64,000 nucleotides of DNA from Elusimicrobiota bacterium (GTDB taxonomy: Bacteria; Elusimicrobiota; Elusimicrobia; F11), in NCBI GenBank assembly GCA_022072025.1, contig JAJVIP010000027.1, positions 62,001 through 126,000 on the forward strand, in the 5' to 3' direction. The translations under genes and the position numbers were made by a program. Under the pieces are notes generated by a model that was given only the letters and a program-made list of their open reading frames with translations, did no database searches and was not told the origin of the DNA. This document shows positions 1 to 64,000 of the stretch, piece by piece (the first letter of the stretch is position 1; the number at the start of each line of letters is the position of its first letter).

Positions 1-118
1 CTTCGTACCCGATGGGAACTCCACCTCGTGGCAGTGCCACAATGACGGGATTCTCATCCCTATACGAAGAGAGACGTTGTGCCAACTTACGCCCCGCTTC
101 AGATCGGTTTCGAAACAT
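1..118 (-). CDS. Phosphoribosyltransferase-family protein, partial (N-terminus only)
   Basis: Reading the minus strand from an ATG at 118 gives about 39 codons that run off the window edge. The peptide opens with [16 protein letters not shown] and continues to a [13 protein letters not shown] segment, which is characteristic of the predicted phosphoribosyltransferases that often neighbour dienelactone-hydrolase-like genes; one lies at 498-1214 here. The PRPP-binding loop would lie beyond the edge, so substrate cannot be judged. The start lies 10 bases after the end of the Hsp20 remnant. No strong ribosome binding site is visible. Confidence 0.72.
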
Positions 119-127
119 CGCGTTTCA

Positions 128-402
128 CTATTGCACTTTTATCTTTACGCTTTTGGGTTTTAACTCTTCGACGCGAGCCACCCGTATTCTTTATCTGTTT
201 CCTCAATGTCCACGGCTGGAAACCAACCGGCTTTTCCTCCTTCGAGATCAAAACCGAAATCCCGCCATCGGCGACCGCCATTAAAGACGTCTCCAAACAT
301 CTGAGACATGACGCGCTGCAAACCCCTCATCTCCTGGAAGGAATCCCAAAGAGCCCCTCTCGTTTGAACTTCTTTCTTTGCGACTTCTTTATCCTTTTCC
401 AT
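128..402 (-). pseudogene. Hsp20 small heat-shock protein remnant, alpha-crystallin core deleted
   Basis: An ATG at 402, preceded by a good GGGAGGT ribosome binding site, opens a reading frame with a normal Hsp20 N-terminal arm, ending in the entry to the alpha-crystallin domain (FPAVDIEETDKEY). The frame then stops at 160 after a few unrelated residues. In another frame the next codons read VARVEELKPKSVKIKVQ followed by a stop at 128, which is a typical Hsp20 C-terminal tail with its V/I-x-V/I motif. The roughly 80-residue core domain between these parts is missing. The simplest reading is an internal deletion that also broke the frame. A short N-terminal peptide could still be made, but not a working chaperone. 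Confidence 0.7.
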
Positions 403-497
403 AACACTACCTCCCTGCAGGTCTGTGAGCCCCACCACCGGAACTCTAAAAACTTTTTATGAAAGATCCGCTCTCGTCACTATGACAGGCATCATAG

Positions 498-1214
498 ATG
501 TCGAATTTCCTGAATGCTTCAATGTTATTCATGAAAACAATTTCGGAAAAAACAGAAATTCAGATCCCGATAGGAAAGGCGAATCTCTTAGGAGATTTGG
601 TTGTTCCGAAAAGTCCACAGGGTGTCGTTCTATTTGCCCATGGATCAGGTAGCAGCCGCCACAGCCCTCGCAATCAATTCGTGGCACAGCTTCTCAATCA
701 AGCGGGGTTTGCGACTTTGTTGATGGATTTATTAACCGAAGAGGAGGAAGAAGAAGATCGATGGAGAGGGCATCTCCGATTTGATGTAAAAATGTTGGCC
801 AAGCGGTTGATTCCTGCCACGGATTGGTTGAATCGACATCCGCAAACGAGGGATCTCCAAGTTGGTTATTTTGGAGCCAGCACAGGGAGCGCGGCCGCTC
901 TCATCGCGGCGCCAGAACGAACAGGTTTGGTAAAAGCCATTGTTTCAAGAGGGGGGCGCCCGGATATGGCGGATGAGGCGTTACCTCGGATTCTCGTTCC
1001 AACCCTGCTCATTGTGGGCGGTCTTGATACGCCGGTGATCGAGCTTAATAGAGAAGCTTTTGAAAAAATGACGATCAAAGAGAAACAGTTAGAAATTGTG
1101 GCGGGCGCCACTCATTTGTTTGAGGAACCGGGAACATTGAAAGAAGTCGCGCGTCTCGCCACTCAGTGGTTTGACCGATATCTTGGATCTTCCCGAGTCA
1201 TTCCTTCCAGGTGA
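498..1214 (+). CDS. Dienelactone-hydrolase-like alpha/beta hydrolase
   Basis: The 238-residue protein has a complete alpha/beta-hydrolase pattern: an oxyanion-side HGSGSSRHSPRN loop early on, a nucleophile elbow GASTGS, an acid in GGLDTPV and a histidine in GATHLFEEPG. This matches the small cytosolic DLH-type hydrolases commonly found beside predicted phosphoribosyltransferases, as here. The natural substrate is unknown. There is no signal peptide. The ATG at 498 gives the longest frame; an in-frame ATG at 531 would fit the usual family N-terminus (a short strand leading to LxGxLxxP) equally well, and neither has a clear ribosome binding site. The gene diverges from the hsp20 remnant. Confidence 0.8.
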   Translation: MSNFLNASMLFMKTISEKTEIQIPIGKANLLGDLVVPKSPQGVVLFAHGSGSSRHSPRNQFVAQLLNQAGFATLLMDLLTEEEEEEDRWRGHLRFDVKMLAKRLIPATDWLNRHPQTRDLQVGYFGASTGSAAALIAAPERTGLVKAIVSRGGRPDMADEALPRILVPTLLIVGGLDTPVIELNREAFEKMTIKEKQLEIVAGATHLFEEPGTLKEVARLATQWFDRYLGSSRVIPSR

Positions 1215-1215
1215 C

Positions 1216-1353
1216 CTAATTAACCAAGGTGTTTATAGGCTCAGAATGATTGTGCTGTCTTGATTCCCACAACGAAATGAGAACGGCCAACACCAATATA
1301 GCGACTATGACGCCAAGCGAAACCGCCAATGGCCCAACCCGCTCGCGGTCCAA
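1216..1353 (-). CDS. Possible 45-residue single-pass membrane protein
   Basis: On the minus strand a TTG at 1353, directly after an in-frame stop, opens 45 codons ending in TAG at 1216. The peptide has a charged start (DRER) followed by about 22 uninterrupted hydrophobic residues ending in SLW, then a polar tail. That is a convincing transmembrane helix for a chance frame. No Shine-Dalgarno sequence is visible, and the family is not recognised. It ends one base from the convergent hydrolase stop. Confidence 0.35.
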   Translation of the reverse strand: MDRERVGPLAVSLGVIVAILVLAVLISLWESRQHNHSEPINTLVN

Positions 1354-1627
1354 TTATGCAAACGTTTCGAGTAAAAAATTGAAGGAGAAAAGTTCTTTTT
1401 TCAGCAAGCGCCTGCCTATCGACAAAGGGCGGAGACTGAAAAGAACTCTCACAATTTCAACTGGAATCGAACGCCGGAGAATCATACAATCCCGCCTTCT
1501 TCGTACCGTCCCCCATAACTTTAGCGAAGGGGGACGACCATCGCCTTAATAGTTACGTTGAATCGGAACGATTGGCCAGCCTGCCGACCTTCGCTCCGAT
1601 TCGCCAAAGGCAAAGCGGAGCGAAGGT
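1354..1627. other. Intergenic stretch with inverted repeats, no supported gene
   Basis: I see no convincing coding frame here; the open frame at 1250-1549 on the plus strand has low-complexity, basic content and no start signal. The stretch holds two inverted repeats listed separately and leads into tRNA-Pro. Confidence 0.6.
1507..1536. repeat. 8-bp inverted repeat (CGTCCCCC / GGGGGACG)
   Basis: Perfect arms at 1507-1514 and 1529-1536 flank a 14-base loop. No T-run follows on either strand, so it does not look like an intrinsic terminator. Confidence 0.5.
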
Positions 1628-1630
1628 CGG
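1584..1630. repeat. 15-bp perfect inverted repeat invading the tRNA-Pro acceptor arm
   Basis: The arms CCGACCTTCGCTCCG (1584-1598) and CGGAGCGAAGGTCGG (1616-1630) are exact complements with a 17-base loop. The right arm runs three bases into the tRNA-Pro gene, and the acceptor sequence CGGAGCG occurs at both 1616-1622 and 1628-1634. The left arm repeats the last eight bases of the tRNA (CGCTCCGA). It could be a processing or regulatory hairpin, or debris of an element that used the tRNA as its target. Confidence 0.7.
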
Positions 1631-1699
1631 AGCGTAGCGTAGTGGTAGCGCGCACCCTTGGGGTGGGTGAGGTCGTGGGTTCAATTCCCACCGCTCCGA
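1628..1699 (+). tRNA. tRNA-Pro (anticodon GGG)
   Basis: Acceptor arms CGGAGCG (1628-1634) and CGCTCCG (1692-1698) pair fully and A1699 is the discriminator. The anticodon stem is CACCC/GGGTG with loop TTGGGGT, giving anticodon GGG. The T stem is GTGGG/CCCAC with loop TTCAATT. A first pair C-G and a CGG start are usual for bacterial tRNA-Pro. CCA is not encoded (AAT follows). It reads CCC and CCU codons and complements the CGG isoacceptor at 52574-52647. Confidence 0.93.
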
Positions 1700-1719
1700 A
1701 ATATTTTCGCCGGTCCATT

Positions 1720-1818
1720 CCGGAGACATAGGTGACAGTTTATACCGGAGACCAGCTTTGCCCAGTCAAAAACGCAATACCCGCCTCAATTTTTATGGGC
1801 AATATACCGGCAGTTTAT
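1720..1818. repeat. Short direct-repeat cluster downstream of tRNA-Pro, possible mobile-element remnant
   Basis: CCGGAGAC occurs at 1720-1727 and 1745-1752, TATACCGG at 1741-1748 and 1803-1810, and CAGTTTAT at 1736-1743 and 1811-1818. Such interleaved short repeats next to a tRNA resemble the ends of an insertion sequence, but no transposase fragment is present. Confidence 0.3.
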
Positions 1819-1844
1819 CGGCAAGGCCACAATCGCTGTTTAAT

Positions 1845-3029
1845 TCACCGCATTTTTTCTAGCAACTCAATCACATCCTCTGCCAGCGCCTCCTGACCGG
1901 CCCGGTTCAGATGCTTCCAATCATAGGGGCCATGAACGAATTGAGTTTTGGCCAGTTGGGACAGGCGAGGACGAGTGTCCACCAAAGGTACATTCAAATC
2001 CTTCGCCACTTGTTCAATCAGATTGAATATTTTTTCGCTGGCGACGGGGATATTACCAGTGGGATAGTCAATTTTAATGGTTTCATAGGCCTGAATGATG
2101 ATCATTTTGCTATGCCATTCATAAACGGTACTGGGCGAGGGCACATAGACGATTCCAAAACGTGCGTTCGGAAATTCTGATTTTAAAAGGGCCAGACAGG
2201 ATTTAAAAACATGGGCCCCAATTCTTCGCTGGGTGTCGGTCATGTCAAGCCCAGGAGAAAGCATGCCGTCTGGGATGGGACGAATATGTCCATTCACGAT
2301 GATTTTATTGACCCTTCCCACTCTTTCAGGATCGGAAGGAAAGCGGGGCCCGTCTTTCAAATACTTGTAGAAATTGATGAATGCGCGGCCAATAAAATTA
2401 GCAGCCTGAAGATTATAAACCAAATGAAAATTCGAAGCCCGGTTGTACCGAAGATCCTTCTTTTGAGCCACTTCTCTTAAATATTTATTAAAGACGATTT
2501 CATCATAAATCATCTTTTCATCCAGGGAGGGGGAAAACCTTTTTCTTAAATCCCGGAGAGAGTCGCTAAAATCATTTCCCTCGAAAAAGTAAACGATGAT
2601 GTCCTGGGGAGCGGCCATCTTCATCCCCATTAACCTATTGATGTACCGATAAAAGGCGGGCAAATTCCCCAACAGATAACGCTGAGGAGCCGCGCCACTG
2701 GAACCCAACGCGATCACATCCCGGCCCGTTCTCTCATGCAAAATATTCGCGCTATGAAAGGGTCCATTGCGGCTTTGGTCTGCCTCGATATACCAATCCC
2801 CCATACCTTCCGCGTTGGAATCTCCAAGGATGGCAATGTATTCACGTGGAATAATTTCCCGTTTCGAGATCTGAGAAAGTGGACGAAAATTGGGCTCGAT
2901 ATTCCACTGGGCCCGGAGAGGAATCCGCATGATGTTCAAACGAAAAATGGGTTCCAACCCAACAAACACAACGACCAGAGAACCAACCATCAAAGATATT
3001 TTTAAAAAAAATAATCTACTTATTCTCAA
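1845..3029 (-). CDS. SGNH/GDSL-type hydrolase, membrane-anchored
   Basis: This 394-residue protein has an N-terminal signal anchor (about residues 7-25) and an SGNH hydrolase domain. The block I motif is ILGDSNAEG with the likely nucleophile serine, block III is EGNDF, and the C-terminal DWKHLN supplies the Asp and His of the catalytic triad. Proteins of this kind remove or add acyl groups on surface glycans or lipids. It is the last gene of a four-gene operon; its start overlaps the upstream stop by 4 bases (3026-3029). With the neighbouring sulfatase-fold proteins it points to tailoring of a surface polymer, though the substrate cannot be named. Confidence 0.72.
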   Translation of the reverse strand: MRISRLFFLKISLMVGSLVVVFVGLEPIFRLNIMRIPLRAQWNIEPNFRPLSQISKREIIPREYIAILGDSNAEGMGDWYIEADQSRNGPFHSANILHERTGRDVIALGSSGAAPQRYLLGNLPAFYRYINRLMGMKMAAPQDIIVYFFEGNDFSDSLRDLRKRFSPSLDEKMIYDEIVFNKYLREVAQKKDLRYNRASNFHLVYNLQAANFIGRAFINFYKYLKDGPRFPSDPERVGRVNKIIVNGHIRPIPDGMLSPGLDMTDTQRRIGAHVFKSCLALLKSEFPNARFGIVYVPSPSTVYEWHSKMIIIQAYETIKIDYPTGNIPVASEKIFNLIEQVAKDLNVPLVDTRPRLSQLAKTQFVHGPYDWKHLNRAGQEALAEDVIELLEKMR

Positions 3030-4462
3030 TCACCCTTTCTTAATCTTCTTTTAATGAATCCCGGAACTTTTCCTAATGGTATTTTGGAGGTAAGCGCCAA
3101 GGAAAAATCAACTCCTGAAATATTTCCCAAAGTTGATTTGACAGATACCAATGACAAAATAGTCGGTCCAATATCAAACAATTCCACATCTGAATCCAAT
3201 ATCTCTCTAGGTTCCATCGCTGGACTATAAAATACTATCGGGACTTGAACCGTTGGATCGGCTGTTTGGTAAGTTATTTTTTGTTCCAATAGTGGGGTCA
3301 ATTCATATCTATAGGGGGAATAAATAACCACCAGGGGAGGCATCGGTTGATTCTCTTGTGCCAGTTGAACAATTGATGACATCAAATCATCAATTGATTG
3401 AGTAATGCGATGATACAAGGCCTTCCCTTCTTCATTCTCGACATTGCGCTTGGTTTTAACCATGTCTTCAAACGCTGTTATTTCGATCATCAGAAAAAAA
3501 GGACTTGAATCAATTTCTCTTAATCTTTCCACAACCTCCATCTGTATTCCTTTGAGGGAATCATCCCGTTTGGTGTAGTAGAAAAAATGATCGAATCCTT
3601 CGGCAAACCCCATATCCGGAGTCATTCCACCAAAACCAACAAAAGCATAGGTTGTGTATCCGGACCTTTGAAAAGATTGCGCTATAGAGGAAAATTTCTT
3701 TTCGGGCCTATACAAAGTGGGAGTTAAAGGAATTCCATGCTCCTCCCATGCAAGACCGGACAGCAGAGAGGCTTGGGCCCCCCAAGGATGTCTTGCTGAA
3801 GAATGACCAAAAGGGATAGTAATTGCTTCATTTTTTAATTTGGAAATAAAGGGGGTTTCAGTATTAAGAAAGGCTTCGGTCCCCCAACCGTTCACTGAAA
3901 ACAAAATAACGCTTTGTTTATTTGATTTTTTGGGAATTTTGACCACGGAATGAACACCCAAACCCGAAACATCTCGTTTCATGATTCCGCTCGAGGCTTG
4001 AATTGAAAATCGATTAAACTCAATCTGCCTTGAATAAGTGAAAGTCGAAAGCACCAGATCATGCCAATCAGAAATTTCGGGCTCAAAATATTTTAAATTT
4101 TCCCGCATTATTAATTTTGAGGGTTTTTTCGGAATTTCCAACTCAGCTGTGAACAGAACCCTGACATCTTCTTCAAAGGGCTTTTGAGGAACGATGGCAT
4201 AACCGCATAAAACTCTATCTCCACGATCCACTGTTAGCTGAAACTGATCAGGCCGAACATCCCGAAAAAGGAGCCATTTTTCATCGCCACGAAGAAATTC
4301 GGCCCCGTATTTTTTGGGCCACTTCAAAAAACCAAGTTCGGGAACTTCGCCAATAAGGATTTTTTTTTGAGGAGTGGGCGGTTGAGCCGCCAAGGGGAAA
4401 AGAAAAAAAATACATCCATAGAGACAGAGCAAAGTTTTCTTTCGAAAAAACACTTGAATCAC
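3026..4462 (-). CDS. Secreted sulfatase-fold protein with degenerate metal site
   Basis: The 478-residue protein starts with a signal peptide (basic FRKK, hydrophobic core, cut near LAAQ). The C-terminal 280 residues follow the alkaline phosphatase/sulfatase order: a VILFSVNGWG strand, TPFISKL, a P-rich segment leading to SLLSGLAWEEHG, and the terminal DIGPTILSLV helix. However the usual first-strand Asp is Asn (VNGWG), the CxPSR-type sulfatase signature is absent, and no DHG motif is visible (VVIYSPYRYE sits there). The protein may therefore be non-catalytic or use altered chemistry. The gene overlaps both neighbours by 4 bases, so its product is probably made in fixed ratio with the membrane sulfatase-fold partner upstream. 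Confidence 0.65.
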   Translation of the reverse strand: MIQVFFRKKTLLCLYGCIFFLFPLAAQPPTPQKKILIGEVPELGFLKWPKKYGAEFLRGDEKWLLFRDVRPDQFQLTVDRGDRVLCGYAIVPQKPFEEDVRVLFTAELEIPKKPSKLIMRENLKYFEPEISDWHDLVLSTFTYSRQIEFNRFSIQASSGIMKRDVSGLGVHSVVKIPKKSNKQSVILFSVNGWGTEAFLNTETPFISKLKNEAITIPFGHSSARHPWGAQASLLSGLAWEEHGIPLTPTLYRPEKKFSSIAQSFQRSGYTTYAFVGFGGMTPDMGFAEGFDHFFYYTKRDDSLKGIQMEVVERLREIDSSPFFLMIEITAFEDMVKTKRNVENEEGKALYHRITQSIDDLMSSIVQLAQENQPMPPLVVIYSPYRYELTPLLEQKITYQTADPTVQVPIVFYSPAMEPREILDSDVELFDIGPTILSLVSVKSTLGNISGVDFSLALTSKIPLGKVPGFIKRRLRKGD

Positions 4463-6114
4463 AATTTCCTCATGAGTTTAAAATCAGAATCATGTCGATA
4501 GGTAAAACTGCCATGTTCCGATCGGATAAAAATATCAATGGGACGATCAGCTGAATCTCCGTTCGAATTTGCGGTGATTGGAACTCCATGAAAACCATAG
4601 GTTTCAGGAAAACGCCCCACATGTTCTACCACGGTGGGCAATATATCGATTTGTTGAATAGGAGACCGTATGATACGCCCTTCTTTTTGGCCGGGTCTTT
4701 TTATGACGAGTAAAATCCGAGAGAGTTCGGGAAGATATGGCAACTCATCTTGGCCGTATTCATAAGAAATAGCCGGATCGTATCCCGTGTCCGCCACCAA
4801 AACAATAAGAGCCTTGTCATAGACACCAGCAGTCTTCAAATTTGAAATTAATTCCCCGAGACCTTGATCAAAGTCTTTTAGATGGGAGTGAATCTTTTCA
4901 AGTTCATGTGAAAACTCCACTGCGGTACGGCCCCTGAGGGGGGTCGACTCCATCGGAGGACTGTCGGATAACCAACAATGCATAATGTAAAGGTTGGGAT
5001 TGTCGCGTTCTCGATTGACAATTTTCTCCAGAAAACCGATCTGATTGAATCCCATCTTTACAATCTCATCGCGTGATAACCCCTGGCCATCTCCCCATAA
5101 ATCCCGGCGAGGATCAAAATTCCAGCGATACAATCCCATACGTTGTTGGACTTCCATAGGCAAAACGGTTTTTAGCCATGTTTTATACCAACTTGAAATG
5201 ATTTTCATCCTTGTTAATTTTGACGTTCGATAGGAGGTATAGGTTGTCATCATTGAGGGATCAGCAAAACCGGCCAGCATATCTGTGATTCCGTATATTT
5301 TGTTGTGACCTAATATATCTCGAATATCGGGAGTACTCTTCCATTCGGGCCCTGCCCACAAAGCGGACTCCCACCTTCCCGTGTACATCATTTGAAGAGA
5401 AACAACCGTAGAATTGCTGTTGGCATAGGCTTTTTCATAGAAATCCGCATCTTCGGCAAAAGCCGCCAAATTGGGAAAGTGGTCTTTTAAAATCCTTCCA
5501 TGGCGATCAGTAAAATAGGTGAAAACAAGTTTTTCAAAACTTAAAAAAAAGACGGGAGGGAGGGGGGGACCATCATCAACAACTCTGATTTGAGGGGGCA
5601 CTTGATCCTTGGCAGTGGACGATCCGATGCGATGGGGGGACACTTCCCAATAACACCAGGCAAATAAAACCAATGTCCCCAAGGCCAACACCCGAAAAAT
5701 TTCTTTCACAAATCGATGGAGTAAAAATGAAACCAGTCCGATCGCTATAAAAATCGTTGAATTTATGAAAAGGGGAGGGTATGGAAACGAAATTCGTCTT
5801 GCATCCAAAAAATAGATTACTTGAGCCCCCAGAAAATAGGCAATCAGAGCTGAGAAGAGAAGCCGTCCCAGAAAGGGCAACTTTTGAAAAAAGATTGCCA
5901 AAATGGACCCTATCAAAAGAGGAATGAGAACGAAGGTCATCAAAGAGAACTCAATAAAGGCGAGAGAATCCCAACAGCCCAAATAAAAAGTCTGAGGGTC
6001 ATCGATGATCATTTTGATCAAGGGGAGCTGAAAATAAAAGGTGGTGAGTCCGAACCCCAACAAAACATCAAGAAAAAAGACTTTTTTTGAAATGTGATTT
6101 TTGACGGAAGGCAT
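4459..6114 (-). CDS. LTA-synthase-like membrane protein of the sulfatase superfamily
   Basis: The first about 155 residues contain four or five hydrophobic helices, followed by an extracytoplasmic sulfatase-fold domain. Visible landmarks are FFLSFEKLVF (first strand, with Glu where Asp is usual), FPNLAAFAEDADFYEKAYANSNSTVVSLQMMYTGRW (threonine as candidate nucleophile), LIVLVADTGYD (in place of SDHG) and the closing IDILPTVVEHVG. This topology matches lipoteichoic-acid synthase and phosphoglycerol transferases, which use a Thr nucleophile and a Mn ion. Several metal ligands look substituted, so activity is uncertain. Its start codon overlaps the preceding stop by one base (TAATG at 6114). Confidence 0.68.
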   Translation of the reverse strand: MPSVKNHISKKVFFLDVLLGFGLTTFYFQLPLIKMIIDDPQTFYLGCWDSLAFIEFSLMTFVLIPLLIGSILAIFFQKLPFLGRLLFSALIAYFLGAQVIYFLDARRISFPYPPLFINSTIFIAIGLVSFLLHRFVKEIFRVLALGTLVLFAWCYWEVSPHRIGSSTAKDQVPPQIRVVDDGPPLPPVFFLSFEKLVFTYFTDRHGRILKDHFPNLAAFAEDADFYEKAYANSNSTVVSLQMMYTGRWESALWAGPEWKSTPDIRDILGHNKIYGITDMLAGFADPSMMTTYTSYRTSKLTRMKIISSWYKTWLKTVLPMEVQQRMGLYRWNFDPRRDLWGDGQGLSRDEIVKMGFNQIGFLEKIVNRERDNPNLYIMHCWLSDSPPMESTPLRGRTAVEFSHELEKIHSHLKDFDQGLGELISNLKTAGVYDKALIVLVADTGYDPAISYEYGQDELPYLPELSRILLVIKRPGQKEGRIIRSPIQQIDILPTVVEHVGRFPETYGFHGVPITANSNGDSADRPIDIFIRSEHGSFTYRHDSDFKLMRKL

Positions 6115-6305
6115 TAATTATCTGAGGATTTCTTAAAAACCCCTTTAATTTTTTTCCAGTAGATGCGAAATGCCACGACCAGTCCCGCCACACCCCCCGC
6201 CAAAAGTTGCAACAACAAACTTCCCGATCCAGGGTCCATATAAGCAAAGCATGTGCCAGAAAACCCATAAAAAAGTACGATGGCCCACAATGAAATTTTT
6301 CGCAT
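6114..6305 (-). CDS. 63-residue membrane protein with YMDPGSG motif
   Basis: This small protein has a signal-like hydrophobic start ending at CFA, then YMDPGSGSLLLQLL, a second hydrophobic helix and a basic tail (WKKIKGVFKK). The short YxDPGSGS family is widespread beside sulfatase or phosphoglycerol-transferase-type genes, which is the context here. Its function is unknown. An AAGGAGA ribosome binding site precedes the ATG at 6305. It is first in the operon running down to 1845 and diverges from the methyltransferase gene. Confidence 0.8.
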   Translation of the reverse strand: MRKISLWAIVLFYGFSGTCFAYMDPGSGSLLLQLLAGGVAGLVVAFRIYWKKIKGVFKKSSDN

Positions 6306-6347
6306 CCAGTCTCCTTCTTAAATATATTTTTTCACATTGAGGACGCG

Positions 6348-7769
6348 ATGATAATCGATGAGCCGCGATCAAACAAGAGGAACTTTTCAACAAACCCGAA
6401 CCTAAGCAACACGGACTTCCGCCTTTCTTTTAAAGACCCATCGGGAAGCGTTTTTCGTCGAGGCAACCGAATTCTTCGGCCGCTCACAGAAGATGGTCGC
6501 CGGGTTTGGACCACTCTACAATCCGCCCCTTTTTTTAATACCTACATCAAAGAGGGCCGACTGATCCCCACTCAAGAAGCCGCGGGGGAACCGCCCATCA
6601 CGCTTGAACATCCTCTGATCCCATTTATTTCCTATTCCTATGAATGGCCTGCCTCCATGTTACGGGATGCGGCGCTTCTTCAGCTTTCAATCCTCGCCGA
6701 TATTATCCCGATGGGATTTATCCTTAAAGACGCGCCCTCATTCAATGTGCAATTCATGGGAACCCGTCCCCTCTTTATTGATCCGATGTCTTTTGATCGT
6801 CATCAAGAAGGGGACGCCTGGGCCGGATATGGAGAGTTTTGTGATTCTTTACTCAACCCTTTGCTTCTGTTCACGCACAAAGGGATTCCCTATCACCCCT
6901 GGCTACGCGGGGGGCTGGGAAGAATCCCCATTGAAGAATGTGCTTCAGTGTTTTCCCTTCCTGATTACCTGAAGTCAGGTGTTTTTGTTCATATCCTTCT
7001 AAGATCCCTTCTCCACAAAAAAGTGACCCGACCTGATCAACTCAGCCGTCGCGAGCTTCAATCTGTGGGAATTCCCAAAGACGTGCTTTTAAAAAACATA
7101 AAGAGCCTGCGAAAAACAATCGAAAATCTCAAATGGCCACAGCTGGGAAAGGGGGGATGGTCATCTTATATGGAATCGGAATGCCCTTACACCGATAAAG
7201 AACGGGGACTGAAAAATGAAAAGATTTCACGGGTTCTCTCTGGGCTTAAACCTCAATTGCTGTGGGATTTTGGGTGTAACACAGGGGAATATTCCGAAAT
7301 CGCCAGCCGATATTCCGACCTGGTGGTGGCCTTTGACAGTGATCACGGCACGATCGAACGATGTGTGCAAAACCTGAGGGAAAAGAGGATTTCAAATGTA
7401 CTCCCCTTGGTGATGGACCTTGCCAATCCAACTCCCAACCAGGGATGGAATTTCCGAGAACGTTTTTCTTTATTGGCGCGGGGAACGCCCCAAGCCGTTT
7501 TGGCCTTGGCCGTGGGCCATCATTTGGCGGTCAAAGCAAGAATCCCTCTTGACGAACAATTAACCTTTTTGGCGTCACTAAGTCCCCTAACAATTTTTGA
7601 ATATGTGGATAAGTCAGACGCCAATTTCAAACGGATATCGACCAATACAGGCGTTGAATACCCTGATTACAATCGCGAATCGATGGATCACTTGGCTCGG
7701 AAACTATTTAAAAAAGTGGAGAAAACCGACATCACACCCACCCGAACCCTCTACATATTAGAGCGGTAA
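6348..7769 (+). CDS. Class I SAM-dependent methyltransferase (large, two-part)
   Basis: The 473-residue protein has an N-terminal part of about 290 residues resembling nodulation-type methyltransferase leaders (PFISYSYEWPASMLRDAAL) and a C-terminal Rossmann methyltransferase domain. Motif I is LLWDFGCNTGEYS (about residue 304) and the acidic ribose-binding end of strand 2 is VVAFDSD. A GAGG ribosome binding site lies 6 bases before the ATG. It is transcribed away from the envelope operon and overlaps the convergent glycosyltransferase gene by 19 bases. Methylation of a surface glycan or lipid precursor fits the context, but this is inference. Confidence 0.72.
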   Translation: MIIDEPRSNKRNFSTNPNLSNTDFRLSFKDPSGSVFRRGNRILRPLTEDGRRVWTTLQSAPFFNTYIKEGRLIPTQEAAGEPPITLEHPLIPFISYSYEWPASMLRDAALLQLSILADIIPMGFILKDAPSFNVQFMGTRPLFIDPMSFDRHQEGDAWAGYGEFCDSLLNPLLLFTHKGIPYHPWLRGGLGRIPIEECASVFSLPDYLKSGVFVHILLRSLLHKKVTRPDQLSRRELQSVGIPKDVLLKNIKSLRKTIENLKWPQLGKGGWSSYMESECPYTDKERGLKNEKISRVLSGLKPQLLWDFGCNTGEYSEIASRYSDLVVAFDSDHGTIERCVQNLREKRISNVLPLVMDLANPTPNQGWNFRERFSLLARGTPQAVLALAVGHHLAVKARIPLDEQLTFLASLSPLTIFEYVDKSDANFKRISTNTGVEYPDYNRESMDHLARKLFKKVEKTDITPTRTLYILER

Positions 7770-9802
7770 GTAAAAAAAATGTCACCTGGAACCAATTCTT
7801 CCTTAGTTCCCAATCGCCTCCAATAGAGACTCAATTCCGAAAACCCACCCACATCCATGTACTTTAACTCGAAGGTGTGATACCCAGCTGACAAATTCAC
7901 CGATCGGACCGATCGCTCCAACGAATGGACCCCGCCATTATCAATGATTTCCTGGCCGTCCAAGAAAAGTTTGGATCCATCATCAGAATCTAGCGCGAAA
8001 CGATAGATTCCCCCAACGGGTATCCGAATGAATCCACTCCAACGAAGACTGAAGGGGGAATTGTCTTGTTTGATATCGGTATGACGTATGAAGGCCCCAG
8101 AGGAGAACCGTTGGAGACTCGTTTTTATGGGCAACCCCTCCCAGTTGGATCCAGAAAAAACCTCTTTTTTTAGGCCAGAGGTCAGAGGGAAGGGGGGCCG
8201 AACTGGAACCAATAGGTCAGGCACCATGGTGGCGGGGGAGAACGACTCTCGTACCGCGTTGTTAATCCACAAATCCAGAAAATAGCCGGGACGCAATGTG
8301 TATGTTTCAAGAGAATAGGACTCCGCCAACACATCTCGAACCGCGGATCGTTGCTGGGTGTTTGCCAGGATCAAGGGAGCGCCTGAAATGTCATTTTTCA
8401 TTTCTCCCCAATATTTGGCGGAAGTGTAATTCCTTAAATAAAAAGGAATGGGCCAATATTCCGGAGAAACCACCTGGATCAACATTTCACGACCCAATCC
8501 GGATTTTTCAGAGAATCTTTCGATATCTTCGATCAGACGAAATACATCGTTTGAGGTATGGACGTAAACCTGAGGATGGCGCTCGTTGGTCGATTCGGTG
8601 AAATTCAACCGAATCATAGGCGGAAGTTGGATCAGAAACAGTCCGCTCACCAACATGGCTAAACTCCAATGGCCTCGTTTCCGGATGGGCAAAACCGGAA
8701 TTCTCTTCAGACCTTCAAGAATATATTGAACCCCAATTCCAGCCAAGAGCGCCATGGGAAGAAGCATGTTAATTCCACACCAGGGGGTTTTATAGGGAAC
8801 AACTGAATAAAAAACCCATGTTCCCAACGACCAAAACACGAGAAACCAGCCTTTTGGTTCATTGCGAATGAAAACAGCAATCAAACCAATGATAGAGAGA
8901 ACCGCGAGCCCCGTTTCATAGGGCCAAATGACTTTGAGAAAAAAATAATCCCATGGTTTTTCATGCCCAGAATGAAGACCTTGTTTGAGCCAGGGCAGGT
9001 AGGCGCGAAATGAATCGATTGGCCCAGAGAAATGTGTAAAAAAAGAGGAGAAGAAAACAAACCAAATCCCGGCAAAGATCAAACCCGCTATTACAAATAT
9101 TTTCATATCAAGCGATCGAAATCTTGAAACAAGAAAATTCGATACCTTTTTAAAGGATCGCCGAAACCCTTGCCCTTCCAACAAAGGATAAAAAAACAAC
9201 GCCAAAAGACCCGAAACTCCCAAAATTCCCAAATGAACCAATCCTGTTTCTTTGGTACAAAACAGGAGTGCCGAAGAAGCCGCCGCCGCGTACAAACTCC
9301 ATGTAGTTTTTGATGAGAGGAAATGAAACACGCCAAGGTACGCTCCAAACGTAAACAACAACACATAGATTTCGTGGATGAAATAGCGGGAAAAGAAAAG
9401 ATGGTTGGGGGAAAAAGCGGAAAATAGAAAGGCAATGACCATCCCCCAAAAACCAATGGCTGACCGGCAGGCGATAAAGCCGAGCAGAAACAAAAGGCTC
9501 ACCGCTGCGGTCGTCAAACGCATCGAGGATACCGTCAAACCCGCCGAGTCTGAAAAGCGGAATCCAATATTTTTTTTAATCACGCCATTGACCCACGAAG
9601 GAATCAATTGAAAATAATAAAGAGTGGGCCCATGATAATTGGTCGGATCGTATTTATATTGGCCGGTTCGAATTAAATTATCGGCAAAAAAACCGTTGAC
9701 GGCCTCATCATTGTGAAGGGGTCTCGCGTCCAGGTTGTACACTCGTAAAAAGACCACGATGACGACCAACAAGCCCAATAGAGTGAAAATCAGGCGTTTC
9801 AT
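7751..9802 (-). CDS. GT39-like membrane glycosyltransferase with C-terminal PA14 domain
   Basis: A 683-residue polytopic protein. The N-terminal 400 residues hold about ten hydrophobic helices and, after the first, the loop RPLHNDEAVNGFFADNL, with the acidic pair typical of dolichol/undecaprenyl-phosphate-sugar-dependent GT-C enzymes. It resembles the TIGR03663/Agl23-like group. The last 110 residues form a PA14 domain (SLRWSGFIRIP, the SDDGSKLFLDG turn, and an ELSLYWRR end), probably glycan-binding outside the membrane. The start is 3 bases after the glycoside hydrolase stop, so the two are likely co-translated. Compare the split version at 57061-59561. Confidence 0.75.
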   Translation of the reverse strand: MKRLIFTLLGLLVVIVVFLRVYNLDARPLHNDEAVNGFFADNLIRTGQYKYDPTNYHGPTLYYFQLIPSWVNGVIKKNIGFRFSDSAGLTVSSMRLTTAAVSLLFLLGFIACRSAIGFWGMVIAFLFSAFSPNHLFFSRYFIHEIYVLLFTFGAYLGVFHFLSSKTTWSLYAAAASSALLFCTKETGLVHLGILGVSGLLALFFYPLLEGQGFRRSFKKVSNFLVSRFRSLDMKIFVIAGLIFAGIWFVFFSSFFTHFSGPIDSFRAYLPWLKQGLHSGHEKPWDYFFLKVIWPYETGLAVLSIIGLIAVFIRNEPKGWFLVFWSLGTWVFYSVVPYKTPWCGINMLLPMALLAGIGVQYILEGLKRIPVLPIRKRGHWSLAMLVSGLFLIQLPPMIRLNFTESTNERHPQVYVHTSNDVFRLIEDIERFSEKSGLGREMLIQVVSPEYWPIPFYLRNYTSAKYWGEMKNDISGAPLILANTQQRSAVRDVLAESYSLETYTLRPGYFLDLWINNAVRESFSPATMVPDLLVPVRPPFPLTSGLKKEVFSGSNWEGLPIKTSLQRFSSGAFIRHTDIKQDNSPFSLRWSGFIRIPVGGIYRFALDSDDGSKLFLDGQEIIDNGGVHSLERSVRSVNLSAGYHTFELKYMDVGGFSELSLYWRRLGTKEELVPGDIFFTYRSNM

Positions 9803-9805
9803 GGA

Positions 9806-10789
9806 TTAAATAGGAACAGACCCATTTTTGATCAATTTTCTCAATTCATAATAGGCCGGCTTCGGAGTGAAGTCGAACCGAACCAATCCGAAATGATCCA
9901 CCCCATCTTGAAAAATACCGTCCGTATCTCGATAAAAGGCCCAGAAGAGTTTTTCGATAAAAGGATATTTTTGAACCATGGCAAATTCTTTTTTCAGCCA
10001 GGCCGCTTGATCGTCTTCCGTTGTGTTTTTTCCAATCCACCAATCTTTGACATGGATTCGGGGGGGAACGCCGGGACAGCCCATCTCCGTGATCCAAATC
10101 TTTTTTTCCGCGTCGTTGTGGAGCACCATGGTCTTGCGAACCGATTTAATGAGTTGATCAAAATGGCCTTCAGAATCCGCCACTGGAGGCAAAAAGGTAT
10201 GAATGGAGAGAATGTCGAATATATCCTTTCCTCCATGCTGGTAAAGCTGTTCGACGCTTTTTAAAAGCGGTTCGGTGAGGCCCCCATTTAACACCACACA
10301 GGCGGGATCGGCGTTTTTAGCCGCTATATAGGACGCCCGTAAAAGGTGGCAAAATGTTCTCAACTCATCTGGCGGAGCCGCCCAATATACAGGGTGGTTC
10401 GGTTCATTCCAAATTTCCCAATGGTGAACCACTGATTTATAACGGCGAACGGTGGTTTCAACATATCGCGCGAATTCGGAAATGGAGTCGGGGGGATGGT
10501 TCCACAACATTTCGCCGGAAGACCCCTCGCGAACCTTGTTGTAATGAAGCAGGATCAGCAAGTCAAAACCCGCCTGGGAGAGCTCTGAAATTAAATAGTC
10601 ATAGTGAGAGAAATCGTATTGATAAAGTCCGCGGTGGATATCACTCCAAACAATATCCAAGCGCAACATGGGGGACCCCAAGTCTTTAAGTTGTTTGATG
10701 GATTGTCGAATTAAAGAAGGAGGAAAATGATGATGGTTCCAGGGGTGATTCCAATGAAGAAACGCGAGGAGACCGTGGGGCGATGTCAT
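9806..10789 (-). CDS. Glycoside hydrolase, TIM-barrel (GH39/GH5-like)
   Basis: The 327-residue protein shows a clan GH-A pattern: the acid/base glutamate E129 in WEIWNEPN and the nucleophile E235 in IWITEMG, about 105 residues apart. The nearest style is the GH39/cellulase-like (xylosidase or arabinosidase) group, but specificity is not readable. There is no signal peptide, so it may act in the cytoplasm or be a glycan-editing enzyme partnered with the glycosyltransferase downstream. The ATG overlaps the preceding stop by 4 bases (10786-10789). Confidence 0.75.
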   Translation of the reverse strand: MTSPHGLLAFLHWNHPWNHHHFPPSLIRQSIKQLKDLGSPMLRLDIVWSDIHRGLYQYDFSHYDYLISELSQAGFDLLILLHYNKVREGSSGEMLWNHPPDSISEFARYVETTVRRYKSVVHHWEIWNEPNHPVYWAAPPDELRTFCHLLRASYIAAKNADPACVVLNGGLTEPLLKSVEQLYQHGGKDIFDILSIHTFLPPVADSEGHFDQLIKSVRKTMVLHNDAEKKIWITEMGCPGVPPRIHVKDWWIGKNTTEDDQAAWLKKEFAMVQKYPFIEKLFWAFYRDTDGIFQDGVDHFGLVRFDFTPKPAYYELRKLIKNGSVPI

Positions 10790-11868
10790 GCCCTCAAGCT
10801 TACGCGAGATGGAAGAAAAGAATCAAGTTGAACAGGAAAATGATCTCCCTTCACCCAGGCCGCCAATATTTTGGCCGTGATGGGAGCGAGTAATATACCG
10901 TTCCGGTAATGACCTGCCGCAACAAAAATATTTGGATGATCAGGCAAGGGCCCAAGAAGCGGCAAATCATCCGGAGATTGAGGTCTGAGGCCGGCTGTCA
11001 TGGCCTTCAGAGGATAATCCATCAAACTGGGCATCAAGGTTTTCACAACAGTGGTGATATGTTCTTGTCCTTCGGGCGTCACAGAGGAATCAAACCCCAC
11101 CTGTTCGACCGTGGTCCCCGCCAAAGTGGTTCCATCGGCCTTCGGAACCAAATACCCACCCGTCTTGGTGTACACTGGGAACGGCAAAACGGGGTGAGGG
11201 GTGGAAAACACCATCAACTGCCCTCGAACCGGCGACACCCCCAAGCGAATACCCAATGGCTTGAGCAATTGATCGGTCCAGGCGCCAGCGGCCACCACGA
11301 TTTTTGACTGACTCAAAAGGGCTTGTTGAATAATTTCTTCTGACACATTTTCTTGAACGCTCACCCCATGTTGACGCGCCGCCTGAAGGGCTGCTTCCAA
11401 AAAGAGGCCGCCATGAACCTGTCCATCCTGAGTGTAGAGCGCTCCACCGAGCTGGTGGGGAGTAAACCCCGGCAATTGTTGGTTCACTTGAGAAGGAGAT
11501 ATCCACGTTGCTTCAAGCCCCCTCGCGCTTTGGCGGTCACATTCATTTTTAAGCGAATGCGCCTCTTCTCGGTCCAGGGCGACCTGGAGAATGGAACAAC
11601 GAGAAAACTGAATATCAATTCCTGTTTGAGCGCGTAACTCGGCGCTTATAACCGGGAACAAATCGTGACTCGCTCTCGCCAACGAAAGGAAGGGTTCTCC
11701 CCGATGGGCGTCCAGCTGGAGTTCAAGCATGGCCGCTGAATTCCCCGAGGCGCCATGGCCCACCTTGTATTTTTCCAACAGAGTCACGGTTGCTCCGCCC
11801 TTGGCTATTTCATAGGCCGCCAAGGCTCCGATAATCCCGCCACCCAAAACAACAACATTTTCTTTCAT
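10786..11868 (-). CDS. thiO: Glycine oxidase-like FAD-dependent amine oxidase
   Basis: The 360-residue protein opens with the FAD-binding VLGGGIIGALAAYEIA and a GASGNSAAML loop, and ends with the DAAO-type GHYRNGILLAPITAKILAAWV. This matches ThiO glycine oxidase and its relatives, which make the imino-glycine used for the thiazole of thiamine in many bacteria. Placement directly after iscS, iscU and mnmA suggests sulfur-linked cofactor metabolism. Other thi genes are not in the window, so a D-amino acid dehydrogenase role cannot be excluded. It is translationally coupled to mnmA by an ATGA overlap. Confidence 0.75.
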   Translation of the reverse strand: MKENVVVLGGGIIGALAAYEIAKGGATVTLLEKYKVGHGASGNSAAMLELQLDAHRGEPFLSLARASHDLFPVISAELRAQTGIDIQFSRCSILQVALDREEAHSLKNECDRQSARGLEATWISPSQVNQQLPGFTPHQLGGALYTQDGQVHGGLFLEAALQAARQHGVSVQENVSEEIIQQALLSQSKIVVAAGAWTDQLLKPLGIRLGVSPVRGQLMVFSTPHPVLPFPVYTKTGGYLVPKADGTTLAGTTVEQVGFDSSVTPEGQEHITTVVKTLMPSLMDYPLKAMTAGLRPQSPDDLPLLGPLPDHPNIFVAAGHYRNGILLAPITAKILAAWVKGDHFPVQLDSFLPSRVSLRA

Positions 11869-12977
11869 CGCAGGCTCTCGAGAATTTTTCCGCCGCCAAG
11901 AACTTCACGGGCCTTCATTTTTTCGTCCCATCGATAAACCACCGCCGCCTGCCCCGGACTAACGGCCCGTTGGGGTTCATTAAAAATGACTTTGATACGG
12001 TTTCCTTCAACAGAAATCCGCGCGGGGGTGGGTTCATGTTTGTAACGAATCTTGACTTGCACTTCAAACGCAGAAGAGGGGGCTCTATCTTGAATCCAAT
12101 TAAAATCAGAGGCCCACAAACCTTGAGCCAGATTTTCTTGATCGCTTCCGACCACGACAGTATTTGTCGCTGCATCCAAATGGGTGACATAGGTTTTTTC
12201 CGAAGTATTGACCGCCAAACCACTTCTCTGACCAATCGTGTAATAAGCCACGCCTTTATGCTCCCCAATCACCTGCCCTGCTGAATTTTTAATGGCCCCC
12301 GGTTGGGTGGTGGAGGGCTTCGCTTCGCCCGACTTCTCCAAACGAATTTTCACATACGACCGATAATCTTTCCGCGGGACAAAACAAATCTCCTGACTGT
12401 CTTTTTTGTCGGCATTGGGAAGTCCCAGTTTGCGAGCCAACTCTCGAATTTCGGTTTTTGGTTTATCTCCTACCGGAAACAAGGTCGAAGACAAACCCGT
12501 TTGATTAAAATTGTAGAGAACGTAAGACTGGTCCTTCGATGGGTCCACAGCTTCATAGAGATGGAAGCCTTGATCGTCCCTTTGAATGCGCGCGTAATGT
12601 CCAGTGGCGAGTAAATTGGCATTTAATGAATCAGCAAATTTTTTTAACTTGTCGAACTTGATATAGCGGTTGCAAGCCAAACAGGGGTTTGGCGTTTCTC
12701 CTGCCACATACGAATTCACGAAATAATTAATGACCTTGTCTTCAAATTCGGGGGAGTAATCCAAAACATAATGGGGCACCCCCGCCCTCTCTGCGCTTCT
12801 CTTGGCGATGAGTAAATCCTCTGGGGCGCCGCAACAGCCGAAACCCTCTCCGCCTTTGGGAAGCAGACGCAGCGTGACTCCAATCACTTCATGCCCCTGC
12901 TCAGCCAATAGAGCGGCCGCCACCGACGAATCAACGCCTCCGGACATGGCCACAATGATTTTCTTTTTCAGATTCAA
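11865..12977 (-). CDS. mnmA: tRNA-specific 2-thiouridylase MnmA
   Basis: MnmA adenylates and thiolates U34 of tRNAs for Lys, Glu and Gln. The PP-loop AMSGGVDSSVAAALL, the catalytic cysteine in NPCLACNRYIKF and the second in SQEICFVPRKDY are all present, as is the C-terminal beta-barrel. The open frame extends further upstream, but a TTG at 12977 is the likely start: it overlaps the iscU stop as TTGA and has a GGAAGG ribosome binding site 6 bases ahead, giving 370 residues of usual length. The order iscS-iscU-mnmA places the sulfur donor with its acceptor enzyme. Confidence 0.92.
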   Translation of the reverse strand: MNLKKKIIVAMSGGVDSSVAAALLAEQGHEVIGVTLRLLPKGGEGFGCCGAPEDLLIAKRSAERAGVPHYVLDYSPEFEDKVINYFVNSYVAGETPNPCLACNRYIKFDKLKKFADSLNANLLATGHYARIQRDDQGFHLYEAVDPSKDQSYVLYNFNQTGLSSTLFPVGDKPKTEIRELARKLGLPNADKKDSQEICFVPRKDYRSYVKIRLEKSGEAKPSTTQPGAIKNSAGQVIGEHKGVAYYTIGQRSGLAVNTSEKTYVTHLDAATNTVVVGSDQENLAQGLWASDFNWIQDRAPSSAFEVQVKIRYKHEPTPARISVEGNRIKVIFNEPQRAVSPGQAAVVYRWDEKMKAREVLGGGKILESLR

Positions 12978-13339
12978 TTCTTGCCTTCCTGTACCTTTAA
13001 CGCATTCTTTAAAGCTTCCACCGCCAATTCGGGGCAATGCAACTTGATTTTTGGCAGACCGCCCAACGCCTCCACCAATGTCTGCGGAACAATCGTATTG
13101 GCTTCTAGGAGGGTTTTACCTTTCAACATTTCCGTTAATATGGAACCAGAAGCGATGGCGGCCCCGCATCCGAGTGTTTTAAATGTCGCCTTTGAAATTT
13201 TCCCGTCTTTCACATCCAAATAAAGAGTCATGACATCGCCACAGATGGGGTTGGCGCCCATGCCGACGAGAGTGGCGTTTGGAATCTCGCTCAAGTTGCG
13301 AGGATTTTGAAAGTGATCAAGAACGATGGGGTTGTACAT
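12974..13339 (-). CDS. iscU: Iron-sulfur cluster scaffold IscU/NifU N-terminal type
   Basis: The 121-residue product has the three scaffold cysteines in their usual settings: NPICGD, LGCGAAIASGS and LHCPELAVEAL. The LPPVK-type chaperone motif is represented by LPKIK just before the third cysteine. The ATG at 13339 has GGAAGGA about 10 bases upstream and begins at the family's usual MYNPIVLDHFQNPRN. It lies 4 bases after iscS. Together with SufU at 15172-15666, the window encodes two different scaffold proteins. Confidence 0.93.
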   Translation of the reverse strand: MYNPIVLDHFQNPRNLSEIPNATLVGMGANPICGDVMTLYLDVKDGKISKATFKTLGCGAAIASGSILTEMLKGKTLLEANTIVPQTLVEALGGLPKIKLHCPELAVEALKNALKVQEGKN

Positions 13340-13343
13340 AACG

Positions 13344-14516
13344 TTATTTCCTTCCGAGATCTCGCCACAGTGGATGTTTGTCTCGCAACCGATGGGCTGT
13401 TTCGATAATAATTTTAGAGGCTGACCGAGCATCTGATTCCGTGCTCGAATGACCAAATGAAAAACGTAAAGAGGCATGGGCCTTTTCTTGAGGGTACCCC
13501 ATGGCCAAGAGGACATGAGAGGCGTCCGCGCTACCAGCCTGACAGGCGCTTCCGGTTGAACAAGCCACCCCCTGAAGATCAAGCGCCATTAACATTTCAG
13601 ATCCATCGGTATATTCAATACAAAGATTCGACGTATTACAGATGCGACGCTCCTTGTCGCCATTGACGGACGTGTGAGTCAACCCAGCCAAAATCAATTC
13701 CTCGAACAGATCTCGGATTCCTTTCAATCGTTTGGATTCCATGGGCAAATCATTTCGAGCTGCCTCGGCCGCCGCTCCCATGCTGACGATGCCCGGCACA
13801 TTTTCGGTTCCGCCGCGACGATTTTTTTCCTGCTTCCCACCTCGAATCAAAGCCGCCATACGGGTCCCCTTGCGAACATAAAGGACCCCCACCCCTTTAA
13901 CCGAACCAAATTTGTGACCAGACAATGACAAAAAATCGATCCCCAACTCGTTGACTTGAACGGGATGTTTCCCCGCCAATTGAACCGCATCGGTATGAAA
14001 CAAGACATTCTTCTTTTTACAAATTCGAGAAATTTCCTGAATAGGCTGGAGAGATCCGATTTCATTATTCGCGGCCATCACAGAAACAAGAATGGTGTCC
14101 GGCGTCAGGGCCTCTTCCAAATCGGACAGTCGAACAATCCCGTTCGATTGGACGGGGATGACAACCGAATCGATCTCGCCGGCGTCAGACATCATTTGAA
14201 GGGGAGTTCGAACAGCGGAATGTTCAATGGCGCTCGAAATAATCCGGCGACCTTTGTTTTTCTGGGTTTCAAGGATGCCTCTTAAAATCGTGTTATTGGA
14301 TTCGGTTCCGCCCGATGTGAAGATAATTTCATCAGCGCTGTCCGCGCCAATAAATTTCGCGATTTTTTCCCGGGCCTCTTCAATTCCTTTTCTGGCCCGC
14401 TGCCCCAGTTGATGAAGGCTCGAAGCGTTTCCAAAATTTTCGCTGAGGTAAGGCAACATGGCCTCGAAGGCTTCGGACCGAATAGCAGTAGTGGCGTTGT
14501 GATCGAGATAAATCAT
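13344..14516 (-). CDS. iscS: Cysteine desulfurase, NifS/IscS type
   Basis: A PLP enzyme that takes sulfur from cysteine. From the ATG at 14516 the protein has 390 residues, with H99 (AIEHSA), D176, the PLP lysine K202 in SGHKFG and the active-site cysteine C325 in STGSACQAGSADASH. The start at MIYLDHNATT is the family's usual one and is preceded by GGCGGAGA. It leads the unit iscS-iscU-mnmA-thiO and follows the long structured leader at 14545-14726. It could be called nifS; I use iscS because of iscU and mnmA. Confidence 0.93.
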   Translation of the reverse strand: MIYLDHNATTAIRSEAFEAMLPYLSENFGNASSLHQLGQRARKGIEEAREKIAKFIGADSADEIIFTSGGTESNNTILRGILETQKNKGRRIISSAIEHSAVRTPLQMMSDAGEIDSVVIPVQSNGIVRLSDLEEALTPDTILVSVMAANNEIGSLQPIQEISRICKKKNVLFHTDAVQLAGKHPVQVNELGIDFLSLSGHKFGSVKGVGVLYVRKGTRMAALIRGGKQEKNRRGGTENVPGIVSMGAAAEAARNDLPMESKRLKGIRDLFEELILAGLTHTSVNGDKERRICNTSNLCIEYTDGSEMLMALDLQGVACSTGSACQAGSADASHVLLAMGYPQEKAHASLRFSFGHSSTESDARSASKIIIETAHRLRDKHPLWRDLGRK

Positions 14517-14773
14517 ACTGCGTCTCCGCCGCAACCAAAATGGACGTCGCCCCGGCACGCTTCTTGGCCGTACCGATACATTGATTTGCATAATGCCGGT
14601 ACGTACCGACCAAGATCATTGTGGAACGGTGCGGGGCCCAGGTTTTGTTTTTTTAAATCGTATTGGAATAAATTCTGAGGAAAATACAACACCTGGGCCC
14701 CGGCCAAATGACATGCCGGGGCGACGATAATCACCTGTTTTCTTTGCAAATTAACATGAAATTGAGATTTCAT
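14513..14773 (-). CDS. Possible 86-residue leader protein overlapping the structured element
   Basis: An ATG at 14773 opens 86 codons whose TGA overlaps the iscS ATG as ATGA, the coupling style used throughout this window. The peptide is cysteine-containing and not recognised. The strong RNA palindromes inside it, the lack of a ribosome binding site (TATAGT directly precedes the ATG), and the unusual composition of its end argue that the frame may be fortuitous. Confidence 0.25.
   Translation of the reverse strand: MKSQFHVNLQRKQVIIVAPACHLAGAQVLYFPQNLFQYDLKKQNLGPAPFHNDLGRYVPALCKSMYRYGQEACRGDVHFGCGGDAV
14545..14726 (-). ncRNA. Candidate structured leader RNA upstream of iscS-iscU-mnmA
   Basis: The minus-strand transcript can form a closing stem of 13 perfect pairs (14714-14726 with 14545-14557; CGTCGCCCCGGCA with TGCCGGGGCGACG). 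Inside lie a 16-of-17-pair stem (14686-14702 with 14632-14648) and a third arm (14610-14614 with 14563-14567, plus 14597-14603 with 14569-14575). This makes a three-way-junction shape. An alternative 8-pair hairpin (14715-14722 with 14697-14704) would exclude the first two stems, as in a switch. It ends 28 bases before the iscS ATG, close to its ribosome binding site. I do not recognise the class. An 86-codon frame (14513-14773) also runs through it and ends in an ATGA overlap with iscS, so a small coupled protein is the rival explanation. Confidence 0.5.
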
Positions 14774-14798
14774 ACTATAGCGGAATGGGGGGATTAAC

Positions 14799-15170
14799 TT
14801 AAATGAGCCCCAACATCATTTGGGCTACTTCTGAAGAATGCTTCCGCGGGTCCCATTTTGGAGACCACACCGTGTTGATTTTGACCTCTTTCACGTTGGG
14901 AAGGCGTCCCACGATCGCGTGGGTTTGCCCCAACAATTGAGGACCATAGGGACAAGCGGGAGATGTGAGTGTCATATCGACTGTAATTTTGCCGAGAGTT
15001 TCATCCCGTTCGATTTTATACACAAGACCCAAATCTACGATGTTGATGTGAAGTTCGGGGTCCTCCACGGCCATCAACACATTTGTAATTTCTTGAACGG
15101 TGGGGAGATCTTTTGATTGAGAAGCTCTTTGTTCGATCGCTTCTTCCAATTTCTTTTCGGTGTCACTCAT
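14799..15170 (-). CDS. sufT: SufT-like MIP18/DUF59 iron-sulfur assembly factor
   Basis: The 123-residue protein is a DUF59 domain: ITNVLMAVEDPELHINIVDLGLVY, then TLTSPACPYGPQLLGQ with the conserved cysteine, and a VWSPKWDP end. SufT/MIP18 proteins help mature or deliver Fe-S clusters. It is the last gene of the SUF operon, one base after sufU, and a short N-terminal helix precedes the domain. Confidence 0.85.
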   Translation of the reverse strand: MSDTEKKLEEAIEQRASQSKDLPTVQEITNVLMAVEDPELHINIVDLGLVYKIERDETLGKITVDMTLTSPACPYGPQLLGQTHAIVGRLPNVKEVKINTVWSPKWDPRKHSSEVAQMMLGLI

Positions 15171-15171
15171 G

Positions 15172-15666
15172 TTATTTTCCTCGTTTCTGATAAAAATCTT
15201 CTATTGCTTGGAGCAAGGTGTTGAAGGATAGAAGCGCGCACTTAATCCGCACCGGGTATTTTTTAACCCCTTCCAGCGCCACCAAATCTCCCAAATCATC
15301 AATCCCGAACTTTGTTTGCTTGGGAACTCCTTTTTCTTCAACACCCAACATTTCCTTATACACCTGGGACAGGGCTTTTAAATCATCCACGGAGCGGCCT
15401 TTCATCAACTCCGTCAACAGGGACGCCGCTGCCTGGGAAATGGCGCATCCATGCCCCTCGTATTTGACGTCGACGATCACATTGTCGTTAATATTGGCCG
15501 TGATTGACAACTGGTCTCCACAAAGCGGGTTCATTCCCTCCGCGTGAATGGGGGCCTCAGGCACGGTACCCCTGTTTTTGGGAGATTTAAAATGATCCAG
15601 AATCACTTCGCGGTAGAGTTCTTCCACTCCTCCCAAAGCGCCCCCCTGCATTTTTTCCTGACTCAT
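15172..15666 (-). CDS. sufU: SufU-type scaffold / sulfur transfer protein
   Basis: The 164-residue product has the SufU arrangement: NPLCGD, GHGCAISQAAAS and RIKCALLSFNTL, with the roughly 20-residue insertion between the second and third cysteines (VYKEMLGVEEKGVP) that separates SufU from IscU. In Firmicutes SufU is a zinc-dependent sulfur acceptor for SufS, and the SufS-SufU pairing here implies the same. The ATG at 15666 overlaps the sufS stop (ATGA) and has a GAGGGG ribosome binding site. Confidence 0.9.
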   Translation of the reverse strand: MSQEKMQGGALGGVEELYREVILDHFKSPKNRGTVPEAPIHAEGMNPLCGDQLSITANINDNVIVDVKYEGHGCAISQAAASLLTELMKGRSVDDLKALSQVYKEMLGVEEKGVPKQTKFGIDDLGDLVALEGVKKYPVRIKCALLSFNTLLQAIEDFYQKRGK

Positions 15667-16904
15667 GAACCCCTCGTGCTTTTTAGCCCAAATACTTCGT
15701 TCACGCGATTGAGCCCGCGAACAAGCGCGTCCACATCCTCTTTGGTGGAGTAAACATAAAAACTGGCTCGGGCGGTAGAAGAGGTGCCCAAAACTTTCAT
15801 GAGCGGCTGAGCGCAATGGTGCCCCACCCGAATCGCCACCCCTTCTTCACCCAAGATCGATCCCACATCATGAGAGTGAACCACCTTGTGATTAAAAGAA
15901 ATGGCTCCTCCTTGTTTCTCCGGATCCTTGGGTCCATACACCGTTATGTCGGGAATGGCAGAGAGCTTTTCCAAGGCATAGCCCACCAATTCTTTTTCGT
16001 GTTGGCGAATAGAGGGCATCCCCAAACCTTCCAAATAATCCAACGCGGTTGAAAAAACGGCGGTATCAGCATAGTTGGAGGTGCCAGCCTCAAACTTAAG
16101 AGGAGGTTCGGCCCAGGTGGTCTTTTCGATCGATACCGTGTTGATCATTTCACCGCCTCCCATAAACGGGTCCATCGTTTTCAAAATATTCTCACGCACC
16201 CACAACACACCCACCCCCGTGGGCCCCAACATTTTGTGCGCGGAAAAAGCAAGAAAATCACAATCGAGGGTTTGCACATCCGTTGTCATGTGCGGAACAG
16301 ATTGAGCCCCGTCCAATAGAAAGAGGGCTCCGTTGCGATGCGCCAAGGACGCCATCTGCTGAGCCGGAGTGATCGTTCCCAACACATTGGACATGGCCGT
16401 GGCCGCCACCAACTTAACGCGCGGAGTTAAAAGTTTCTCATAGGCTTCCATATCAATCTGCGTGCTTGAGTCGATTGGAATCGATTTAAGAACAACACCC
16501 CGCTCTTTTGAGAGCATATACCAGGGAACAAAGTTGGCATGATGCTCAAGATCTGTCACCAAAATTTCATCGCCCGCTTTGAGGTGTTTTCTCGCCCATG
16601 AATGAGCGGCCAAATTAATGGACTCCGTGGTGTTACGTGTAAAAATAACGGAATCGGAATGGGGCGCGTGAATGAATTGAGCCACCCGCTTTCGGGTGTT
16701 TTCATAAAGCGCGGTGGATTCTTCCGCCATCGCATAGACCCCCCGATGAATATTGGCGTTGGTGTGTTGGTAGAATCGAGTCAAAGCGTCTATGACAGCT
16801 TGGGGTTTTTGGGTGGTCGAGGCGCTGTCCAAATACGCAACAGGCTTCCCATTAATGACACGGGACAAAAGAGGAAAATCTTTACGAACAGATGAAAAGT
16901 TCAT
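15663..16904 (-). CDS. sufS: Cysteine desulfurase SufS
   Basis: A 413-residue group II cysteine desulfurase. It starts with FPLLSRVINGKPVAYLDSASTTQKP, carries the PLP lysine in AFSAHKMLGPTGVGVLW and the catalytic cysteine in RVGHHCAQPLM near residue 366. The ATG at 16904 overlaps the Rieske gene stop by 4 bases. SufE is absent; SufU immediately downstream should be its sulfur acceptor. Confidence 0.93.
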   Translation of the reverse strand: MNFSSVRKDFPLLSRVINGKPVAYLDSASTTQKPQAVIDALTRFYQHTNANIHRGVYAMAEESTALYENTRKRVAQFIHAPHSDSVIFTRNTTESINLAAHSWARKHLKAGDEILVTDLEHHANFVPWYMLSKERGVVLKSIPIDSSTQIDMEAYEKLLTPRVKLVAATAMSNVLGTITPAQQMASLAHRNGALFLLDGAQSVPHMTTDVQTLDCDFLAFSAHKMLGPTGVGVLWVRENILKTMDPFMGGGEMINTVSIEKTTWAEPPLKFEAGTSNYADTAVFSTALDYLEGLGMPSIRQHEKELVGYALEKLSAIPDITVYGPKDPEKQGGAISFNHKVVHSHDVGSILGEEGVAIRVGHHCAQPLMKVLGTSSTARASFYVYSTKEDVDALVRGLNRVNEVFGLKSTRGS

Positions 16905-17209
16905 AATTCGACCAGAATGTCGTCGCCTTGAATTTTCACCTCATAGGTTTGAATGGGTCGAACCGCGGGGGGAGTCAAAGCCTGGCCAGTGGCGATGGAA
17001 AACCTCGCGCCGTGAAGCGGACACACCACTTCCTCTTGTTCCAAATCGCCCCTTGATAGCAGGACCTGGGCGTGACTACAGCGATCCTCAAAGGCATAAA
17101 AGGTGTCGCCCGCTCGAGCCACACAGATTTTTTTATCGCCCACTTGAACGGCCGTGAGCGCCAAATCCTTAAAATCTTTTTTTTGACCGACTTTTTCCAA
17201 CGAGCTCAT
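16901..17209 (-). CDS. Rieske [2Fe-2S] ferredoxin
   Basis: The 102-residue protein has a Rieske site with ligands C44 and H46 (CSH) and C63 and H66 (CPLH). It resembles the soluble NirD/BphF-like ferredoxins found inside SUF operons between sufD and sufS. A likely role is electron supply or redox sensing during cluster assembly. Both ends are coupled by 4-base overlaps to sufD and sufS. Confidence 0.9.
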   Translation of the reverse strand: MSSLEKVGQKKDFKDLALTAVQVGDKKICVARAGDTFYAFEDRCSHAQVLLSRGDLEQEEVVCPLHGARFSIATGQALTPPAVRPIQTYEVKIQGDDILVEL

Positions 17210-18450
17210 TTCCGCAATTTTTCTTCGATGAAAGTCCTTAATTTGTCTTGAACCTGAGGGGAGGGAACCTCCGCGATCACGGGCTCAAAAAAACCCTGAA
17301 TAATAATTTCCTCCGCTTGGGTGGGGGAAATTCCCCGCGTCTGAAGATAGTACTTTTGTTCTTCATCCACAGGTCCCACAGCGGCTCCATGCGAACACTT
17401 CACATCATCCGCCAGAATTTCCAGATTGGGAATTGCATCAGCCCGGGCCGAGGTTGAAAGTAAAAGGCTTTTGGCCGATTGATAGGCATCCGACTGTTGC
17501 GCTTCTTTCGTAATGGAAACCAATCCAGAAAAAAATGATTTGGCAGCCCCTTTTAAGGCGCCGCGGTATTGAATATCGCTGATGGTCCTGGGCGCCTCAT
17601 GGCGTTGGGTGATCCAATTTTCAAAGGTTTGAGCGCCTCCCCCAAAATTGACTCCCAATATTTTATTTTCAGCTCCTTGGCCCAGAAGGTGCAGCGTGGC
17701 CTCATTGTGAAAAACGTGCCCCCCCATGGAAACCGCTACCGCATTGAATTTGCTGAAGGCCGCCTGGGTCACTTCCTGGAATTGAAAATGCCAGGTCCTT
17801 TCATTCCACTCTTGAAGAAAGGTAAGCGAGGCTTTGGCGTTCTCTTTGAGATCGACCAAGGTGTAACTGGAAACGAAAGAAAAATCATTGGATTCAGAAT
17901 TTTCGAGTTCCTCCCATACCGACACTTCCGCGGCCTCCTCCACAAAAATAAAGTTCAAAGGAAAAGCGGCCGAAGATGACTTCTTCCATTCTCTCGGCAA
18001 GTGGAGGGGGGATTTAACCACCAATCCCTTGGGAACCACCAAACAACCACCGGCATTGGCCAAAGCCAAAGTCAAAGAAAGAAATTTGTTTTTACTGGCT
18101 CGTTCGATGGCATGGGCCCATGCCTTTTCAAGACGTTCTGAATTCAACTTTATTGCCTCTTCAAGCGAAAACCAGGCGACACCTTGTTCCCGGAGTTCCA
18201 CAGACAATTCCAATTGGCTGCCAAATGAAAAGCCGGAAAGCAATGGAAGCTTTTCCCAATTCAAATCTTTCAGCCCCGTTCGTTTCCATTTTTCGTCTCT
18301 TTCATCAGGCCAAGGAAGAGACTCAAAGTTTTGTAGCGCTTTCAGACGCAATTGAAGAACCCAGGCGGGTTCCCTCCACTCTTGAGAAAAAGCGGTGAGA
18401 GAAGATATGGTTAATTCAGATGAAATAACAGGTTTCATGGTTGTTTTCAT
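17206..18450 (-). CDS. sufD: Fe-S assembly protein SufD
   Basis: A SufBD-fold protein of about 414 residues. The C-terminal half has the right-handed beta-helix core seen as FNAVAVSMGGHVFHNEATLHLLGQGAENKI, then LEILADDVKCSHGAAVGPVDEEQKYYLQTRGIS, which carries the conserved cysteine and histidine. SufD pairs with SufB and SufC in the SufBC2D scaffold. Start choice is open: ATG codons at 18495 (overlapping sufB), 18450 and 18438 are in frame, and none has a strong ribosome binding site. Confidence 0.9.
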   Translation of the reverse strand: MKTTMKPVISSELTISSLTAFSQEWREPAWVLQLRLKALQNFESLPWPDERDEKWKRTGLKDLNWEKLPLLSGFSFGSQLELSVELREQGVAWFSLEEAIKLNSERLEKAWAHAIERASKNKFLSLTLALANAGGCLVVPKGLVVKSPLHLPREWKKSSSAAFPLNFIFVEEAAEVSVWEELENSESNDFSFVSSYTLVDLKENAKASLTFLQEWNERTWHFQFQEVTQAAFSKFNAVAVSMGGHVFHNEATLHLLGQGAENKILGVNFGGGAQTFENWITQRHEAPRTISDIQYRGALKGAAKSFFSGLVSITKEAQQSDAYQSAKSLLLSTSARADAIPNLEILADDVKCSHGAAVGPVDEEQKYYLQTRGISPTQAEEIIIQGFFEPVIAEVPSPQVQDKLRTFIEEKLRK

Positions 18451-18469
18451 GGAAAGTGTGTTGGGGGTT

Positions 18470-19876
18470 TTATCCGATGGAACCTTCCATCTCAAGTTGC
18501 ATGAGACGGTTCAACTCAACAGCGTATTCCATCGGAAGTTCGCGAACAAAAGGCTCGATGAATCCATTCACAATCATGGATTGAGCCTCCTGCTCCTTGA
18601 GACCACGGCTCATCAGATAAAACATTTGCTCCTCGCCCACCTTGGACACGGTCGCTTCATGGCCCACCGATACATTCTTCTCATTGATCTCCATGGTGGG
18701 ATAGGTGTCCGATCGTGAGGCCTCGTCCATCAAAAGCGCGTCGCAACGCACATTGGCCCGGGCGCCCTCCGCTCCCGGCTCCACACGAAGAAGTCCTCTG
18801 TAAGAAGTGCGACCGCCATCGCGAGAAATAGATTTCGAGAGAATTGTCGAGGTGGTGTGCGGGGCCACGTGAACCATTTTCGCGCCCGCGTCTTGATGTT
18901 GGCCTTTGCCCGCGTAGGCAATGGAGAGGACTTCGCCGCGCGCGCCCTTGCCCATCAAATAAACAGCCGGATATTTCATGGTCAGTTTGGAACCAATGTT
19001 TCCATCAATCCATTCCACCGCAGCATCTTCATAGGCAACGGCCCGCTTGGTCACCAAATTGTAGACGTTGTTGGACCAGTTCTGAATGGTTGTATAGCGA
19101 ATCTTAGAACCCGGCAAAGCCACCAATTCCACCACAGCTGAATGCAAAGAGTCGCTCGAATAGGTCGGAGCGGTGCAGCCCTCAATGTAATGAACATCGG
19201 AACCTTCATCGGTAATAATGAGGGTCCGTTCAAATTGGCCCATGTTTTCGGAATTGATTCGGAAATAAGCCTGAAGAGGAATTTCCACATGAACATTTTT
19301 GGGGACATAGATAAAACTCCCGCCCGACCACACCGCTGAGTTCAGCGCTGAAAATTTGTTGTCCCCAATGGGTATGACCCGACTGAAATATTTCTGAACG
19401 ATATCCGGATGTTGTTTAACCGCATCATCCATCCCGAGGAACAGAACACCTTGTTTTTCCAAATCGGCCCGTATGGAGTGATAGACAACCTCCGATTCAT
19501 ATTGGGCCGTCACACCGGCCAAAAACTTCCGTTCCGCCTCAGGGATTCCCAAACGGTCAAAAGTTTTTTTCACCCCTTCTGGAACCTCCTCCCAACTTTT
19601 TTCAGTTTTCTCGCTGGGCTTCACGTAATAATGAATGTTCTGAAAGTCGAGCTCCCCCAACAACCCCACATTTCCCCAAGTAGGCATGGGTTTGCTGTTG
19701 TAAACCTCCAAAGCCTTTAAACGGAATTTGAGCATCCAGGAAGGTTCTCCCTTCATGGCGGACATTTCCTCCACAATGCGTTTGGTTAAACCTTTGCCCG
19801 AGTCGAATACATTGTGGGCTTCATCATGAAAACCGTATTTGTAATCTTTTGGCGCCAGATTTGTTTTTTGAGCCAT
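18470..19876 (-). CDS. sufB: Fe-S assembly scaffold SufB
   Basis: The 468-residue protein is full length for SufB. Landmarks are the N-terminal DYKYGFHDE, the core [22 protein letters not shown] and the C-terminal [31 protein letters not shown]. It builds nascent Fe-S clusters with SufC and SufD. It begins 8 bases after the sufC stop. Confidence 0.95.
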
Positions 19877-19884
19877 ATATTCTC

Positions 19885-20640
19885 CTAATGTTTCGCCGCG
19901 GAGAGAAGCCAGTCGTATCCTCTGGTTTCCAACTCGGCCGCCAATTCTTTTCCACCCGACTTAATAATTTGTCCGTCAGCGAGCACGTGAATAAAGTCCG
20001 GCGTGACGTAATTTAAAATCCGCTGATAGTGGGTAATCAGCAAGATGCCTCTTTCGGGAGACCGGGTTTTTTCAATTCCGCTCGACACCACTTTCAGCGC
20101 GTCAATATCCAATCCGGAATCTGTTTCGTCCAATATGGCCATCTCAGGTTCAAGCAAAGCCAATTGTAAAATCTCGTGTCGTTTTTTCTCTCCACCTGAA
20201 AACCCTTCATTGATATAGCGTCCAGAAAAACTATCACTGATCCCCAAGAGTTCCATCTTCTGTTTAAAAGCATTTCGAAATTCGATGATGGGAATATCTC
20301 GGCCGCGCACCGCCGTCATGCTCATTCGCAAAAATTTGGAGACAGGCACACCCGGAATGGAGAGGGGATATTGGAATCCAAGAAACAACCCTTTGCGGGC
20401 TCTTTCATCGACCGACAACGCCAAGAGATCTTCGCCTTTAAAGAAAACTTTCCCTTGTGTGACCGTGTATTTGGGATGCCCCATCAAAACATTCGACAAC
20501 GTGGACTTGCCTGATCCATTTGGACCCATAATGGCGTGAACTTCACCGCGCCGAATGGTCAGATTCACGCCCTTCAAAATTGGTTTGTTGTCAACCGAGG
20601 CATGCAAATTTTGAATATCAATTAGAACATTGTTTTCCAT
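19885..20640 (-). CDS. sufC: Fe-S assembly ATPase SufC
   Basis: A 251-residue ABC ATPase with Walker [10 protein letters not shown], the SufC-type signature FSGGEKKR, Walker [13 protein letters not shown] and the switch histidine in [10 protein letters not shown]. It powers conformational change in the SufBCD complex. It is the first structural gene after the regulator, 12 bases downstream of it. Confidence 0.96.
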
Positions 20641-20652
20641 ACTTCTCCTTCT

Positions 20653-21084
20653 TTAATGGTGCATCCGTTCAGCTTGTCCCACGAATGTATCGAGGGTATT
20701 TTTTGACAAAACTCGCGAAAGCTCGCCATCGAGTTCGTTACAAAGAAATCGGCTCAGACATCCTTCGACTTCATGGCAGGTCGGTGTGCGATTTTCGGGC
20801 ATGGTGCACAAAACAGGATCGATCGGTCCCTCCAAGTGACTGATAATTTCATGAAGGGAAATTTTATTTGGCTCCTTGGCCAGTTTGTACCCACCCTGGG
20901 GACCGCGTAGAGAGAAAACCAAACCGGCCCGACGGAGTTTAGAAAAAATTTGTTCTAAAAACGGGAGCGGAATGTGTTGGCGATCCGCAATGTTGGAGAG
21001 AGGAACCGGAACCGCCCCGCCTTCGCGGGCCAACTGAATGAGAGCTCGAATCGCATAGGTTGATTTGGTGGATACTTTCATCAT
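20653..21084 (-). CDS. iscR: IscR-type Rrf2-family regulator of the SUF operon
   Basis: The 143-residue protein has an Rrf2 winged helix (STKSTYAIRALIQLA, then LPFLEQIFSKLRRAGLVFSLRGPQGGYKLA) and a cluster-binding loop with C103, C109 and C115 in the C-x5-C-x5-C spacing of IscR; C93 lies upstream. In IscR a [2Fe-2S] cluster controls repression of type 1 sites. The operon promoter carries such a site, so autoregulation of regulator-sufCBD-Rieske-SUT is expected. It starts at ATG 21084 or the adjacent ATG 21081, about 14 bases after the -10 box. Confidence 0.92.
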   Translation of the reverse strand: MMKVSTKSTYAIRALIQLAREGGAVPVPLSNIADRQHIPLPFLEQIFSKLRRAGLVFSLRGPQGGYKLAKEPNKISLHEIISHLEGPIDPVLCTMPENRTPTCHEVEGCLSRFLCNELDGELSRVLSKNTLDTFVGQAERMHH

Positions 21085-21098
21085 GACATGACCAACCT

Positions 21099-21126
21099 AT
21101 CATACCTGACTATTTCAGTCAACTAT
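21099..21126 (-). promoter_or_regulatory. suf operon promoter with type 1 IscR operator
   Basis: On the minus strand 21126-21102 reads ATAGTTGACTG then AAATAGTCAGGTAT. All 25 positions agree with the published E. coli type 1 IscR consensus (ATASYYGACTRWWWYAGTCRRSTAT). Its last three bases are the start of a TATGAT -10 box (21104-21099), so bound regulator would block polymerase. Confidence 0.85.
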
Positions 21127-21172
21127 AAGTTTGCCTCAAAAAAATCAATGAATTATGTTGAAGGGAGGGGAA

Positions 21173-21721
21173 TTACTGACGGGCAGTTTGGCCAAACTTC
21201 TTGGCTGTTTCGTTATGGACAGTCCAGAGGGATTGCATTTGAACGGAATTATCAATGAGTTTTTGAAGCGAAAAATAACGGGCCGCTTCGGGCCGCGAGA
21301 TGCCATACACATCAAATTGGTGATGACGCTCACCTACCTTGGCATGAAACCGAACAGTGAATTCGTCCATAATGTCCATTTTGGGTTTGGGGGCGTTGGC
21401 CGTCTTAAAAATGCCGTGTCGATCGAGGGTATTCCACAATTTAAGATAATCTTCAGTGGCCATATGGCCTATCTGTCGGAGAATGGCTTTATCCGAAGGA
21501 AACCGCGGATCATGAATGGTTTTCAATAAAGAAACTTGACCATTCACACAACTTAAAATGACGCCGTAAGATTGAACCCCCGAAAACCCACCTTCGGCTT
21601 GATAGGAAAGCTGGGAGACCTTTAAAATTTCCTTATCTGACAAGACATTTTCCGCCCATCCCTGAGGGAGAGCTCCAATTATGAAACTAATAATGAGGAA
21701 CAAAACTCGTGTTTTCTTCAT
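21173..21721 (-). CDS. Secreted protein of unknown function
   Basis: The ATG at 21721 begins a clear signal peptide (MKKTR, then a hydrophobic run ending ALPQGWAEN), leaving about 160 mature residues. The mature part is alpha/beta in character with SYGVILSCVNGQVSLLKTIHDPRFP and DEFTVRFHAKVGERHHQFDVYG, and has no catalytic motif I recognise. The frame is open further upstream, but only this start gives a signal peptide. It stands alone, divergent from murC. Confidence 0.6.
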   Translation of the reverse strand: MKKTRVLFLIISFIIGALPQGWAENVLSDKEILKVSQLSYQAEGGFSGVQSYGVILSCVNGQVSLLKTIHDPRFPSDKAILRQIGHMATEDYLKLWNTLDRHGIFKTANAPKPKMDIMDEFTVRFHAKVGERHHQFDVYGISRPEAARYFSLQKLIDNSVQMQSLWTVHNETAKKFGQTARQ

Positions 21722-21822
21722 GGCATCTTCATCATTGCAACAATCACGCCAAAATTCAATGTGACTTTGGTGGAATCGAGGATCATTAGACGGTGCCATT
21801 GAGATTTTATAAGTTGGCCGGA

Positions 21823-24090
21823 ATGTTCAAGAAAATTAAGCGTATCCATTTTATTGGGATTGGCGGCAGCGGAATGAGCGGTATTGCCGAGGTGTTGCTC
21901 AAGTTGGGTTATTATGTCTCGGGAAGTGACGCTTCCAGAAACGCCGTGACTCTCCGACTTGAAAGTCTGGGCGCCCATATCGCATTGGGGCATGCGGCCC
22001 AACATGTCACAGGGGCCGATGTGGTGGTGACCTCCACCGCCATTTCCAAAACCAACCCGGAGGTCAAAGCGGCTCTTAAATCCAATATTCCCGTGATCCC
22101 TCGAATTGAGATGCTTGCTGAAATTGCCCGCCTCAAATACACCATCGCGGTGGGCGGAACTCACGGAAAAACCACCACCACCTCGCTTGTTGGGCAAATT
22201 CTTAAGGTCGCGGGCTTGGATCCCACCGTCATTGTGGGGGGACGCCTTAAGGCAGTCGGAACGGGGGGTGTCCTGGGAAATGGCGATTTCCTGGTCGCAG
22301 AAGCGGATGAATCAGATGGCTCTTTTCTCAAACTCACGCCCACCTTGGCCATCGTTACCAACATTGATAATGACCATTTGGACTATTACAAAAACATGGA
22401 GAATCTTGAGGAAGCCTTTGCCACTTTCGCCAATCACATCCCCTTTTATGGCGCCACCTATCTCTGCGGAGAAGATGCGGGAGTTAAAAGGATCGTCCCC
22501 AAATTGAATCGACGATGTCTTTTCTATGGTTTTAAATCCTCCTTTGATCTCTGGGCCGCGAATATTGAACTCAATGAACGAGGGTCCCGTTTCACTGTTG
22601 TTCAAAAAGGAAAAACACTGGGCTCCGTGGAACTGCCGCTTTCGGGAAAACACAACATTCTTAACGCCCTGGCCGCGATTGCGGTAGCGCTGCACATCGA
22701 TATCCCATTTCACGTCATTGCGGAAGCTCTGTATCAATTTGAGGGCGTGGGTCGTCGCATAGAGATCAAGGGAGAAACTCAAGGCGTCATGGTGGTGGAT
22801 GATTATGGTCATCACCCCACTGAAATAAAGGCGACCCTTGGCGCCATCAAATCGCGTTGGCCCAATAGACGGTTGGTGGCTTTGTTTCAACCTCACCGAT
22901 ACACCCGCACGCAAATACTGGCCAAACAATTTGCAGCGGCTTTGCAGGGCGCCGATTATCTTTTTCTTATGCCCATCTATGCCGCCGGCGAAAAACCCAT
23001 CAAAGGAATCTCCACTCAATCCATAGCCCATCATCTTAATAAGAAAAATTTTGGCCTTTGGAGTTGGGACAAACCAATATCCGAACTGTCCTCCCAATTA
23101 AAATCCGGTGATATTTTTCTTACTCTAGGCGCCGGAGACGTCTGGAAAGTGGGGGAAGAATTTCTCAAAGAAAATGAATCTCTTTTCAACCAACTTTCAA
23201 AGGCTTTCCCTCAATTTGGGAGTCGGTTAAAAGCGGAAGAACCACTGAACCGTCATTCCACTTGGGGCATTGGCGGCCCAGCCGAATGTTTCATTGAAAC
23301 ACACACATTTCTAGAACTCCAATCCCTTTATAAATGGTGCAAAGAAAAGCACCACCCCTTTTTTATTTTGGGTTGGGGTTCCAATGTTTTATTGCCGGAT
23401 CAAGGCCTTCGCGGCGTGGTGGCCCGTTTGAGGGGAGAATTTGAAAACATTGAATTTAATGGAAACAACGTTCACGTGGGGGCCGGGGTTCATCTTCCAA
23501 AACTCGCCAAGGCCTGTGTTCAAAAAGGACTCGAAGGAGTGGAAGCCTTAGCGGGAGTCCCTGGAACAGTTGGAGGAGCTTTGATGACCAACGCCGGCAC
23601 ACCCCGTGGCGTGATCGGAGACGTGTTAAGCTCAGTCCATATTCTCACGCCTGAAGGAGAGATCACAACTCTCCGGCGACACCAAATCGATTTAAAATAC
23701 CGATCCAGCAGTTTGATGGGGCATTGGGTAATATCGGCGGAATTGTCTTTACGTCCATCGACGAATGGACAAGCCGCCCAACGATTGAAAGAAGAACTCG
23801 CGCTCCGTGAGAAAACCCAGCCTCTTGGCACCAAAAATGTAGGCTCGGTTTTCCGAAACCCAAACGGAGATTTCGCGGCCCGTTTGATTGAGGCGTCGGG
23901 GCTCAAAGGAAAAACATTCGGTAAAATGAGGTTCTCTCCCAAACACGCCAACTTCATTGAAAACACAGGTGGCGCCACCGCCAAAAATGCGCTTGAACTT
24001 ATTTTATTGGCTCAAACCACCGTTAAAGAAAAGTTCAACATCGATCTTCATCCCGAAGTTATTGTGGTCACACAACCCAAACCGTTATGA
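21823..24090 (+). CDS. murC-murB: Fused UDP-MurNAc:L-alanine ligase and UDP-MurNAc dehydrogenase (MurC-MurB)
   Basis: One 755-residue chain carries two peptidoglycan-precursor enzymes. Residues 1 to about 450 are MurC: nucleotide fold HFIGIGGSGMSGIAEVLL, P-loop VGGTHGKTTTT, and VVDDYGHHPTEI. Residues about 460-755 are MurB: STWGIGGPAECF, the FAD loop LGWGSNVLLPDQGL, AGVPGTVGGALMTNAG, YRSSSL, VGSVFRNP and HANFIENTGG. MurB makes UDP-MurNAc and MurC adds L-Ala, so the fusion joins consecutive steps in reverse order. The ATG at 21823 is chosen because MurC begins there; a TATAAG box lies 9 bases upstream. Confidence 0.94.
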   Translation: MFKKIKRIHFIGIGGSGMSGIAEVLLKLGYYVSGSDASRNAVTLRLESLGAHIALGHAAQHVTGADVVVTSTAISKTNPEVKAALKSNIPVIPRIEMLAEIARLKYTIAVGGTHGKTTTTSLVGQILKVAGLDPTVIVGGRLKAVGTGGVLGNGDFLVAEADESDGSFLKLTPTLAIVTNIDNDHLDYYKNMENLEEAFATFANHIPFYGATYLCGEDAGVKRIVPKLNRRCLFYGFKSSFDLWAANIELNERGSRFTVVQKGKTLGSVELPLSGKHNILNALAAIAVALHIDIPFHVIAEALYQFEGVGRRIEIKGETQGVMVVDDYGHHPTEIKATLGAIKSRWPNRRLVALFQPHRYTRTQILAKQFAAALQGADYLFLMPIYAAGEKPIKGISTQSIAHHLNKKNFGLWSWDKPISELSSQLKSGDIFLTLGAGDVWKVGEEFLKENESLFNQLSKAFPQFGSRLKAEEPLNRHSTWGIGGPAECFIETHTFLELQSLYKWCKEKHHPFFILGWGSNVLLPDQGLRGVVARLRGEFENIEFNGNNVHVGAGVHLPKLAKACVQKGLEGVEALAGVPGTVGGALMTNAGTPRGVIGDVLSSVHILTPEGEITTLRRHQIDLKYRSSSLMGHWVISAELSLRPSTNGQAAQRLKEELALREKTQPLGTKNVGSVFRNPNGDFAARLIEASGLKGKTFGKMRFSPKHANFIENTGGATAKNALELILLAQTTVKEKFNIDLHPEVIVVTQPKPL

Positions 24091-25031
24091 AGAACTCTCT
24101 CAATTGGCTCAAGAAACACCGCGTTGCGGTGCTTAAAGGGGGATGGTCCAGAGAACGGCCCATTTCACTAAAAACCGGTCAGGCCGTTGAAGAGGGACTT
24201 AAGCGGCTTGGGATTTGGGGCCAAGGCATTGATGTTCAACACAACATCGAAAAAATCTTGAGACAGAAGAAAATTCAATTTTGTTTTATCGCGCTTCATG
24301 GAACCTATGGAGAAGACGGCGGAATCCAAGCTTTGCTTCAATCCATGAAGATTCCCTTCACAGGCTGTGATTCATTGGCCAGCGCAGTGGCCATGGATAA
24401 AAACATTTCAAAACGGCTTTTTATCGATCATTATGTTCCCACCGCCCCGTGGATGGTGCTTTCGAAAAATCAACCTCTCACCGCAGTCAAGGCGTGGCTA
24501 AAGAAAACGCCTCTATTCGTTAAACCGGTTGATCAAGGATCCGCGCTGGGCGCATCACGAGTTAATACGCCCCCACAACTGATTCGCGCCTTAAAAAACT
24601 GTTTTCGTTTCTCCGATCGAGCTCTGGTCGAAAAACTTATTCAAGGGCGAGAATTAACGGTGGGTATTTTGGGCAAAAAATTATTGCCGGTCGTCGAAAT
24701 AATTCCAGAACATGGCTTTTATGATTTTCATTCAAAGTACGCCGCCGGCGGATCCCGACATTTGGTACCAGCGCCCCTTCCCAAAAAAGTGGCCCTCCAA
24801 GCGCAAAATCTTGCTTACGAGGCTTTCCGTTCCCTCCGATGTTCAGTGTATGGCCGCGTGGACCTGTTGCTGGACAAAGCCGGAATTTTTTTCGTATTAG
24901 AAGTAAACACCATTCCTGGAATGACACCAACCTCACTATTGCCAGATGCGGCGCAAGCCGCTGGTATTTCTTTTGATCAGCTGATTCTTCGCATATGCGA
25001 CCTCTCACTCAAAGCCAGGGGTGTTCTCTGA
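24087..25031 (+). CDS. ddl: D-alanine--D-alanine ligase
   Basis: A 314-residue ATP-grasp ligase. HGTYGEDGGIQALLQSMKIPFTGCD and SAVAMDKNISKRLF are in place, with KPVDQGSALGASRV for ATP binding and FVLEVNTIPGMTPTSLLP for the metal and D-Ala sites. It overlaps murC-murB by ATGA, giving the ordered cell-wall cluster murC-murB-ddl-ftsQ-ftsA-ftsZ. Confidence 0.94.
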   Translation: MKNSLNWLKKHRVAVLKGGWSRERPISLKTGQAVEEGLKRLGIWGQGIDVQHNIEKILRQKKIQFCFIALHGTYGEDGGIQALLQSMKIPFTGCDSLASAVAMDKNISKRLFIDHYVPTAPWMVLSKNQPLTAVKAWLKKTPLFVKPVDQGSALGASRVNTPPQLIRALKNCFRFSDRALVEKLIQGRELTVGILGKKLLPVVEIIPEHGFYDFHSKYAAGGSRHLVPAPLPKKVALQAQNLAYEAFRSLRCSVYGRVDLLLDKAGIFFVLEVNTIPGMTPTSLLPDAAQAAGISFDQLILRICDLSLKARGVL

Positions 25032-25033
25032 AA

Positions 25034-25870
25034 GTGAAACCCCGTTCTCTTTTTGGCTCCCATCGTCCGCGCCATTTTCGAGAACCCAAGGCCCGTTCTC
25101 ATTCATATAAAAGAAAACAACGTGTCCGTTTTCGTCCTCGGTATGCGAGTTCAGTGGTCAGAGAATGGAGCAAAACCTTTGTTACTCTGGGAATAACCAT
25201 ACTCCTCCTGGTTGGGGGGTGGGGGGGAGGGAAAAGAATAGCTGAATTCTGGAGGATCAGTCCCCTTTTAAAAGTTCAAAGAGTTGATTTTAAGGGAGAC
25301 ATTCCACTGGATCTTCAATCCCACTTTCCAATCCGCGCGGGAGACCATCTGTTTACAATCAAACCTCGACTGATTGAAAATGAAATGCTCGTCCAATATC
25401 CCGAATTGGAAAGTTTCTCCGTCTACCGAATACCCACCCGTCAAATAAAAGTCTCTGGAAAGTATAGAACCCCCGTGGCGCTGACCCCTGATGGACTGGC
25501 CTTGGACCAACACGGACAAAATTTTCCCCTTCGTTACTTCCCACCTCTCCCCGAGGCGCTTCCAACGGTCCATGCCTCATCGGGTGAGGAACGAAAAGAC
25601 CTCTTGAATTATCTTTCTCTCTGGAAAAATAAAACACCCCATTTTTATGCCCTTATCAAAAAATTAGAAACTGATAGAATGCGCGAGCTCATCGTCGAAC
25701 TTTCTGACGGTATCACGATTGATTGGGGACCGGGAATCGAATCGGAATTAAACATTCGAGCAGAAAAGGTGTTGCGGGTTAGGGAGATGTTTAAATATAC
25801 CGCCCCGGCGAAATTGACCTTCATCACGTCGGATCGAATCGTGATGGATAAAAATTGGAAAAAAGAGTAA
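25034..25870 (+). CDS. ftsQ: Cell division protein FtsQ
   Basis: A bitopic protein: a very basic cytoplasmic tail (about 50 residues rich in Arg and Lys), one transmembrane helix (TLGITILLLVGGW), then a POTRA-like segment starting LLKVQRVDFKGD and a C-terminal beta domain. Position between ddl and ftsA supports the call more than sequence, which is weakly conserved in this family. The frame is open from 24995; GTG at 25034, just after the ddl stop, is my preferred start but is not certain. Confidence 0.82.
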   Translation: MKPRSLFGSHRPRHFREPKARSHSYKRKQRVRFRPRYASSVVREWSKTFVTLGITILLLVGGWGGGKRIAEFWRISPLLKVQRVDFKGDIPLDLQSHFPIRAGDHLFTIKPRLIENEMLVQYPELESFSVYRIPTRQIKVSGKYRTPVALTPDGLALDQHGQNFPLRYFPPLPEALPTVHASSGEERKDLLNYLSLWKNKTPHFYALIKKLETDRMRELIVELSDGITIDWGPGIESELNIRAEKVLRVREMFKYTAPAKLTFITSDRIVMDKNWKKE

Positions 25871-25880
25871 AGGGGGCGCT

Positions 25881-27164
25881 ATGTCAAAGGCAGAAATTTT
25901 AGCTGGTCTGGATATCGGAAGCGGTCAACTGGCCTGCACCATTGGACGTAGAATGCCTGACCAGGATCAGGTGGAAGTGATCGCCGCCACCCGGCAAAAC
26001 TGTCGAGGCCTCAAAGGGGGAGTGGTCATCAACATAGACGAAACCGCCTTGGCCATCACCCATGTGGTGGAAGCGGCGGAGGAAATGGCCAAAGAAACCG
26101 TTCGAGATCTCATCGTGGGCATACGCGGGTCCCACATTCAAACCTTCAACCATCATGGCGCCATCAACATTGCGAGAACCGATAAAGAAATTACCACCGA
26201 TGATGTGGCCCAAGTCATCGAATCCACAAAAGCCGTTCCCATCTCAACCGACAGAGAAATTATTCACGTCATTCCCCAAGATTTCGTACTCGACCGCCAA
26301 CAAGGCGTGCCCAACCCCGTTGGCATGGAAGGTTCACTTTTGGAAGTGGAGGTTCATATTGTTACGGCTGGATCTTCTCACCTCAACAACATTTGGCGCT
26401 CCATCAACAACGCCGGCTTTGGTATCCGGGAACCGGTGTATGGACTTTTGGCTTTGGGGGATGTCGTGGTCACCCAGGAAGAAAAAGACTTGGGATGTCT
26501 TCTCATAGACTTGGGCGGTGCCACCACGGGGATCGCCGTTTATTCTGACGGGGGCGTTCGTTTCACCAAAGAACTCGCCCTTGGGACCGACTCCATTACC
26601 AATGATTTGGCTCATGGGCTTCGCACGTCTTTTTCCCAAGCCAAACAGGTGAAAGAGAAATACGGAACCGCCATCAAATCAGGCTCCCGCAAACAAGTAC
26701 TGGTCACAGGAAATGGCCATGAAGAAGGCGTCGATATGGAGGAGGAAATCAGTTACACCTCCGTTGATGGTCGGACCGAACGGGTCATTCAAAGGAATAC
26801 TCTTTTTGAATTTATCGCGCCACGCGTGGAAGAAATTTACACAATGGTTCGAAATGAGATTGAAAATTCGGGACTCTCTGAGCAAGTGGTTTCAGGAGGT
26901 GTCATTGTGACGGGAGGAGGCTCGATGATGCCAGGCATGGTCAATGCCGCGGAAAAAATTCTTGATCTTCCCTCTCGCCAAGGATTACCTCAAAATATAG
27001 TTGGGCTTTCTGAAATCACCGCGCACCCCAGCTATGCCACTGCGGCCGGCCTGCTGGCGTTTCATTCAATGGGGGATTGGCCACGCGGGGGCCGAAAAGG
27101 AATTCGACGTTCAGGCGGGTCCATTATGGGCCAAATCAAAAATATTTTTTCAGATCTTTTCTAA
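25881..27164 (+). CDS. ftsA: Cell division protein FtsA
   Basis: An actin-family ATPase that anchors FtsZ to the membrane. The 427 residues include the phosphate loop LAGLDIGSGQLACTIG, the 1C domain, LLIDLGGATTGIAVY, and VIVTGGGSMMPGM. The C-terminal end is an amphipathic helix (GQIKNIFSDLF) for membrane attachment. GGGGG lies just before the ATG. It is followed after 22 bases by ftsZ. Confidence 0.95.
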   Translation: MSKAEILAGLDIGSGQLACTIGRRMPDQDQVEVIAATRQNCRGLKGGVVINIDETALAITHVVEAAEEMAKETVRDLIVGIRGSHIQTFNHHGAINIARTDKEITTDDVAQVIESTKAVPISTDREIIHVIPQDFVLDRQQGVPNPVGMEGSLLEVEVHIVTAGSSHLNNIWRSINNAGFGIREPVYGLLALGDVVVTQEEKDLGCLLIDLGGATTGIAVYSDGGVRFTKELALGTDSITNDLAHGLRTSFSQAKQVKEKYGTAIKSGSRKQVLVTGNGHEEGVDMEEEISYTSVDGRTERVIQRNTLFEFIAPRVEEIYTMVRNEIENSGLSEQVVSGGVIVTGGGSMMPGMVNAAEKILDLPSRQGLPQNIVGLSEITAHPSYATAAGLLAFHSMGDWPRGGRKGIRRSGGSIMGQIKNIFSDLF

Positions 27165-27186
27165 GGTCCCAAACCGAGGTTTTTAA

Positions 27187-28323
27187 ATGACACGAATAAA
27201 ATTCACTGAAGACTTCAAAGAACAACCCGCCGTTATCCGCGTGATCGGTTTGGGAGGAGCTGGTGGTAACGCAGTGAACCGAATGATCGAAGCAAAAGTA
27301 GAACATGTCGAATTCATTGCCGCCAACACAGACGCCCAAGCTCTCCGGCGAAATTTGGCGCCGGTTCGAATTCAAGTGGGAGAAACCCTAACCAAAGGTT
27401 TGGGAGTGGGAGGGAATCCCTTGCTTGGTAGCCAAGCCGCCTTGGAATCGGAAGATAGAATTAAAGAAGTTATTCAGGGATCGGACATGTTGTTTATCAC
27501 CGCTGGGATGGGTGGGGGAACCGGCACCGGTTGTGCCCCCGTAGTGGCCAGAATTGCCAAATCATTAAACCCTGCTCCATTGGTTATTGCAGTTGTGACC
27601 CGCCCTTTTCAGTTCGAAGGTTTGGTTCGATCCAACCAAGCGAGCGCTGGAATTGAAGAGTTGAGACCCTATGTGGACACCTTACTCGTGATCCCCAATG
27701 ACAAGCTTTTTGAAATTATCGATGAAAAAACTCCCTCTGTAGAGGCGTTCCGAGTGGCCGACGACGTGCTTCGGCAAGCCATGCAAGCCATTGCGGATGT
27801 GATCACCACCCATGGACTGGTCAATGTCGACTTTGCGGACGTTAAAACCATTATGTCCGGTTCAGGTGAAGCTTTGATGGGCATTGGAACCTCCACCGGA
27901 CCCGATCGGGCCTTAACAGCAGCTCGGCAAGCGGTCCAATCGCCCCTTTTGGAAAATATTTCCATTGAAGGGGCCAAAGGGGTCTTGGTGAATATCACCG
28001 GAAATAAAAATGTAACGATGTTTGAGGTCAGAGAAGTTATGGACTTTGTCAGTTCAGCCACCGCCACAAGTTCTCATGTGTTTTATGGCCAAGTTTTTGA
28101 TGAAAACATTGAAGATCGACTAAAAGTCACAGTAATAGCAACAGGTTTCCCCGCCCGCTCATACAAAGATAAGACCAACAGCTCCAACAAGCGCCTCTCT
28201 TCACCCATGCCGTCCTTACAGCCCGCCGGACTGCCCAACCCCAGTCATTTAGGAACCACCCCTTCTGAAGATGATTTAAGACGTCCGGCTTACTTGCGGC
28301 TCAGAAACAGAAAATTAAAATAA
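27187..28323 (+). CDS. ftsZ: Cell division GTPase FtsZ
   Basis: The tubulin-like 378-residue protein carries [17 protein letters not shown], the GTP signature [12 protein letters not shown] and the T7 loop [12 protein letters not shown] short linker leads to the conserved C-terminal peptide [12 protein letters not shown] that binds FtsA. A GAGG sequence precedes the ATG. Confidence 0.97.
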
Positions 28324-28372
28324 CAAAAAATCATTGCGCCAAAATCATTCGGAGATTATCCTTCGAATCGAC

Positions 28373-29476
28373 ATGGACGCAAATACCAATGAGGATTTTT
28401 TGCATGCCCTCTTAAAGGGCATGATTGAGAAAAGGGCCTCCGACCTTCATCTTCGATCAGGTTCAGTTCCCATCTACCGCGTAGATGGGAACTTGGTCAT
28501 GGCCTCCCAAGAAATCATTTCCGCCAAAATCATTTCGGAATTGTTGTCTCAAATGCTCAATCCCCCTCAATTGAAATCATTTGAGGAAAGAAACGATATC
28601 GATTTTTCCTATTCTCTGGCTGGCACTGGTCGTTATCGGGGAAATGCTTTTCGGCAGCGAGGCTCCATTGCGGTGGTCTTAAGACAAATCCCCACGGTCA
28701 TTCCTTCTTTCACGCAGCTTCATTTGCCTAAAATTCTCCCTAAATTTTGCCAACTCTCCAGGGGATTGGTGTTGGTTTGCGGGGTCACTGGAAGCGGGAA
28801 ATCAACCACCTTGGCTGCTATCATCGAAAACATCAACACGGAACGGGCTGAACATATTGTGACCGTCGAAGACCCCATTGAATTTCTTTACAAAGACAAG
28901 AAATCCATCATCAGCCAACGTGAATTGGGAGCAGACACCCCCAACTTTTCAGAAGCCTTACGCCACGTTCTCCGGCAAGACCCCGACGTTATTTTGTTGG
29001 GGGAAATGAGAGACCTCGAAACAACATCAACGGCCATCACCGCGGCGCAAACAGGGCATCTTGTTTTATCAACACTGCATACAATCGACGCCGTTCAAAC
29101 TATCAACAGAATTATTGATCTCTATCCGCCCCACCAACAAAATCAAGTCAGGTTCCAACTGGCTGATGTTTTGAAAGGCGTTATCTGTCAGAGATTAATT
29201 CCAAGCGCTTCCGGGACCGGCCGCGTCCCGACCGTGGAAGTTTTGGTGGTCACCGCTTTGGTGCGAAAAGCCATCGCCGAAAACAAAATGGCAGACGTCC
29301 AAGAAGCCATCCGACAAGGCCAATATTATGGAATGGAGACCTTTCACCAGTCTCTGCTTAAGCTATATCGAGATGGCTTGATCAAACTTGAAGACGCCCT
29401 TGAAGCCGCAAGCAACCCGGAAGAGTTGATGATGGCCGTCCGCGGTATCACCGCGGGAACGGACACCGCCGCTTAA
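28373..29476 (+). CDS. pilT: Type IV pilus retraction ATPase PilT
   Basis: From ATG 28373 the protein has 367 residues. It shows the N-terminal KRASDLHLRSGSVPIYRVDG, Walker A CGVTGSGKSTT, the Asp box (TVEDPIEF), Walker B (DVILLGEMRDLET), the His box (STLHTIDAVQTI) and a PilT-type C-terminal end. PilT depolymerises pili for twitching or DNA uptake. No other pilus genes are in the window, and its attachment to the division cluster is unusual. An upstream extension from 28334 is less likely. Confidence 0.92.
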   Translation: MDANTNEDFLHALLKGMIEKRASDLHLRSGSVPIYRVDGNLVMASQEIISAKIISELLSQMLNPPQLKSFEERNDIDFSYSLAGTGRYRGNAFRQRGSIAVVLRQIPTVIPSFTQLHLPKILPKFCQLSRGLVLVCGVTGSGKSTTLAAIIENINTERAEHIVTVEDPIEFLYKDKKSIISQRELGADTPNFSEALRHVLRQDPDVILLGEMRDLETTSTAITAAQTGHLVLSTLHTIDAVQTINRIIDLYPPHQQNQVRFQLADVLKGVICQRLIPSASGTGRVPTVEVLVVTALVRKAIAENKMADVQEAIRQGQYYGMETFHQSLLKLYRDGLIKLEDALEAASNPEELMMAVRGITAGTDTAA

Positions 29477-29511
29477 CCACCCCAAACACTCACAATTTTC
29501 GTCAAATAGGT

Positions 29512-29526
29512 TACAATCCCGCCCCT
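29512..29526 (+). promoter_or_regulatory. Predicted pheA promoter with near-leaderless start
   Basis: TACAAT (29512-29517) sits 9 bases before the pheA ATG, with CTCACA as a weak -35 17 bases upstream. No Shine-Dalgarno sequence fits between. Confidence 0.5.
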
Positions 29527-30603
29527 ATGGATAAGAATGCTTCATTGGACCGACTCCGGCGCAGAATAGACGCCATTGATGACCAACTGTTAAAACTCCT
29601 GAACAGCCGCGGTGAATTGGCCAAAGAAATTGGCCGGATCAAAGCCAAAAACGGATCAAATATTCTGGCTGCCTCCCGTGAGGTGGAAATTTTAACTCGA
29701 CTGGCCAATCGTAACAAGGGTCCTCTCTCCGATGACGCCGTGAACGATATCTTTCAAACCATTTTCACCACCTGCCGTGCCTTACAAAAGCGGCTCACAA
29801 TCGCTTATTTTGGCCCCGAAGCCACGTTCACCCATCAAGTCGCCATCAAACATTTTGGCCGCGATTGCGAATTCATTGCGGTGCCCTCGATTACGGATGT
29901 GTTCTTTGAAGTGGAACGCAAACGCGCTGACTTTGGCGTTGTTCCAGTAGAAAATTCAACCGAGGGTGTGGTGAACCACACGCTGGACATGTTCACGGAA
30001 TCAAGCCTGAATATCGTAGCGGAGAGGGAAGAAGCCATTGCCCAAAATCTGCTGTCGGTTTCTGGAAAAATCAAAAACGTAAAAACCGTGTATTCCCATC
30101 CCCAAGCTCTGGCCCAATGCCGAAAATGGTTGGATTCTCATTTGCCTGGCGTTGCCATACATACCTCTGCCTCCACGTCGGATGCCGCCATTCAGGCCAC
30201 CCTGGACGGTTCAGTGGGAGCCATCGCTTCTTTGCTGGCCGCCCAAATGTATCACTTAAAACCAGTGGCCCTTAACATTGAAGATTCTCCTGACAACGCC
30301 ACCCGGTTTCTCGTGATCGGACAAACCTTGCCAGCCCCCACAGGGAAGGATAAGACATCCATCATGTTGTCTGTTAAAGACCGCGTGGGAGCGCTTTACG
30401 ATATTCTTCAACCTTTCCGCGAAGCCGGCGTGAACTTAACTAAAATTGAATCTCGGCCCACCAAAAAGAAAGCGTGGGAATATGTCTTTTTCGTTGATTT
30501 CCTTGGACACCAATCTGAAAAACGGGTTCAAGCGGCGCTCAAAGGACTTGAACCCAAGTGTAACCAATTAAAAATTCTCGGTTCCTACCCTTACGGTCAA
30601 TAA
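29527..30603 (+). CDS. pheA: Bifunctional chorismate mutase/prephenate dehydratase
   Basis: A 358-residue protein with an N-terminal chorismate mutase helix bundle (LDRLRRRIDAIDDQLLKLLNSRGELAKEIGRIK), a prephenate dehydratase domain (AYFGPEATFTHQVA, VPVENSTEGVVNHTLD, NATRFLVIG) and a C-terminal ACT domain with the ESRP motif for phenylalanine feedback. It heads the aromatic block. Confidence 0.95.
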   Translation: MDKNASLDRLRRRIDAIDDQLLKLLNSRGELAKEIGRIKAKNGSNILAASREVEILTRLANRNKGPLSDDAVNDIFQTIFTTCRALQKRLTIAYFGPEATFTHQVAIKHFGRDCEFIAVPSITDVFFEVERKRADFGVVPVENSTEGVVNHTLDMFTESSLNIVAEREEAIAQNLLSVSGKIKNVKTVYSHPQALAQCRKWLDSHLPGVAIHTSASTSDAAIQATLDGSVGAIASLLAAQMYHLKPVALNIEDSPDNATRFLVIGQTLPAPTGKDKTSIMLSVKDRVGALYDILQPFREAGVNLTKIESRPTKKKAWEYVFFVDFLGHQSEKRVQAALKGLEPKCNQLKILGSYPYGQ

Positions 30604-30604
30604 A

Positions 30605-31714
30605 ATGTCTTCGTCACCCATCCTGTCTCGTCCAGAGTTGGAACGGTTTGTTGTCTACAAACCGGGTTTTTCAGCTGAGCAAATCCGTCGCCAATATAAT
30701 CTTAAAAAAGTCATTAAATTGGCCTCGAATGAAAACACACTGGGACCCTCTCCCAAAGCCATGAGCGCCTATAAAAAAGCGGCCGATCAATTATCTCGCT
30801 ACCCCGAAACCCGTAGTATTGATTTAAGAGGGGCTTTGGCAGAAAAACACAAACTTGACATCGGACACTTTATTATTGGAGCCGGGTCAGATGAAATCAT
30901 TGAACTTTTGGCCAAAACCTATCTTTCACATCAAGACGAAGTCGTGGTTTCGGCTTCCGCGTTTATGCAATACCGCATTGTCGCCAAATTGATGGGGGCG
31001 TCAGTTATCACCATTCCACTCAAAGACATGAAACACGATCTGGTGGGCATGGCCAATGCCGTGACAAAAAAAACAAAACTCTTGTTCATTGCCAATCCCA
31101 ACAATCCAACTGGCACGTACAACACCACCGCGGAGGTTGAGAAATTCTTTTCGCTTATCCCCGATACCGTTTTACCGGTGTTCGACGAAGCCTATTTCGA
31201 ATATGCCTCAACGAGGGGGGACTATCCCTCGGTGATCGATGATTTTTTCAGAAAGCATCCGGTGGTGGTTCTAAGAACATTTTCAAAAATTTATGGATTG
31301 GCCGGATTGCGGGTGGGATACGGCGTAGCGCCAGAGGAGTGTGTGATTGAAATGGATAAAATACGCCCTCCCTTCAATGTTTCGGTGCCAGCCCAAGTGG
31401 GGGCCTTTGCGGCGCTACAAGATCTTCAACACTTAAAAAAATCCATTCGTCTTAATTCCACGGAAATCCAATTTCTAACCCAAGAATTAGAGAAAATGGG
31501 GCTGGAGGTTGTTCCTTCAGCGTGTAATTTTGTTTTGTTTAAAGTGAGCCCTCTTAAGGGGCGAATGGTGTTTGAAGAACTTCTGCAACTGGGACTCATT
31601 GCGCGATCGGTGGATGAATACGGATTGCCTGATTACCTTCGTGTGACCTGTGGAACACACAAAGAAAATAAATTTTTTCTCGAAGCCTTAAGGGAGGTTT
31701 TAAAAAAATCATGA
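30605..31714 (+). CDS. hisC: Histidinol-phosphate/aromatic aminotransferase HisC
   Basis: A fold-type I PLP aminotransferase of 369 residues: [32 protein letters not shown] and the PLP lysine in [16 protein letters not shown]. Located between pheA and aroF, it probably transaminates phenylpyruvate and hydroxyphenylpyruvate as well as histidinol phosphate. It begins one base after the pheA stop. Confidence 0.92.
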
Positions 31715-32727
31715 TTCTGACGTTAAAAACCGGCACCACCAAAAGGGAACTCGACAAAGTTCTCTCCAAAATAAAAAGTTTGGGTTTTCAACCCTCCATT
31801 TCCCGCGGAGCTGAACGCGTGCTGGTGGGAGTGATTGGTGAAAAGGCCATCCTTCATAAAGATATTTTTAGCGTTATGGATGTCGTTGAATTCATCACCC
31901 CCATATCCAAACCCTACAAACTGGTTTCACGCGAATTCAAAAAAGAAAACAGCCTGATCTCGATAGGAAAAAATCTTAAGGTGGGGGGGAAACAAATCGT
32001 AGTTATTGGAGGCCCTTGTTCTGTTGATACCTGGGAAAATTTATCGCTGAATGCCCGAGAAGTAAAAAAAGCCGGAGGAACCATTTTGAGAGGCGGCGCT
32101 TTCAAACCCCGGTCGTCCCCCTATGCTTTTCAGGGATTGGGGGAAAAAGGCCTCGAGTTGTTGGCTCAAGCGAGGAAATTAACAGGCCTTCCCATTGTGA
32201 CCGAAGTGATGGACCCGAGACAGGTTGAAGTGGTCTGTCGGTACGCTGATGTCTTACAAATCGGAGCGCGCAACGCCCAAAACTTTGATCTGCTCAAAGA
32301 AGTCGGGCGCGTCAAAAAACCCGTGGTACTCAAAAGAGGAATGGCGAACACCATTGAGGAATGGTTGATGTGCGCGGAATACATTGTAGCGAGAGGCAAC
32401 GCCAATGTGATTCTTTGCGAACGTGGCATTCGAACCTTTGAAACCGCCACACGGAATACGCTTGATTTGAGTGCGGTACCTGTCGTTAAACATCTGACTC
32501 ACTTGCCGATATTTGTCGATCCCTCTCACGGAGTGGGAGTTCGTGATTACATTGCCCCCATGGCCCGGGCCGCCATTGCGGCGGGAGCCGATGGCATTAT
32601 GCTTGAAACGCATCCTCATCCGGGAGAAGCATTGTCCGACGGACACCAAGCGCTTTTACCTTCTCAATTTGCTGCGCTCATCAAAGAGATGCGCCAGATT
32701 GCCGAAGCCATCGGGCGATCGATTTAA
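31711..32727 (+). CDS. aroF: 3-deoxy-7-phosphoheptulonate synthase (type I-beta)
   Basis: The 338-residue enzyme has an N-terminal ferredoxin-like regulatory domain of about 75 residues and a barrel with [39 protein letters not shown], and the metal ligands around FVDPSHGVG and LETHPHP. It starts the shikimate pathway by joining PEP and erythrose 4-phosphate. ATGA overlap with hisC. Confidence 0.95.
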
Positions 32728-32737
32728 CTCCACTGGT

Positions 32738-33589
32738 ATGCTAAGAGTGGGAATTGTCGGCGTGGGACTCATCGGTGGATCGTTGGGTCTTTCCTTGCGC
32801 AAATCCAAAAATGCCGGGCGGCGACGGTATTGGGTGGGAGGATGGGGACGGAACAAATCCCACCTCACCTTGGCCAAAAAACTGGGAGCCATCGATGCCC
32901 CGCTACAAAAACCTTCCGATTTTCGAAAAATGGATATTGTCATCCTCTGTATTCCGGTCCACAAAATCATTCCCTTCATTGAAAAAAACCTTCATTTTTT
33001 TAAACCAGGCGCGATCATTTCAGATGTTGGAAGCGTGAAAGGAAACATCGTCCGAGGAATGAAAAAATGTCTCGAACGTCGCAGCGACATCCATTTTGTG
33101 GGCGCCCACCCCATTGCCGGATCAGAAAAAACCGGCGTGGCCCACGCGGAAACGGATCTATTCAACAAAGCGACTTGTGTCCTCACCAAAGACCAGGCGT
33201 CATTCAAAGCGCTCGACACCCTCCGCCAACTCTGGAAAACGACCGGGGCGCGTTGCGTGCTTATGAGCGCCGATCAACATGATCATTGTTTGGCCCTGAC
33301 CAGCCACCTCCCCCATTTGCTGTCATTTGCCTTGTTTAATCAAGTCGCCAAGGAATCAACAAAAAATCCGTTGATCCGAGTTTTGGTGGGAGGATCTTTT
33401 CGGGATATGACCCGCGTGGCCGGAGCCGATTCGGAATTATGGACCGGTATTGTTGGAAGTAACAGAAAAGAAATTCAGAAATCCATTAACCAATTCTTAA
33501 AAAATATCCAATTCTTTTCCCACGCCACTCCCCGAGCGTTGATGGATTCCCTAACTGATTTGGCGCGAGAGAAAAAAAAGTGGAGTTAA
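32738..33589 (+). CDS. tyrA: Prephenate dehydrogenase
   Basis: The ATG at 32738 starts the NAD-binding GIVGVGLIGGSLGLSLRK; DVGSVKG, GAHPIAGSEKTG and the helical domain HDHCLALTSHLPHLLSFAL follow. It makes hydroxyphenylpyruvate for tyrosine. At 283 residues it is a monofunctional enzyme without an ACT domain. An upstream extension of the frame lies inside aroF and is rejected. Confidence 0.93.
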   Translation: MLRVGIVGVGLIGGSLGLSLRKSKNAGRRRYWVGGWGRNKSHLTLAKKLGAIDAPLQKPSDFRKMDIVILCIPVHKIIPFIEKNLHFFKPGAIISDVGSVKGNIVRGMKKCLERRSDIHFVGAHPIAGSEKTGVAHAETDLFNKATCVLTKDQASFKALDTLRQLWKTTGARCVLMSADQHDHCLALTSHLPHLLSFALFNQVAKESTKNPLIRVLVGGSFRDMTRVAGADSELWTGIVGSNRKEIQKSINQFLKNIQFFSHATPRALMDSLTDLAREKKKWS

Positions 33590-34875
33590 ATAAAAAAATA
33601 TTACCTGCCACCCGGTTCACTGGAACGGTCGAAACACCCCCTGATAAATCCATCACGCACAGGGCCATCTTTCTCTCAAGTCTGTCGGAAGGTCTCTCGA
33701 CCATTCAAAATCCTCTTCTATCTGAAGATTGCCTTTCAACAGCAGGCTGTATGGAATCATTGGGAATTCAGATCGATAGAAATCCAGGGTTGTGGAAAAT
33801 TCACGGGAGGGGGTTGTGGGGATTTCAAACACCACAGGCACCGCTCGACTGTGGAAATTCGGGAACCACCATGAGACTAATATCGGGCCTTTTGTCGGCT
33901 CAAAACTTCGCTTCAGAATTGAGAGGCGACGCCTCACTCTCGAAACGTCCCATGAACCGAGTGGCCGAACCTCTCATACAAATGGGAGCTCAAGTTGAAC
34001 TCACACAAGGGAAATATGCTCCCATTCGAATCAAAGGCACAAGGAACCTAAAACCTATCCATTGGGTCAACAAAGTCGCCAGCGCCCAAGTGAAATCTTC
34101 AGTGCTGTTGGCAGCCCTCCATGCACAAGGGGAGTCCAGTTATGAAGAGCCCACCCTGTCGCGAGATCATACGGAACGTATGCTGGAGGCCTGTGGAGTT
34201 CCATTGGCTCGCTCCAAGAATACCATCAAAATCAAAGGCCCCGCCCAACTCAAACCCCAACACTGGATTGTTCCAGGGGATATTTCAAGCGCCGCTTTTT
34301 TTCTGGCTGGCGCACAACTCGTATCAGGCGCGAACCTTCGGCTGAGTGCCGTGAATGTGAACCCCACGAGAACCGGGTTTTTGGACATTCTGGATCAAGC
34401 CGGCGCCAAAATAAAAATGGAAAATCAAAAACAGGTGGGGGGAGAACCCATTGCTGACTTAATCGTCAACGAGCAAACTCCACTTAAATCTTTCAATATC
34501 ACCAAAGAAATCTCCCCTCGACTTATTGATGAAATTCCCATCCTCTCAATCTTGGCCGCAATGGCTCATGGAACATCACACTTCTCCGGTCTCGAAGAAT
34601 TGAGGGTCAAGGAAACAGATCGATTAAAAGCCATTGCCATAAATTTAAAAGCCATGGGAACCCAAGTTGAGGAAAAAAGTGATGGGTTGATTATTCAAGG
34701 TCCTACGAACCTGCGAGGAACGGAACTGAACAGTTTTGATGACCATCGAATCGCCATGAGCTTCGCGATCGCTGGCCTGGTGGCAAAAGGCAGCACCACC
34801 ATTTTGAACAGCGCCTGTGTGGCCATTTCGTTTCCAAACTTTTGGGATCAACTCGACAAGCTATGTCAGGGATAA
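33580..34875 (+). CDS. aroA: 5-enolpyruvylshikimate-3-phosphate synthase
   Basis: A 431-residue EPSP synthase. PDKSITHRAIFLSSLSEG, LDCGNSGTTMRL, SKRPMNRV, RDHTERML, and DEIPILSILAA are present, as are RVKETDRL and FDDHRIAMSFAIAG. The start is GTG at 33580, overlapping tyrA by 10 bases. Confidence 0.95.
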   Translation: MELNKKILPATRFTGTVETPPDKSITHRAIFLSSLSEGLSTIQNPLLSEDCLSTAGCMESLGIQIDRNPGLWKIHGRGLWGFQTPQAPLDCGNSGTTMRLISGLLSAQNFASELRGDASLSKRPMNRVAEPLIQMGAQVELTQGKYAPIRIKGTRNLKPIHWVNKVASAQVKSSVLLAALHAQGESSYEEPTLSRDHTERMLEACGVPLARSKNTIKIKGPAQLKPQHWIVPGDISSAAFFLAGAQLVSGANLRLSAVNVNPTRTGFLDILDQAGAKIKMENQKQVGGEPIADLIVNEQTPLKSFNITKEISPRLIDEIPILSILAAMAHGTSHFSGLEELRVKETDRLKAIAINLKAMGTQVEEKSDGLIIQGPTNLRGTELNSFDDHRIAMSFAIAGLVAKGSTTILNSACVAISFPNFWDQLDKLCQG

Positions 34876-35480
34876 AACGTCCATTTTATCAACCCTTTCT
34901 CTACCGTTTTTCAAGATTTGTTTGCTGGATTTTTTTCAAAATTATTTGGCGACTGCACATTTCGGGGGAAGAACATATTCCCAAACAAGGAGCCGTCATT
35001 ATCGCGGCCAACCACCGTTCATTGGCGGACCCGCCCTTGGTGGGTGTCTCCATGAAAAGAATGGTCCATTTCATTGCCAAGGAAGAATTGTTCCGATTCC
35101 GTCCCTTTGGATGGCTTATTAGCAATCTCAACGCGCATCCGCTGCGCCGGGGCGGGGGAGATGTCCGAGCCTTTAAAACTGCGCGGAAAATTCTCGGGGC
35201 CGGAGAGGTACTCATTTTGTTTCCCGAGGGTCGACGGAGCAAAACAGAAGAACTGCAACCCGCCAAACCCGGAGTGGGAATGTTGGCTGCTCTTTCTGAA
35301 TGTCCAGTTGTTCCCACCTACATCAAAAATTCCGGTTTTTTAAAACAGCTCAAGCCTGTCTCTATTCTTTTTGGGTCCCCGTTGTATTTCCGGGACCACC
35401 CCGATTATCAGTCAATGGCTGAAGCAGTTATGCGGGAAATATCCGTCTTAAAATCGAGGCTTGCCAAAGAGAAAATATGA
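34863..35480 (+). CDS. plsC: 1-acylglycerol-3-phosphate acyltransferase
   Basis: From ATG 34863 (overlapping aroA by 13 bases) the protein has 205 residues. The acyltransferase box is NHRSLADPP, with HFIAKEELFRF, and the FPEGRRS motif for glycerol-phosphate binding. It makes phosphatidic acid in the inner membrane. In many genomes cmk lies between aroA and plsC; it is missing here. Confidence 0.92.
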   Translation: MSGIKRPFYQPFLYRFSRFVCWIFFKIIWRLHISGEEHIPKQGAVIIAANHRSLADPPLVGVSMKRMVHFIAKEELFRFRPFGWLISNLNAHPLRRGGGDVRAFKTARKILGAGEVLILFPEGRRSKTEELQPAKPGVGMLAALSECPVVPTYIKNSGFLKQLKPVSILFGSPLYFRDHPDYQSMAEAVMREISVLKSRLAKEKI

Positions 35481-35561
35481 TATTCTCCTCGCACCCCTGA
35501 GACGCACAGAAAACATTACAAACCGATTGACGCACCCTTCCCAATCAAAAGGAAAATTTAC

Positions 35562-37253
35562 ATGGAGACATTGGTTATGACTGACGACTTTAGCATGGAT
35601 GACATTTTTGCCCAGAGTGGTCCCACTCTTCCAGGCACCATCATAGATGGAACCGTCGTTGGACAAACCGACACCCACATTCTCATTAACGTTGGACTCA
35701 AACAAGAAGCGGCCCTTCCTTTAAGAGAATTTTCGGGCAATCTTCCCCAGGTCGGAACGCTCATTCCCATTCTCCTTATCAATCCCAACGGAGCTGATGG
35801 GCGTCCCCTCGTTTCCTGGAAACAAGCCAGAGAACGAAAAAACTGGGACAAAATAGCTGAATGCCATAAAACCAACCAACCCGTTGAAGGAAAAATAACC
35901 CAAAAAATAAAAGGGGGGTTCATTGTTGATATAGGACTCGATGCCTTTTTGCCCGCCTCTCAATTGGACGAAAAACAAATTGCCAAACCAGAAGAATGGG
36001 TGGGAAAATCGATTCAAGTTCTCGTTTTGGAAATGGACAAAACCAAGGGCAATGTTCTTGTTTCACGGCGAAGAATTTTAGAGCAAGAAAAACTCATTAA
36101 AAGATCGGCTACCCTAAAAAATCTCCAAGTGGGCCAGGTGATAAAAGGAAAAGTGACCGGCATGACCACTTTTGGCGCTTTCATTGATATCGGGGGCATT
36201 GAAGGCCTGCTCCACGTATCGGATATTTCTTGGAACCGTGTCGACAACCCCAATAAAGTACTCAAAATCGGAGAAACCTTAGACGTCAAAGTTCTCAAAC
36301 ATGACACCACCTCCAACCGCATTTCCTTGGGCCGAAAACAGCTTTTGCCTCATCCATGGGATGGCATTGAAAAGAAACACCCCGTGGGTTCTGTGATCAA
36401 AGGAAAAGTGACAGGTTTGGCTGATTTTGGCGCTTTTGTTTTCATCGAGCCCGGAGTCGAAGGCATGATTCATGTTTCCGAGATTTCCTGGACTGAAAAA
36501 ATAACCAAACCCGGCTCAGTTCTAAAAGTGGGACAAGAGGTTGAAGCCAAACTCATTGCGTGCGACCGAGAAAAAGAAAAAATTTCACTGAGCCTCAAAC
36601 GACTCAAACCAAGTCCATGGGACATGGCACTCAAAGATTATCCGCTGGGATCCAAAATCGAAGGCGAAGTCACCCATCTCACCAACTTTGGGGCCTTTGT
36701 AAAAATTCCAGTCGGGGTAGAAGCTCTTCTTAAAACCCAAGATCTTTCTTGGACCGAGCGTTATCAAAATCCCAATCAAGTCCTCAAAGTCGGAGATAAA
36801 ATTACCGCTGTTGTTTTGGAGATTAACCCTCAAGATGAAAAAATGTCCCTCGGGCTAAAACAGTTAAACCCAGACCCCCTCAAAGAACTAAAAGAAGGGA
36901 AAAACGCCACAGGCATTGTGGTAAAAGTTGCTGACTTCGGTTTGATCGTCAAGCTGAGTAATGGTGTGGAAGCTTTGGTTCGCTCTTCTGAAATTGCCAA
37001 TGAAAGATCGATGTTTGATGACAAATCTTCTAGAGAAAAATCTCCTCAGTCAGCAACCGCTCTTTTTAAGGAAGGGGATTCCATCACAGCCAATGTCCTT
37101 AAAATCAACAAAAAAGAGCGAAAGGTGGAAATGTCTATTCGTAAGTACGAAAAATCTCAAGAACGCGAACTATTAAAAAAATATACCGGTCAAAATGAGA
37201 ATTTTTCATTGGGACAAACCACAGGTTGGACAGAAGAAGAAGGCGGTTCGTAA
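35562..37253 (+). CDS. rpsA: 30S ribosomal protein S1
   Basis: A 563-residue protein with six S1 OB-fold repeats, beginning near residues 24, 107, 191, 276, 363 and 447. Repeats 3-5 have the canonical GKVTxxxxFGAFV and VSDISW/VSEISW motifs; repeats 1 and 2 are the divergent ribosome-binding pair. Six repeats match proteobacterial-type S1, which helps load mRNAs including those with weak ribosome binding sites. A GGA sequence lies 9 bases before the ATG at 35562; ATG 35577 is an alternative. Confidence 0.95.
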   Translation: METLVMTDDFSMDDIFAQSGPTLPGTIIDGTVVGQTDTHILINVGLKQEAALPLREFSGNLPQVGTLIPILLINPNGADGRPLVSWKQARERKNWDKIAECHKTNQPVEGKITQKIKGGFIVDIGLDAFLPASQLDEKQIAKPEEWVGKSIQVLVLEMDKTKGNVLVSRRRILEQEKLIKRSATLKNLQVGQVIKGKVTGMTTFGAFIDIGGIEGLLHVSDISWNRVDNPNKVLKIGETLDVKVLKHDTTSNRISLGRKQLLPHPWDGIEKKHPVGSVIKGKVTGLADFGAFVFIEPGVEGMIHVSEISWTEKITKPGSVLKVGQEVEAKLIACDREKEKISLSLKRLKPSPWDMALKDYPLGSKIEGEVTHLTNFGAFVKIPVGVEALLKTQDLSWTERYQNPNQVLKVGDKITAVVLEINPQDEKMSLGLKQLNPDPLKELKEGKNATGIVVKVADFGLIVKLSNGVEALVRSSEIANERSMFDDKSSREKSPQSATALFKEGDSITANVLKINKKERKVEMSIRKYEKSQERELLKKYTGQNENFSLGQTTGWTEEEGGS

Positions 37254-37313
37254 GTCCCCCATTCATTTACAATTCGCCCTTTCTGAGTTTCGGAAGCCCT
37301 GTTAGACTTGGGC

Positions 37314-40187
37314 ATGCCCTTTTCATATCGTCGCACCAGCCCGTTTATAACTTTTATCCTTTTTTCAACCCTCCTCCTTCATTCACCGCTCCTTGCCAAT
37401 GTTCGTCGTGACAAATTTAAATGGATGACGGTACAAACACCGCATTTCGACATTTTTTACGATCAAAAGTCAGAGCGTTTGGTTCCGCGAATGGCGCATC
37501 ATCTTGAAGCAGCATGGGCCCATGTGGGGAAAGAGTATGGGACCCCCGTGGAAGGAAGGACTCCTTTCTTCTTTTTCTCAAATCACAATGAATTTGAACA
37601 GACTCCCATTGTTTCTATTGGCGAGGGAACCGGAGGAGTAACAGAAGCTTTTAAAAATAGATTTCTTATTTTCAATGATGGATCTGAAAAATGGATGAAA
37701 CACGTGATTTACCACGAGTTCACCCATGTGGTTCAATTCAACATCCTATACGGCGGATTTTGGAAAAGTGTTCAACTTCTCAAATCGCCCTTTTATCCGT
37801 TGTGGATGATGGAAGGAACCGCTGAATATGGATCCAATGGGATCGACGACGCCACCGGTGAAATGGTGGTTCGCGACGCCTTTGCCAACAAGCAACTTCC
37901 TTCCTTGGTTGAGTTACAGGGATTCAACCATCTCAAACCCAATCAAATCACATTGGGATACAAAACCGGTGATGCCGCCATCAAATTTCTCAAAGATGAA
38001 TATGGCCAAGACAAACTAAAGGCCTTGCTGGTCAATATGAAAGATTATTTTGACATCTCCAGTGCTCTCCAGGCGACTTTGGGAGAACCTTCTCTGGGTT
38101 GCGATCTTGAACGCTTTGATTTCCGATTTCAAGAATGGCTGCACGATAAATATGATGATTTTTTGAAAGAGGCCAAAACACCCTCTTTCTACGGGCCGAA
38201 ACTTACTTCATCAGATCTGATTCCACAATCCAATGTTTCACCTGTCATCTCTCCGGATGGAAAAAAGATTTATTTTTTTAGTGATCGCGGCGGTCCCGAT
38301 CAGCTCTATGAATTGGACCTCTCCACATTAAAATCAAAAGTTCTTCTTCCGCTCAAACCTCAGAAATATGAAAGTTTGCACACAGGGAGTCGGGCTCTTT
38401 CAATTTCTCCCGATGGCCGCTGGTTGGCTTTCGCTGGAGAAAAAGTTCAACGGGATTTCCTTTATGTCCTGGATTTAAAAAAGAAAAATCTAAAACGATT
38501 TCGTATTCCCTTCGACCAATTGAGGTCGCCCGTTTTCTCACCCATAAACAACAATCAATTGGTTTGTGTGGGGATGAAACAAGGCTACAACGATCTTTAT
38601 CTGATTGATCGAAAAGGGCACCTTATCAAACAGATCACGGATTCGCCCCAAGATGAACGGGATCCGGTTTTTTCCTCCGATGAATCGCACGTCCTATTTT
38701 CCGGGGAAGTGGTATCCCCTATTGATGGGGAACCCCAGGGCCGCAATTTATTTTCTCTTGATTTGAATACCCTCCAACTTGAGGAAATTTCTGATCATGA
38801 AGGGGACGAAACAGAACCGGAACCTTTGGCCAATGGCGGTCTCCTCTATGTGCGGGATCAAGACGATGAGGGAAATTTCAGAACCAATTTGATCCACCGA
38901 GATCAAAACGGACATGAAACGCAACTCACAAATTTTATTGGAGGAGGTTTTTCACCTCGGGCCTCCGGCACCGATCATTCTGTTTTTTATGTGGGATTCG
39001 ATGCGGGCGAAAAACATATTTACAAAGCCACATGGACTTTTGAAGGGAATTCTTCGCTGGCGCAAAAAAATCCACCCCCTGATGAGAAGTGGGGGGAAGG
39101 TGAAGCGCGAAAGCCCCAAAATTCGCAGGCGCTATTGAATTGGCCTCTCAATACCACCTCTCCTCATTTTTCCAATCAGAGTCGCCCTTATCGATTCAAA
39201 GGCTCCACGGATTTATTCATCCCTTTCTTCTTTTATTCTTCAATCGATGGGTTGGTGCTCATGGACATTTGGCAATATTCTGATTTGATGGGTTTTCATC
39301 AAATCCAACAACAAGCGCAATTCGCCTCTGGTGGAGATACGATGGACCTTTCTTTGGCCTACACCTATGCCCGTTATCGCCCCACTTTTACGGTGGGAGT
39401 GCGAAGCCTACGGTTCTATAGAGATTTCGATGAAGATTCCCAAAGACGGGAATTGACGGGTATCGGTTATGTGACCTATCCGTTCGACCGCGTCAGTTCA
39501 ATGAGCCTCGGCATGGGATCGACCAATCGGGAGGATGTTTTCTTTGACGAATCAGAACCCAACAGTGATTTTCGCGATCGCTTTTTAATTAGCTCTCTTG
39601 AATACAACACCATCACCGGTCGATACCTGATCCCCACCAGAGGAAATCGATTGGCTTTTGTATTTCAACAAGGGTTCAATGGATTGGGAGGAGATCAAAT
39701 CTATAAAACAGGATTTGTGGAAGGGACCCAATATGTCCCCATTCCCCGAGAAAGCACATGGGCTTCTCGAATTTTTCTTGGAAGAAGCACCGGAGCCGAT
39801 CGGCAGGTGTTTCGTTTGGGGGGCATTGACCGGGTGCGCGCACTTTCATCGGGATCCGATCTCAACAAAAAATCCAATGTTGCGCTTGCCAGCACGGAGC
39901 TCAGGATTCGAATGAAATATCTCAATGCCCGAACCGCTTTTATGTTCCCCGATTTTTTCTTCAAAGCGGCCTATCTGGTTTTATTTACCGATGTGGGGTA
40001 CGGTTGGAACAACACCACTGAAAGAAGAGAGTTTGAAACCGACCGGCTTCGCAATTCAACCGGGCTGGGCGTTTCTTGGCCAACATTTATCCTCCAGAGT
40101 TTCCAAATGAATCTCACCGTTCAATGGGCCAAACGAACGGATAACGGGTCAGACATATGGTACGTCAGCGCTGGACCCGCTTTTTAG
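37314..40187 (+). CDS. Secreted metallopeptidase-like / TolB propeller / outer-membrane barrel fusion
   Basis: A 957-residue protein with signal peptide. Residues about 35-280 form a gluzincin-type peptidase-MA-like domain with H134-E-x-x-H138 (YHEFTHVV) and a downstream glutamate in WMMEGTAEY (E167). Residues about 300-590 hold PD40/TolB beta-propeller repeats (SPVISPDGKKIYFFSDRGG, ISPDGRWLAF, DPVFSSDESHVLF). The last 300 residues alternate like a BamA/Omp85-type barrel. It is probably anchored in the outer membrane. All peptidase ligands are present, but substrate is unknown. ATG at 37314 is preferred to TTG at 37308. Confidence 0.75.
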   Translation: MPFSYRRTSPFITFILFSTLLLHSPLLANVRRDKFKWMTVQTPHFDIFYDQKSERLVPRMAHHLEAAWAHVGKEYGTPVEGRTPFFFFSNHNEFEQTPIVSIGEGTGGVTEAFKNRFLIFNDGSEKWMKHVIYHEFTHVVQFNILYGGFWKSVQLLKSPFYPLWMMEGTAEYGSNGIDDATGEMVVRDAFANKQLPSLVELQGFNHLKPNQITLGYKTGDAAIKFLKDEYGQDKLKALLVNMKDYFDISSALQATLGEPSLGCDLERFDFRFQEWLHDKYDDFLKEAKTPSFYGPKLTSSDLIPQSNVSPVISPDGKKIYFFSDRGGPDQLYELDLSTLKSKVLLPLKPQKYESLHTGSRALSISPDGRWLAFAGEKVQRDFLYVLDLKKKNLKRFRIPFDQLRSPVFSPINNNQLVCVGMKQGYNDLYLIDRKGHLIKQITDSPQDERDPVFSSDESHVLFSGEVVSPIDGEPQGRNLFSLDLNTLQLEEISDHEGDETEPEPLANGGLLYVRDQDDEGNFRTNLIHRDQNGHETQLTNFIGGGFSPRASGTDHSVFYVGFDAGEKHIYKATWTFEGNSSLAQKNPPPDEKWGEGEARKPQNSQALLNWPLNTTSPHFSNQSRPYRFKGSTDLFIPFFFYSSIDGLVLMDIWQYSDLMGFHQIQQQAQFASGGDTMDLSLAYTYARYRPTFTVGVRSLRFYRDFDEDSQRRELTGIGYVTYPFDRVSSMSLGMGSTNREDVFFDESEPNSDFRDRFLISSLEYNTITGRYLIPTRGNRLAFVFQQGFNGLGGDQIYKTGFVEGTQYVPIPRESTWASRIFLGRSTGADRQVFRLGGIDRVRALSSGSDLNKKSNVALASTELRIRMKYLNARTAFMFPDFFFKAAYLVLFTDVGYGWNNTTERREFETDRLRNSTGLGVSWPTFILQSFQMNLTVQWAKRTDNGSDIWYVSAGPAF

Positions 40188-40189
40188 TT

Positions 40190-41977
40190 ATGATCCCCGA
40201 AAATTTAATGAACTTACTTCGGCACAATATTCATCCAAATTATTTTTTCTTTGCGACGCTTCTGGGAACCTTGTTCTCATCAACGCTCAATGCAGATGTT
40301 TCGTTGCGATTGGTTCAACCTTACGAAAACTCCAACATCCCAGCCGTAAAACAATCCTTTGTGTTCGGATCCGTTACACCAGCCACCGCCACGCTGACCG
40401 TCAATGGTCTTCCCGTGACCCCTTACACCAATGGCGGTTTTTTAACCATGATTCCATTCCAAGAAGGTAAATTTAAAATTGAGGCCGTAGCCACCGATGG
40501 TATTTCGACTTCCACAGTGGTACGCATGGTCAATGTGGCGGGAACCCCAGCCTCTTATTCATCGACTTATGGAAAAATTGACATTCTCTCTCCCAAAGGA
40601 ATTCTTGTGGTTCGTCCTGGAGACTCCATCACTTTTACAATTCAAGCCGCGCCAGGAGGCAAAGCGAGTTTTCGGTTCAAGAAACATTCTGAATATTTCC
40701 AAATGGAGGAACAATCCACCGCTGTTCAAGGAATTTATAAATTCCTTTATACGGTAAAACCTGATGATAATTTTGATGCTGAAAACGTTCAATTCTCCCT
40801 GAAAAGACGCGATGGGAAACGCATCGTGGCTTTGGCCGACGCCAAAATTACCGTTCAGCGCAGAAGATTCCCGCGCATGATCGAACTCAAAGAAGACAGT
40901 GTCATTTTAACGGGCCCCGACTCTGATTTTGGTTACAATCTTTTTTCTCTCCAAGGGACACGTCTAGAGGTAACCGGAGAACAATCCGAATATCTGCGTG
41001 TTGAAATTGCTGGAACCAATCAGGGGTGGGTGAAAAAAAGTGCGACCATGGAACTGCCGAATGGGACCCTGCCTGCTAAAAGCATTTCGAGAAATATCCG
41101 AGTTAATGCTGATGAAAATAGCACTCTCATCGAAATCCCTTTACAGTTTAGACATCCACACAAAGTGGATCAATTCACCTCTCCGCATCGATTACTTCTC
41201 ACTCTGTATGGCGTTGTCGCCGATAGCGATCGGATTCGATACAACACAAAAGATTCAGTCATTGAGGAAATCGTATGGTTTCAAAGCGATCCCTCCACTT
41301 GTGTCTTTGATATTCGAACCAAACAAAACCAACCCTGGGGTTACGACATTCGTTATGAAGGGACGAAACTGGTTATTGAAATACGTCATCGCCCTCCTCA
41401 TCAAGCCAAGGGAAATTCAATGAAAGGCCTTCGAGTGGCCCTCGACGCGGGACATTCCCCTCAAAGTTTCGGAACCATTGGTCCTTGGGGCCATACGGAG
41501 TCTTCCGTCACGCTCAGAGTGGCCTTGGTGGCCAAACACGAAATGGAAAAACGCGGCGCCACTGTCATCATGATTCAAGATGGGACAAAAGAATTTTCTC
41601 TTCAAGATCGCGTTAATTTGGCATGGAAAGAAAAAGCTCATCTTTACATCAGCATTCACGCCGACGCTTGCGGCGAAGGCCAGGACCCAAGAGAGTTGGA
41701 GGGATACAGCGTCCATTATTACCATCCGCAAAGCCGCGCCCTAGCTGAAAGTATTCACACGGTCTACGGAGAAAAAACGGGTTTGAGAGACCAGGGCCTG
41801 TGGCGATCAAATTTGGCGGTGTGTCGAATGCCCCAAATGCCGTCTCTCCTTTTGGAACAAGCCTTTCTTATTCTTCCCGAGTTTGAAGAACTCATGATAA
41901 CCCCTCGACATCATCAAACAGTCGCTGAAAGTTTGATTCGAGGCATCCTTGATTTCATGAATTCTCAACCCAAATGA
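40190..41977 (+). CDS. amiC: N-acetylmuramoyl-L-alanine amidase (AmiC-type)
   Basis: About 595 residues with a signal peptide, an Ig-like/AMIN-like N-terminal region (LRLVQPYENSNIPAVKQSFVFG), an SH3-like middle and a C-terminal Amidase_3 domain. The zinc ligands are visible: VALDAGHS, GHTESSVTL, YISIHADA, and the catalytic glutamate in LLLEQAFL. It cleaves the peptide from glycan strands in the periplasm. The ATG lies two bases after the preceding stop. Confidence 0.9.
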   Translation: MIPENLMNLLRHNIHPNYFFFATLLGTLFSSTLNADVSLRLVQPYENSNIPAVKQSFVFGSVTPATATLTVNGLPVTPYTNGGFLTMIPFQEGKFKIEAVATDGISTSTVVRMVNVAGTPASYSSTYGKIDILSPKGILVVRPGDSITFTIQAAPGGKASFRFKKHSEYFQMEEQSTAVQGIYKFLYTVKPDDNFDAENVQFSLKRRDGKRIVALADAKITVQRRRFPRMIELKEDSVILTGPDSDFGYNLFSLQGTRLEVTGEQSEYLRVEIAGTNQGWVKKSATMELPNGTLPAKSISRNIRVNADENSTLIEIPLQFRHPHKVDQFTSPHRLLLTLYGVVADSDRIRYNTKDSVIEEIVWFQSDPSTCVFDIRTKQNQPWGYDIRYEGTKLVIEIRHRPPHQAKGNSMKGLRVALDAGHSPQSFGTIGPWGHTESSVTLRVALVAKHEMEKRGATVIMIQDGTKEFSLQDRVNLAWKEKAHLYISIHADACGEGQDPRELEGYSVHYYHPQSRALAESIHTVYGEKTGLRDQGLWRSNLAVCRMPQMPSLLLEQAFLILPEFEELMITPRHHQTVAESLIRGILDFMNSQPK

Positions 41978-42828
41978 TGCCCTTTCGTTTCCGACTTAGG
42001 CGCCTTCACATTCTTTTGTTTTTATTCTTCTTATTCATCAGCCATTTTTTTCTTTGGGCTTCGGGGAAGGACTTGTTTTCTCCACCGCAAAAAATGACGG
42101 TGATCTCGGAGGTGGCGGACATCCGATCCAAACCTCAACGGGGTGGGAAAAAATATATTTTTGATCCGTTACAGGAAACCCAAGTTCTCAAAGGGGAACA
42201 GGTTCTCGTTTTTGAGAAAAAAGGGAAATGGTTCAGAGTGGAATGCCCTGAACAGCAAGAATTTACTCATGAAAATAAATGGCAAGGGTATCCGGGATGG
42301 ATTGAAAAAAAATTTCTAACCCCCGCCATCGCCGTGTCAGAAAACACTTCACGCCCCGCCATACCCTTTACAGATGAATTGAGACCCTCCATTTTGAAAG
42401 AAGCCCGTCGCCATTTGGGATCCCCCTATCTATGGGGGGGAAGATCTCTTCACAACCCTCAACATAAACAAACCCTCACTGGCGTGGATTGCTCGGGACT
42501 TGTGAATTGGTCGTACCGGCAAGCGGGACTGATTGTTCCCAGAGATGCCCATGAACAATGGATGAAATCTCAGCCCATTGAACCCCGCGAATTGGAACCA
42601 GCTGATTTGATTTTTCTCGCGAAGACGGACAACCCGGAGAAAGTGGTCCATGTCATGATATACGCGGGAAATGGAAAAATTATTGAAGCACCTCAGTCCG
42701 GTGATAAAGTCCGTGAATTATTTTTTGATGAAAGATTGGGAAAGTTTCTTATCGAAACAAAATCGGGCGAAATCCTAAAAGACCGCGTTATTTACTTCGG
42801 AACATTCTTCCAAAGGAATCATCCATGA
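41974..42828 (+). CDS. NlpC/P60 peptidoglycan endopeptidase with SH3 domain
   Basis: The 284-residue protein has a basic, hydrophobic signal peptide, a bacterial SH3 domain (VISEVADIRSKPQRGG to YPGWIEKKFL) and an NlpC/P60 domain. The catalytic cysteine is C173 in GVDCSGLVNW and the histidine H226 in VVHVMIY. It cuts gamma-D-Glu-diamino acid links. ATGA-coupled to the amidase, so the pair probably remodels wall together. Confidence 0.9.
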   Translation: MMPFRFRLRRLHILLFLFFLFISHFFLWASGKDLFSPPQKMTVISEVADIRSKPQRGGKKYIFDPLQETQVLKGEQVLVFEKKGKWFRVECPEQQEFTHENKWQGYPGWIEKKFLTPAIAVSENTSRPAIPFTDELRPSILKEARRHLGSPYLWGGRSLHNPQHKQTLTGVDCSGLVNWSYRQAGLIVPRDAHEQWMKSQPIEPRELEPADLIFLAKTDNPEKVVHVMIYAGNGKIIEAPQSGDKVRELFFDERLGKFLIETKSGEILKDRVIYFGTFFQRNHP

Positions 42829-44186
42829 ATGAAACAAAAACAGAATTAAAACGTGAGCTTGGACTTTTCACTTGCGTTTTGTTGGTCATTGGTAACATTA
42901 TTGGAGTCGGTATATTCACAACTCCAGGCGAGATCGCGCGCGATCTTCCATCGGCGGGATGGATATTGATCGCTTGGTCGGTGGGGGGATTGCTCGCCAT
43001 GGCGGGCGCTCTTACCTACGCTGAACTAGGCGCCATGATTCCCAAGGCGGGGGGAAATTACGTTTTTCTCAAAGAGGCCTACGGCCCCCTCTGGGGGTTC
43101 CTCTACGGTTGGGCCTACACGCTCGTGACAAGTTCTGGAACCATTGCCCTCCTGGCCATTGGTTTTGGGGAATATCTTGGGATCGCCACAGGGACCCCTG
43201 TGTCAAAATTTTTCTCGATTACGGTTGTTCTTGTCTTAACCCTGCTCAATATGCGCGACGTTAAACTGGGAGCAGGCCTCATGGATATTATTACCTCCAC
43301 AAAAATTGTGGCCATGTTCGCTCTTGTTGTTTTTGGATTTATTTTGGGAAATGGTCAAACATCTCATTTTTCACCGTTGTTCACTGGCGAAACGTCGCTG
43401 GTGTTTAAAGCCATCGGAGCGGCACTCGTTCCGATGGCGTTTGCCTATTCCGGCTGGAATTCCACCGTATTTGTCGCAGAAGAAGTAAAGAACCCAGGCC
43501 GATTGATTCCGCTCTCAATGATTTTTGGAACCTTGGCGACGGCTTTAATTTACATCCTCATGAACGCGATCTATCTCTACGCGGTGCCTCTTCAAAACAT
43601 CATTGGAAGCGAAACAGTGGCCGATTTGGCTGCACGGAATCTTTTTGGAGAAGGGGCCGCTGTCCTTATTAAATTGCTGGTGGCAACATCGGTATTGGGA
43701 TGTTTGAGCGCCACCATGCTCACCAATCCCCGGACCACGTTCGCGCTTGCGCGTGATGGTTATTTTTTTAAATTCACAGCCAAAGTTCACGAAAAATTCA
43801 GAACACCCAGCGGAGCTATCCTCTTCTCAGGACTCTGGGCCTGCTTTTTAATCTTAATGGGCGATTTCAAACAGATCCTTCGCTTCCTATCGGTCCCGCT
43901 TGTTATCATCGGAACGATGACGGTGTTCTCTATTTTCGTTTTCAGATGGAAAAAACCTGAAATCAATCGCCCCTATCGCTGCTGGGGATACCCTTTCACA
44001 CCAGCCCTTTACGTGCTCATTTCTATCTTCATGCTCTACGCGACATTCCTTGAGCGTCGCTATACAATGCCAATCGGTTTTGGCGGATTTTCTGTTGATG
44101 TCCCTGTCTGGCTCACGGGAATCGGGATTTTCATTATGGGAGTTCCAGTATTCTATGTTTGGAGAAGATTTCGTCACATCGATTAA
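42825..44186 (+). CDS. APC-family amino acid permease
   Basis: The 453-residue protein has about 12 hydrophobic helices. Helix 1 carries the unwound substrate motif GNIIGVGIFTTPG and a later helix has AFAYSGWNSTVFVAEEVKNP, both typical of the APC superfamily (LAT/YfnA-like group). The substrate is unknown; peptide-derived amino acids would fit its coupling to two wall hydrolases. Confidence 0.88.
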   Translation: MNETKTELKRELGLFTCVLLVIGNIIGVGIFTTPGEIARDLPSAGWILIAWSVGGLLAMAGALTYAELGAMIPKAGGNYVFLKEAYGPLWGFLYGWAYTLVTSSGTIALLAIGFGEYLGIATGTPVSKFFSITVVLVLTLLNMRDVKLGAGLMDIITSTKIVAMFALVVFGFILGNGQTSHFSPLFTGETSLVFKAIGAALVPMAFAYSGWNSTVFVAEEVKNPGRLIPLSMIFGTLATALIYILMNAIYLYAVPLQNIIGSETVADLAARNLFGEGAAVLIKLLVATSVLGCLSATMLTNPRTTFALARDGYFFKFTAKVHEKFRTPSGAILFSGLWACFLILMGDFKQILRFLSVPLVIIGTMTVFSIFVFRWKKPEINRPYRCWGYPFTPALYVLISIFMLYATFLERRYTMPIGFGGFSVDVPVWLTGIGIFIMGVPVFYVWRRFRHID

Positions 44187-44189
44187 CTC

Positions 44190-45293
44190 ATGAGGCCCTT
44201 GCGCAAGCTCCTCGATTTCTTTCCAGTGCCATTCTGGGTGTACTTCTTCTCCATTCTGGCCGGAACCCTGGGCCTCCTTCCACGTCAATCACCACTGTAT
44301 GATGCCGCCACGCGACACGTGTTACCGATGGCCATTTTTCTCATGCTCATCAGTACTCCGCTCTCAGAACTTTTCTCCATGGGCCCTGCTTCTGTGAAAG
44401 CGATGATAATTGGAACAGGGACCATTTTCTTTTCCCAGGTTTTGAGTTTCGTTATTCTCCTCCCCTATTTGCCTGAGGATAGTTGGAAAGCGGTGGGGGC
44501 TCTTATGGGAACATGGATTGGCGGCAGCGCAAATATGGTAGCGATTAAAGAAATTCTCCAGATGCCCGATAATGCATTAAGCTCCTTGGTGATCGTCGAT
44601 GCGATCCTTTCCTATGCGTGGATGGCTTTCCTTCTATTCGGAAGTTCATGGCAAAAAAAATTTGATAACCCGGCCGGAGAATCCATCATTTCTTCAAAGA
44701 CAATTATTGATGAAAATCCTCTTGGTGGAAATGGCGACAACAAACCGAGCGGAATTAAAATGATGGGGGTTTTAATCATTGGATTCGCTGTTGCTGAAAT
44801 CTGCGTCTGGTCAGGGAAGTTCATTGGAGGTCATCTCTCATTCCTTCCCATTAGCGGTTGGACGCTGTTAATGGCCTCAACCGCTGCTTTGCTACTGGCG
44901 TTAACGCCGCTCCATCATCTCAAATCCTGGGGATCCCCAAGGCTGGGGACATTGTCGCTCTATCTGGTTCTCATTACGATAGGAGCCAAAACTTCGCTAA
45001 GCGCCACTCTCCAGACCCCTATTTTTCTGGTCTATGGAATTCTGGCCCTAACAATGCATGGCGCGCTTTCGTTATTTTTAGGTCGAATTTTTAAGCTTCC
45101 ACTGTTCCTGCTTTCAACAGCCAGCCAAGCCAATATCGGCGGCGCTGTATCTGCCCCGATTGTAGCTGAAGCCTATCGTCAAGGGACCGCTCATCTCGGC
45201 GTTCTCATGGCCGTTCTTGGGGCCGTTTTGGGAACCTATTTGGGTGTGGCGGGAGGGTATCTTTGCAAAACCATCGCTCTTTGGCGCGGATGA
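44190..45293 (+). CDS. DUF819 (YjcL-like) integral membrane protein
   Basis: A 367-residue polytopic protein of about ten helices, with MGTWIGGSANMVAIKEIL and SQANIGGAVSAPIVAEAY. These paired GGSxNx and ANIGG motifs mark the DUF819 family, related to transporters of the BASS/CPA type. The transport substrate is not known. It lies 3 bases after the permease. Confidence 0.82.
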   Translation: MRPLRKLLDFFPVPFWVYFFSILAGTLGLLPRQSPLYDAATRHVLPMAIFLMLISTPLSELFSMGPASVKAMIIGTGTIFFSQVLSFVILLPYLPEDSWKAVGALMGTWIGGSANMVAIKEILQMPDNALSSLVIVDAILSYAWMAFLLFGSSWQKKFDNPAGESIISSKTIIDENPLGGNGDNKPSGIKMMGVLIIGFAVAEICVWSGKFIGGHLSFLPISGWTLLMASTAALLLALTPLHHLKSWGSPRLGTLSLYLVLITIGAKTSLSATLQTPIFLVYGILALTMHGALSLFLGRIFKLPLFLLSTASQANIGGAVSAPIVAEAYRQGTAHLGVLMAVLGAVLGTYLGVAGGYLCKTIALWRG

Positions 45294-45299
45294 ATCACG

Positions 45300-45312
45300 T
45301 ATAATCGCGCCT
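45300..45312 (+). promoter_or_regulatory. Predicted leaderless promoter of the Fur-family gene
   Basis: A perfect TATAAT (45300-45305) ends 7 bases before the ATG at 45313. Transcription would begin at or next to the start codon. No Shine-Dalgarno sequence is present. The -35 is weak (TTGGCG, short spacing). Confidence 0.55.
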
Positions 45313-45819
45313 ATGTCGCATAACACAATTTCAAAATTAAAAAACGAACTCATTTATTTCCCAACTTGGACGGCAGGGCGCCCGGGATATGCCAATCGTA
45401 TCCGCGAACTGTTTCAAGAATATCATCACAAAAAAGGGTGGCGGATGACCCAACAAAGAAGCCGTATTCTTGATTATTTGTTGGAAGCTGATCATCATTT
45501 GGGAATGGAGGAGATTTATCAAGCCTTGAAAGGTCATGGAATCGGGAAAGTCACGGTCTTCCGAGCCTTAAAAATGCTGGAGGAGTGTAAACTCATAGAT
45601 CGGGTGAATGCCCCTGATGGGAAACCCCGTTTTGAGGTCAAATTTGAACGCCCACATCATGATCACTTGGTTTGCGTGGAGTGCGGCGCTATCCAAGAAA
45701 TTCAATGGCCTCAAGTGGAAAGAATTCAGGAAAAAACCTGTCGTGACATAGGTTTTCAACCGCTATTTCACAGACATGAAATCTTCGGTCGTTGCGCAGG
45801 ATGCCAAAAACCCAAATGA
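45313..45819 (+). CDS. Fur-family transcriptional regulator
   Basis: A 168-residue protein with a 40-residue N-terminal extension, a winged helix (RMTQQRSRILDYLLE, then GIGKVTVFRALKMLEE) and a dimerisation domain with the HHDHLVC metal site. Two CxxC pairs (CVECG and CAGC) form the structural zinc site. Whether it senses iron, zinc or peroxide cannot be told. The start is the ATG 7 bases after the TATAAT box. Confidence 0.88.
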   Translation: MSHNTISKLKNELIYFPTWTAGRPGYANRIRELFQEYHHKKGWRMTQQRSRILDYLLEADHHLGMEEIYQALKGHGIGKVTVFRALKMLEECKLIDRVNAPDGKPRFEVKFERPHHDHLVCVECGAIQEIQWPQVERIQEKTCRDIGFQPLFHRHEIFGRCAGCQKPK

Positions 45820-46106
45820 GCAAGAAAAACAAACAATCAAAAGTCCAACCAATCGGGAAAAATTCATCAGATGAGTCTCGACCCACTCTTATTTCGAAAC
45901 GAGGGTGGAGAGTTATTGGGGTTGGAATCGGACTTTTAATAATGGGGTACTTCGTTCTCTCAAAAGCCGATGCCATGGCTCAAAATTGGGCGGGGCATAT
46001 TGCCCCATTTCTAATTTTGGGGGGTTATGCCACCATCGGATGGGGGATCATTATCAAAGACCCCTCTCCACCGTCCCAAATCTCTCAAACCAACCCAAAC
46101 TCATAA
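45816..46106 (+). CDS. Small two-helix membrane protein
   Basis: A 96-residue protein that overlaps the regulator gene by ATGA. It has a lysine-rich cytoplasmic start and two hydrophobic helices (VIGVGIGLLIMGYFVL and APFLILGGYATIGWGIII) with a proline-rich tail. It resembles DUF3098-type proteins; function unknown. Confidence 0.65.
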   Translation: MSKKNKQSKVQPIGKNSSDESRPTLISKRGWRVIGVGIGLLIMGYFVLSKADAMAQNWAGHIAPFLILGGYATIGWGIIIKDPSPPSQISQTNPNS

Positions 46107-46135
46107 ACACCTCATTCGATTAAAAACATTATCCA

Positions 46136-46160
46136 AGCGGGCCTCTTCTCGCCCGTTATA
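46136..46160 (+). terminator. Weak intrinsic terminator after the regulator operon
   Basis: AGCGGGC (46136-46142) can pair with GCCCGTT (46151-46157, one G-U) across an 8-base loop, followed by only a short TTATAA. Confidence 0.4.
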
Positions 46161-46363
46161 AACCTAGTTGTTATAACTTGAATTTCTGAAATTCCCATTT
46201 AGTAAAAATAATCGGGACTTTCTGAGATGACACCTTCCACTGCTGACATTAAGAAATCGATTAACGGCATATTATTTTCTATAAATACACTGACTATCAA
46301 CCACATTCAATCAACATCGATCAATTAATGTGAATAAAGTTAAAACGTCATCTTGACCCATTA

Positions 46364-46391
46364 TAAAACCATAATATATATTATCAGAAGT
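46364..46391 (+). other. Candidate dif site for Xer recombination
   Basis: The core CATAATATATATTAT (46370-46384) differs at one position from the E. coli dif core CATAATGTATATTAT and is laid out as two arms around a 6-base TATATA centre. The outer arm halves match poorly. It lies 85 bases upstream of a Xer gene in an AT-rich, gene-free stretch. Confidence 0.35.
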
Positions 46392-46475
46392 TAAATGAGC
46401 TGAATTAATTGGCTTTGTCTAAATTCATCTCACTTCGATTGGATCAAAATTTGAGCAAATGTTAGTTTGTTAGAA

Positions 46476-47378
46476 ATGAAAAAACTTGAGGATCACATCA
46501 CTGCGTTTTTGCGAAACCTGAGAGAGCGCCATATGTCGCCAGCCACCATCCGGGCCTACTCCATTGACTTGGATGAGTTTTGCCGGTTTATGAACCGAAA
46601 ACCGGTGAAGATCTCTGAAATTGATCGAACCATCATCCGAAGCTACCTCACCACACTCAAGAGCAGGGCCCTAAAATCAGCATCTTTTTTGAGAAAAATA
46701 TCATCCCTCCGATCCTTTTTCAAATACCTGATGAGGACAGAAGAAATTACCCAAAATCCCTGTTTAACCCTGGGAACACCACGAAGAGAAGCCAAAATCC
46801 CAAATTTTTTAACTCCCAAAGAGCTAGAGCACCTTATCCAGGAACTTTGCACGTCCAAAAAACCTGAAATGGTGGCTCGAAATCGAGCATGGATCGAATT
46901 GGTGTACTCAAGTGGCATACGAGTATCAGAGTCCAGCCAATTGGACGTTGGAAATGTAGATTTTTGGAATAAAACCATCACCGTGATTGGAAAAGGCAAC
47001 AAGGAACGCATTGTTCCCATTGGGACACCGGGAATAAGAGCATTACGTGATTATTTAAAACTGAAAGGCAACGATTTGTCATCGCAGGCTTCCCTAAAAC
47101 AACCAATTTTCACCAACTTGAAGGAGAGAAAACGGTTATCGCCCCGGGCTTTGCATCGAATGGTGGCGGAAGCCGCAACGAAAGCGGGTATTCAGAGAAC
47201 AATAAGCCCTCATGTTATTCGTCACACCTTTGCTACTCATCTATTGGATGCAGGATGTGATTTACGTAGCGTACAGGAGATGTTGGGCCATAAAAATCTT
47301 TCAACAACACAAATTTATGCCCATGTCACAGGAGAAAGGCTTAAAAAAGCTTACGGAAAGTCTCACCCGCGGTCTTAA
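46476..47378 (+). CDS. Tyrosine recombinase XerC/XerD-type
   Basis: A 300-residue recombinase with a SAM-like N-terminal domain and a full catalytic set: R149 (SGIRVSE), K173 (GKGNKER), H246-x-x-R249 (HVIRHTF), H272 (LGHKNLS) and Y281 (TTQIYAHV). Length and motifs fit chromosome-dimer-resolving Xer rather than phage integrases. TTG at 46467 is an alternative start. It converges on the porin gene with a 4-base overlap. Confidence 0.9.
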   Translation: MKKLEDHITAFLRNLRERHMSPATIRAYSIDLDEFCRFMNRKPVKISEIDRTIIRSYLTTLKSRALKSASFLRKISSLRSFFKYLMRTEEITQNPCLTLGTPRREAKIPNFLTPKELEHLIQELCTSKKPEMVARNRAWIELVYSSGIRVSESSQLDVGNVDFWNKTITVIGKGNKERIVPIGTPGIRALRDYLKLKGNDLSSQASLKQPIFTNLKERKRLSPRALHRMVAEAATKAGIQRTISPHVIRHTFATHLLDAGCDLRSVQEMLGHKNLSTTQIYAHVTGERLKKAYGKSHPRS

Positions 47379-48715
47379 AACTTTAATTCGAGCTCTATGT
47401 GAGAAGCTTGTGCTTTTTGCCGGGTTGTTTCATCAAAGGCTTCACCGGGGTTAAAGACATTAATAGATCCTCTAACATTGATGAGGCCCGAATATCGATA
47501 AACAAAACCATAATCGAACTCAGTGCCCAATTCTTTTTCTCCTGATACATTCCTTTGGCCTTTATATTGATAATAATCCAAGGAAAAGGTCCATTGGGAC
47601 CAGGGGGTTGATTCCATTCCAAAGTGCGCCGATTGAATTCCAGATATTCCCGCCGGTAAACCATCATTAGACGTGGTTACTGGAGCGAAAGGTTGTGAAG
47701 GCGAATAGGCGTCCGAAAATGTGGCGGCAAAGTATCGTCCATAACCTTTTCTTTCCAATCCCGACCATCGACTAGAAAAACCAGGGCGAAAAGCCTCATC
47801 CTTTTCAGGAGTACTTGCTTTGTCCCCGCTTCCAACCGAATACTCCAAAATAGCTCCAAAACGCCCAAACTTGGTGGTATTCTGTTTCCCCCCCAACCCA
47901 ATCACATAGGCGTCTCCCCCAAGTGTCAAATCTTTTGCGGCGGGTTCCCGCCTCACATCCCCGCGTTGAATGTAATATTCCCCTTTTAAATAGGCATCTT
48001 TAAGTCGAGTTATCGCTCTCACACCATAAATGGTTCTCTCAATTTTTGAAGAATTAACCGAAACTGTACTGGCCCCCATTTCATAGGCCTGAATTCCATC
48101 TGATTTCTCCATGAGCCCCATGACGTCCCATTTAAAACTCTTGCTATCAAATGTGAGCATGGCTCCATGTAAATCTTTATCTCCCGGTTGAGTGAGCCCT
48201 TCATTAATTTTTGCTGTAAAGGCCTCCAAATCAAATGGCAGACCCCTCCACGGGGATTTTATTTGGGCCCGAATAGCATTAAAGCCCAGCTCATCGTCCG
48301 ATAAAATTTTTCCATCCCCCCACACAATTGGTTGACGACCCACCGTCAAAATCATCCGATCCTTCCACAAATGAGGCAAACGTGCATAGGCATGCTGGAC
48401 CCATACATTTCCATTGGCGTGTGGATATCGTGTCACCAGCGGGGTTGTGGAGCCTTCTAAGCCCCATGGATTAATCGATTGAATCCGAACCGATGCTTCA
48501 ACATCTTTGCTGAGATCGGTGGTGAGATAGGCCTGCAGGCGTTGATCATAATAACGGTTGGACTTAATGGTTTTATCTCTCTCTGTGATGGCGACCCCTC
48601 GGAGCAAATAATCAGCCCCAATCGAAAGGTTGGTTGCATGTATAAATTTTCCGGAAGAAATCAGGGAGAGAAAAATACTTAACAAAAAAAATCTTCGCAA
48701 ATGTTTGATATTCAT
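47375..48715 (-). CDS. Outer-membrane porin-like barrel protein
   Basis: The 446-residue protein has a signal peptide (ending SSGKFIHA) and alternating amphipathic strands throughout, finishing with SHIELELKF, a classical aromatic C-terminal barrel signature. The motif MILTVGRQPIVWGDGKILSDDELGFNAIRAQ resembles the alginate-export/porin type in which an inward arginine lines the pore. Substrate unknown. Confidence 0.72.
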   Translation of the reverse strand: MNIKHLRRFFLLSIFLSLISSGKFIHATNLSIGADYLLRGVAITERDKTIKSNRYYDQRLQAYLTTDLSKDVEASVRIQSINPWGLEGSTTPLVTRYPHANGNVWVQHAYARLPHLWKDRMILTVGRQPIVWGDGKILSDDELGFNAIRAQIKSPWRGLPFDLEAFTAKINEGLTQPGDKDLHGAMLTFDSKSFKWDVMGLMEKSDGIQAYEMGASTVSVNSSKIERTIYGVRAITRLKDAYLKGEYYIQRGDVRREPAAKDLTLGGDAYVIGLGGKQNTTKFGRFGAILEYSVGSGDKASTPEKDEAFRPGFSSRWSGLERKGYGRYFAATFSDAYSPSQPFAPVTTSNDGLPAGISGIQSAHFGMESTPWSQWTFSLDYYQYKGQRNVSGEKELGTEFDYGFVYRYSGLINVRGSINVFNPGEAFDETTRQKAQASHIELELKF

Positions 48716-48752
48716 ATTTTTTTGATTTTTTAATTGTAACAGAGAGACTTTA

Positions 48753-48790
48753 AAAAAGAAACCCCTCCCCCGCCAAGGCGGGGAAGGGGC
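48753..48790 (-). terminator. Intrinsic terminator of the second porin gene
   Basis: On the minus strand a G+C stem (GGGGAAGGGG side at 48780-48789, CCCCTCCCC side at 48762-48770) with 12 of 13 pairs is followed by TTTCTTTTTT. Confidence 0.85.
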
Positions 48791-48825
48791 ACTTTGATTA
48801 AACCATTACAATGGAATTAAGAAGC

Positions 48826-50307
48826 TTATTCAGCGTCTCCGCCCCATTTGATTTTTGTACGCGCGTAGAGCTTCGTTACATCGTCATCTTGGTTGGTGGA
48901 ATTCACACCCACCAATGCATCATCTGGCGAGAACATGGCATAGCCAAGTTCAACATTCACGTTGGATGTGTGGTCATACACATAGGCCAGGTCAAACTCA
49001 CTTCCGAAGTCCTCACCAACTTTGGTGTTGGTGTTGGCAGCGGTTTTAACTTCATCTTCAGAACGTGAAAAGGTGAAGTAATCAAGTCGGAATGTGGATT
49101 TTTTGCAGAAGGTTGGCTTGTACTGAACACCCAGGTTAAGAACATTCAATCCTTGACCCTGTGTCGTGGTACCAGGAGCGGCGGTTGCAACAGCGCCACT
49201 GGCTTGAGCCGTGTTGATACCCTGCCCAAGAGGGGTTCCACCACCCATCGTGTTGCTCTTTCCGAAGATTTCTCCAAGCAAACGGTCTGATGTATTTATT
49301 CCCATCACACTGAAATCATGGAAGGATTCGTCTTTGTCGTCAATCGCATTATCATCACCAGAAGCCATCAGATAATTAAGCGCAACCCCAAATGTACCCG
49401 CAGATGTTTCTTTGGAATTGAAACCCACGCCAAAATCAATGGCCGTGCCTTCATACTTCAATTTGGTGGCCGCTCCCGCGGAATCCAAACCCATTCCCGC
49501 AAATTCACCCATGTTGCTGAATAATTCTGCGCGATAGGTAAACATATTCTCTGATACACCACCGTTGATTCCGACGCGAGCCGTCCGCAGATGGTTGTTG
49601 TCATTTTCCAGATTGGAGTTTGCATCGTCACCCAAGAGGTATCCGAGATTCAATTTTGCGCCAGGTACCAATTTGGGGAGAACAAAGTCCAAGCTGGTCA
49701 AATTAACATCACCAGTGGCATCATCTTGATCGGTATTGGCAATGGCATCATCTTCAGTGGATTTTCCAGTGAAGAGGTCAGCATGGATGAAGTCGAATTT
49801 TCGGCACTGAATCAAAAGACCGTCAATGGAATTATTGGTCAAGCTGTCATCGTCGGTAGGAGAAATATTCCAAACCAAGTCACCAGGATTGCCCACATAT
49901 TGACGACCCAATCTGAAGTTGTGTCCCCAGAGATCCTGGATATCAACATAAGCATTATGGAATCTCCACAGACCTTCTTCAGTGGCAATGGATGTAGGAC
50001 CGTTCGAATCGCCGTATTGACGAGCGTCACGAATAAGTTCCAAACGACTTGTCACACCTTCTGTCACTACAGCGTCCATACCCAAACGCACACGAGTAGC
50101 CGTTCGCCCACGATGATCGTTGCTGGTTCCTGTTCCAGAGATTCCCGGATTGTCCGGATCATTTCCGAAGTCGACTTCATTGTTGGCGGCGTTTCCGCTT
50201 ACTTCAAGAGATCCATCAAATTTGATGTCTCCCAGTCCTACAAGCGCCCACGTTGACGTGGTCGCCACTGATACGCAAATGGCAAACATGGCCATTAGTT
50301 TTCTCAT
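48826..50307 (-). CDS. Outer-membrane porin, Asp/Asn-rich
   Basis: A 493-residue protein with signal peptide (MRKLMAMFAICVSVATTSTWA) and dense amphipathic beta-strands. Landmarks are VRLGMDAVVTEGVTSRLELIRD, AYVDIQDLWGHNFRLGRQYVGNPGDLVW and NLGYLLGDDANSN. Periplasmic turns are rich in D, N and G. The C-terminus (KIKWGGDAE) is not aromatic, unusual for a barrel. It has its own terminator, consistent with high expression. Confidence 0.75.
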   Translation of the reverse strand: MRKLMAMFAICVSVATTSTWALVGLGDIKFDGSLEVSGNAANNEVDFGNDPDNPGISGTGTSNDHRGRTATRVRLGMDAVVTEGVTSRLELIRDARQYGDSNGPTSIATEEGLWRFHNAYVDIQDLWGHNFRLGRQYVGNPGDLVWNISPTDDDSLTNNSIDGLLIQCRKFDFIHADLFTGKSTEDDAIANTDQDDATGDVNLTSLDFVLPKLVPGAKLNLGYLLGDDANSNLENDNNHLRTARVGINGGVSENMFTYRAELFSNMGEFAGMGLDSAGAATKLKYEGTAIDFGVGFNSKETSAGTFGVALNYLMASGDDNAIDDKDESFHDFSVMGINTSDRLLGEIFGKSNTMGGGTPLGQGINTAQASGAVATAAPGTTTQGQGLNVLNLGVQYKPTFCKKSTFRLDYFTFSRSEDEVKTAANTNTKVGEDFGSEFDLAYVYDHTSNVNVELGYAMFSPDDALVGVNSTNQDDDVTKLYARTKIKWGGDAE

Positions 50308-50392
50308 TTTTACGATTCCCCCTTAGGAGTTTTGATTTGTACGTCTTTTCAAAAATCGTTCAGCAAAGAAAATTATATGCGCGCGGATTGTA

Positions 50393-51049
50393 TCACCGAG
50401 TTTTAAGTTTGTCCATTATTGATCGTGCGTTTTGAGCCCAGGTTGATGTGGGGTAGAGATCAATGAGATGAACCAATGCCTTTTTAGCCTCATCGAATTT
50501 CCCTAAAGAAAACAAGGCTCTTCCGAGAGAGAGTTGAACACGTGGTGCCAAAAAGTGTTCGCCATATTCCGCCATAAACCGGCCATAAGTTTGGGTGGCA
50601 GCCTCATAATCTTTTTCTTCTTCCTGAGCAAATCCCAAGTTGGAGAGTGCCAATGGTCTGAGAGGTGTACCAACGGATAAATCCATTGTTTGGATAAAGA
50701 AACCCTTTGCCTCACTGAACTTATTCAGTCCCAAAGCCGCGACCCCTTCATAATAGCTGATTCGTGCTTTTAAAAGTTTATCGGTAACCGTGGGTTTCAA
50801 ATCACGAAGGATGAGCGCAGCTTGATCATATTTTCGGGCCCCCACCAAAGATTGTGCCACTGCGAAACGAGTCAGGGCCGCGTCCCTCTGTTGTCGATTT
50901 CTTAATAAAAACACACTACTCAGAAGCGACGCAACAATCAAAATACCTGTGCCGATGACAACAGGGCCCCGATGGTCCATTATCCAGTTGAGAACTCCTT
51001 CGAGCTTAGAGGCGAGTAGGTTTTCTTTTAGGTCAGAACGAACGCTCAA
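50393..51049 (-). CDS. YfgM-like TPR protein with N-terminal membrane anchor
   Basis: The 218-residue protein has one transmembrane helix (VVIGTGILIVASLLSSVFLL) and then TPR-like helical pairs (LLKARISYYEGVAALGLNKFSEA, PLALSNLGFAQEEEKDYEAA, QLSLGRALFSLGKFDEA). It resembles YfgM and other periplasmic adaptor proteins that help envelope protein folding. The likely start is TTG at 51049, only 4 bases after the tRNA-Arg 3' end. Confidence 0.75.
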   Translation of the reverse strand: MSVRSDLKENLLASKLEGVLNWIMDHRGPVVIGTGILIVASLLSSVFLLRNRQQRDAALTRFAVAQSLVGARKYDQAALILRDLKPTVTDKLLKARISYYEGVAALGLNKFSEAKGFFIQTMDLSVGTPLRPLALSNLGFAQEEEKDYEAATQTYGRFMAEYGEHFLAPRVQLSLGRALFSLGKFDEAKKALVHLIDLYPTSTWAQNARSIMDKLKTR

Positions 51050-51053
51050 AACC

Positions 51054-51126
51054 CACCCCCGGGCGGAATCGAACCACCAACCATCTCCTTAGGACGGAGC
51101 CGCTCTTCCAATTGAGCTACGGGGGC
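51054..51126 (-). tRNA. tRNA-Arg (anticodon CCT)
   Basis: Acceptor GCCCCCG/CGGGGGT (first pair G-U), D arm GCTC/GAGC, anticodon stem CTCC/GGAG with loop GTCCTAA (anticodon CCT, reading AGG), and T arm GGTGG/CCGCC with loop TTCGATT. The discriminator is G and no CCA is encoded. Confidence 0.93.
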
Positions 51127-51164
51127 AATTTGCTCCTTATTATTAGGTCGGGTTCTGATATTCA

Positions 51165-51695
51165 TTAATATTGAATCAAGGAAAAAATTTCTCTGTTTTT
51201 TAACTTTTCTCTTCCTTTTAACTCAAGCAATTCAATCAAGAATGCGATACCCACAATTTGGCCGCCACTTTTTTCTATCAAATCGCAAGTGGCTTTCGCC
51301 GTTCCGCCAGTGGCGAGGAGATCGTCAGCAATTAAAACCTTCTCCCCTCTTTGAATTGCGTCTCGATGAATCTCCAATGTGTCGACGCCATATTCCAATT
51401 CATAAGTGACGGAGATGGTGGTATGGGGAAGCTTTCCTCTTTTTCGAACGGGAACAAACCCAGCCCCCAAATGGTAGGCCAAAGGAGCCGCCGTTAGAAA
51501 TCCGCGGGATTCGATTCCTATCACTTTATGTATACCTTGGTTGGCAAACTTAAGATGGAGTTGATCGATGGCACTTTTAAAAGCAACCGCATTGTTTAGC
51601 AAGGTGGTGATATCGCGAAACATGATCCCCTTTTTGGGAAAATCTGGAACTGAACGAATATAATCTTTGAGCGAGTGAGAGGCGACTGGGGACAT
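51165..51695 (-). CDS. apt: Adenine phosphoribosyltransferase
   Basis: A 176-residue salvage enzyme: IRSVPDFPKKGIMFRDITTLL, GIESRGFLTAAPLAYHLGAGFVPVRKRGKLP, and the PRPP loop VLIADDLLATGGTAKA. It converts adenine and PRPP to AMP. It lies 2 bases after the sigma factor gene. Confidence 0.95.
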   Translation of the reverse strand: MSPVASHSLKDYIRSVPDFPKKGIMFRDITTLLNNAVAFKSAIDQLHLKFANQGIHKVIGIESRGFLTAAPLAYHLGAGFVPVRKRGKLPHTTISVTYELEYGVDTLEIHRDAIQRGEKVLIADDLLATGGTAKATCDLIEKSGGQIVGIAFLIELLELKGREKLKNREIFSLIQY

Positions 51696-51697
51696 GC

Positions 51698-52528
51698 TTA
51701 AATGAGACCCATTCTTTGCGCGGCGCGGCGAAGCCGCTGAAGCCCACGCTCCTCGAGTTGGCGAACCCGCTCCCGAGAGAGCCGAAGTTTTTTACCCACT
51801 GTTTCAAGAGTCATACGGTCCGCGCCATTAAGGCCAAAACGCATTTCCAAAATTTGACGTTCACGCTCTCCAATCTTTCCCAACGCGCGGTCCATTTCGT
51901 CTTTCATTCGGACTTCCGACAAAATATTGTCAGGCATATGTTCGCTGGATTCAGCGACGATGTCCTTAACAAATAAATCTTCATCATCATCCAAAGGAGT
52001 GTCCAAACTCTGTAGCCCTCGAGCTGCTTCCGCCGCATCCAGTACACCACGGATTTGTCGAGCTGAAAGGTGAAGTTTTTTGGCCATTTCACTCAATGTT
52101 GGATCGCGCCCAAAGGCACCATGCAGTTGATCCCATTGTTTCAACCATTTTCGGAGAGCTTCCCAGGCATGGGGCGGTATTCGGATGGTTTTGGATTGTT
52201 CGTCTATGGCACGGCGAACAGATTGCTCGATCCAATAAGCCGCATAAGTTGAAAAACGGAACCCGCGGGTGTAATCAAATTTATCAACCGCGTGCATCAA
52301 TCCCAGATTTCCCTCTTCGATGAGATCAAGGAAATCAATACCAGGACGGTAATATTTTTTTGCGATGGGAATAACGAGCCGAAGATTACCCTCAATAAGC
52401 CGTTTTTTTGCCACCTTGTCATTTCTGCCAGCTCGTTTCCAAAGATCTTCGAATTCATCTTTTGAAATTCCGGGTAAATTCTTGATACCTTGGAAGTACA
52501 ATGTGACTGGATCAAGATTATCTTTCAT
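51698..52528 (-). CDS. Sigma-70 family factor (group 2, RpoS/RpoD-like)
   Basis: A 276-residue sigma factor with region 1.2 (DPVTLYFQGIKNLPGIS), region 2 (GNLRLVIPIAKKYYRPGIDFLDLIEEGNLGLMHAVDKFDYTRGFRFSTYAAYWIEQSVRRAI), region 3 and region 4 ending in a helix-turn-helix (TLETVGKKLRLSRERVRQLEERGLQRLR). It lacks the long N-terminal region of a housekeeping RpoD, so an alternative stationary-phase-type role is likely. tRNA-Pro lies 45 bases upstream. Confidence 0.9.
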   Translation of the reverse strand: MKDNLDPVTLYFQGIKNLPGISKDEFEDLWKRAGRNDKVAKKRLIEGNLRLVIPIAKKYYRPGIDFLDLIEEGNLGLMHAVDKFDYTRGFRFSTYAAYWIEQSVRRAIDEQSKTIRIPPHAWEALRKWLKQWDQLHGAFGRDPTLSEMAKKLHLSARQIRGVLDAAEAARGLQSLDTPLDDDEDLFVKDIVAESSEHMPDNILSEVRMKDEMDRALGKIGERERQILEMRFGLNGADRMTLETVGKKLRLSRERVRQLEERGLQRLRRAAQRMGLI

Positions 52529-52573
52529 AAATGTCCGCCGAGCATAACATACAAATCATTAAAATCAAAAATT

Positions 52574-52647
52574 TCGGGGTAACTGGACTTGAACCAGCGA
52601 CCTCTTGGTCCCGAACCAAGCGCTCTAGCCAACTGAGCTATACCCCG
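52574..52647 (-). tRNA. tRNA-Pro (anticodon CGG)
   Basis: Acceptor CGGGGTA/TACCCCG, D arm GCTC/GAGC, anticodon stem CTTGG/CCAAG with loop TTCGGGA (anticodon CGG), T arm GCTGG/CCAGT with loop TTCAAGT and discriminator A. No CCA is encoded. Confidence 0.94.
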
Positions 52648-52774
52648 TTGCGATTGATTTTCAATAGCCTCTGAATTCCCCATGACTTTTACAATAATTC
52701 AAAGTCACTGGGTTATGTAGGAACTCAATGGTCGCAACCACGGGAATGAAAACAAAGCACCTGCCCAGTTCCAA

Positions 52775-53479
52775 TTATTCCCGTTTCTCTGATTGCTTGA
52801 GAATTTTGGTAAGAGAATGAACGATGTCTCGAGCAGCGGACTCAGCGGCGCTTTGAACATTCATTCCCTCGTCTGTGGCGCTACCAACCCAAGCAATTTC
52901 ACCCGTTTGAACATCAACCATTTTTACAACCATCCCGGCTTGAGCTTGAATGCGATACACCTGAGGGACGGTTCGTTTCTCACGAGTAACTTTGTAATCC
53001 ACCACAACCTCATGGATTTCTCTCACTTTTTTGTCGCCTTTCAAATATTCGATTTCTTTTTTCTCCAATACCGGTTCTCGCGTGTCCGAAAAAATATCAA
53101 CCATCACCACAGAAGATTCGTCAGGAGTATAAACAGTGGCTTGCCCTGTAACAACCGCATCTACACCCAAAATATTCCCAATCTTTACGGCTTGTTCCGG
53201 GGTCACGGCCCCCGACGATTGGAAATTTTGCTCAATCATCACCTTTTTCACATCTTGACGATCAATCAGAGTGAACCCCGCTTCCATTAACAACTTTTCA
53301 AAAATCCTCCCCATCATTTCTCCCGAGCTCTTGTTCCCAGAAACCGGCTCAAAATCCAACACGGCAATTCGCTTCACTTTTTTAAAATCGAAGTTTTTAT
53401 TCACCGTAACAGCATTCGTCGAACAACTGGAAAATAAAATGAAGGCAGAAAAAGGAATTAAATAAGAAGTTGTTTTCAT
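52775..53479 (-). CDS. CsgG/LpoB-like lipoprotein
   Basis: The 234-residue protein has a lipobox (FILFSSC). The mature part resembles CsgG-type and LpoB-type periplasmic domains (KVKRIAVLDFEPVSGNKSSGEMMGRIFEKLLMEAGFTLIDR, then ILGVDAVVTGQATVY, and a terminal AAESAARDIVHSLTKIL helix). It could nucleate a secretion pore or activate a wall synthase; the sequence alone does not decide. It begins 2 bases after the TPR gene. Confidence 0.75.
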   Translation of the reverse strand: MKTTSYLIPFSAFILFSSCSTNAVTVNKNFDFKKVKRIAVLDFEPVSGNKSSGEMMGRIFEKLLMEAGFTLIDRQDVKKVMIEQNFQSSGAVTPEQAVKIGNILGVDAVVTGQATVYTPDESSVVMVDIFSDTREPVLEKKEIEYLKGDKKVREIHEVVVDYKVTREKRTVPQVYRIQAQAGMVVKMVDVQTGEIAWVGSATDEGMNVQSAAESAARDIVHSLTKILKQSEKRE

Positions 53480-53481
53480 AT

Positions 53482-53928
53482 TCAGTTTTGATTGAGTTTG
53501 TTTAAATGTTTTTCTGCAATGGACCGTCGGGGATGGTTAGGCGGCGCCTCTTTCAGAAATCGCCCCCAGCTGGAATGTGCCTTGGATTTCCAAGAATTGT
53601 CATTGGAGCTTAACCACTTCGACTCATACAGGAGACCGAGAGAATAAAGCGCCTCTGGGGAGGGAGAAATTGACACAGCTTTTTCAAGTTCTTGAATCGC
53701 CTCATTAACTTGATCATTGGTTTGATAAAGGAAACCTAAACTCTGATGGACCCGTGCATCCCCCGGATTTTTTTCGGAAATTTTCTTTAATTCAGTAATG
53801 GCTGATTCAACCTCGCCTTTATTGGCTTGCTCGAGAGCGGATCGCAGCGCCTCATCACCTGCAAAGCCAATAACCGTCAAACTCAAGGCGAGAAAAAGGA
53901 ATAATGCGTGGGAAAACGATGTATTCAT
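53482..53928 (-). CDS. Secreted TPR protein
   Basis: A 148-residue protein with a signal peptide ending at FAGDEA and three TPR-like repeats (ALEQANKGEVESAITELKKI, ARVHQSLGFLYQTNDQVNEAIQELEKA, EALYSLGLLYESKW). Probably a periplasmic protein-binding adaptor partnered with the downstream lipoprotein. Confidence 0.75.
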   Translation of the reverse strand: MNTSFSHALFLFLALSLTVIGFAGDEALRSALEQANKGEVESAITELKKISEKNPGDARVHQSLGFLYQTNDQVNEAIQELEKAVSISPSPEALYSLGLLYESKWLSSNDNSWKSKAHSSWGRFLKEAPPNHPRRSIAEKHLNKLNQN

Positions 53929-53974
53929 GTTTTTATCATTAAGTTTTAGCAGGCGCGATAAAATTTAAAATCCA

Positions 53975-54082
53975 TTATATTCTTGGGGCATTTTCCAAGA
54001 CCACCAAGCGTTTTTTTTGGTCCTCGATTCTCGTCGAAAATCCATGACTTGGTTCAGGTGAAGATGTATTTTTCGTATTCAT
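53975..54082 (-). CDS. Possible 35-residue peptide with strong ribosome binding site
   Basis: An ATG at 54082 is preceded at 5 bases by GGAG, one of the better ribosome binding sites in this region. It opens a polar, unrecognised 35-codon frame ending at 53975, just before the TPR gene. Confidence 0.35.
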   Translation of the reverse strand: MNTKNTSSPEPSHGFSTRIEDQKKRLVVLENAPRI

Positions 54083-54365
54083 GGAATCTCCTCGTCGTAA
54101 AAAATTAGAGGGACATGAGGATCGTAACAAAAATTCGTTTCGTTGACGATTTGAAGTCGGTATTCCCAAAAGATCACGTAAGTCTAAATGCCAAATCTAA
54201 AGGTGTGATCGGGAATAATGGCTGGGGCATTTTTGTTCAACAGAGTTCGTCGAAAATACAGTCTCAATGCAAAATCAGGGCTAGATGATCCTTTTTTACT
54301 TCACATCCTTTCTGTATTTTGGATGGGAGATTTACAATGTGTGATTTTTCAGGCGCAAGTGGTTT
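54083..54365. other. Intergenic stretch with no clear feature
   Basis: Between the small peptide and the acyltransferase 3' end I see no supported gene, RNA or strong hairpin. A 71-codon plus-strand frame at 54218-54433 overlaps the acyltransferase and has no start signal. Confidence 0.5.
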
Positions 54366-55229
54366 TCAATTCTTCACAAACTCAAAAGATCGGAATCGAT
54401 ACCATTGCATTGGGTAAAGATGAACGAATTTAGAAAAAATATTGGCTATCTCTTGAGTTAACCGTTTCACCTCTGATTTTCCTTTTGATTGAGGGAAGAG
54501 CGGATCTTGAATGAACGCGGTATATTCTCCCATACCTGTTCGAACTACAACAGCCACCACAATCGGGCAATGTTCACGCATGGCCAAAATCACGGGCCCC
54601 TTGGGCCAAAGAATTTGTCGACCAAAAAGATGAACTTCAATTCCATCTTCCCCGAACGGGAGGTCCCCCAACATCGCCACGACATCACCTCGACGCAAAG
54701 CCGCACGAACTCCATTGGCCGCCTCGCCTCCGACAGGGATGAAATTAACTCCTTCTGCACGGCGACTTTCAATGGACTTTTTAAATTTTTTATTTTTGTA
54801 GGGTTGATAGACCGCCGTGACCGGCCACCCCCATTGTTTCATGGTTCGGGCCCCCAATTCCCAATGGCCCATATGAAAAGTTAACAACAATATACCAGGA
54901 TGACTCTGTCTCAATTTTTCTAATTTATTTCGATCAGGCACATGGACAAGAACACCGTCTGGAAGAAAAAAATCACAAAGCGTGAGAGCAAAATTTCGAA
55001 AGATTTCTTGTTGGGATTGATTGAGCTTAGTGCCATCTTTTGGCAGGAACAACTGTAGATTTCCCCTAAGCGCCTTACGCATATTCCATGCCAGCAAACC
55101 GAATAGCGCCCCCAGCGTTGAGACCAAGGGGTAACGAAACCGACGAGGGAACATCGCGAAAAACCAAGCAAGAAATTCAAATATCGAGGCCCCCAGAGTT
55201 TCAAGGAAATTGGAAAAAAAAGATGGCAT
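54366..55229 (-). CDS. Lipid A biosynthesis acyltransferase (LpxL/HtrB family)
   Basis: A 287-residue enzyme with one N-terminal hydrophobic anchor and the catalytic HGHWE-type box (LTFHMGHWELGARTM), then the GVNFIPVGGEAANGVRAALRRGDVVAMLGDLP segment. The family adds secondary acyl chains to Kdo-lipid A, supporting an LPS-bearing outer membrane, although relatives in other phyla acylate other glycolipids. It is 3 bases downstream of the glycosyltransferase gene. Confidence 0.85.
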   Translation of the reverse strand: MPSFFSNFLETLGASIFEFLAWFFAMFPRRFRYPLVSTLGALFGLLAWNMRKALRGNLQLFLPKDGTKLNQSQQEIFRNFALTLCDFFLPDGVLVHVPDRNKLEKLRQSHPGILLLTFHMGHWELGARTMKQWGWPVTAVYQPYKNKKFKKSIESRRAEGVNFIPVGGEAANGVRAALRRGDVVAMLGDLPFGEDGIEVHLFGRQILWPKGPVILAMREHCPIVVAVVVRTGMGEYTAFIQDPLFPQSKGKSEVKRLTQEIANIFSKFVHLYPMQWYRFRSFEFVKN

Positions 55230-55232
55230 GGG

Positions 55233-56390
55233 TTATGAAATCCTCTGCGCAAAAGAACCGCGCTGATTCACCACGTCGAAAATCACTCTCGCTGCTTCCC
55301 AGGCTGAATGCGGTTTGGAAATAAGCCTCGACCTCTGCCGCATGGATTCAATTTTTTTTGGATGCCGGACCAGATCCACAACGGCATGAATCAAATCTTC
55401 AGGAGTATCCACCAACCGCGCCACGTGATGTTTGGTCAAAAAACGAACATTGCGTTCCTCTTGGCCAGGAATGGGTGAAGTTAAAATTAGGGGCAGTTGT
55501 TTGGCGAGGGCCTCAGAACAAGTCAAACCTCCTGGTTTTGTAACGAGAATATCAGCCGCACTCATAAGCGCAGAGGTGTCCTTCACATAACCAAAAACAT
55601 GAAAATCTGGATCATCCCCAATAACCTTCAAGATTTTTTTATGAACCCGTCTATTTTTCCCACAAACCACGATGGTTTGTAAGTGAAGCGGAATGGTTTT
55701 AATGGCTTCAACCATTTCATCCAGGGGACCCAGCCCGTGCCCGCCCCCCATGATTAAAAGCGTTTTTTTGTGAGGACTCAAACGAAGTTTGTGACGAGCC
55801 GAAACCACATCCACAGACTCTCCAAACTTGGGGAGAATAGGAATACCAGTCACTCGAATTCGCTGAGCGGCAATTCCTCGTCGAATCATTTCTTGTTTTA
55901 CATCTTCATGTCCGACCAAATACAAATCAACCTCGGGATGAAGCCAATAGGTATGAACAGCGAAATCTGTAATAACACTGATGAGCGGCGCTTTTAATTG
56001 TCCTTTTCTTTTTTCCGCGGCCATCGCAATGGCGGGCATGGCCTGAGTGCAAACCACAGCAGCGGGTTTATATTTTTTCAACAACCGTTTAATCTTAAGC
56101 GAACCGGCCAGCCTTAGCAATTCGCGCATGTCCCGGGTTACCTCTTCAACATCTGGGTTATCGTAAAGATACTCCCAAATGAAGGGGGCACTTTTCAGCA
56201 TTTGCAAATACATGCGATTGACCACCGATCCCAAAAGCGGAAAAGTTTGATACCCAGCATCTAAAGAAACACATTGCGTCCGTGGATCCAAGTGTGAAGC
56301 CGCTTCAATAATCGACTCCGCCGCTTTTTGGTGCCCGGTTCCAGGAACCATATAAAGGAAAAGGAGATGTCTATCCGGTGGCGGGGGCAT
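55233..56390 (-). CDS. MGDG synthase/UgtP-like processive diacylglycerol glycosyltransferase
   Basis: A 385-residue GT28-type enzyme. The N-terminal acceptor domain starts LFLYMVPGTGHQKAAESIIEAA and contains VITDFAVHTYWLHPEVDLYLVGHEDVK; the C-terminal donor domain contains LLIMGGGHGLGP and LVTKPGGLTCSEALAKQLPLI. Such enzymes transfer glucose or galactose to diacylglycerol. Paired with an acyltransferase, it implies synthesis of an acylated glycolipid. Confidence 0.85.
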   Translation of the reverse strand: MPPPPDRHLLFLYMVPGTGHQKAAESIIEAASHLDPRTQCVSLDAGYQTFPLLGSVVNRMYLQMLKSAPFIWEYLYDNPDVEEVTRDMRELLRLAGSLKIKRLLKKYKPAAVVCTQAMPAIAMAAEKRKGQLKAPLISVITDFAVHTYWLHPEVDLYLVGHEDVKQEMIRRGIAAQRIRVTGIPILPKFGESVDVVSARHKLRLSPHKKTLLIMGGGHGLGPLDEMVEAIKTIPLHLQTIVVCGKNRRVHKKILKVIGDDPDFHVFGYVKDTSALMSAADILVTKPGGLTCSEALAKQLPLILTSPIPGQEERNVRFLTKHHVARLVDTPEDLIHAVVDLVRHPKKIESMRQRSRLISKPHSAWEAARVIFDVVNQRGSFAQRIS

Positions 56391-56399
56391 GCCGTTTGA

Positions 56400-56816
56400 T
56401 TATTCTTCTTCCACGACGTTAATCTCTTGAAATCGTCCGGAATTTTGAACATTCAAATCATTATAAGGTGGACGATGTTTTTGAACCAACCACCAATAAA
56501 CATCTTGCGCGTCTTCTATGGTTCGTGCGTCTGTCTCAACCAAATAATCAAAGTAGAGGTTGGGATAATGGGCCAACAACTCAGTGGAACTTGGCGCCAA
56601 CCGCCCAGCGGCATGGGCCTCTAAACATTCCAGAATTCCTTTTTCAAATGCGGCCCCAACGTAAAGAACTTTGGCGTTTTGTTGATTGTCAAAGGTCACC
56701 AATTCATAAATACCCCGATTGGCGGGCGCATGAGAACAAAAAGCCTCAGGCTTAAACCGAAAACATTTTTCTGAATTTCGAATGTGATAAGTTCTTTGAG
56801 TTGTTTCAGTGCTCAT
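56400..56816 (-). CDS. GIY-YIG-like domain protein, catalytic residues unclear
   Basis: The 138-residue protein contains RGIYELVTF and, about 15 residues later, VLYVGAAFEKGILECLEAHAAG, matching the GIY and YIG strands of that nuclease fold. The end DAQDVYWWLVQKHRPPYND resembles the helix and P-x-N segment that close the fold. The usual Arg after YIG and the metal-binding Glu are not evident, so it may be inactive or a very divergent nuclease. It lies 9 bases upstream of the glycosyltransferase gene. Confidence 0.5.
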   Translation of the reverse strand: MSTETTQRTYHIRNSEKCFRFKPEAFCSHAPANRGIYELVTFDNQQNAKVLYVGAAFEKGILECLEAHAAGRLAPSSTELLAHYPNLYFDYLVETDARTIEDAQDVYWWLVQKHRPPYNDLNVQNSGRFQEINVVEEE

Positions 56817-56892
56817 AAAAATCCTCCGTTGATCGATTCTTCTTTTACAAAAAATCCTCTGTCACATTGAGAGGTCAGACGATGCATAAGTC

Positions 56893-57057
56893 ATGGATTT
56901 AGAGAAAGGACATTATTGCTTCGACAACCCCGAAATGAAGGATCAACATGGCCGTATTGGACATAGAAATTGCATGTGCGATGACATACGGACAGGAGAC
57001 CTATTAAGCGAGGAATGCGACTCTCTGTTCAACCTGCGACTGGGAAGGAATTCATAA
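56893..57057 (+). CDS. Possible 54-residue cysteine-containing protein
   Basis: A plus-strand frame from ATG 56893 to TAA 57057 encodes a compact polar peptide with four cysteines (HYCFDNPEM, RNCMCDD, SEECDS). GAGAGG lies about 15 bases ahead, farther than ideal. It is the only plus-strand candidate in this minus-strand region, and no family is recognised. Confidence 0.3.
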   Translation: MDLEKGHYCFDNPEMKDQHGRIGHRNCMCDDIRTGDLLSEECDSLFNLRLGRNS

Positions 57058-57060
57058 TTA

Positions 57061-58020
57061 TTAACCGTCTTTTCCGTCATTAAGATATTTTTTTTCAGAG
57101 ATAAAATATTTTGATTGAATTACAACGGGATTTGTGGCGTCAGGGCGCTTCCAAAACAACTGCATGTTGGCACCTGCCGTTCCTTCAAAATATTCCAGCC
57201 TGATCGCGTGGTACCCTGGTGTGAGAGTAATACTCTCCACATCCTGCCTTATTGGATGCGCTGTCCAATTATCAATCACCAAGATATCATCAATCCAAAG
57301 TTTCACTCCGTCATCTGACAATGTGGAGAATTCGTATTCTCCTTGAAGGGGAGCCAACAAAAAACCTGTCCACCTAACGGAAAAATCATCAATCGGCCCA
57401 AAGAAAGTCGGCGCTCCTATTCCCCACCGAAAGTTCACCACATCATCATGACGGATTTTAAAGAGGTTCTCAAAATTGGTTCCATAATAATATTGTCCGA
57501 TCAATGAAAACTTTTTTCTGTAGGAAGAAAATTTAACTGCCATTCCACCGACTAGAAAAATTAGCAACAAACCACCTAAAACAATTCTGCCCTTATGTTT
57601 TTTAATCTTCTTTTCATAACTTCTCTTTAATTGTTCATACCATTGGTCTCTAAGAGGATAAACTTTCCGAAATTCTTTCATGAAAATCTCATGGTTTTCG
57701 AAGCATCGAACCAAAATCACTTCCAAGCTTTCCTCTTTGATCTTTTTCTTTTGTCCGTGTTCCCCAGTCATTTCTTGAAGCCCAATTCTGTCTGACTTTA
57801 TCTTTGGCATTTTAAAATCCAAAACAAGACCAAAATGAGCCCGGTAAAACTCGTTGACATTTTTTAGCTGTTCAATAACCGAAAACATTTCATCAATATA
57901 TCTTTTGGCAAGAAAAGCAGACGACTCCACATCACCTATTTCCAGGATAAATTGAGTGGTTTTCAATAAACGTCCCAGATAATAAATTCGACTTATAAGT
58001 TCTGCTGATACCTCACTCAT
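57061..58020 (-). CDS. Membrane protein with extracytoplasmic PA14 domain
   Basis: From ATG 58020 (ATGA overlap with the upstream glycosyltransferase) the protein has 319 residues: a helical, charged cytoplasmic part of about 160 residues, one transmembrane helix (IVLGGLLLIFLVGGMAV) and a PA14 domain (FSVRWTGFLLAP, the SDDGVKLWIDD turn, MQLFWKRP). PA14 modules bind glycans. The domain is similar to the C-terminal tail of the glycosyltransferase at 7751-9802, so the pair here looks like a split version of that protein. Confidence 0.7.
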   Translation of the reverse strand: MSEVSAELISRIYYLGRLLKTTQFILEIGDVESSAFLAKRYIDEMFSVIEQLKNVNEFYRAHFGLVLDFKMPKIKSDRIGLQEMTGEHGQKKKIKEESLEVILVRCFENHEIFMKEFRKVYPLRDQWYEQLKRSYEKKIKKHKGRIVLGGLLLIFLVGGMAVKFSSYRKKFSLIGQYYYGTNFENLFKIRHDDVVNFRWGIGAPTFFGPIDDFSVRWTGFLLAPLQGEYEFSTLSDDGVKLWIDDILVIDNWTAHPIRQDVESITLTPGYHAIRLEYFEGTAGANMQLFWKRPDATNPVVIQSKYFISEKKYLNDGKDG

Positions 58021-59561
58021 ATCTTGACCTCTTCCAAATTCCGGGCATACAGCTCCCAATCTTCACACTTAAAAATAATTTTGACGAAATTCATACCTTC
58101 TTTAAATATTTTTGATGCCACTTTATTTGAAGATTTAACCAGAAAATAATCAAAATGGACCCCGTCCAAAGCCCAATTAAAAGCATATGGATCCCCAACG
58201 ATCCACGATCTTTCATAGGACATTGCGGACATTCCTGCTTGATATCTTGCCACCATATTGTAAAGGCTTGCAAATGAATATCCGATGTCACCTCCTTTCC
58301 CAGCCTGGTACCACGCCGCAAAATGCACATAGGCCAAATGTGTGCCATAAGCACTTCCCTTATCAACAATCAAAGGAAGCACTTTTTTATTATAAGGAAC
58401 GTGTTCAATAACACGGTCAAAACACACGGCTTCTCGGTTAAAATTCCCACATCTTCCAGCGCTGATCATGCCCCAGAAAACGACGCCCAAAAAAATAACC
58501 AAATGAGAGAAATTTCGCCTTATACCTGGTTTTATTGGAACCCAACTTAGCAGGAATCCAATGAATAGAAAAATAGCCAGCCTCTGATAAACCCAACTAA
58601 TCCTGAAAACATAATAAGGCATTGCAAAATATAGAATGGCCGAAGAAACAAAAACAATCAACCCGACCTTATTCAACTTCCGATAATCCACTCCGAGAAA
58701 AATACCTGAAAGCATTACAAGAAAAAACTTTACAGACATTGAATCATCTGTGTTACTGAATAATAAAGAGGGAATTTCGGTCACTCTTCTTATAAATCCT
58801 GCTGACCAAACAATTTGCTCATCAAGAGACACCCCTCCCGCCTTGTTCTCATTCATCCAGTAAATCACCAAAGGAACTTGGACTATCAACGGAAACAATC
58901 GAATAAAGAATTTTCTTTTTGGCTGAAAAATGAAAACCATTAAAAAAACCCCAACACTCATCACGCCGTAGGTAATGGCATGCGAAAAGAAAAGCGTAAA
59001 TCCAACGAGAGAGAAAAGAACACCTTTTCTTAGCGTTGGGAATTGAAAATAACTCTTCCCTGCCAACAAATAAATAATTCCGATTGAAATCGAAAAGCTA
59101 AAGGCGACAAATCCCCAGTAAAAACTAAATCCATAGGGAAGAATAAAACCAAACAATGACAGCCACCGGTCTCCCCCCAATTTTCTAATCAATAAAACCA
59201 GGGCCCCCGCCAAACCCAATACGTTAATCGACAAAATAAGTTTGGTGGCAATTAAAACTCCAAAGAAATTTGAAAACAATGCCCCCACTGCATAGGCCAT
59301 CACATATGGAGTGAACCAATTGATAGAAAATCGTTCATAAAATCCAAAGATCGGATTATCCAGATTGGTAATTATGGAGATCTGTGCCGCATGTTGGGGA
59401 AGATCTGTCATCGGCAAATACTTATTGACCCATATGGGCACAAGAGAAACGATGGCGCACACAACAAAGGAAATCCAGAAAATATTTTTCCTATTCAGGA
59501 AATAATTAACTGACCGTCTTATTTTTCCCATGAAAATCAAACAACGCGCCCACATAATCAT
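58017..59561 (-). CDS. Polytopic GT-C-like membrane glycosyltransferase
   Basis: A 514-residue protein with about 11 hydrophobic helices. After the first helix comes a large-loop start (KYLPMTDLPQHAAQISI) with the acidic residue typical of lipid-phosphate-sugar-dependent GT-C enzymes, and a soluble C-terminal part of about 130 residues. Specificity is unknown. The ATG at 59531 (MGKIRRSVNYF) is an alternative start. It is coupled to the PA14 protein. Confidence 0.6.
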   Translation of the reverse strand: MIMWARCLIFMGKIRRSVNYFLNRKNIFWISFVVCAIVSLVPIWVNKYLPMTDLPQHAAQISIITNLDNPIFGFYERFSINWFTPYVMAYAVGALFSNFFGVLIATKLILSINVLGLAGALVLLIRKLGGDRWLSLFGFILPYGFSFYWGFVAFSFSISIGIIYLLAGKSYFQFPTLRKGVLFSLVGFTLFFSHAITYGVMSVGVFLMVFIFQPKRKFFIRLFPLIVQVPLVIYWMNENKAGGVSLDEQIVWSAGFIRRVTEIPSLLFSNTDDSMSVKFFLVMLSGIFLGVDYRKLNKVGLIVFVSSAILYFAMPYYVFRISWVYQRLAIFLFIGFLLSWVPIKPGIRRNFSHLVIFLGVVFWGMISAGRCGNFNREAVCFDRVIEHVPYNKKVLPLIVDKGSAYGTHLAYVHFAAWYQAGKGGDIGYSFASLYNMVARYQAGMSAMSYERSWIVGDPYAFNWALDGVHFDYFLVKSSNKVASKIFKEGMNFVKIIFKCEDWELYARNLEEVKI

Positions 59562-59619
59562 TACATGATTCTAATATGGAACGATATAAATTGCGACGGC
59601 GAATTGAAGCTTGGGATTT

Positions 59620-61839
59620 TTATTTATCGAAGGAAAAGAGTGTTTCAGTAGATGTATCTATTAAATGATGGTAATACCGAACGTCGTATTCAAAGGTGTC
59701 CTCAATCAGCGCGAGGGGCATGACCCGCCAATCTTTAACGGCATCTTTTTCTTCCATTACCACATAGGAAATGGTTTCACCCGGATGAAGTTCGATTCCG
59801 GAAGCCGCCATTTTTTTGGCGGCCAGCGCCGGGAGCGTGTCATTTAAATAGTCTTCAGGGCGATGACGAAGCTGTCGAGAAATGGCCAATTCCATAGGAG
59901 TGACCCAACCACAACGCAAACGTTCCTTATATTTTTCAAAAATATTGGCCAACTGCGGCTTCATGCCTTCCAATTCGCTGAGACTTTTCGCTTGGGCCAT
60001 ACATGACAACATTTCCTGTTGCATGTTTTTCACGATCAACGGGGTGTCATGGCGGCGCAACTCAATCCCCCGCACTTTTGTTTCGCCGGTCCTAAACGCT
60101 CCAAAATAACGGCTGGGAACCGCCCGGCCTTTCTTTTGCTTGGATTCGCAGAAATGAATCCACCGATATCGACCTTCGAGTCCAATCGGAAGCCCCGTGG
60201 CAATTTCAATATCGAGTCGAAGTTTTTCCACCTCCTCATCTGAAACATCTTCTTTCTTAAGCCACAACGAATCCACGATCGCGTGTAAAAAATGAAATCC
60301 TTTCTTCTCCGCTACTTCTTTGGCCAGAAGCAGCGCCTCCCGGCCATAGGCATTTACACATTCATGCGCTTCAATTTTCCCAAAACGCGCATTTCGAAAT
60401 CCCAAATATCCGAAACTGGTAACGAGCGCCCACTTAAAAGCGTCATAACGTCTCTTAAAGATTGGGGAATCAGAATGGCCGGATTTGATCAGGCCTTTAT
60501 AAAGCGAACGTTTTTTCACCAAAGGTTCCAACACGTCTGGAATCATGCCCCGTTTACGACACAAATGGTGGTTCAATCCCGGAACGACATGATCAACACA
60601 ACAACCGCAGTTAACAGCTTCCGGTGTCACGTTGTGACGCACCATGATTTCGGGATACATGGAAGAAAAGTCCAACTCAATGACATCCTCATGAAATCCC
60701 AATTCTGGTTCATACACCAGACCTCCCCGATCGGCCGCAATAAAATCTTCTCCTGAACGAAAATCTTCCGTTTGTCCTTTATCCAGGGGAATCAAGATAT
60801 CACGCTTCACCGCCCATTCATGCTGCATTGAACTTAAAGAGGTGCCGATGGTGCAGCGCGCAGCGCGTTGAATGGGAATCTTGGCCACACGCGAAATTTC
60901 AAACAACCCATCCAATCCACTCGTGGCCATCGTAAAACTGTTACGTCGATCAATATGCAAGCGCCCGAACAATGTTCGAGATCCCGCTTGATACACCATT
61001 TTCCCATAGGTCATAAAAGACCTCGCCTTCTTCTCTTTCGGCTTCCATGAGGGAACCGATTGGTGAGCACTCTTCCGGGACAGAGTCAAAGGAACGCCCA
61101 CGCGTTCTGCATGGAAATAAAGACGCGGCAACAAATAATCGTCTCCCCCTTCGGTCAAAAGAACGTCAGGATCCCACTCACGTATATGCCGGTTAAGACT
61201 ATGAACCAGTTCTTCTTCCGAGGCGTCCATGGAAAATGATCGCCCCTTCTCCCGTTCCGGCCCCAAAGTCAAAATGAACCGTCCCTTTCGCCTGTGCCCG
61301 GGGTTCACCCAAACCTCAGGTCCCGTGGGAGACTCCATCTCCAAATGAGCGTAGCGAAGAGGCGGCAAATCATAAATAAGCGCCCAAGGAGAATCTTTCA
61401 CATGCCACTCTTGAATGACCCCCGCATCATCAACAGAAAATTCACATTGGGCCAATGGGAAAAGTTGCCGCTCGTAAAAATAATACTGCCCCAAGTGAAT
61501 ATCCGCGTTGAAAAGCTCGAAGGAAGGAAGAGATTGAATTTTTTTTACAACCTGGCGATACAAAAGCGGATTATAAACATGAACTCCCATTACGGAGTCG
61601 TTCTCTCGTGAGAAGAACCCCTTTTTTTCTGAAACGCTCAGATCAAAACGTATTTGAAATGATTGCAATAACCGCTGAAGATGATCGGAGCTCCCTTCTT
61701 GAGCTTTCAGGTAAAAATGCGGTATCCACAAATCCAGATAGGAATGGCTATTGCCGTCCGCGTCAAGGATCCAAACACACATCCCTCGAGAAACAGGTGT
61801 AATATCTAGAATCCATCCGACTTTGTTTTGCAAACGCAT
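59620..61839 (-). CDS. Family B DNA polymerase with apparently inactive proofreading domain
   Basis: A 739-residue family B polymerase. Motif A is ELDFSSMYPEIM (D390), motif B KWALVTSFGYLGF (469-481) and motif C HAIVDSLWL: the essential second Asp (D523) remains, but the first of the usual DTDS pair is Ile. The exonuclease domain keeps its shape (REWDPDVLLTEGG, LLPRLYFHAERVGVPL), yet the DxE of Exo I is not found, the NxxxFD of Exo II reads GGDDYL and no Exo III YxxxD is visible. It is therefore probably an unproofread, translesion-type polymerase, resembling bacterial relatives of archaeal PolB2. It is the last gene of the lexA operon and overlaps the upstream gene by 34 bases. Confidence 0.82.
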   Translation of the reverse strand: MRLQNKVGWILDITPVSRGMCVWILDADGNSHSYLDLWIPHFYLKAQEGSSDHLQRLLQSFQIRFDLSVSEKKGFFSRENDSVMGVHVYNPLLYRQVVKKIQSLPSFELFNADIHLGQYYFYERQLFPLAQCEFSVDDAGVIQEWHVKDSPWALIYDLPPLRYAHLEMESPTGPEVWVNPGHRRKGRFILTLGPEREKGRSFSMDASEEELVHSLNRHIREWDPDVLLTEGGDDYLLPRLYFHAERVGVPLTLSRKSAHQSVPSWKPKEKKARSFMTYGKMVYQAGSRTLFGRLHIDRRNSFTMATSGLDGLFEISRVAKIPIQRAARCTIGTSLSSMQHEWAVKRDILIPLDKGQTEDFRSGEDFIAADRGGLVYEPELGFHEDVIELDFSSMYPEIMVRHNVTPEAVNCGCCVDHVVPGLNHHLCRKRGMIPDVLEPLVKKRSLYKGLIKSGHSDSPIFKRRYDAFKWALVTSFGYLGFRNARFGKIEAHECVNAYGREALLLAKEVAEKKGFHFLHAIVDSLWLKKEDVSDEEVEKLRLDIEIATGLPIGLEGRYRWIHFCESKQKKGRAVPSRYFGAFRTGETKVRGIELRRHDTPLIVKNMQQEMLSCMAQAKSLSELEGMKPQLANIFEKYKERLRCGWVTPMELAISRQLRHRPEDYLNDTLPALAAKKMAASGIELHPGETISYVVMEEKDAVKDWRVMPLALIEDTFEYDVRYYHHLIDTSTETLFSFDK

Positions 61840-62072
61840 GAAGCCCGCAACTCCTCCAGTTCACGCTTGAGCCCCACCAACATGGCCAAAACATGCGCTT
61901 CAAATGGCAGCGGTCGCTGCGCTTCAGACGCCGCCACGGCATGACGCCTGGCATACGTCCACAAATCATCAAAAACGATTTGATCTTCTTTTCTCAAGGC
62001 CCGCCGGAATCCCTTCCACTCTTCTTCGGCCTGTTGAAGCAAATTAATTTGAGTGGGAAGAGTCCGCCCCAT
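61806..62072 (-). CDS. Small helical protein of the lexA-polB operon
   Basis: An 88-residue, mainly alpha-helical and charged protein (LLQQAEEEWKGFRRALRKED, EAHVLAMLVGLKRELEELRASC) between the RecA-like and polymerase genes. No family is recognised. The tight spacing (6 bases upstream, 34-base overlap downstream) argues that it is real and acts with the polymerase, perhaps as a bridging subunit. Confidence 0.6.
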   Translation of the reverse strand: MGRTLPTQINLLQQAEEEWKGFRRALRKEDQIVFDDLWTYARRHAVAASEAQRPLPFEAHVLAMLVGLKRELEELRASCVCKTKSDGF

Positions 62073-62078
62073 AAACCA

Positions 62079-62969
62079 CTATCTTGCCATGACAGAAGCG
62101 GGCTCAACAAACCCCTTGATCGGAGACCTCTCTATCAAACTTTCGTTGCTCAACTCTCCCGAGACCCGGCGCGCCAACTTGAGAACATCCGGCAACAAAT
62201 GACGCCGGTTCACTGGAATTTCGTCTTCATGCAACAACGCCAATACAATGGCGCGCTGCCGCAAAAACGTCAACCGAATCATAAAAGAACGAAAAGCCCG
62301 AATGAGCGCGTCATCGGGAAGGTCTGGATCATAAAAGAGACCCATCAGATCCGAAATCACAACCAGCGGCGTCCACCACACAGCCTGAGAGTTTTTGAGT
62401 CCCTCGCCTCGAATCCTTTCAGACTGTGTGAGGTTGCCACCATCCGGGGCCCACAACGCGGGGTTGGGAACCCGTTCCAACATTTGTTGATACTGAAAAG
62501 CAGTAAAAGGACGGCCCACCCGAATAGCCCGCAACACACGGACAGGGTCTAACTTGCGTTTCTTGGCTTCCACACTCAGCAAGTAAGGATCAAACACATT
62601 GCCAGAGTCGACCCAGATCAATTGTCCAATCCGAGAATTTCGCCGCCAATACCGCGTGGGATAATGAACCAACTTTCTATTTCTGCCGTCCGTCAAGGGC
62701 AGCCCTTTGGGCTGCCACTTTTCCGGGGCTTGTATCCCCGGAAAAGTACCGCGGTAAGGTAACCCCGGACTTACGTCCGGGGCTTCGGCCGCAGTTAAAG
62801 AGACTTCCGGCGTTGGCGAAATGGTGTGTTCGCCATCCAGCAAGTCCACCAATTTTTTAAGAACGCGGGAGGACAACTCTCGCCCCCCCACGGCCACATA
62901 AAACCCCCTCTCAACGGGTCCCGGCACGATCAAATTTTCCAAACTGACAGCTGGCAATGCGCTCCACAT
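62079..62969 (-). CDS. RecA/ImuA-like protein lacking a recognisable P-loop
   Basis: A 296-residue protein whose later part follows the RecA-superfamily order seen in ImuA and RadA-like proteins: a strand LIWVDSGNVFDPYLL (117-131), DPVRVLRAIRVGRPFTAFQYQQMLERV (141-166), a Walker-B-like PLVVISDLMGLFYD (201-214), and a following helix and strand ending IVLALLHED. Where Walker A should lie (about residues 24-36) the sequence is VAVGGRELSSRVL, without GKT/S. ATPase activity is thus doubtful, as in many ImuA proteins. Residues 63-91 are encoded by the palindromic block described separately. GGAG lies 8 bases before the ATG at 62969. Confidence 0.6.
   Translation of the reverse strand: MWSALPAVSLENLIVPGPVERGFYVAVGGRELSSRVLKKLVDLLDGEHTISPTPEVSLTAAEAPDVSPGLPYRGTFPGIQAPEKWQPKGLPLTDGRNRKLVHYPTRYWRRNSRIGQLIWVDSGNVFDPYLLSVEAKKRKLDPVRVLRAIRVGRPFTAFQYQQMLERVPNPALWAPDGGNLTQSERIRGEGLKNSQAVWWTPLVVISDLMGLFYDPDLPDDALIRAFRSFMIRLTFLRQRAIVLALLHEDEIPVNRRHLLPDVLKLARRVSGELSNESLIERSPIKGFVEPASVMAR
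62698..62782. repeat. Three-hairpin palindromic block inside a coding sequence
   Basis: Hairpin 1: GGCAGCCC/GGGCTGCC, 62698-62705 and 62709-62716, 3-base loop. Hairpin 2: ACTTTTCCGGGG/CCCCGGAAAAGT, 62717-62728 and 62736-62747, 7-base loop. Then the palindrome TACCGCGGTA at 62747-62756. Hairpin 3: CCCCGGAC/GTCCGGGG, 62763-62770 and 62775-62782, 4-base loop. All pairs are perfect. The block stays in frame and encodes a Pro/Gly-rich stretch between the two conserved parts of the RecA-like protein. Confidence 0.9.
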
Positions 62970-62981
62970 AGAGGATCTCCT

Positions 62982-63566
62982 TTATTTTTTGTACTGCCTC
63001 CGCACTTCCACGACAACACCCAACAATGAAAACGGGCCTTCAAGAGGCGTATAAGCGGGATTGGCGGGCTCCAAAATTGTACGTTCGCCGCGCCTTCGTA
63101 ACCGTTTAACGGTGGCCTCATCCTCCACCCGCGCCACCACAATATCGCCATTCTCAGCGGTGGCTTGAACACGCACAATCACCATGTCCCCCTCCAAGAT
63201 ACCGGCTTCAATCATGGAGTCTCCTCGCACCTTAAGCGCGAAATGTTTGGAAGGTGAAAATTGCGCCCCCACCGGCAAGTAGCCTTCCACATTTTCAATA
63301 GCGGCATGGAGCGGCCCCGCGTGAACACGTCCCAAGATGGGCACTTGTTGGGCCGTGATCGGCAAACGAAGCCCCCGGGCCTTGGTGGGATCTTTGGTCA
63401 AAAATCCTTTGCGGCGGATGGCCTCTACTTGGTCTTGCACCGTCCCCACGGATAAATCCAAATGGTCCCCAATCTCCCGCAAACTGGGCGGACGATGGTT
63501 CTCCTCAATGTATTCCTGAATAAATCGATAGATAGCTGTTTGTTTGTGCGTGAGATTCAATTCCAT
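62982..63566 (-). CDS. lexA: LexA repressor
   Basis: The SOS repressor, 194 residues. The N-terminal winged helix (HRPPSLREIGDHLDLSVGTVQDQVEAIRRKGFL) has a recognition helix unlike the E. coli one. The self-cleavage site is A83-G84 (RVHAGPL), with the catalytic Ser117 (VRGDSMIEAG) and Lys154 (ATVKRLRRR). The ATG at 63566 begins the normal family N-terminus. It leads an operon with the RecA-like, small helical and polymerase genes, so all four should be induced by DNA damage. Confidence 0.95.
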   Translation of the reverse strand: MELNLTHKQTAIYRFIQEYIEENHRPPSLREIGDHLDLSVGTVQDQVEAIRRKGFLTKDPTKARGLRLPITAQQVPILGRVHAGPLHAAIENVEGYLPVGAQFSPSKHFALKVRGDSMIEAGILEGDMVIVRVQATAENGDIVVARVEDEATVKRLRRRGERTILEPANPAYTPLEGPFSLLGVVVEVRRQYKK

Positions 63567-63602
63567 GAGCGGCTATATACCCTACAAACGTAGGGTTGTC
63601 AA
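63567..63602 (-). promoter_or_regulatory. lexA promoter with embedded LexA operator, leaderless start
   Basis: On the minus strand TTGACA (63602-63597) and TATATA (63579-63574) are separated by exactly 17 bases. The spacer plus the first -10 base is a perfect inverted repeat ACCCTAC-N4-GTAGGGT (63579-63596). Only 7 bases separate the -10 box from the ATG, so transcription should start at the start codon. The repeat is the obvious candidate LexA operator and differs from the E. coli and B. subtilis boxes. Confidence 0.85.
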
Positions 63603-63612
63603 GCAAAAAAAA

Positions 63613-64000
63613 TTAAAAGAGCAAAACAGCCAGTTTATAGATAGAAAACACCAACAAAAGGCACCCCGCATAGACCCGGTACTTGTTTTTTCCTCTTGGC
63701 CAGAACAAAAAAACCAAGGCTCCCAAAAACATCCAAACCGCAGGGATATTGGAAATCTTACGGATTTGGCTGAAGATTCTTTCCTTGCGAACTTGTGCGG
63801 TGGAACGGGACAATTCTCTGATGGGAACAGTGACATCAGGATGGTCCAGAGGCAACTGAACCTGCCTTTCTTTGCTTCCTCGGAAAGTAAGAATGGTCAA
63901 GAATTCTTCATCAGAGTGCACATCTGCCTCTAATTTCTTACATTCAGAGAAGAATTGAGCGCTGATATTCAATGACCGTTCAGACAGATTTGAAATTCCC
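63613..64000 (-). CDS. Membrane protein of unknown function, partial (5' end outside window)
   Basis: The frame is open to the window edge, so the protein is probably longer than the part seen (about 128 residues). The visible piece has a soluble region and two C-terminal hydrophobic helices separated by a basic loop (PAVWMFLGALVFLFW, PRGKNK, VYAGCLLLVFSIYKLAVLLF). No family recognised. It ends 10 bases before the lexA -35 box. Confidence 0.55.
   Translation of the reverse strand, partial: GISNLSERSLNISAQFFSECKKLEADVHSDEEFLTILTFRGSKERQVQLPLDHPDVTVPIRELSRSTAQVRKERIFSQIRKISNIPAVWMFLGALVFLFWPRGKNKYRVYAGCLLLVFSIYKLAVLLF

Follow-up and report, generated by a model that had tools for sequence, protein, structure and literature searches.

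The window, that is, the whole stretch of 64,000 nucleotides of Elusimicrobiota DNA that was analysed, contains four genes following one another on the same strand: lexA, a gene for a recombinase-like protein (iRadA), a small gene for PPB2, and polB2, with intergenic gaps of 12, 6 and -34 bases in this order (Table 1). A preliminary description of the locus had claimed this layout, with which our coordinates agree, as well as a single promoter ahead of lexA, for which we found a promoter-like sequence directly 5' of the lexA ATG. This sequence was not picked up in a consensus promoter scan because the rule of the scan requires T as the final base of the -10 element.

Table 1 Features of the lexA-iRadA-PPB2-polB2 locus and copies of the repeat element located in iRadA.
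Feature	Position	Strand	Size	Remarks
lexA	63566-62982	minus	194 aa	
iRadA (RadA-like gene)	62969-62079	minus	296 aa	
PPB2 gene	62072-61806	minus	88 codons	
polB2	61839-59620	minus	739 aa	
Promoter-like TTGACA-17-TATATA	63602-63574	minus		from sequence; same layout in relatives
Perfect palindrome CCCTACGTTTGTAGGG	63580-63595			inside promoter spacer; candidate LexA operator
Palindromic repeat element	62692-62795		~104 bp	in-frame insert at about residues 59-93 of iRadA; three hairpins
Repeat copies	G000:C11:143213, C9:199905, C27:45527, C10:208663, C10:180426, C27:185904, C11:71946			

The product of lexA scored 181.8 bits against the NCBIfam model TIGR00498 (cut-off 110.95) and also matched Peptidase_S24 and LexA_DNA_bind. 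Alignment with relatives revealed a winged helix-turn-helix, an Ala-Gly cleavage site (HAG), and the serine (GDSM) and lysine (TVKRL) of the S24 protease. Judged by its sequence, the protein is an SOS repressor with a cleavage site and a Ser/Lys dyad, and the promoter of its target carries a candidate operator. A second LexA-like protein of 37% identity is encoded on a small contig of the same genome (L034; G000:C42:2112-2669), where its gene adjoins a ParB-like gene and a helix-turn-helix gene and possibly stems from a mobile element.

The polymerase passed the Pfam model DNA_pol_B (PF00136; 1.5e-28) and also matched PRK05761 family models. Its motif C reads HAIVDS, so that the first Asp of DxD is gone. 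Alignment to Pfu Pol showed ExoII changed from NGDSFD to GGDDYL, and the ExoI and ExoIII columns hold no conserved acidic residues, either in this alignment or in that of 77 bacterial PolB2 proteins. The loss of the first DxD aspartate together with the exonuclease residues is the signature of PolB2 given by Timinskas et al. 2025 (PMC11791011), and we assign the polymerase to PolB2 as a family-B enzyme devoid of the exonuclease residues; the earlier proposal of a proofreading-deficient family-B polymerase is in keeping with these alignments. Before the palm, D370-R371 are a candidate D(K/R) motif, the D of which is invariant in the 77 PolB2, and an FxxA-like stretch (candidate Rad51-like oligomerisation motif) reads FRSG in the window's PolB2 and FxxA in many relatives. 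Inspection by eye of the C-termini of PolB2 and iRadA from the window showed no clear beta-clamp motif; the PolB2 of one relative (L028) ends in EQLRLF. Since the first motif C Asp is replaced in 77 of 77 aligned PolB2, leaving none with DxD, the enzyme might also be catalytically dead and the operon serve stalled forks in a regulatory or structural way, which is how papers from 2008 to 2014 read it. We regard this as very unlikely, because 76 of the 77 proteins retain the Asp of motif A as well as the second Asp of motif C, and archaeal Dpo2, with the equal loss, is active and mutagenic.

For the 296-residue protein, searches of Pfam and NCBIfam gave no Pfam match and no usable family, whereas a profile built from 12 relatives matched RadA in the PDB with an E-value of 1.5e-10. 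An AlphaFold2 (AF2) model of the protein alone (mean pLDDT 68) was matched to RadA by Foldseek (E 9e-8), with low TM-scores (0.3-0.4) that reflect the large disordered share of the model. The protein contains no Walker A motif of the form GxxxxGKT, and the WIDTEN of RadA is changed to W(V/I)D(S/A)GN in the protein and its relatives, with loss of the Glu of DTEN. These two changes point to an inactive RadA (iRadA), in other words a RadA/Rad51 relative that is predicted to be ATPase-dead and is without the N-terminal helical domain. The gene had been called RecA/ImuA-like, with structure prediction suggested as a check; profile and model bear out the recombinase-like part. ImuA was rejected in view of the RadA/Rad51 matches, and nothing was found that ties the protein to ImuA.

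The iRadA gene carries the palindromic repeat element as an in-frame insert, and the genome has seven other long copies of it. At least four of these seven are likewise located within long open reading frames and use one of two frames in a single orientation, and on these grounds the element resembles the protein-coding palindromic elements known from Rickettsia (RPE type). The encoded region is missing from the iRadA of most relatives in the alignment, and pLDDT falls below 50 over residues 48-112 of the AF2 model.

Neither Pfam nor NCBIfam offered a usable family for the 88-residue protein, and the PPB2 profile gave nothing significant against the PDB. Its N-terminus, MGRTLPT, is invariant in 11 aligned relatives, and GRT was found in all 72 of 72 PPB2 candidates. 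The suggestion of a helical accessory protein was upheld by an AF2 model of the protein alone, which has three helices at low confidence. We therefore assign it as PPB2 (arCOG07300), a small partner predicted to be all-helical, with the MGRT N-terminal arm as its diagnostic feature.

The polymerase is encoded in 14 of 98 genomes searched, including the window's own, with the linked genes in most of them. A scan of GTDB genomes returned 211 relatives, of which 80 were kept; these loci, which overlap in part with the relatives from the 98-genome search, come from Elusimicrobiota, Nitrospirota, Chloroflexota, Bacteroidota/Ignavibacteria, Acidobacteriota, Rokubacteria and Deltaproteobacteria. Of the 68 kept contigs that extend far enough upstream, 63 contain the full triad, always in the order iRadA-PPB2-PolB2 (63/63); lexA comes immediately before these genes in the window and in 14 of the 68 contigs, all counted from genomes other than the window's. 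Hence, the co-occurrence of the three downstream genes with lexA, which the preliminary description had singled out for a search, was found, and the four-gene order recurs in Elusimicrobiota relatives and other phyla far beyond chance. In two Rokubacteria loci (L101 and L103), lexA-iRadA-PPB2 is separated from polB2 by about 2.3 kb of other sequence.

The palindrome CCCTACGTTTGTAGGG in the promoter spacer has no second copy in the 3.64 Mb genome even when one mismatch is allowed. Related Elusimicrobiota PolB2 promoters carry an AC-N4-GT palindrome at the equivalent position, with half-sites CACTAC, CTGGAC, CTGAAC or TCGAAC. In an automatic test, at least five of six arm positions were paired in 14 of 63 promoters compared to 0.95 expected from shuffles, and these cases are concentrated in Elusimicrobiota. 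The half-site varies together with the recognition helix of the LexA encoded next to it: SVGT(V/I/A)QDQ goes with CTACN4GTAG (four LexAs) and (A/N)(P/R)SSV(A/D)YH with CTG(A/G)ACN4GTxCAG (three LexAs). As these seven LexAs represent few independent events, the joint change of helix and half-site is supportive but no proof. In other lineages, the promoter spacer upstream of iRadA of eleven Acidobacteriota loci (L079, L083, L089-L092, L102, L104, L105, L112 and L122) holds no palindrome and instead a TTCGC direct repeat, weakened in some copies, which is possibly another LexA-type operator; the PolB2 promoters of an uncultured bacterium (L064) and a member of the Bacteroidota (L074) have the palindrome ACGACATTTTTGTCGT in common between -35 and -10.

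Adjacent lexA is absent from many bacterial PolB2 operons, and one could thus argue that lexA is only a neighbour with other targets and that the operon is constitutive. This explanation, too, we regard as very unlikely: the palindrome sits in the shared promoter, and several Elusimicrobiota operons that are without lexA have a CGAAC-N4-GTTCG box at the equivalent place. In the window's own genome, CGAACN4GTTCG has 6 sites compared to 4 in the control, which we read as chance. A wider LexA regulon was considered and rejected, since CCTACN4GTAGG occurs once in the genome, at the PolB2 operon, and TTGACN2-9CTACN4GTAG at this operon only, although degenerate sites could escape such patterns; CTACN4GTAGN0-8TATANT was found nowhere. 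The genome has one copy of recA, in whose upstream region no matching operator was seen by eye; this gives no indication of the usual lexA-recA circuit.

The genome, rated 100% complete, yielded no Y-family (IMS) polymerase domain and a single C-family polymerase. The PolB2 mutasome thereby appears to be its only specialised translesion polymerase. The idea that PolB2 and Y-family polymerases exclude each other among the 98 relatives was rejected, as 8 of 14 PolB2 genomes carry both.

The arrangement itself is known. Makarova et al. 2014 (PMC4104785) described lexA-iRadA-arCOG07300-polB2 as one predicted operon in some bacteria, inferred a role in DNA damage and gave Leptospirillum ferriphilum LFML04_0990-0993 as an example. 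The 'PolB2 mutasome' of archaea and bacteria was named and modelled in PMC11791011, where lexA is reported as enriched beside bacterial polB2 and the phylogeny has the bacterial genes descend from an archaeal PolB2/RadA/arCOG07300 operon by a single archaea-to-bacteria transfer. Given these two reports, the Elusimicrobiota locus represents a DNA-damage operon of four genes that had been described before, not a system of a new kind, and the novelty that had been considered for it does not hold. The least likely explanation, a new cassette analogous to lexA-imuA-imuB-dnaE2 with a family-B polymerase in place of ImuB/DnaE2 and ImuA as the recombinase-like gene, shares the overall logic, with lexA leading a recombinase-like gene and the gene for an error-prone polymerase, but conflicts with the archaeal RadA/Rad51 affinity of that gene, with the lack of ImuB or DnaE2 model matches for PPB2 and PolB2, and with the description of the operon in 2014. 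What stands of the proposed SOS mutagenesis cassette is that it is LexA-led and probably SOS-controlled, with a LexA-type operator in its promoter; its reading as ImuA/ImuB/DnaE2 with a swapped polymerase is not supported, as the genes come from an archaeal operon according to the phylogeny in PMC11791011.

The Leptospirillum operon has lexA, inactivated radA, arCOG07300/PPB2 and polB2 in equal order, the lost DxD and the MGRT arm, and the window's operon differs from it in its host, in the repeat insert in iRadA and in the promoter operator documented here. The Sulfolobus Dpo2 operon (archaeal PolB2) has the three mutasome genes, the motif C loss and a known induction by damage, but its control is archaeal, through Orc1/Cdc6 homologs, and not by LexA. 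The imuA-imuB-dnaE2 cassette works similarly, with LexA control of an error-prone polymerase and a recombinase-like partner, but uses a C-family polymerase and Y-family ImuB where the window has family B and a RadA-derived partner. Two E. coli polymerases are likewise SOS-induced: Pol II (polB) is also of family B, but proofreads and stands alone, whereas Pol V (umuDC) combines polymerase, recombinase and small subunits, but belongs to the Y-family.

Taken together, we consider it highly probable (roughly 90%) that the four genes encode a bacterial PolB2 mutasome controlled by its own LexA, serving LexA-repressed, damage-induced translesion synthesis. In undamaged cells, LexA bound between -35 and -10, at CCCTACN4GTAGGG, would block transcription of its own operon; upon DNA damage, RecA filaments would trigger its self-cleavage. 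The iRadA, PPB2 and PolB2 then made would assemble as PolB2:iRadA:PPB2(3), following the architecture of the published AlphaFold model (PMC11791011), in which the MGRT arm of PPB2 is placed between PolB2 and iRadA. By analogy to Sulfolobus islandicus Dpo2, which is induced by damage and accounts on its own for targeted mutagenesis (PMC7390963), the complex may extend mismatched or lesion-blocked primer ends without proofreading, conferring damage tolerance at the cost of mutations. The accessible parts of the PolB2 literature yielded no expression, binding or mutagenesis data on bacterial PolB2 operons, and no mention of the promoter-operator findings, which we regard as modest additions.

The operator being found once in the genome, recA not being visibly part of the regulon, and helix and operator changing together, LexA in this lineage may have narrowed to a near-private role in repressing the PolB2 mutasome, with helix and operator as a portable module and the mutasome as the cell's sole dedicated translesion polymerase; we offer this as a tentative idea that we hold to be somewhat improbable. 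As to the main reading, Elusimicrobiota have the PolB2 mutasome, for which Sulfolobus is the best-studied host, in the form of a compact SOS-type operon, and the common promoter-operator layout together with the match between LexA helix and operator makes LexA control of this mutasome in bacteria a directly testable prediction.
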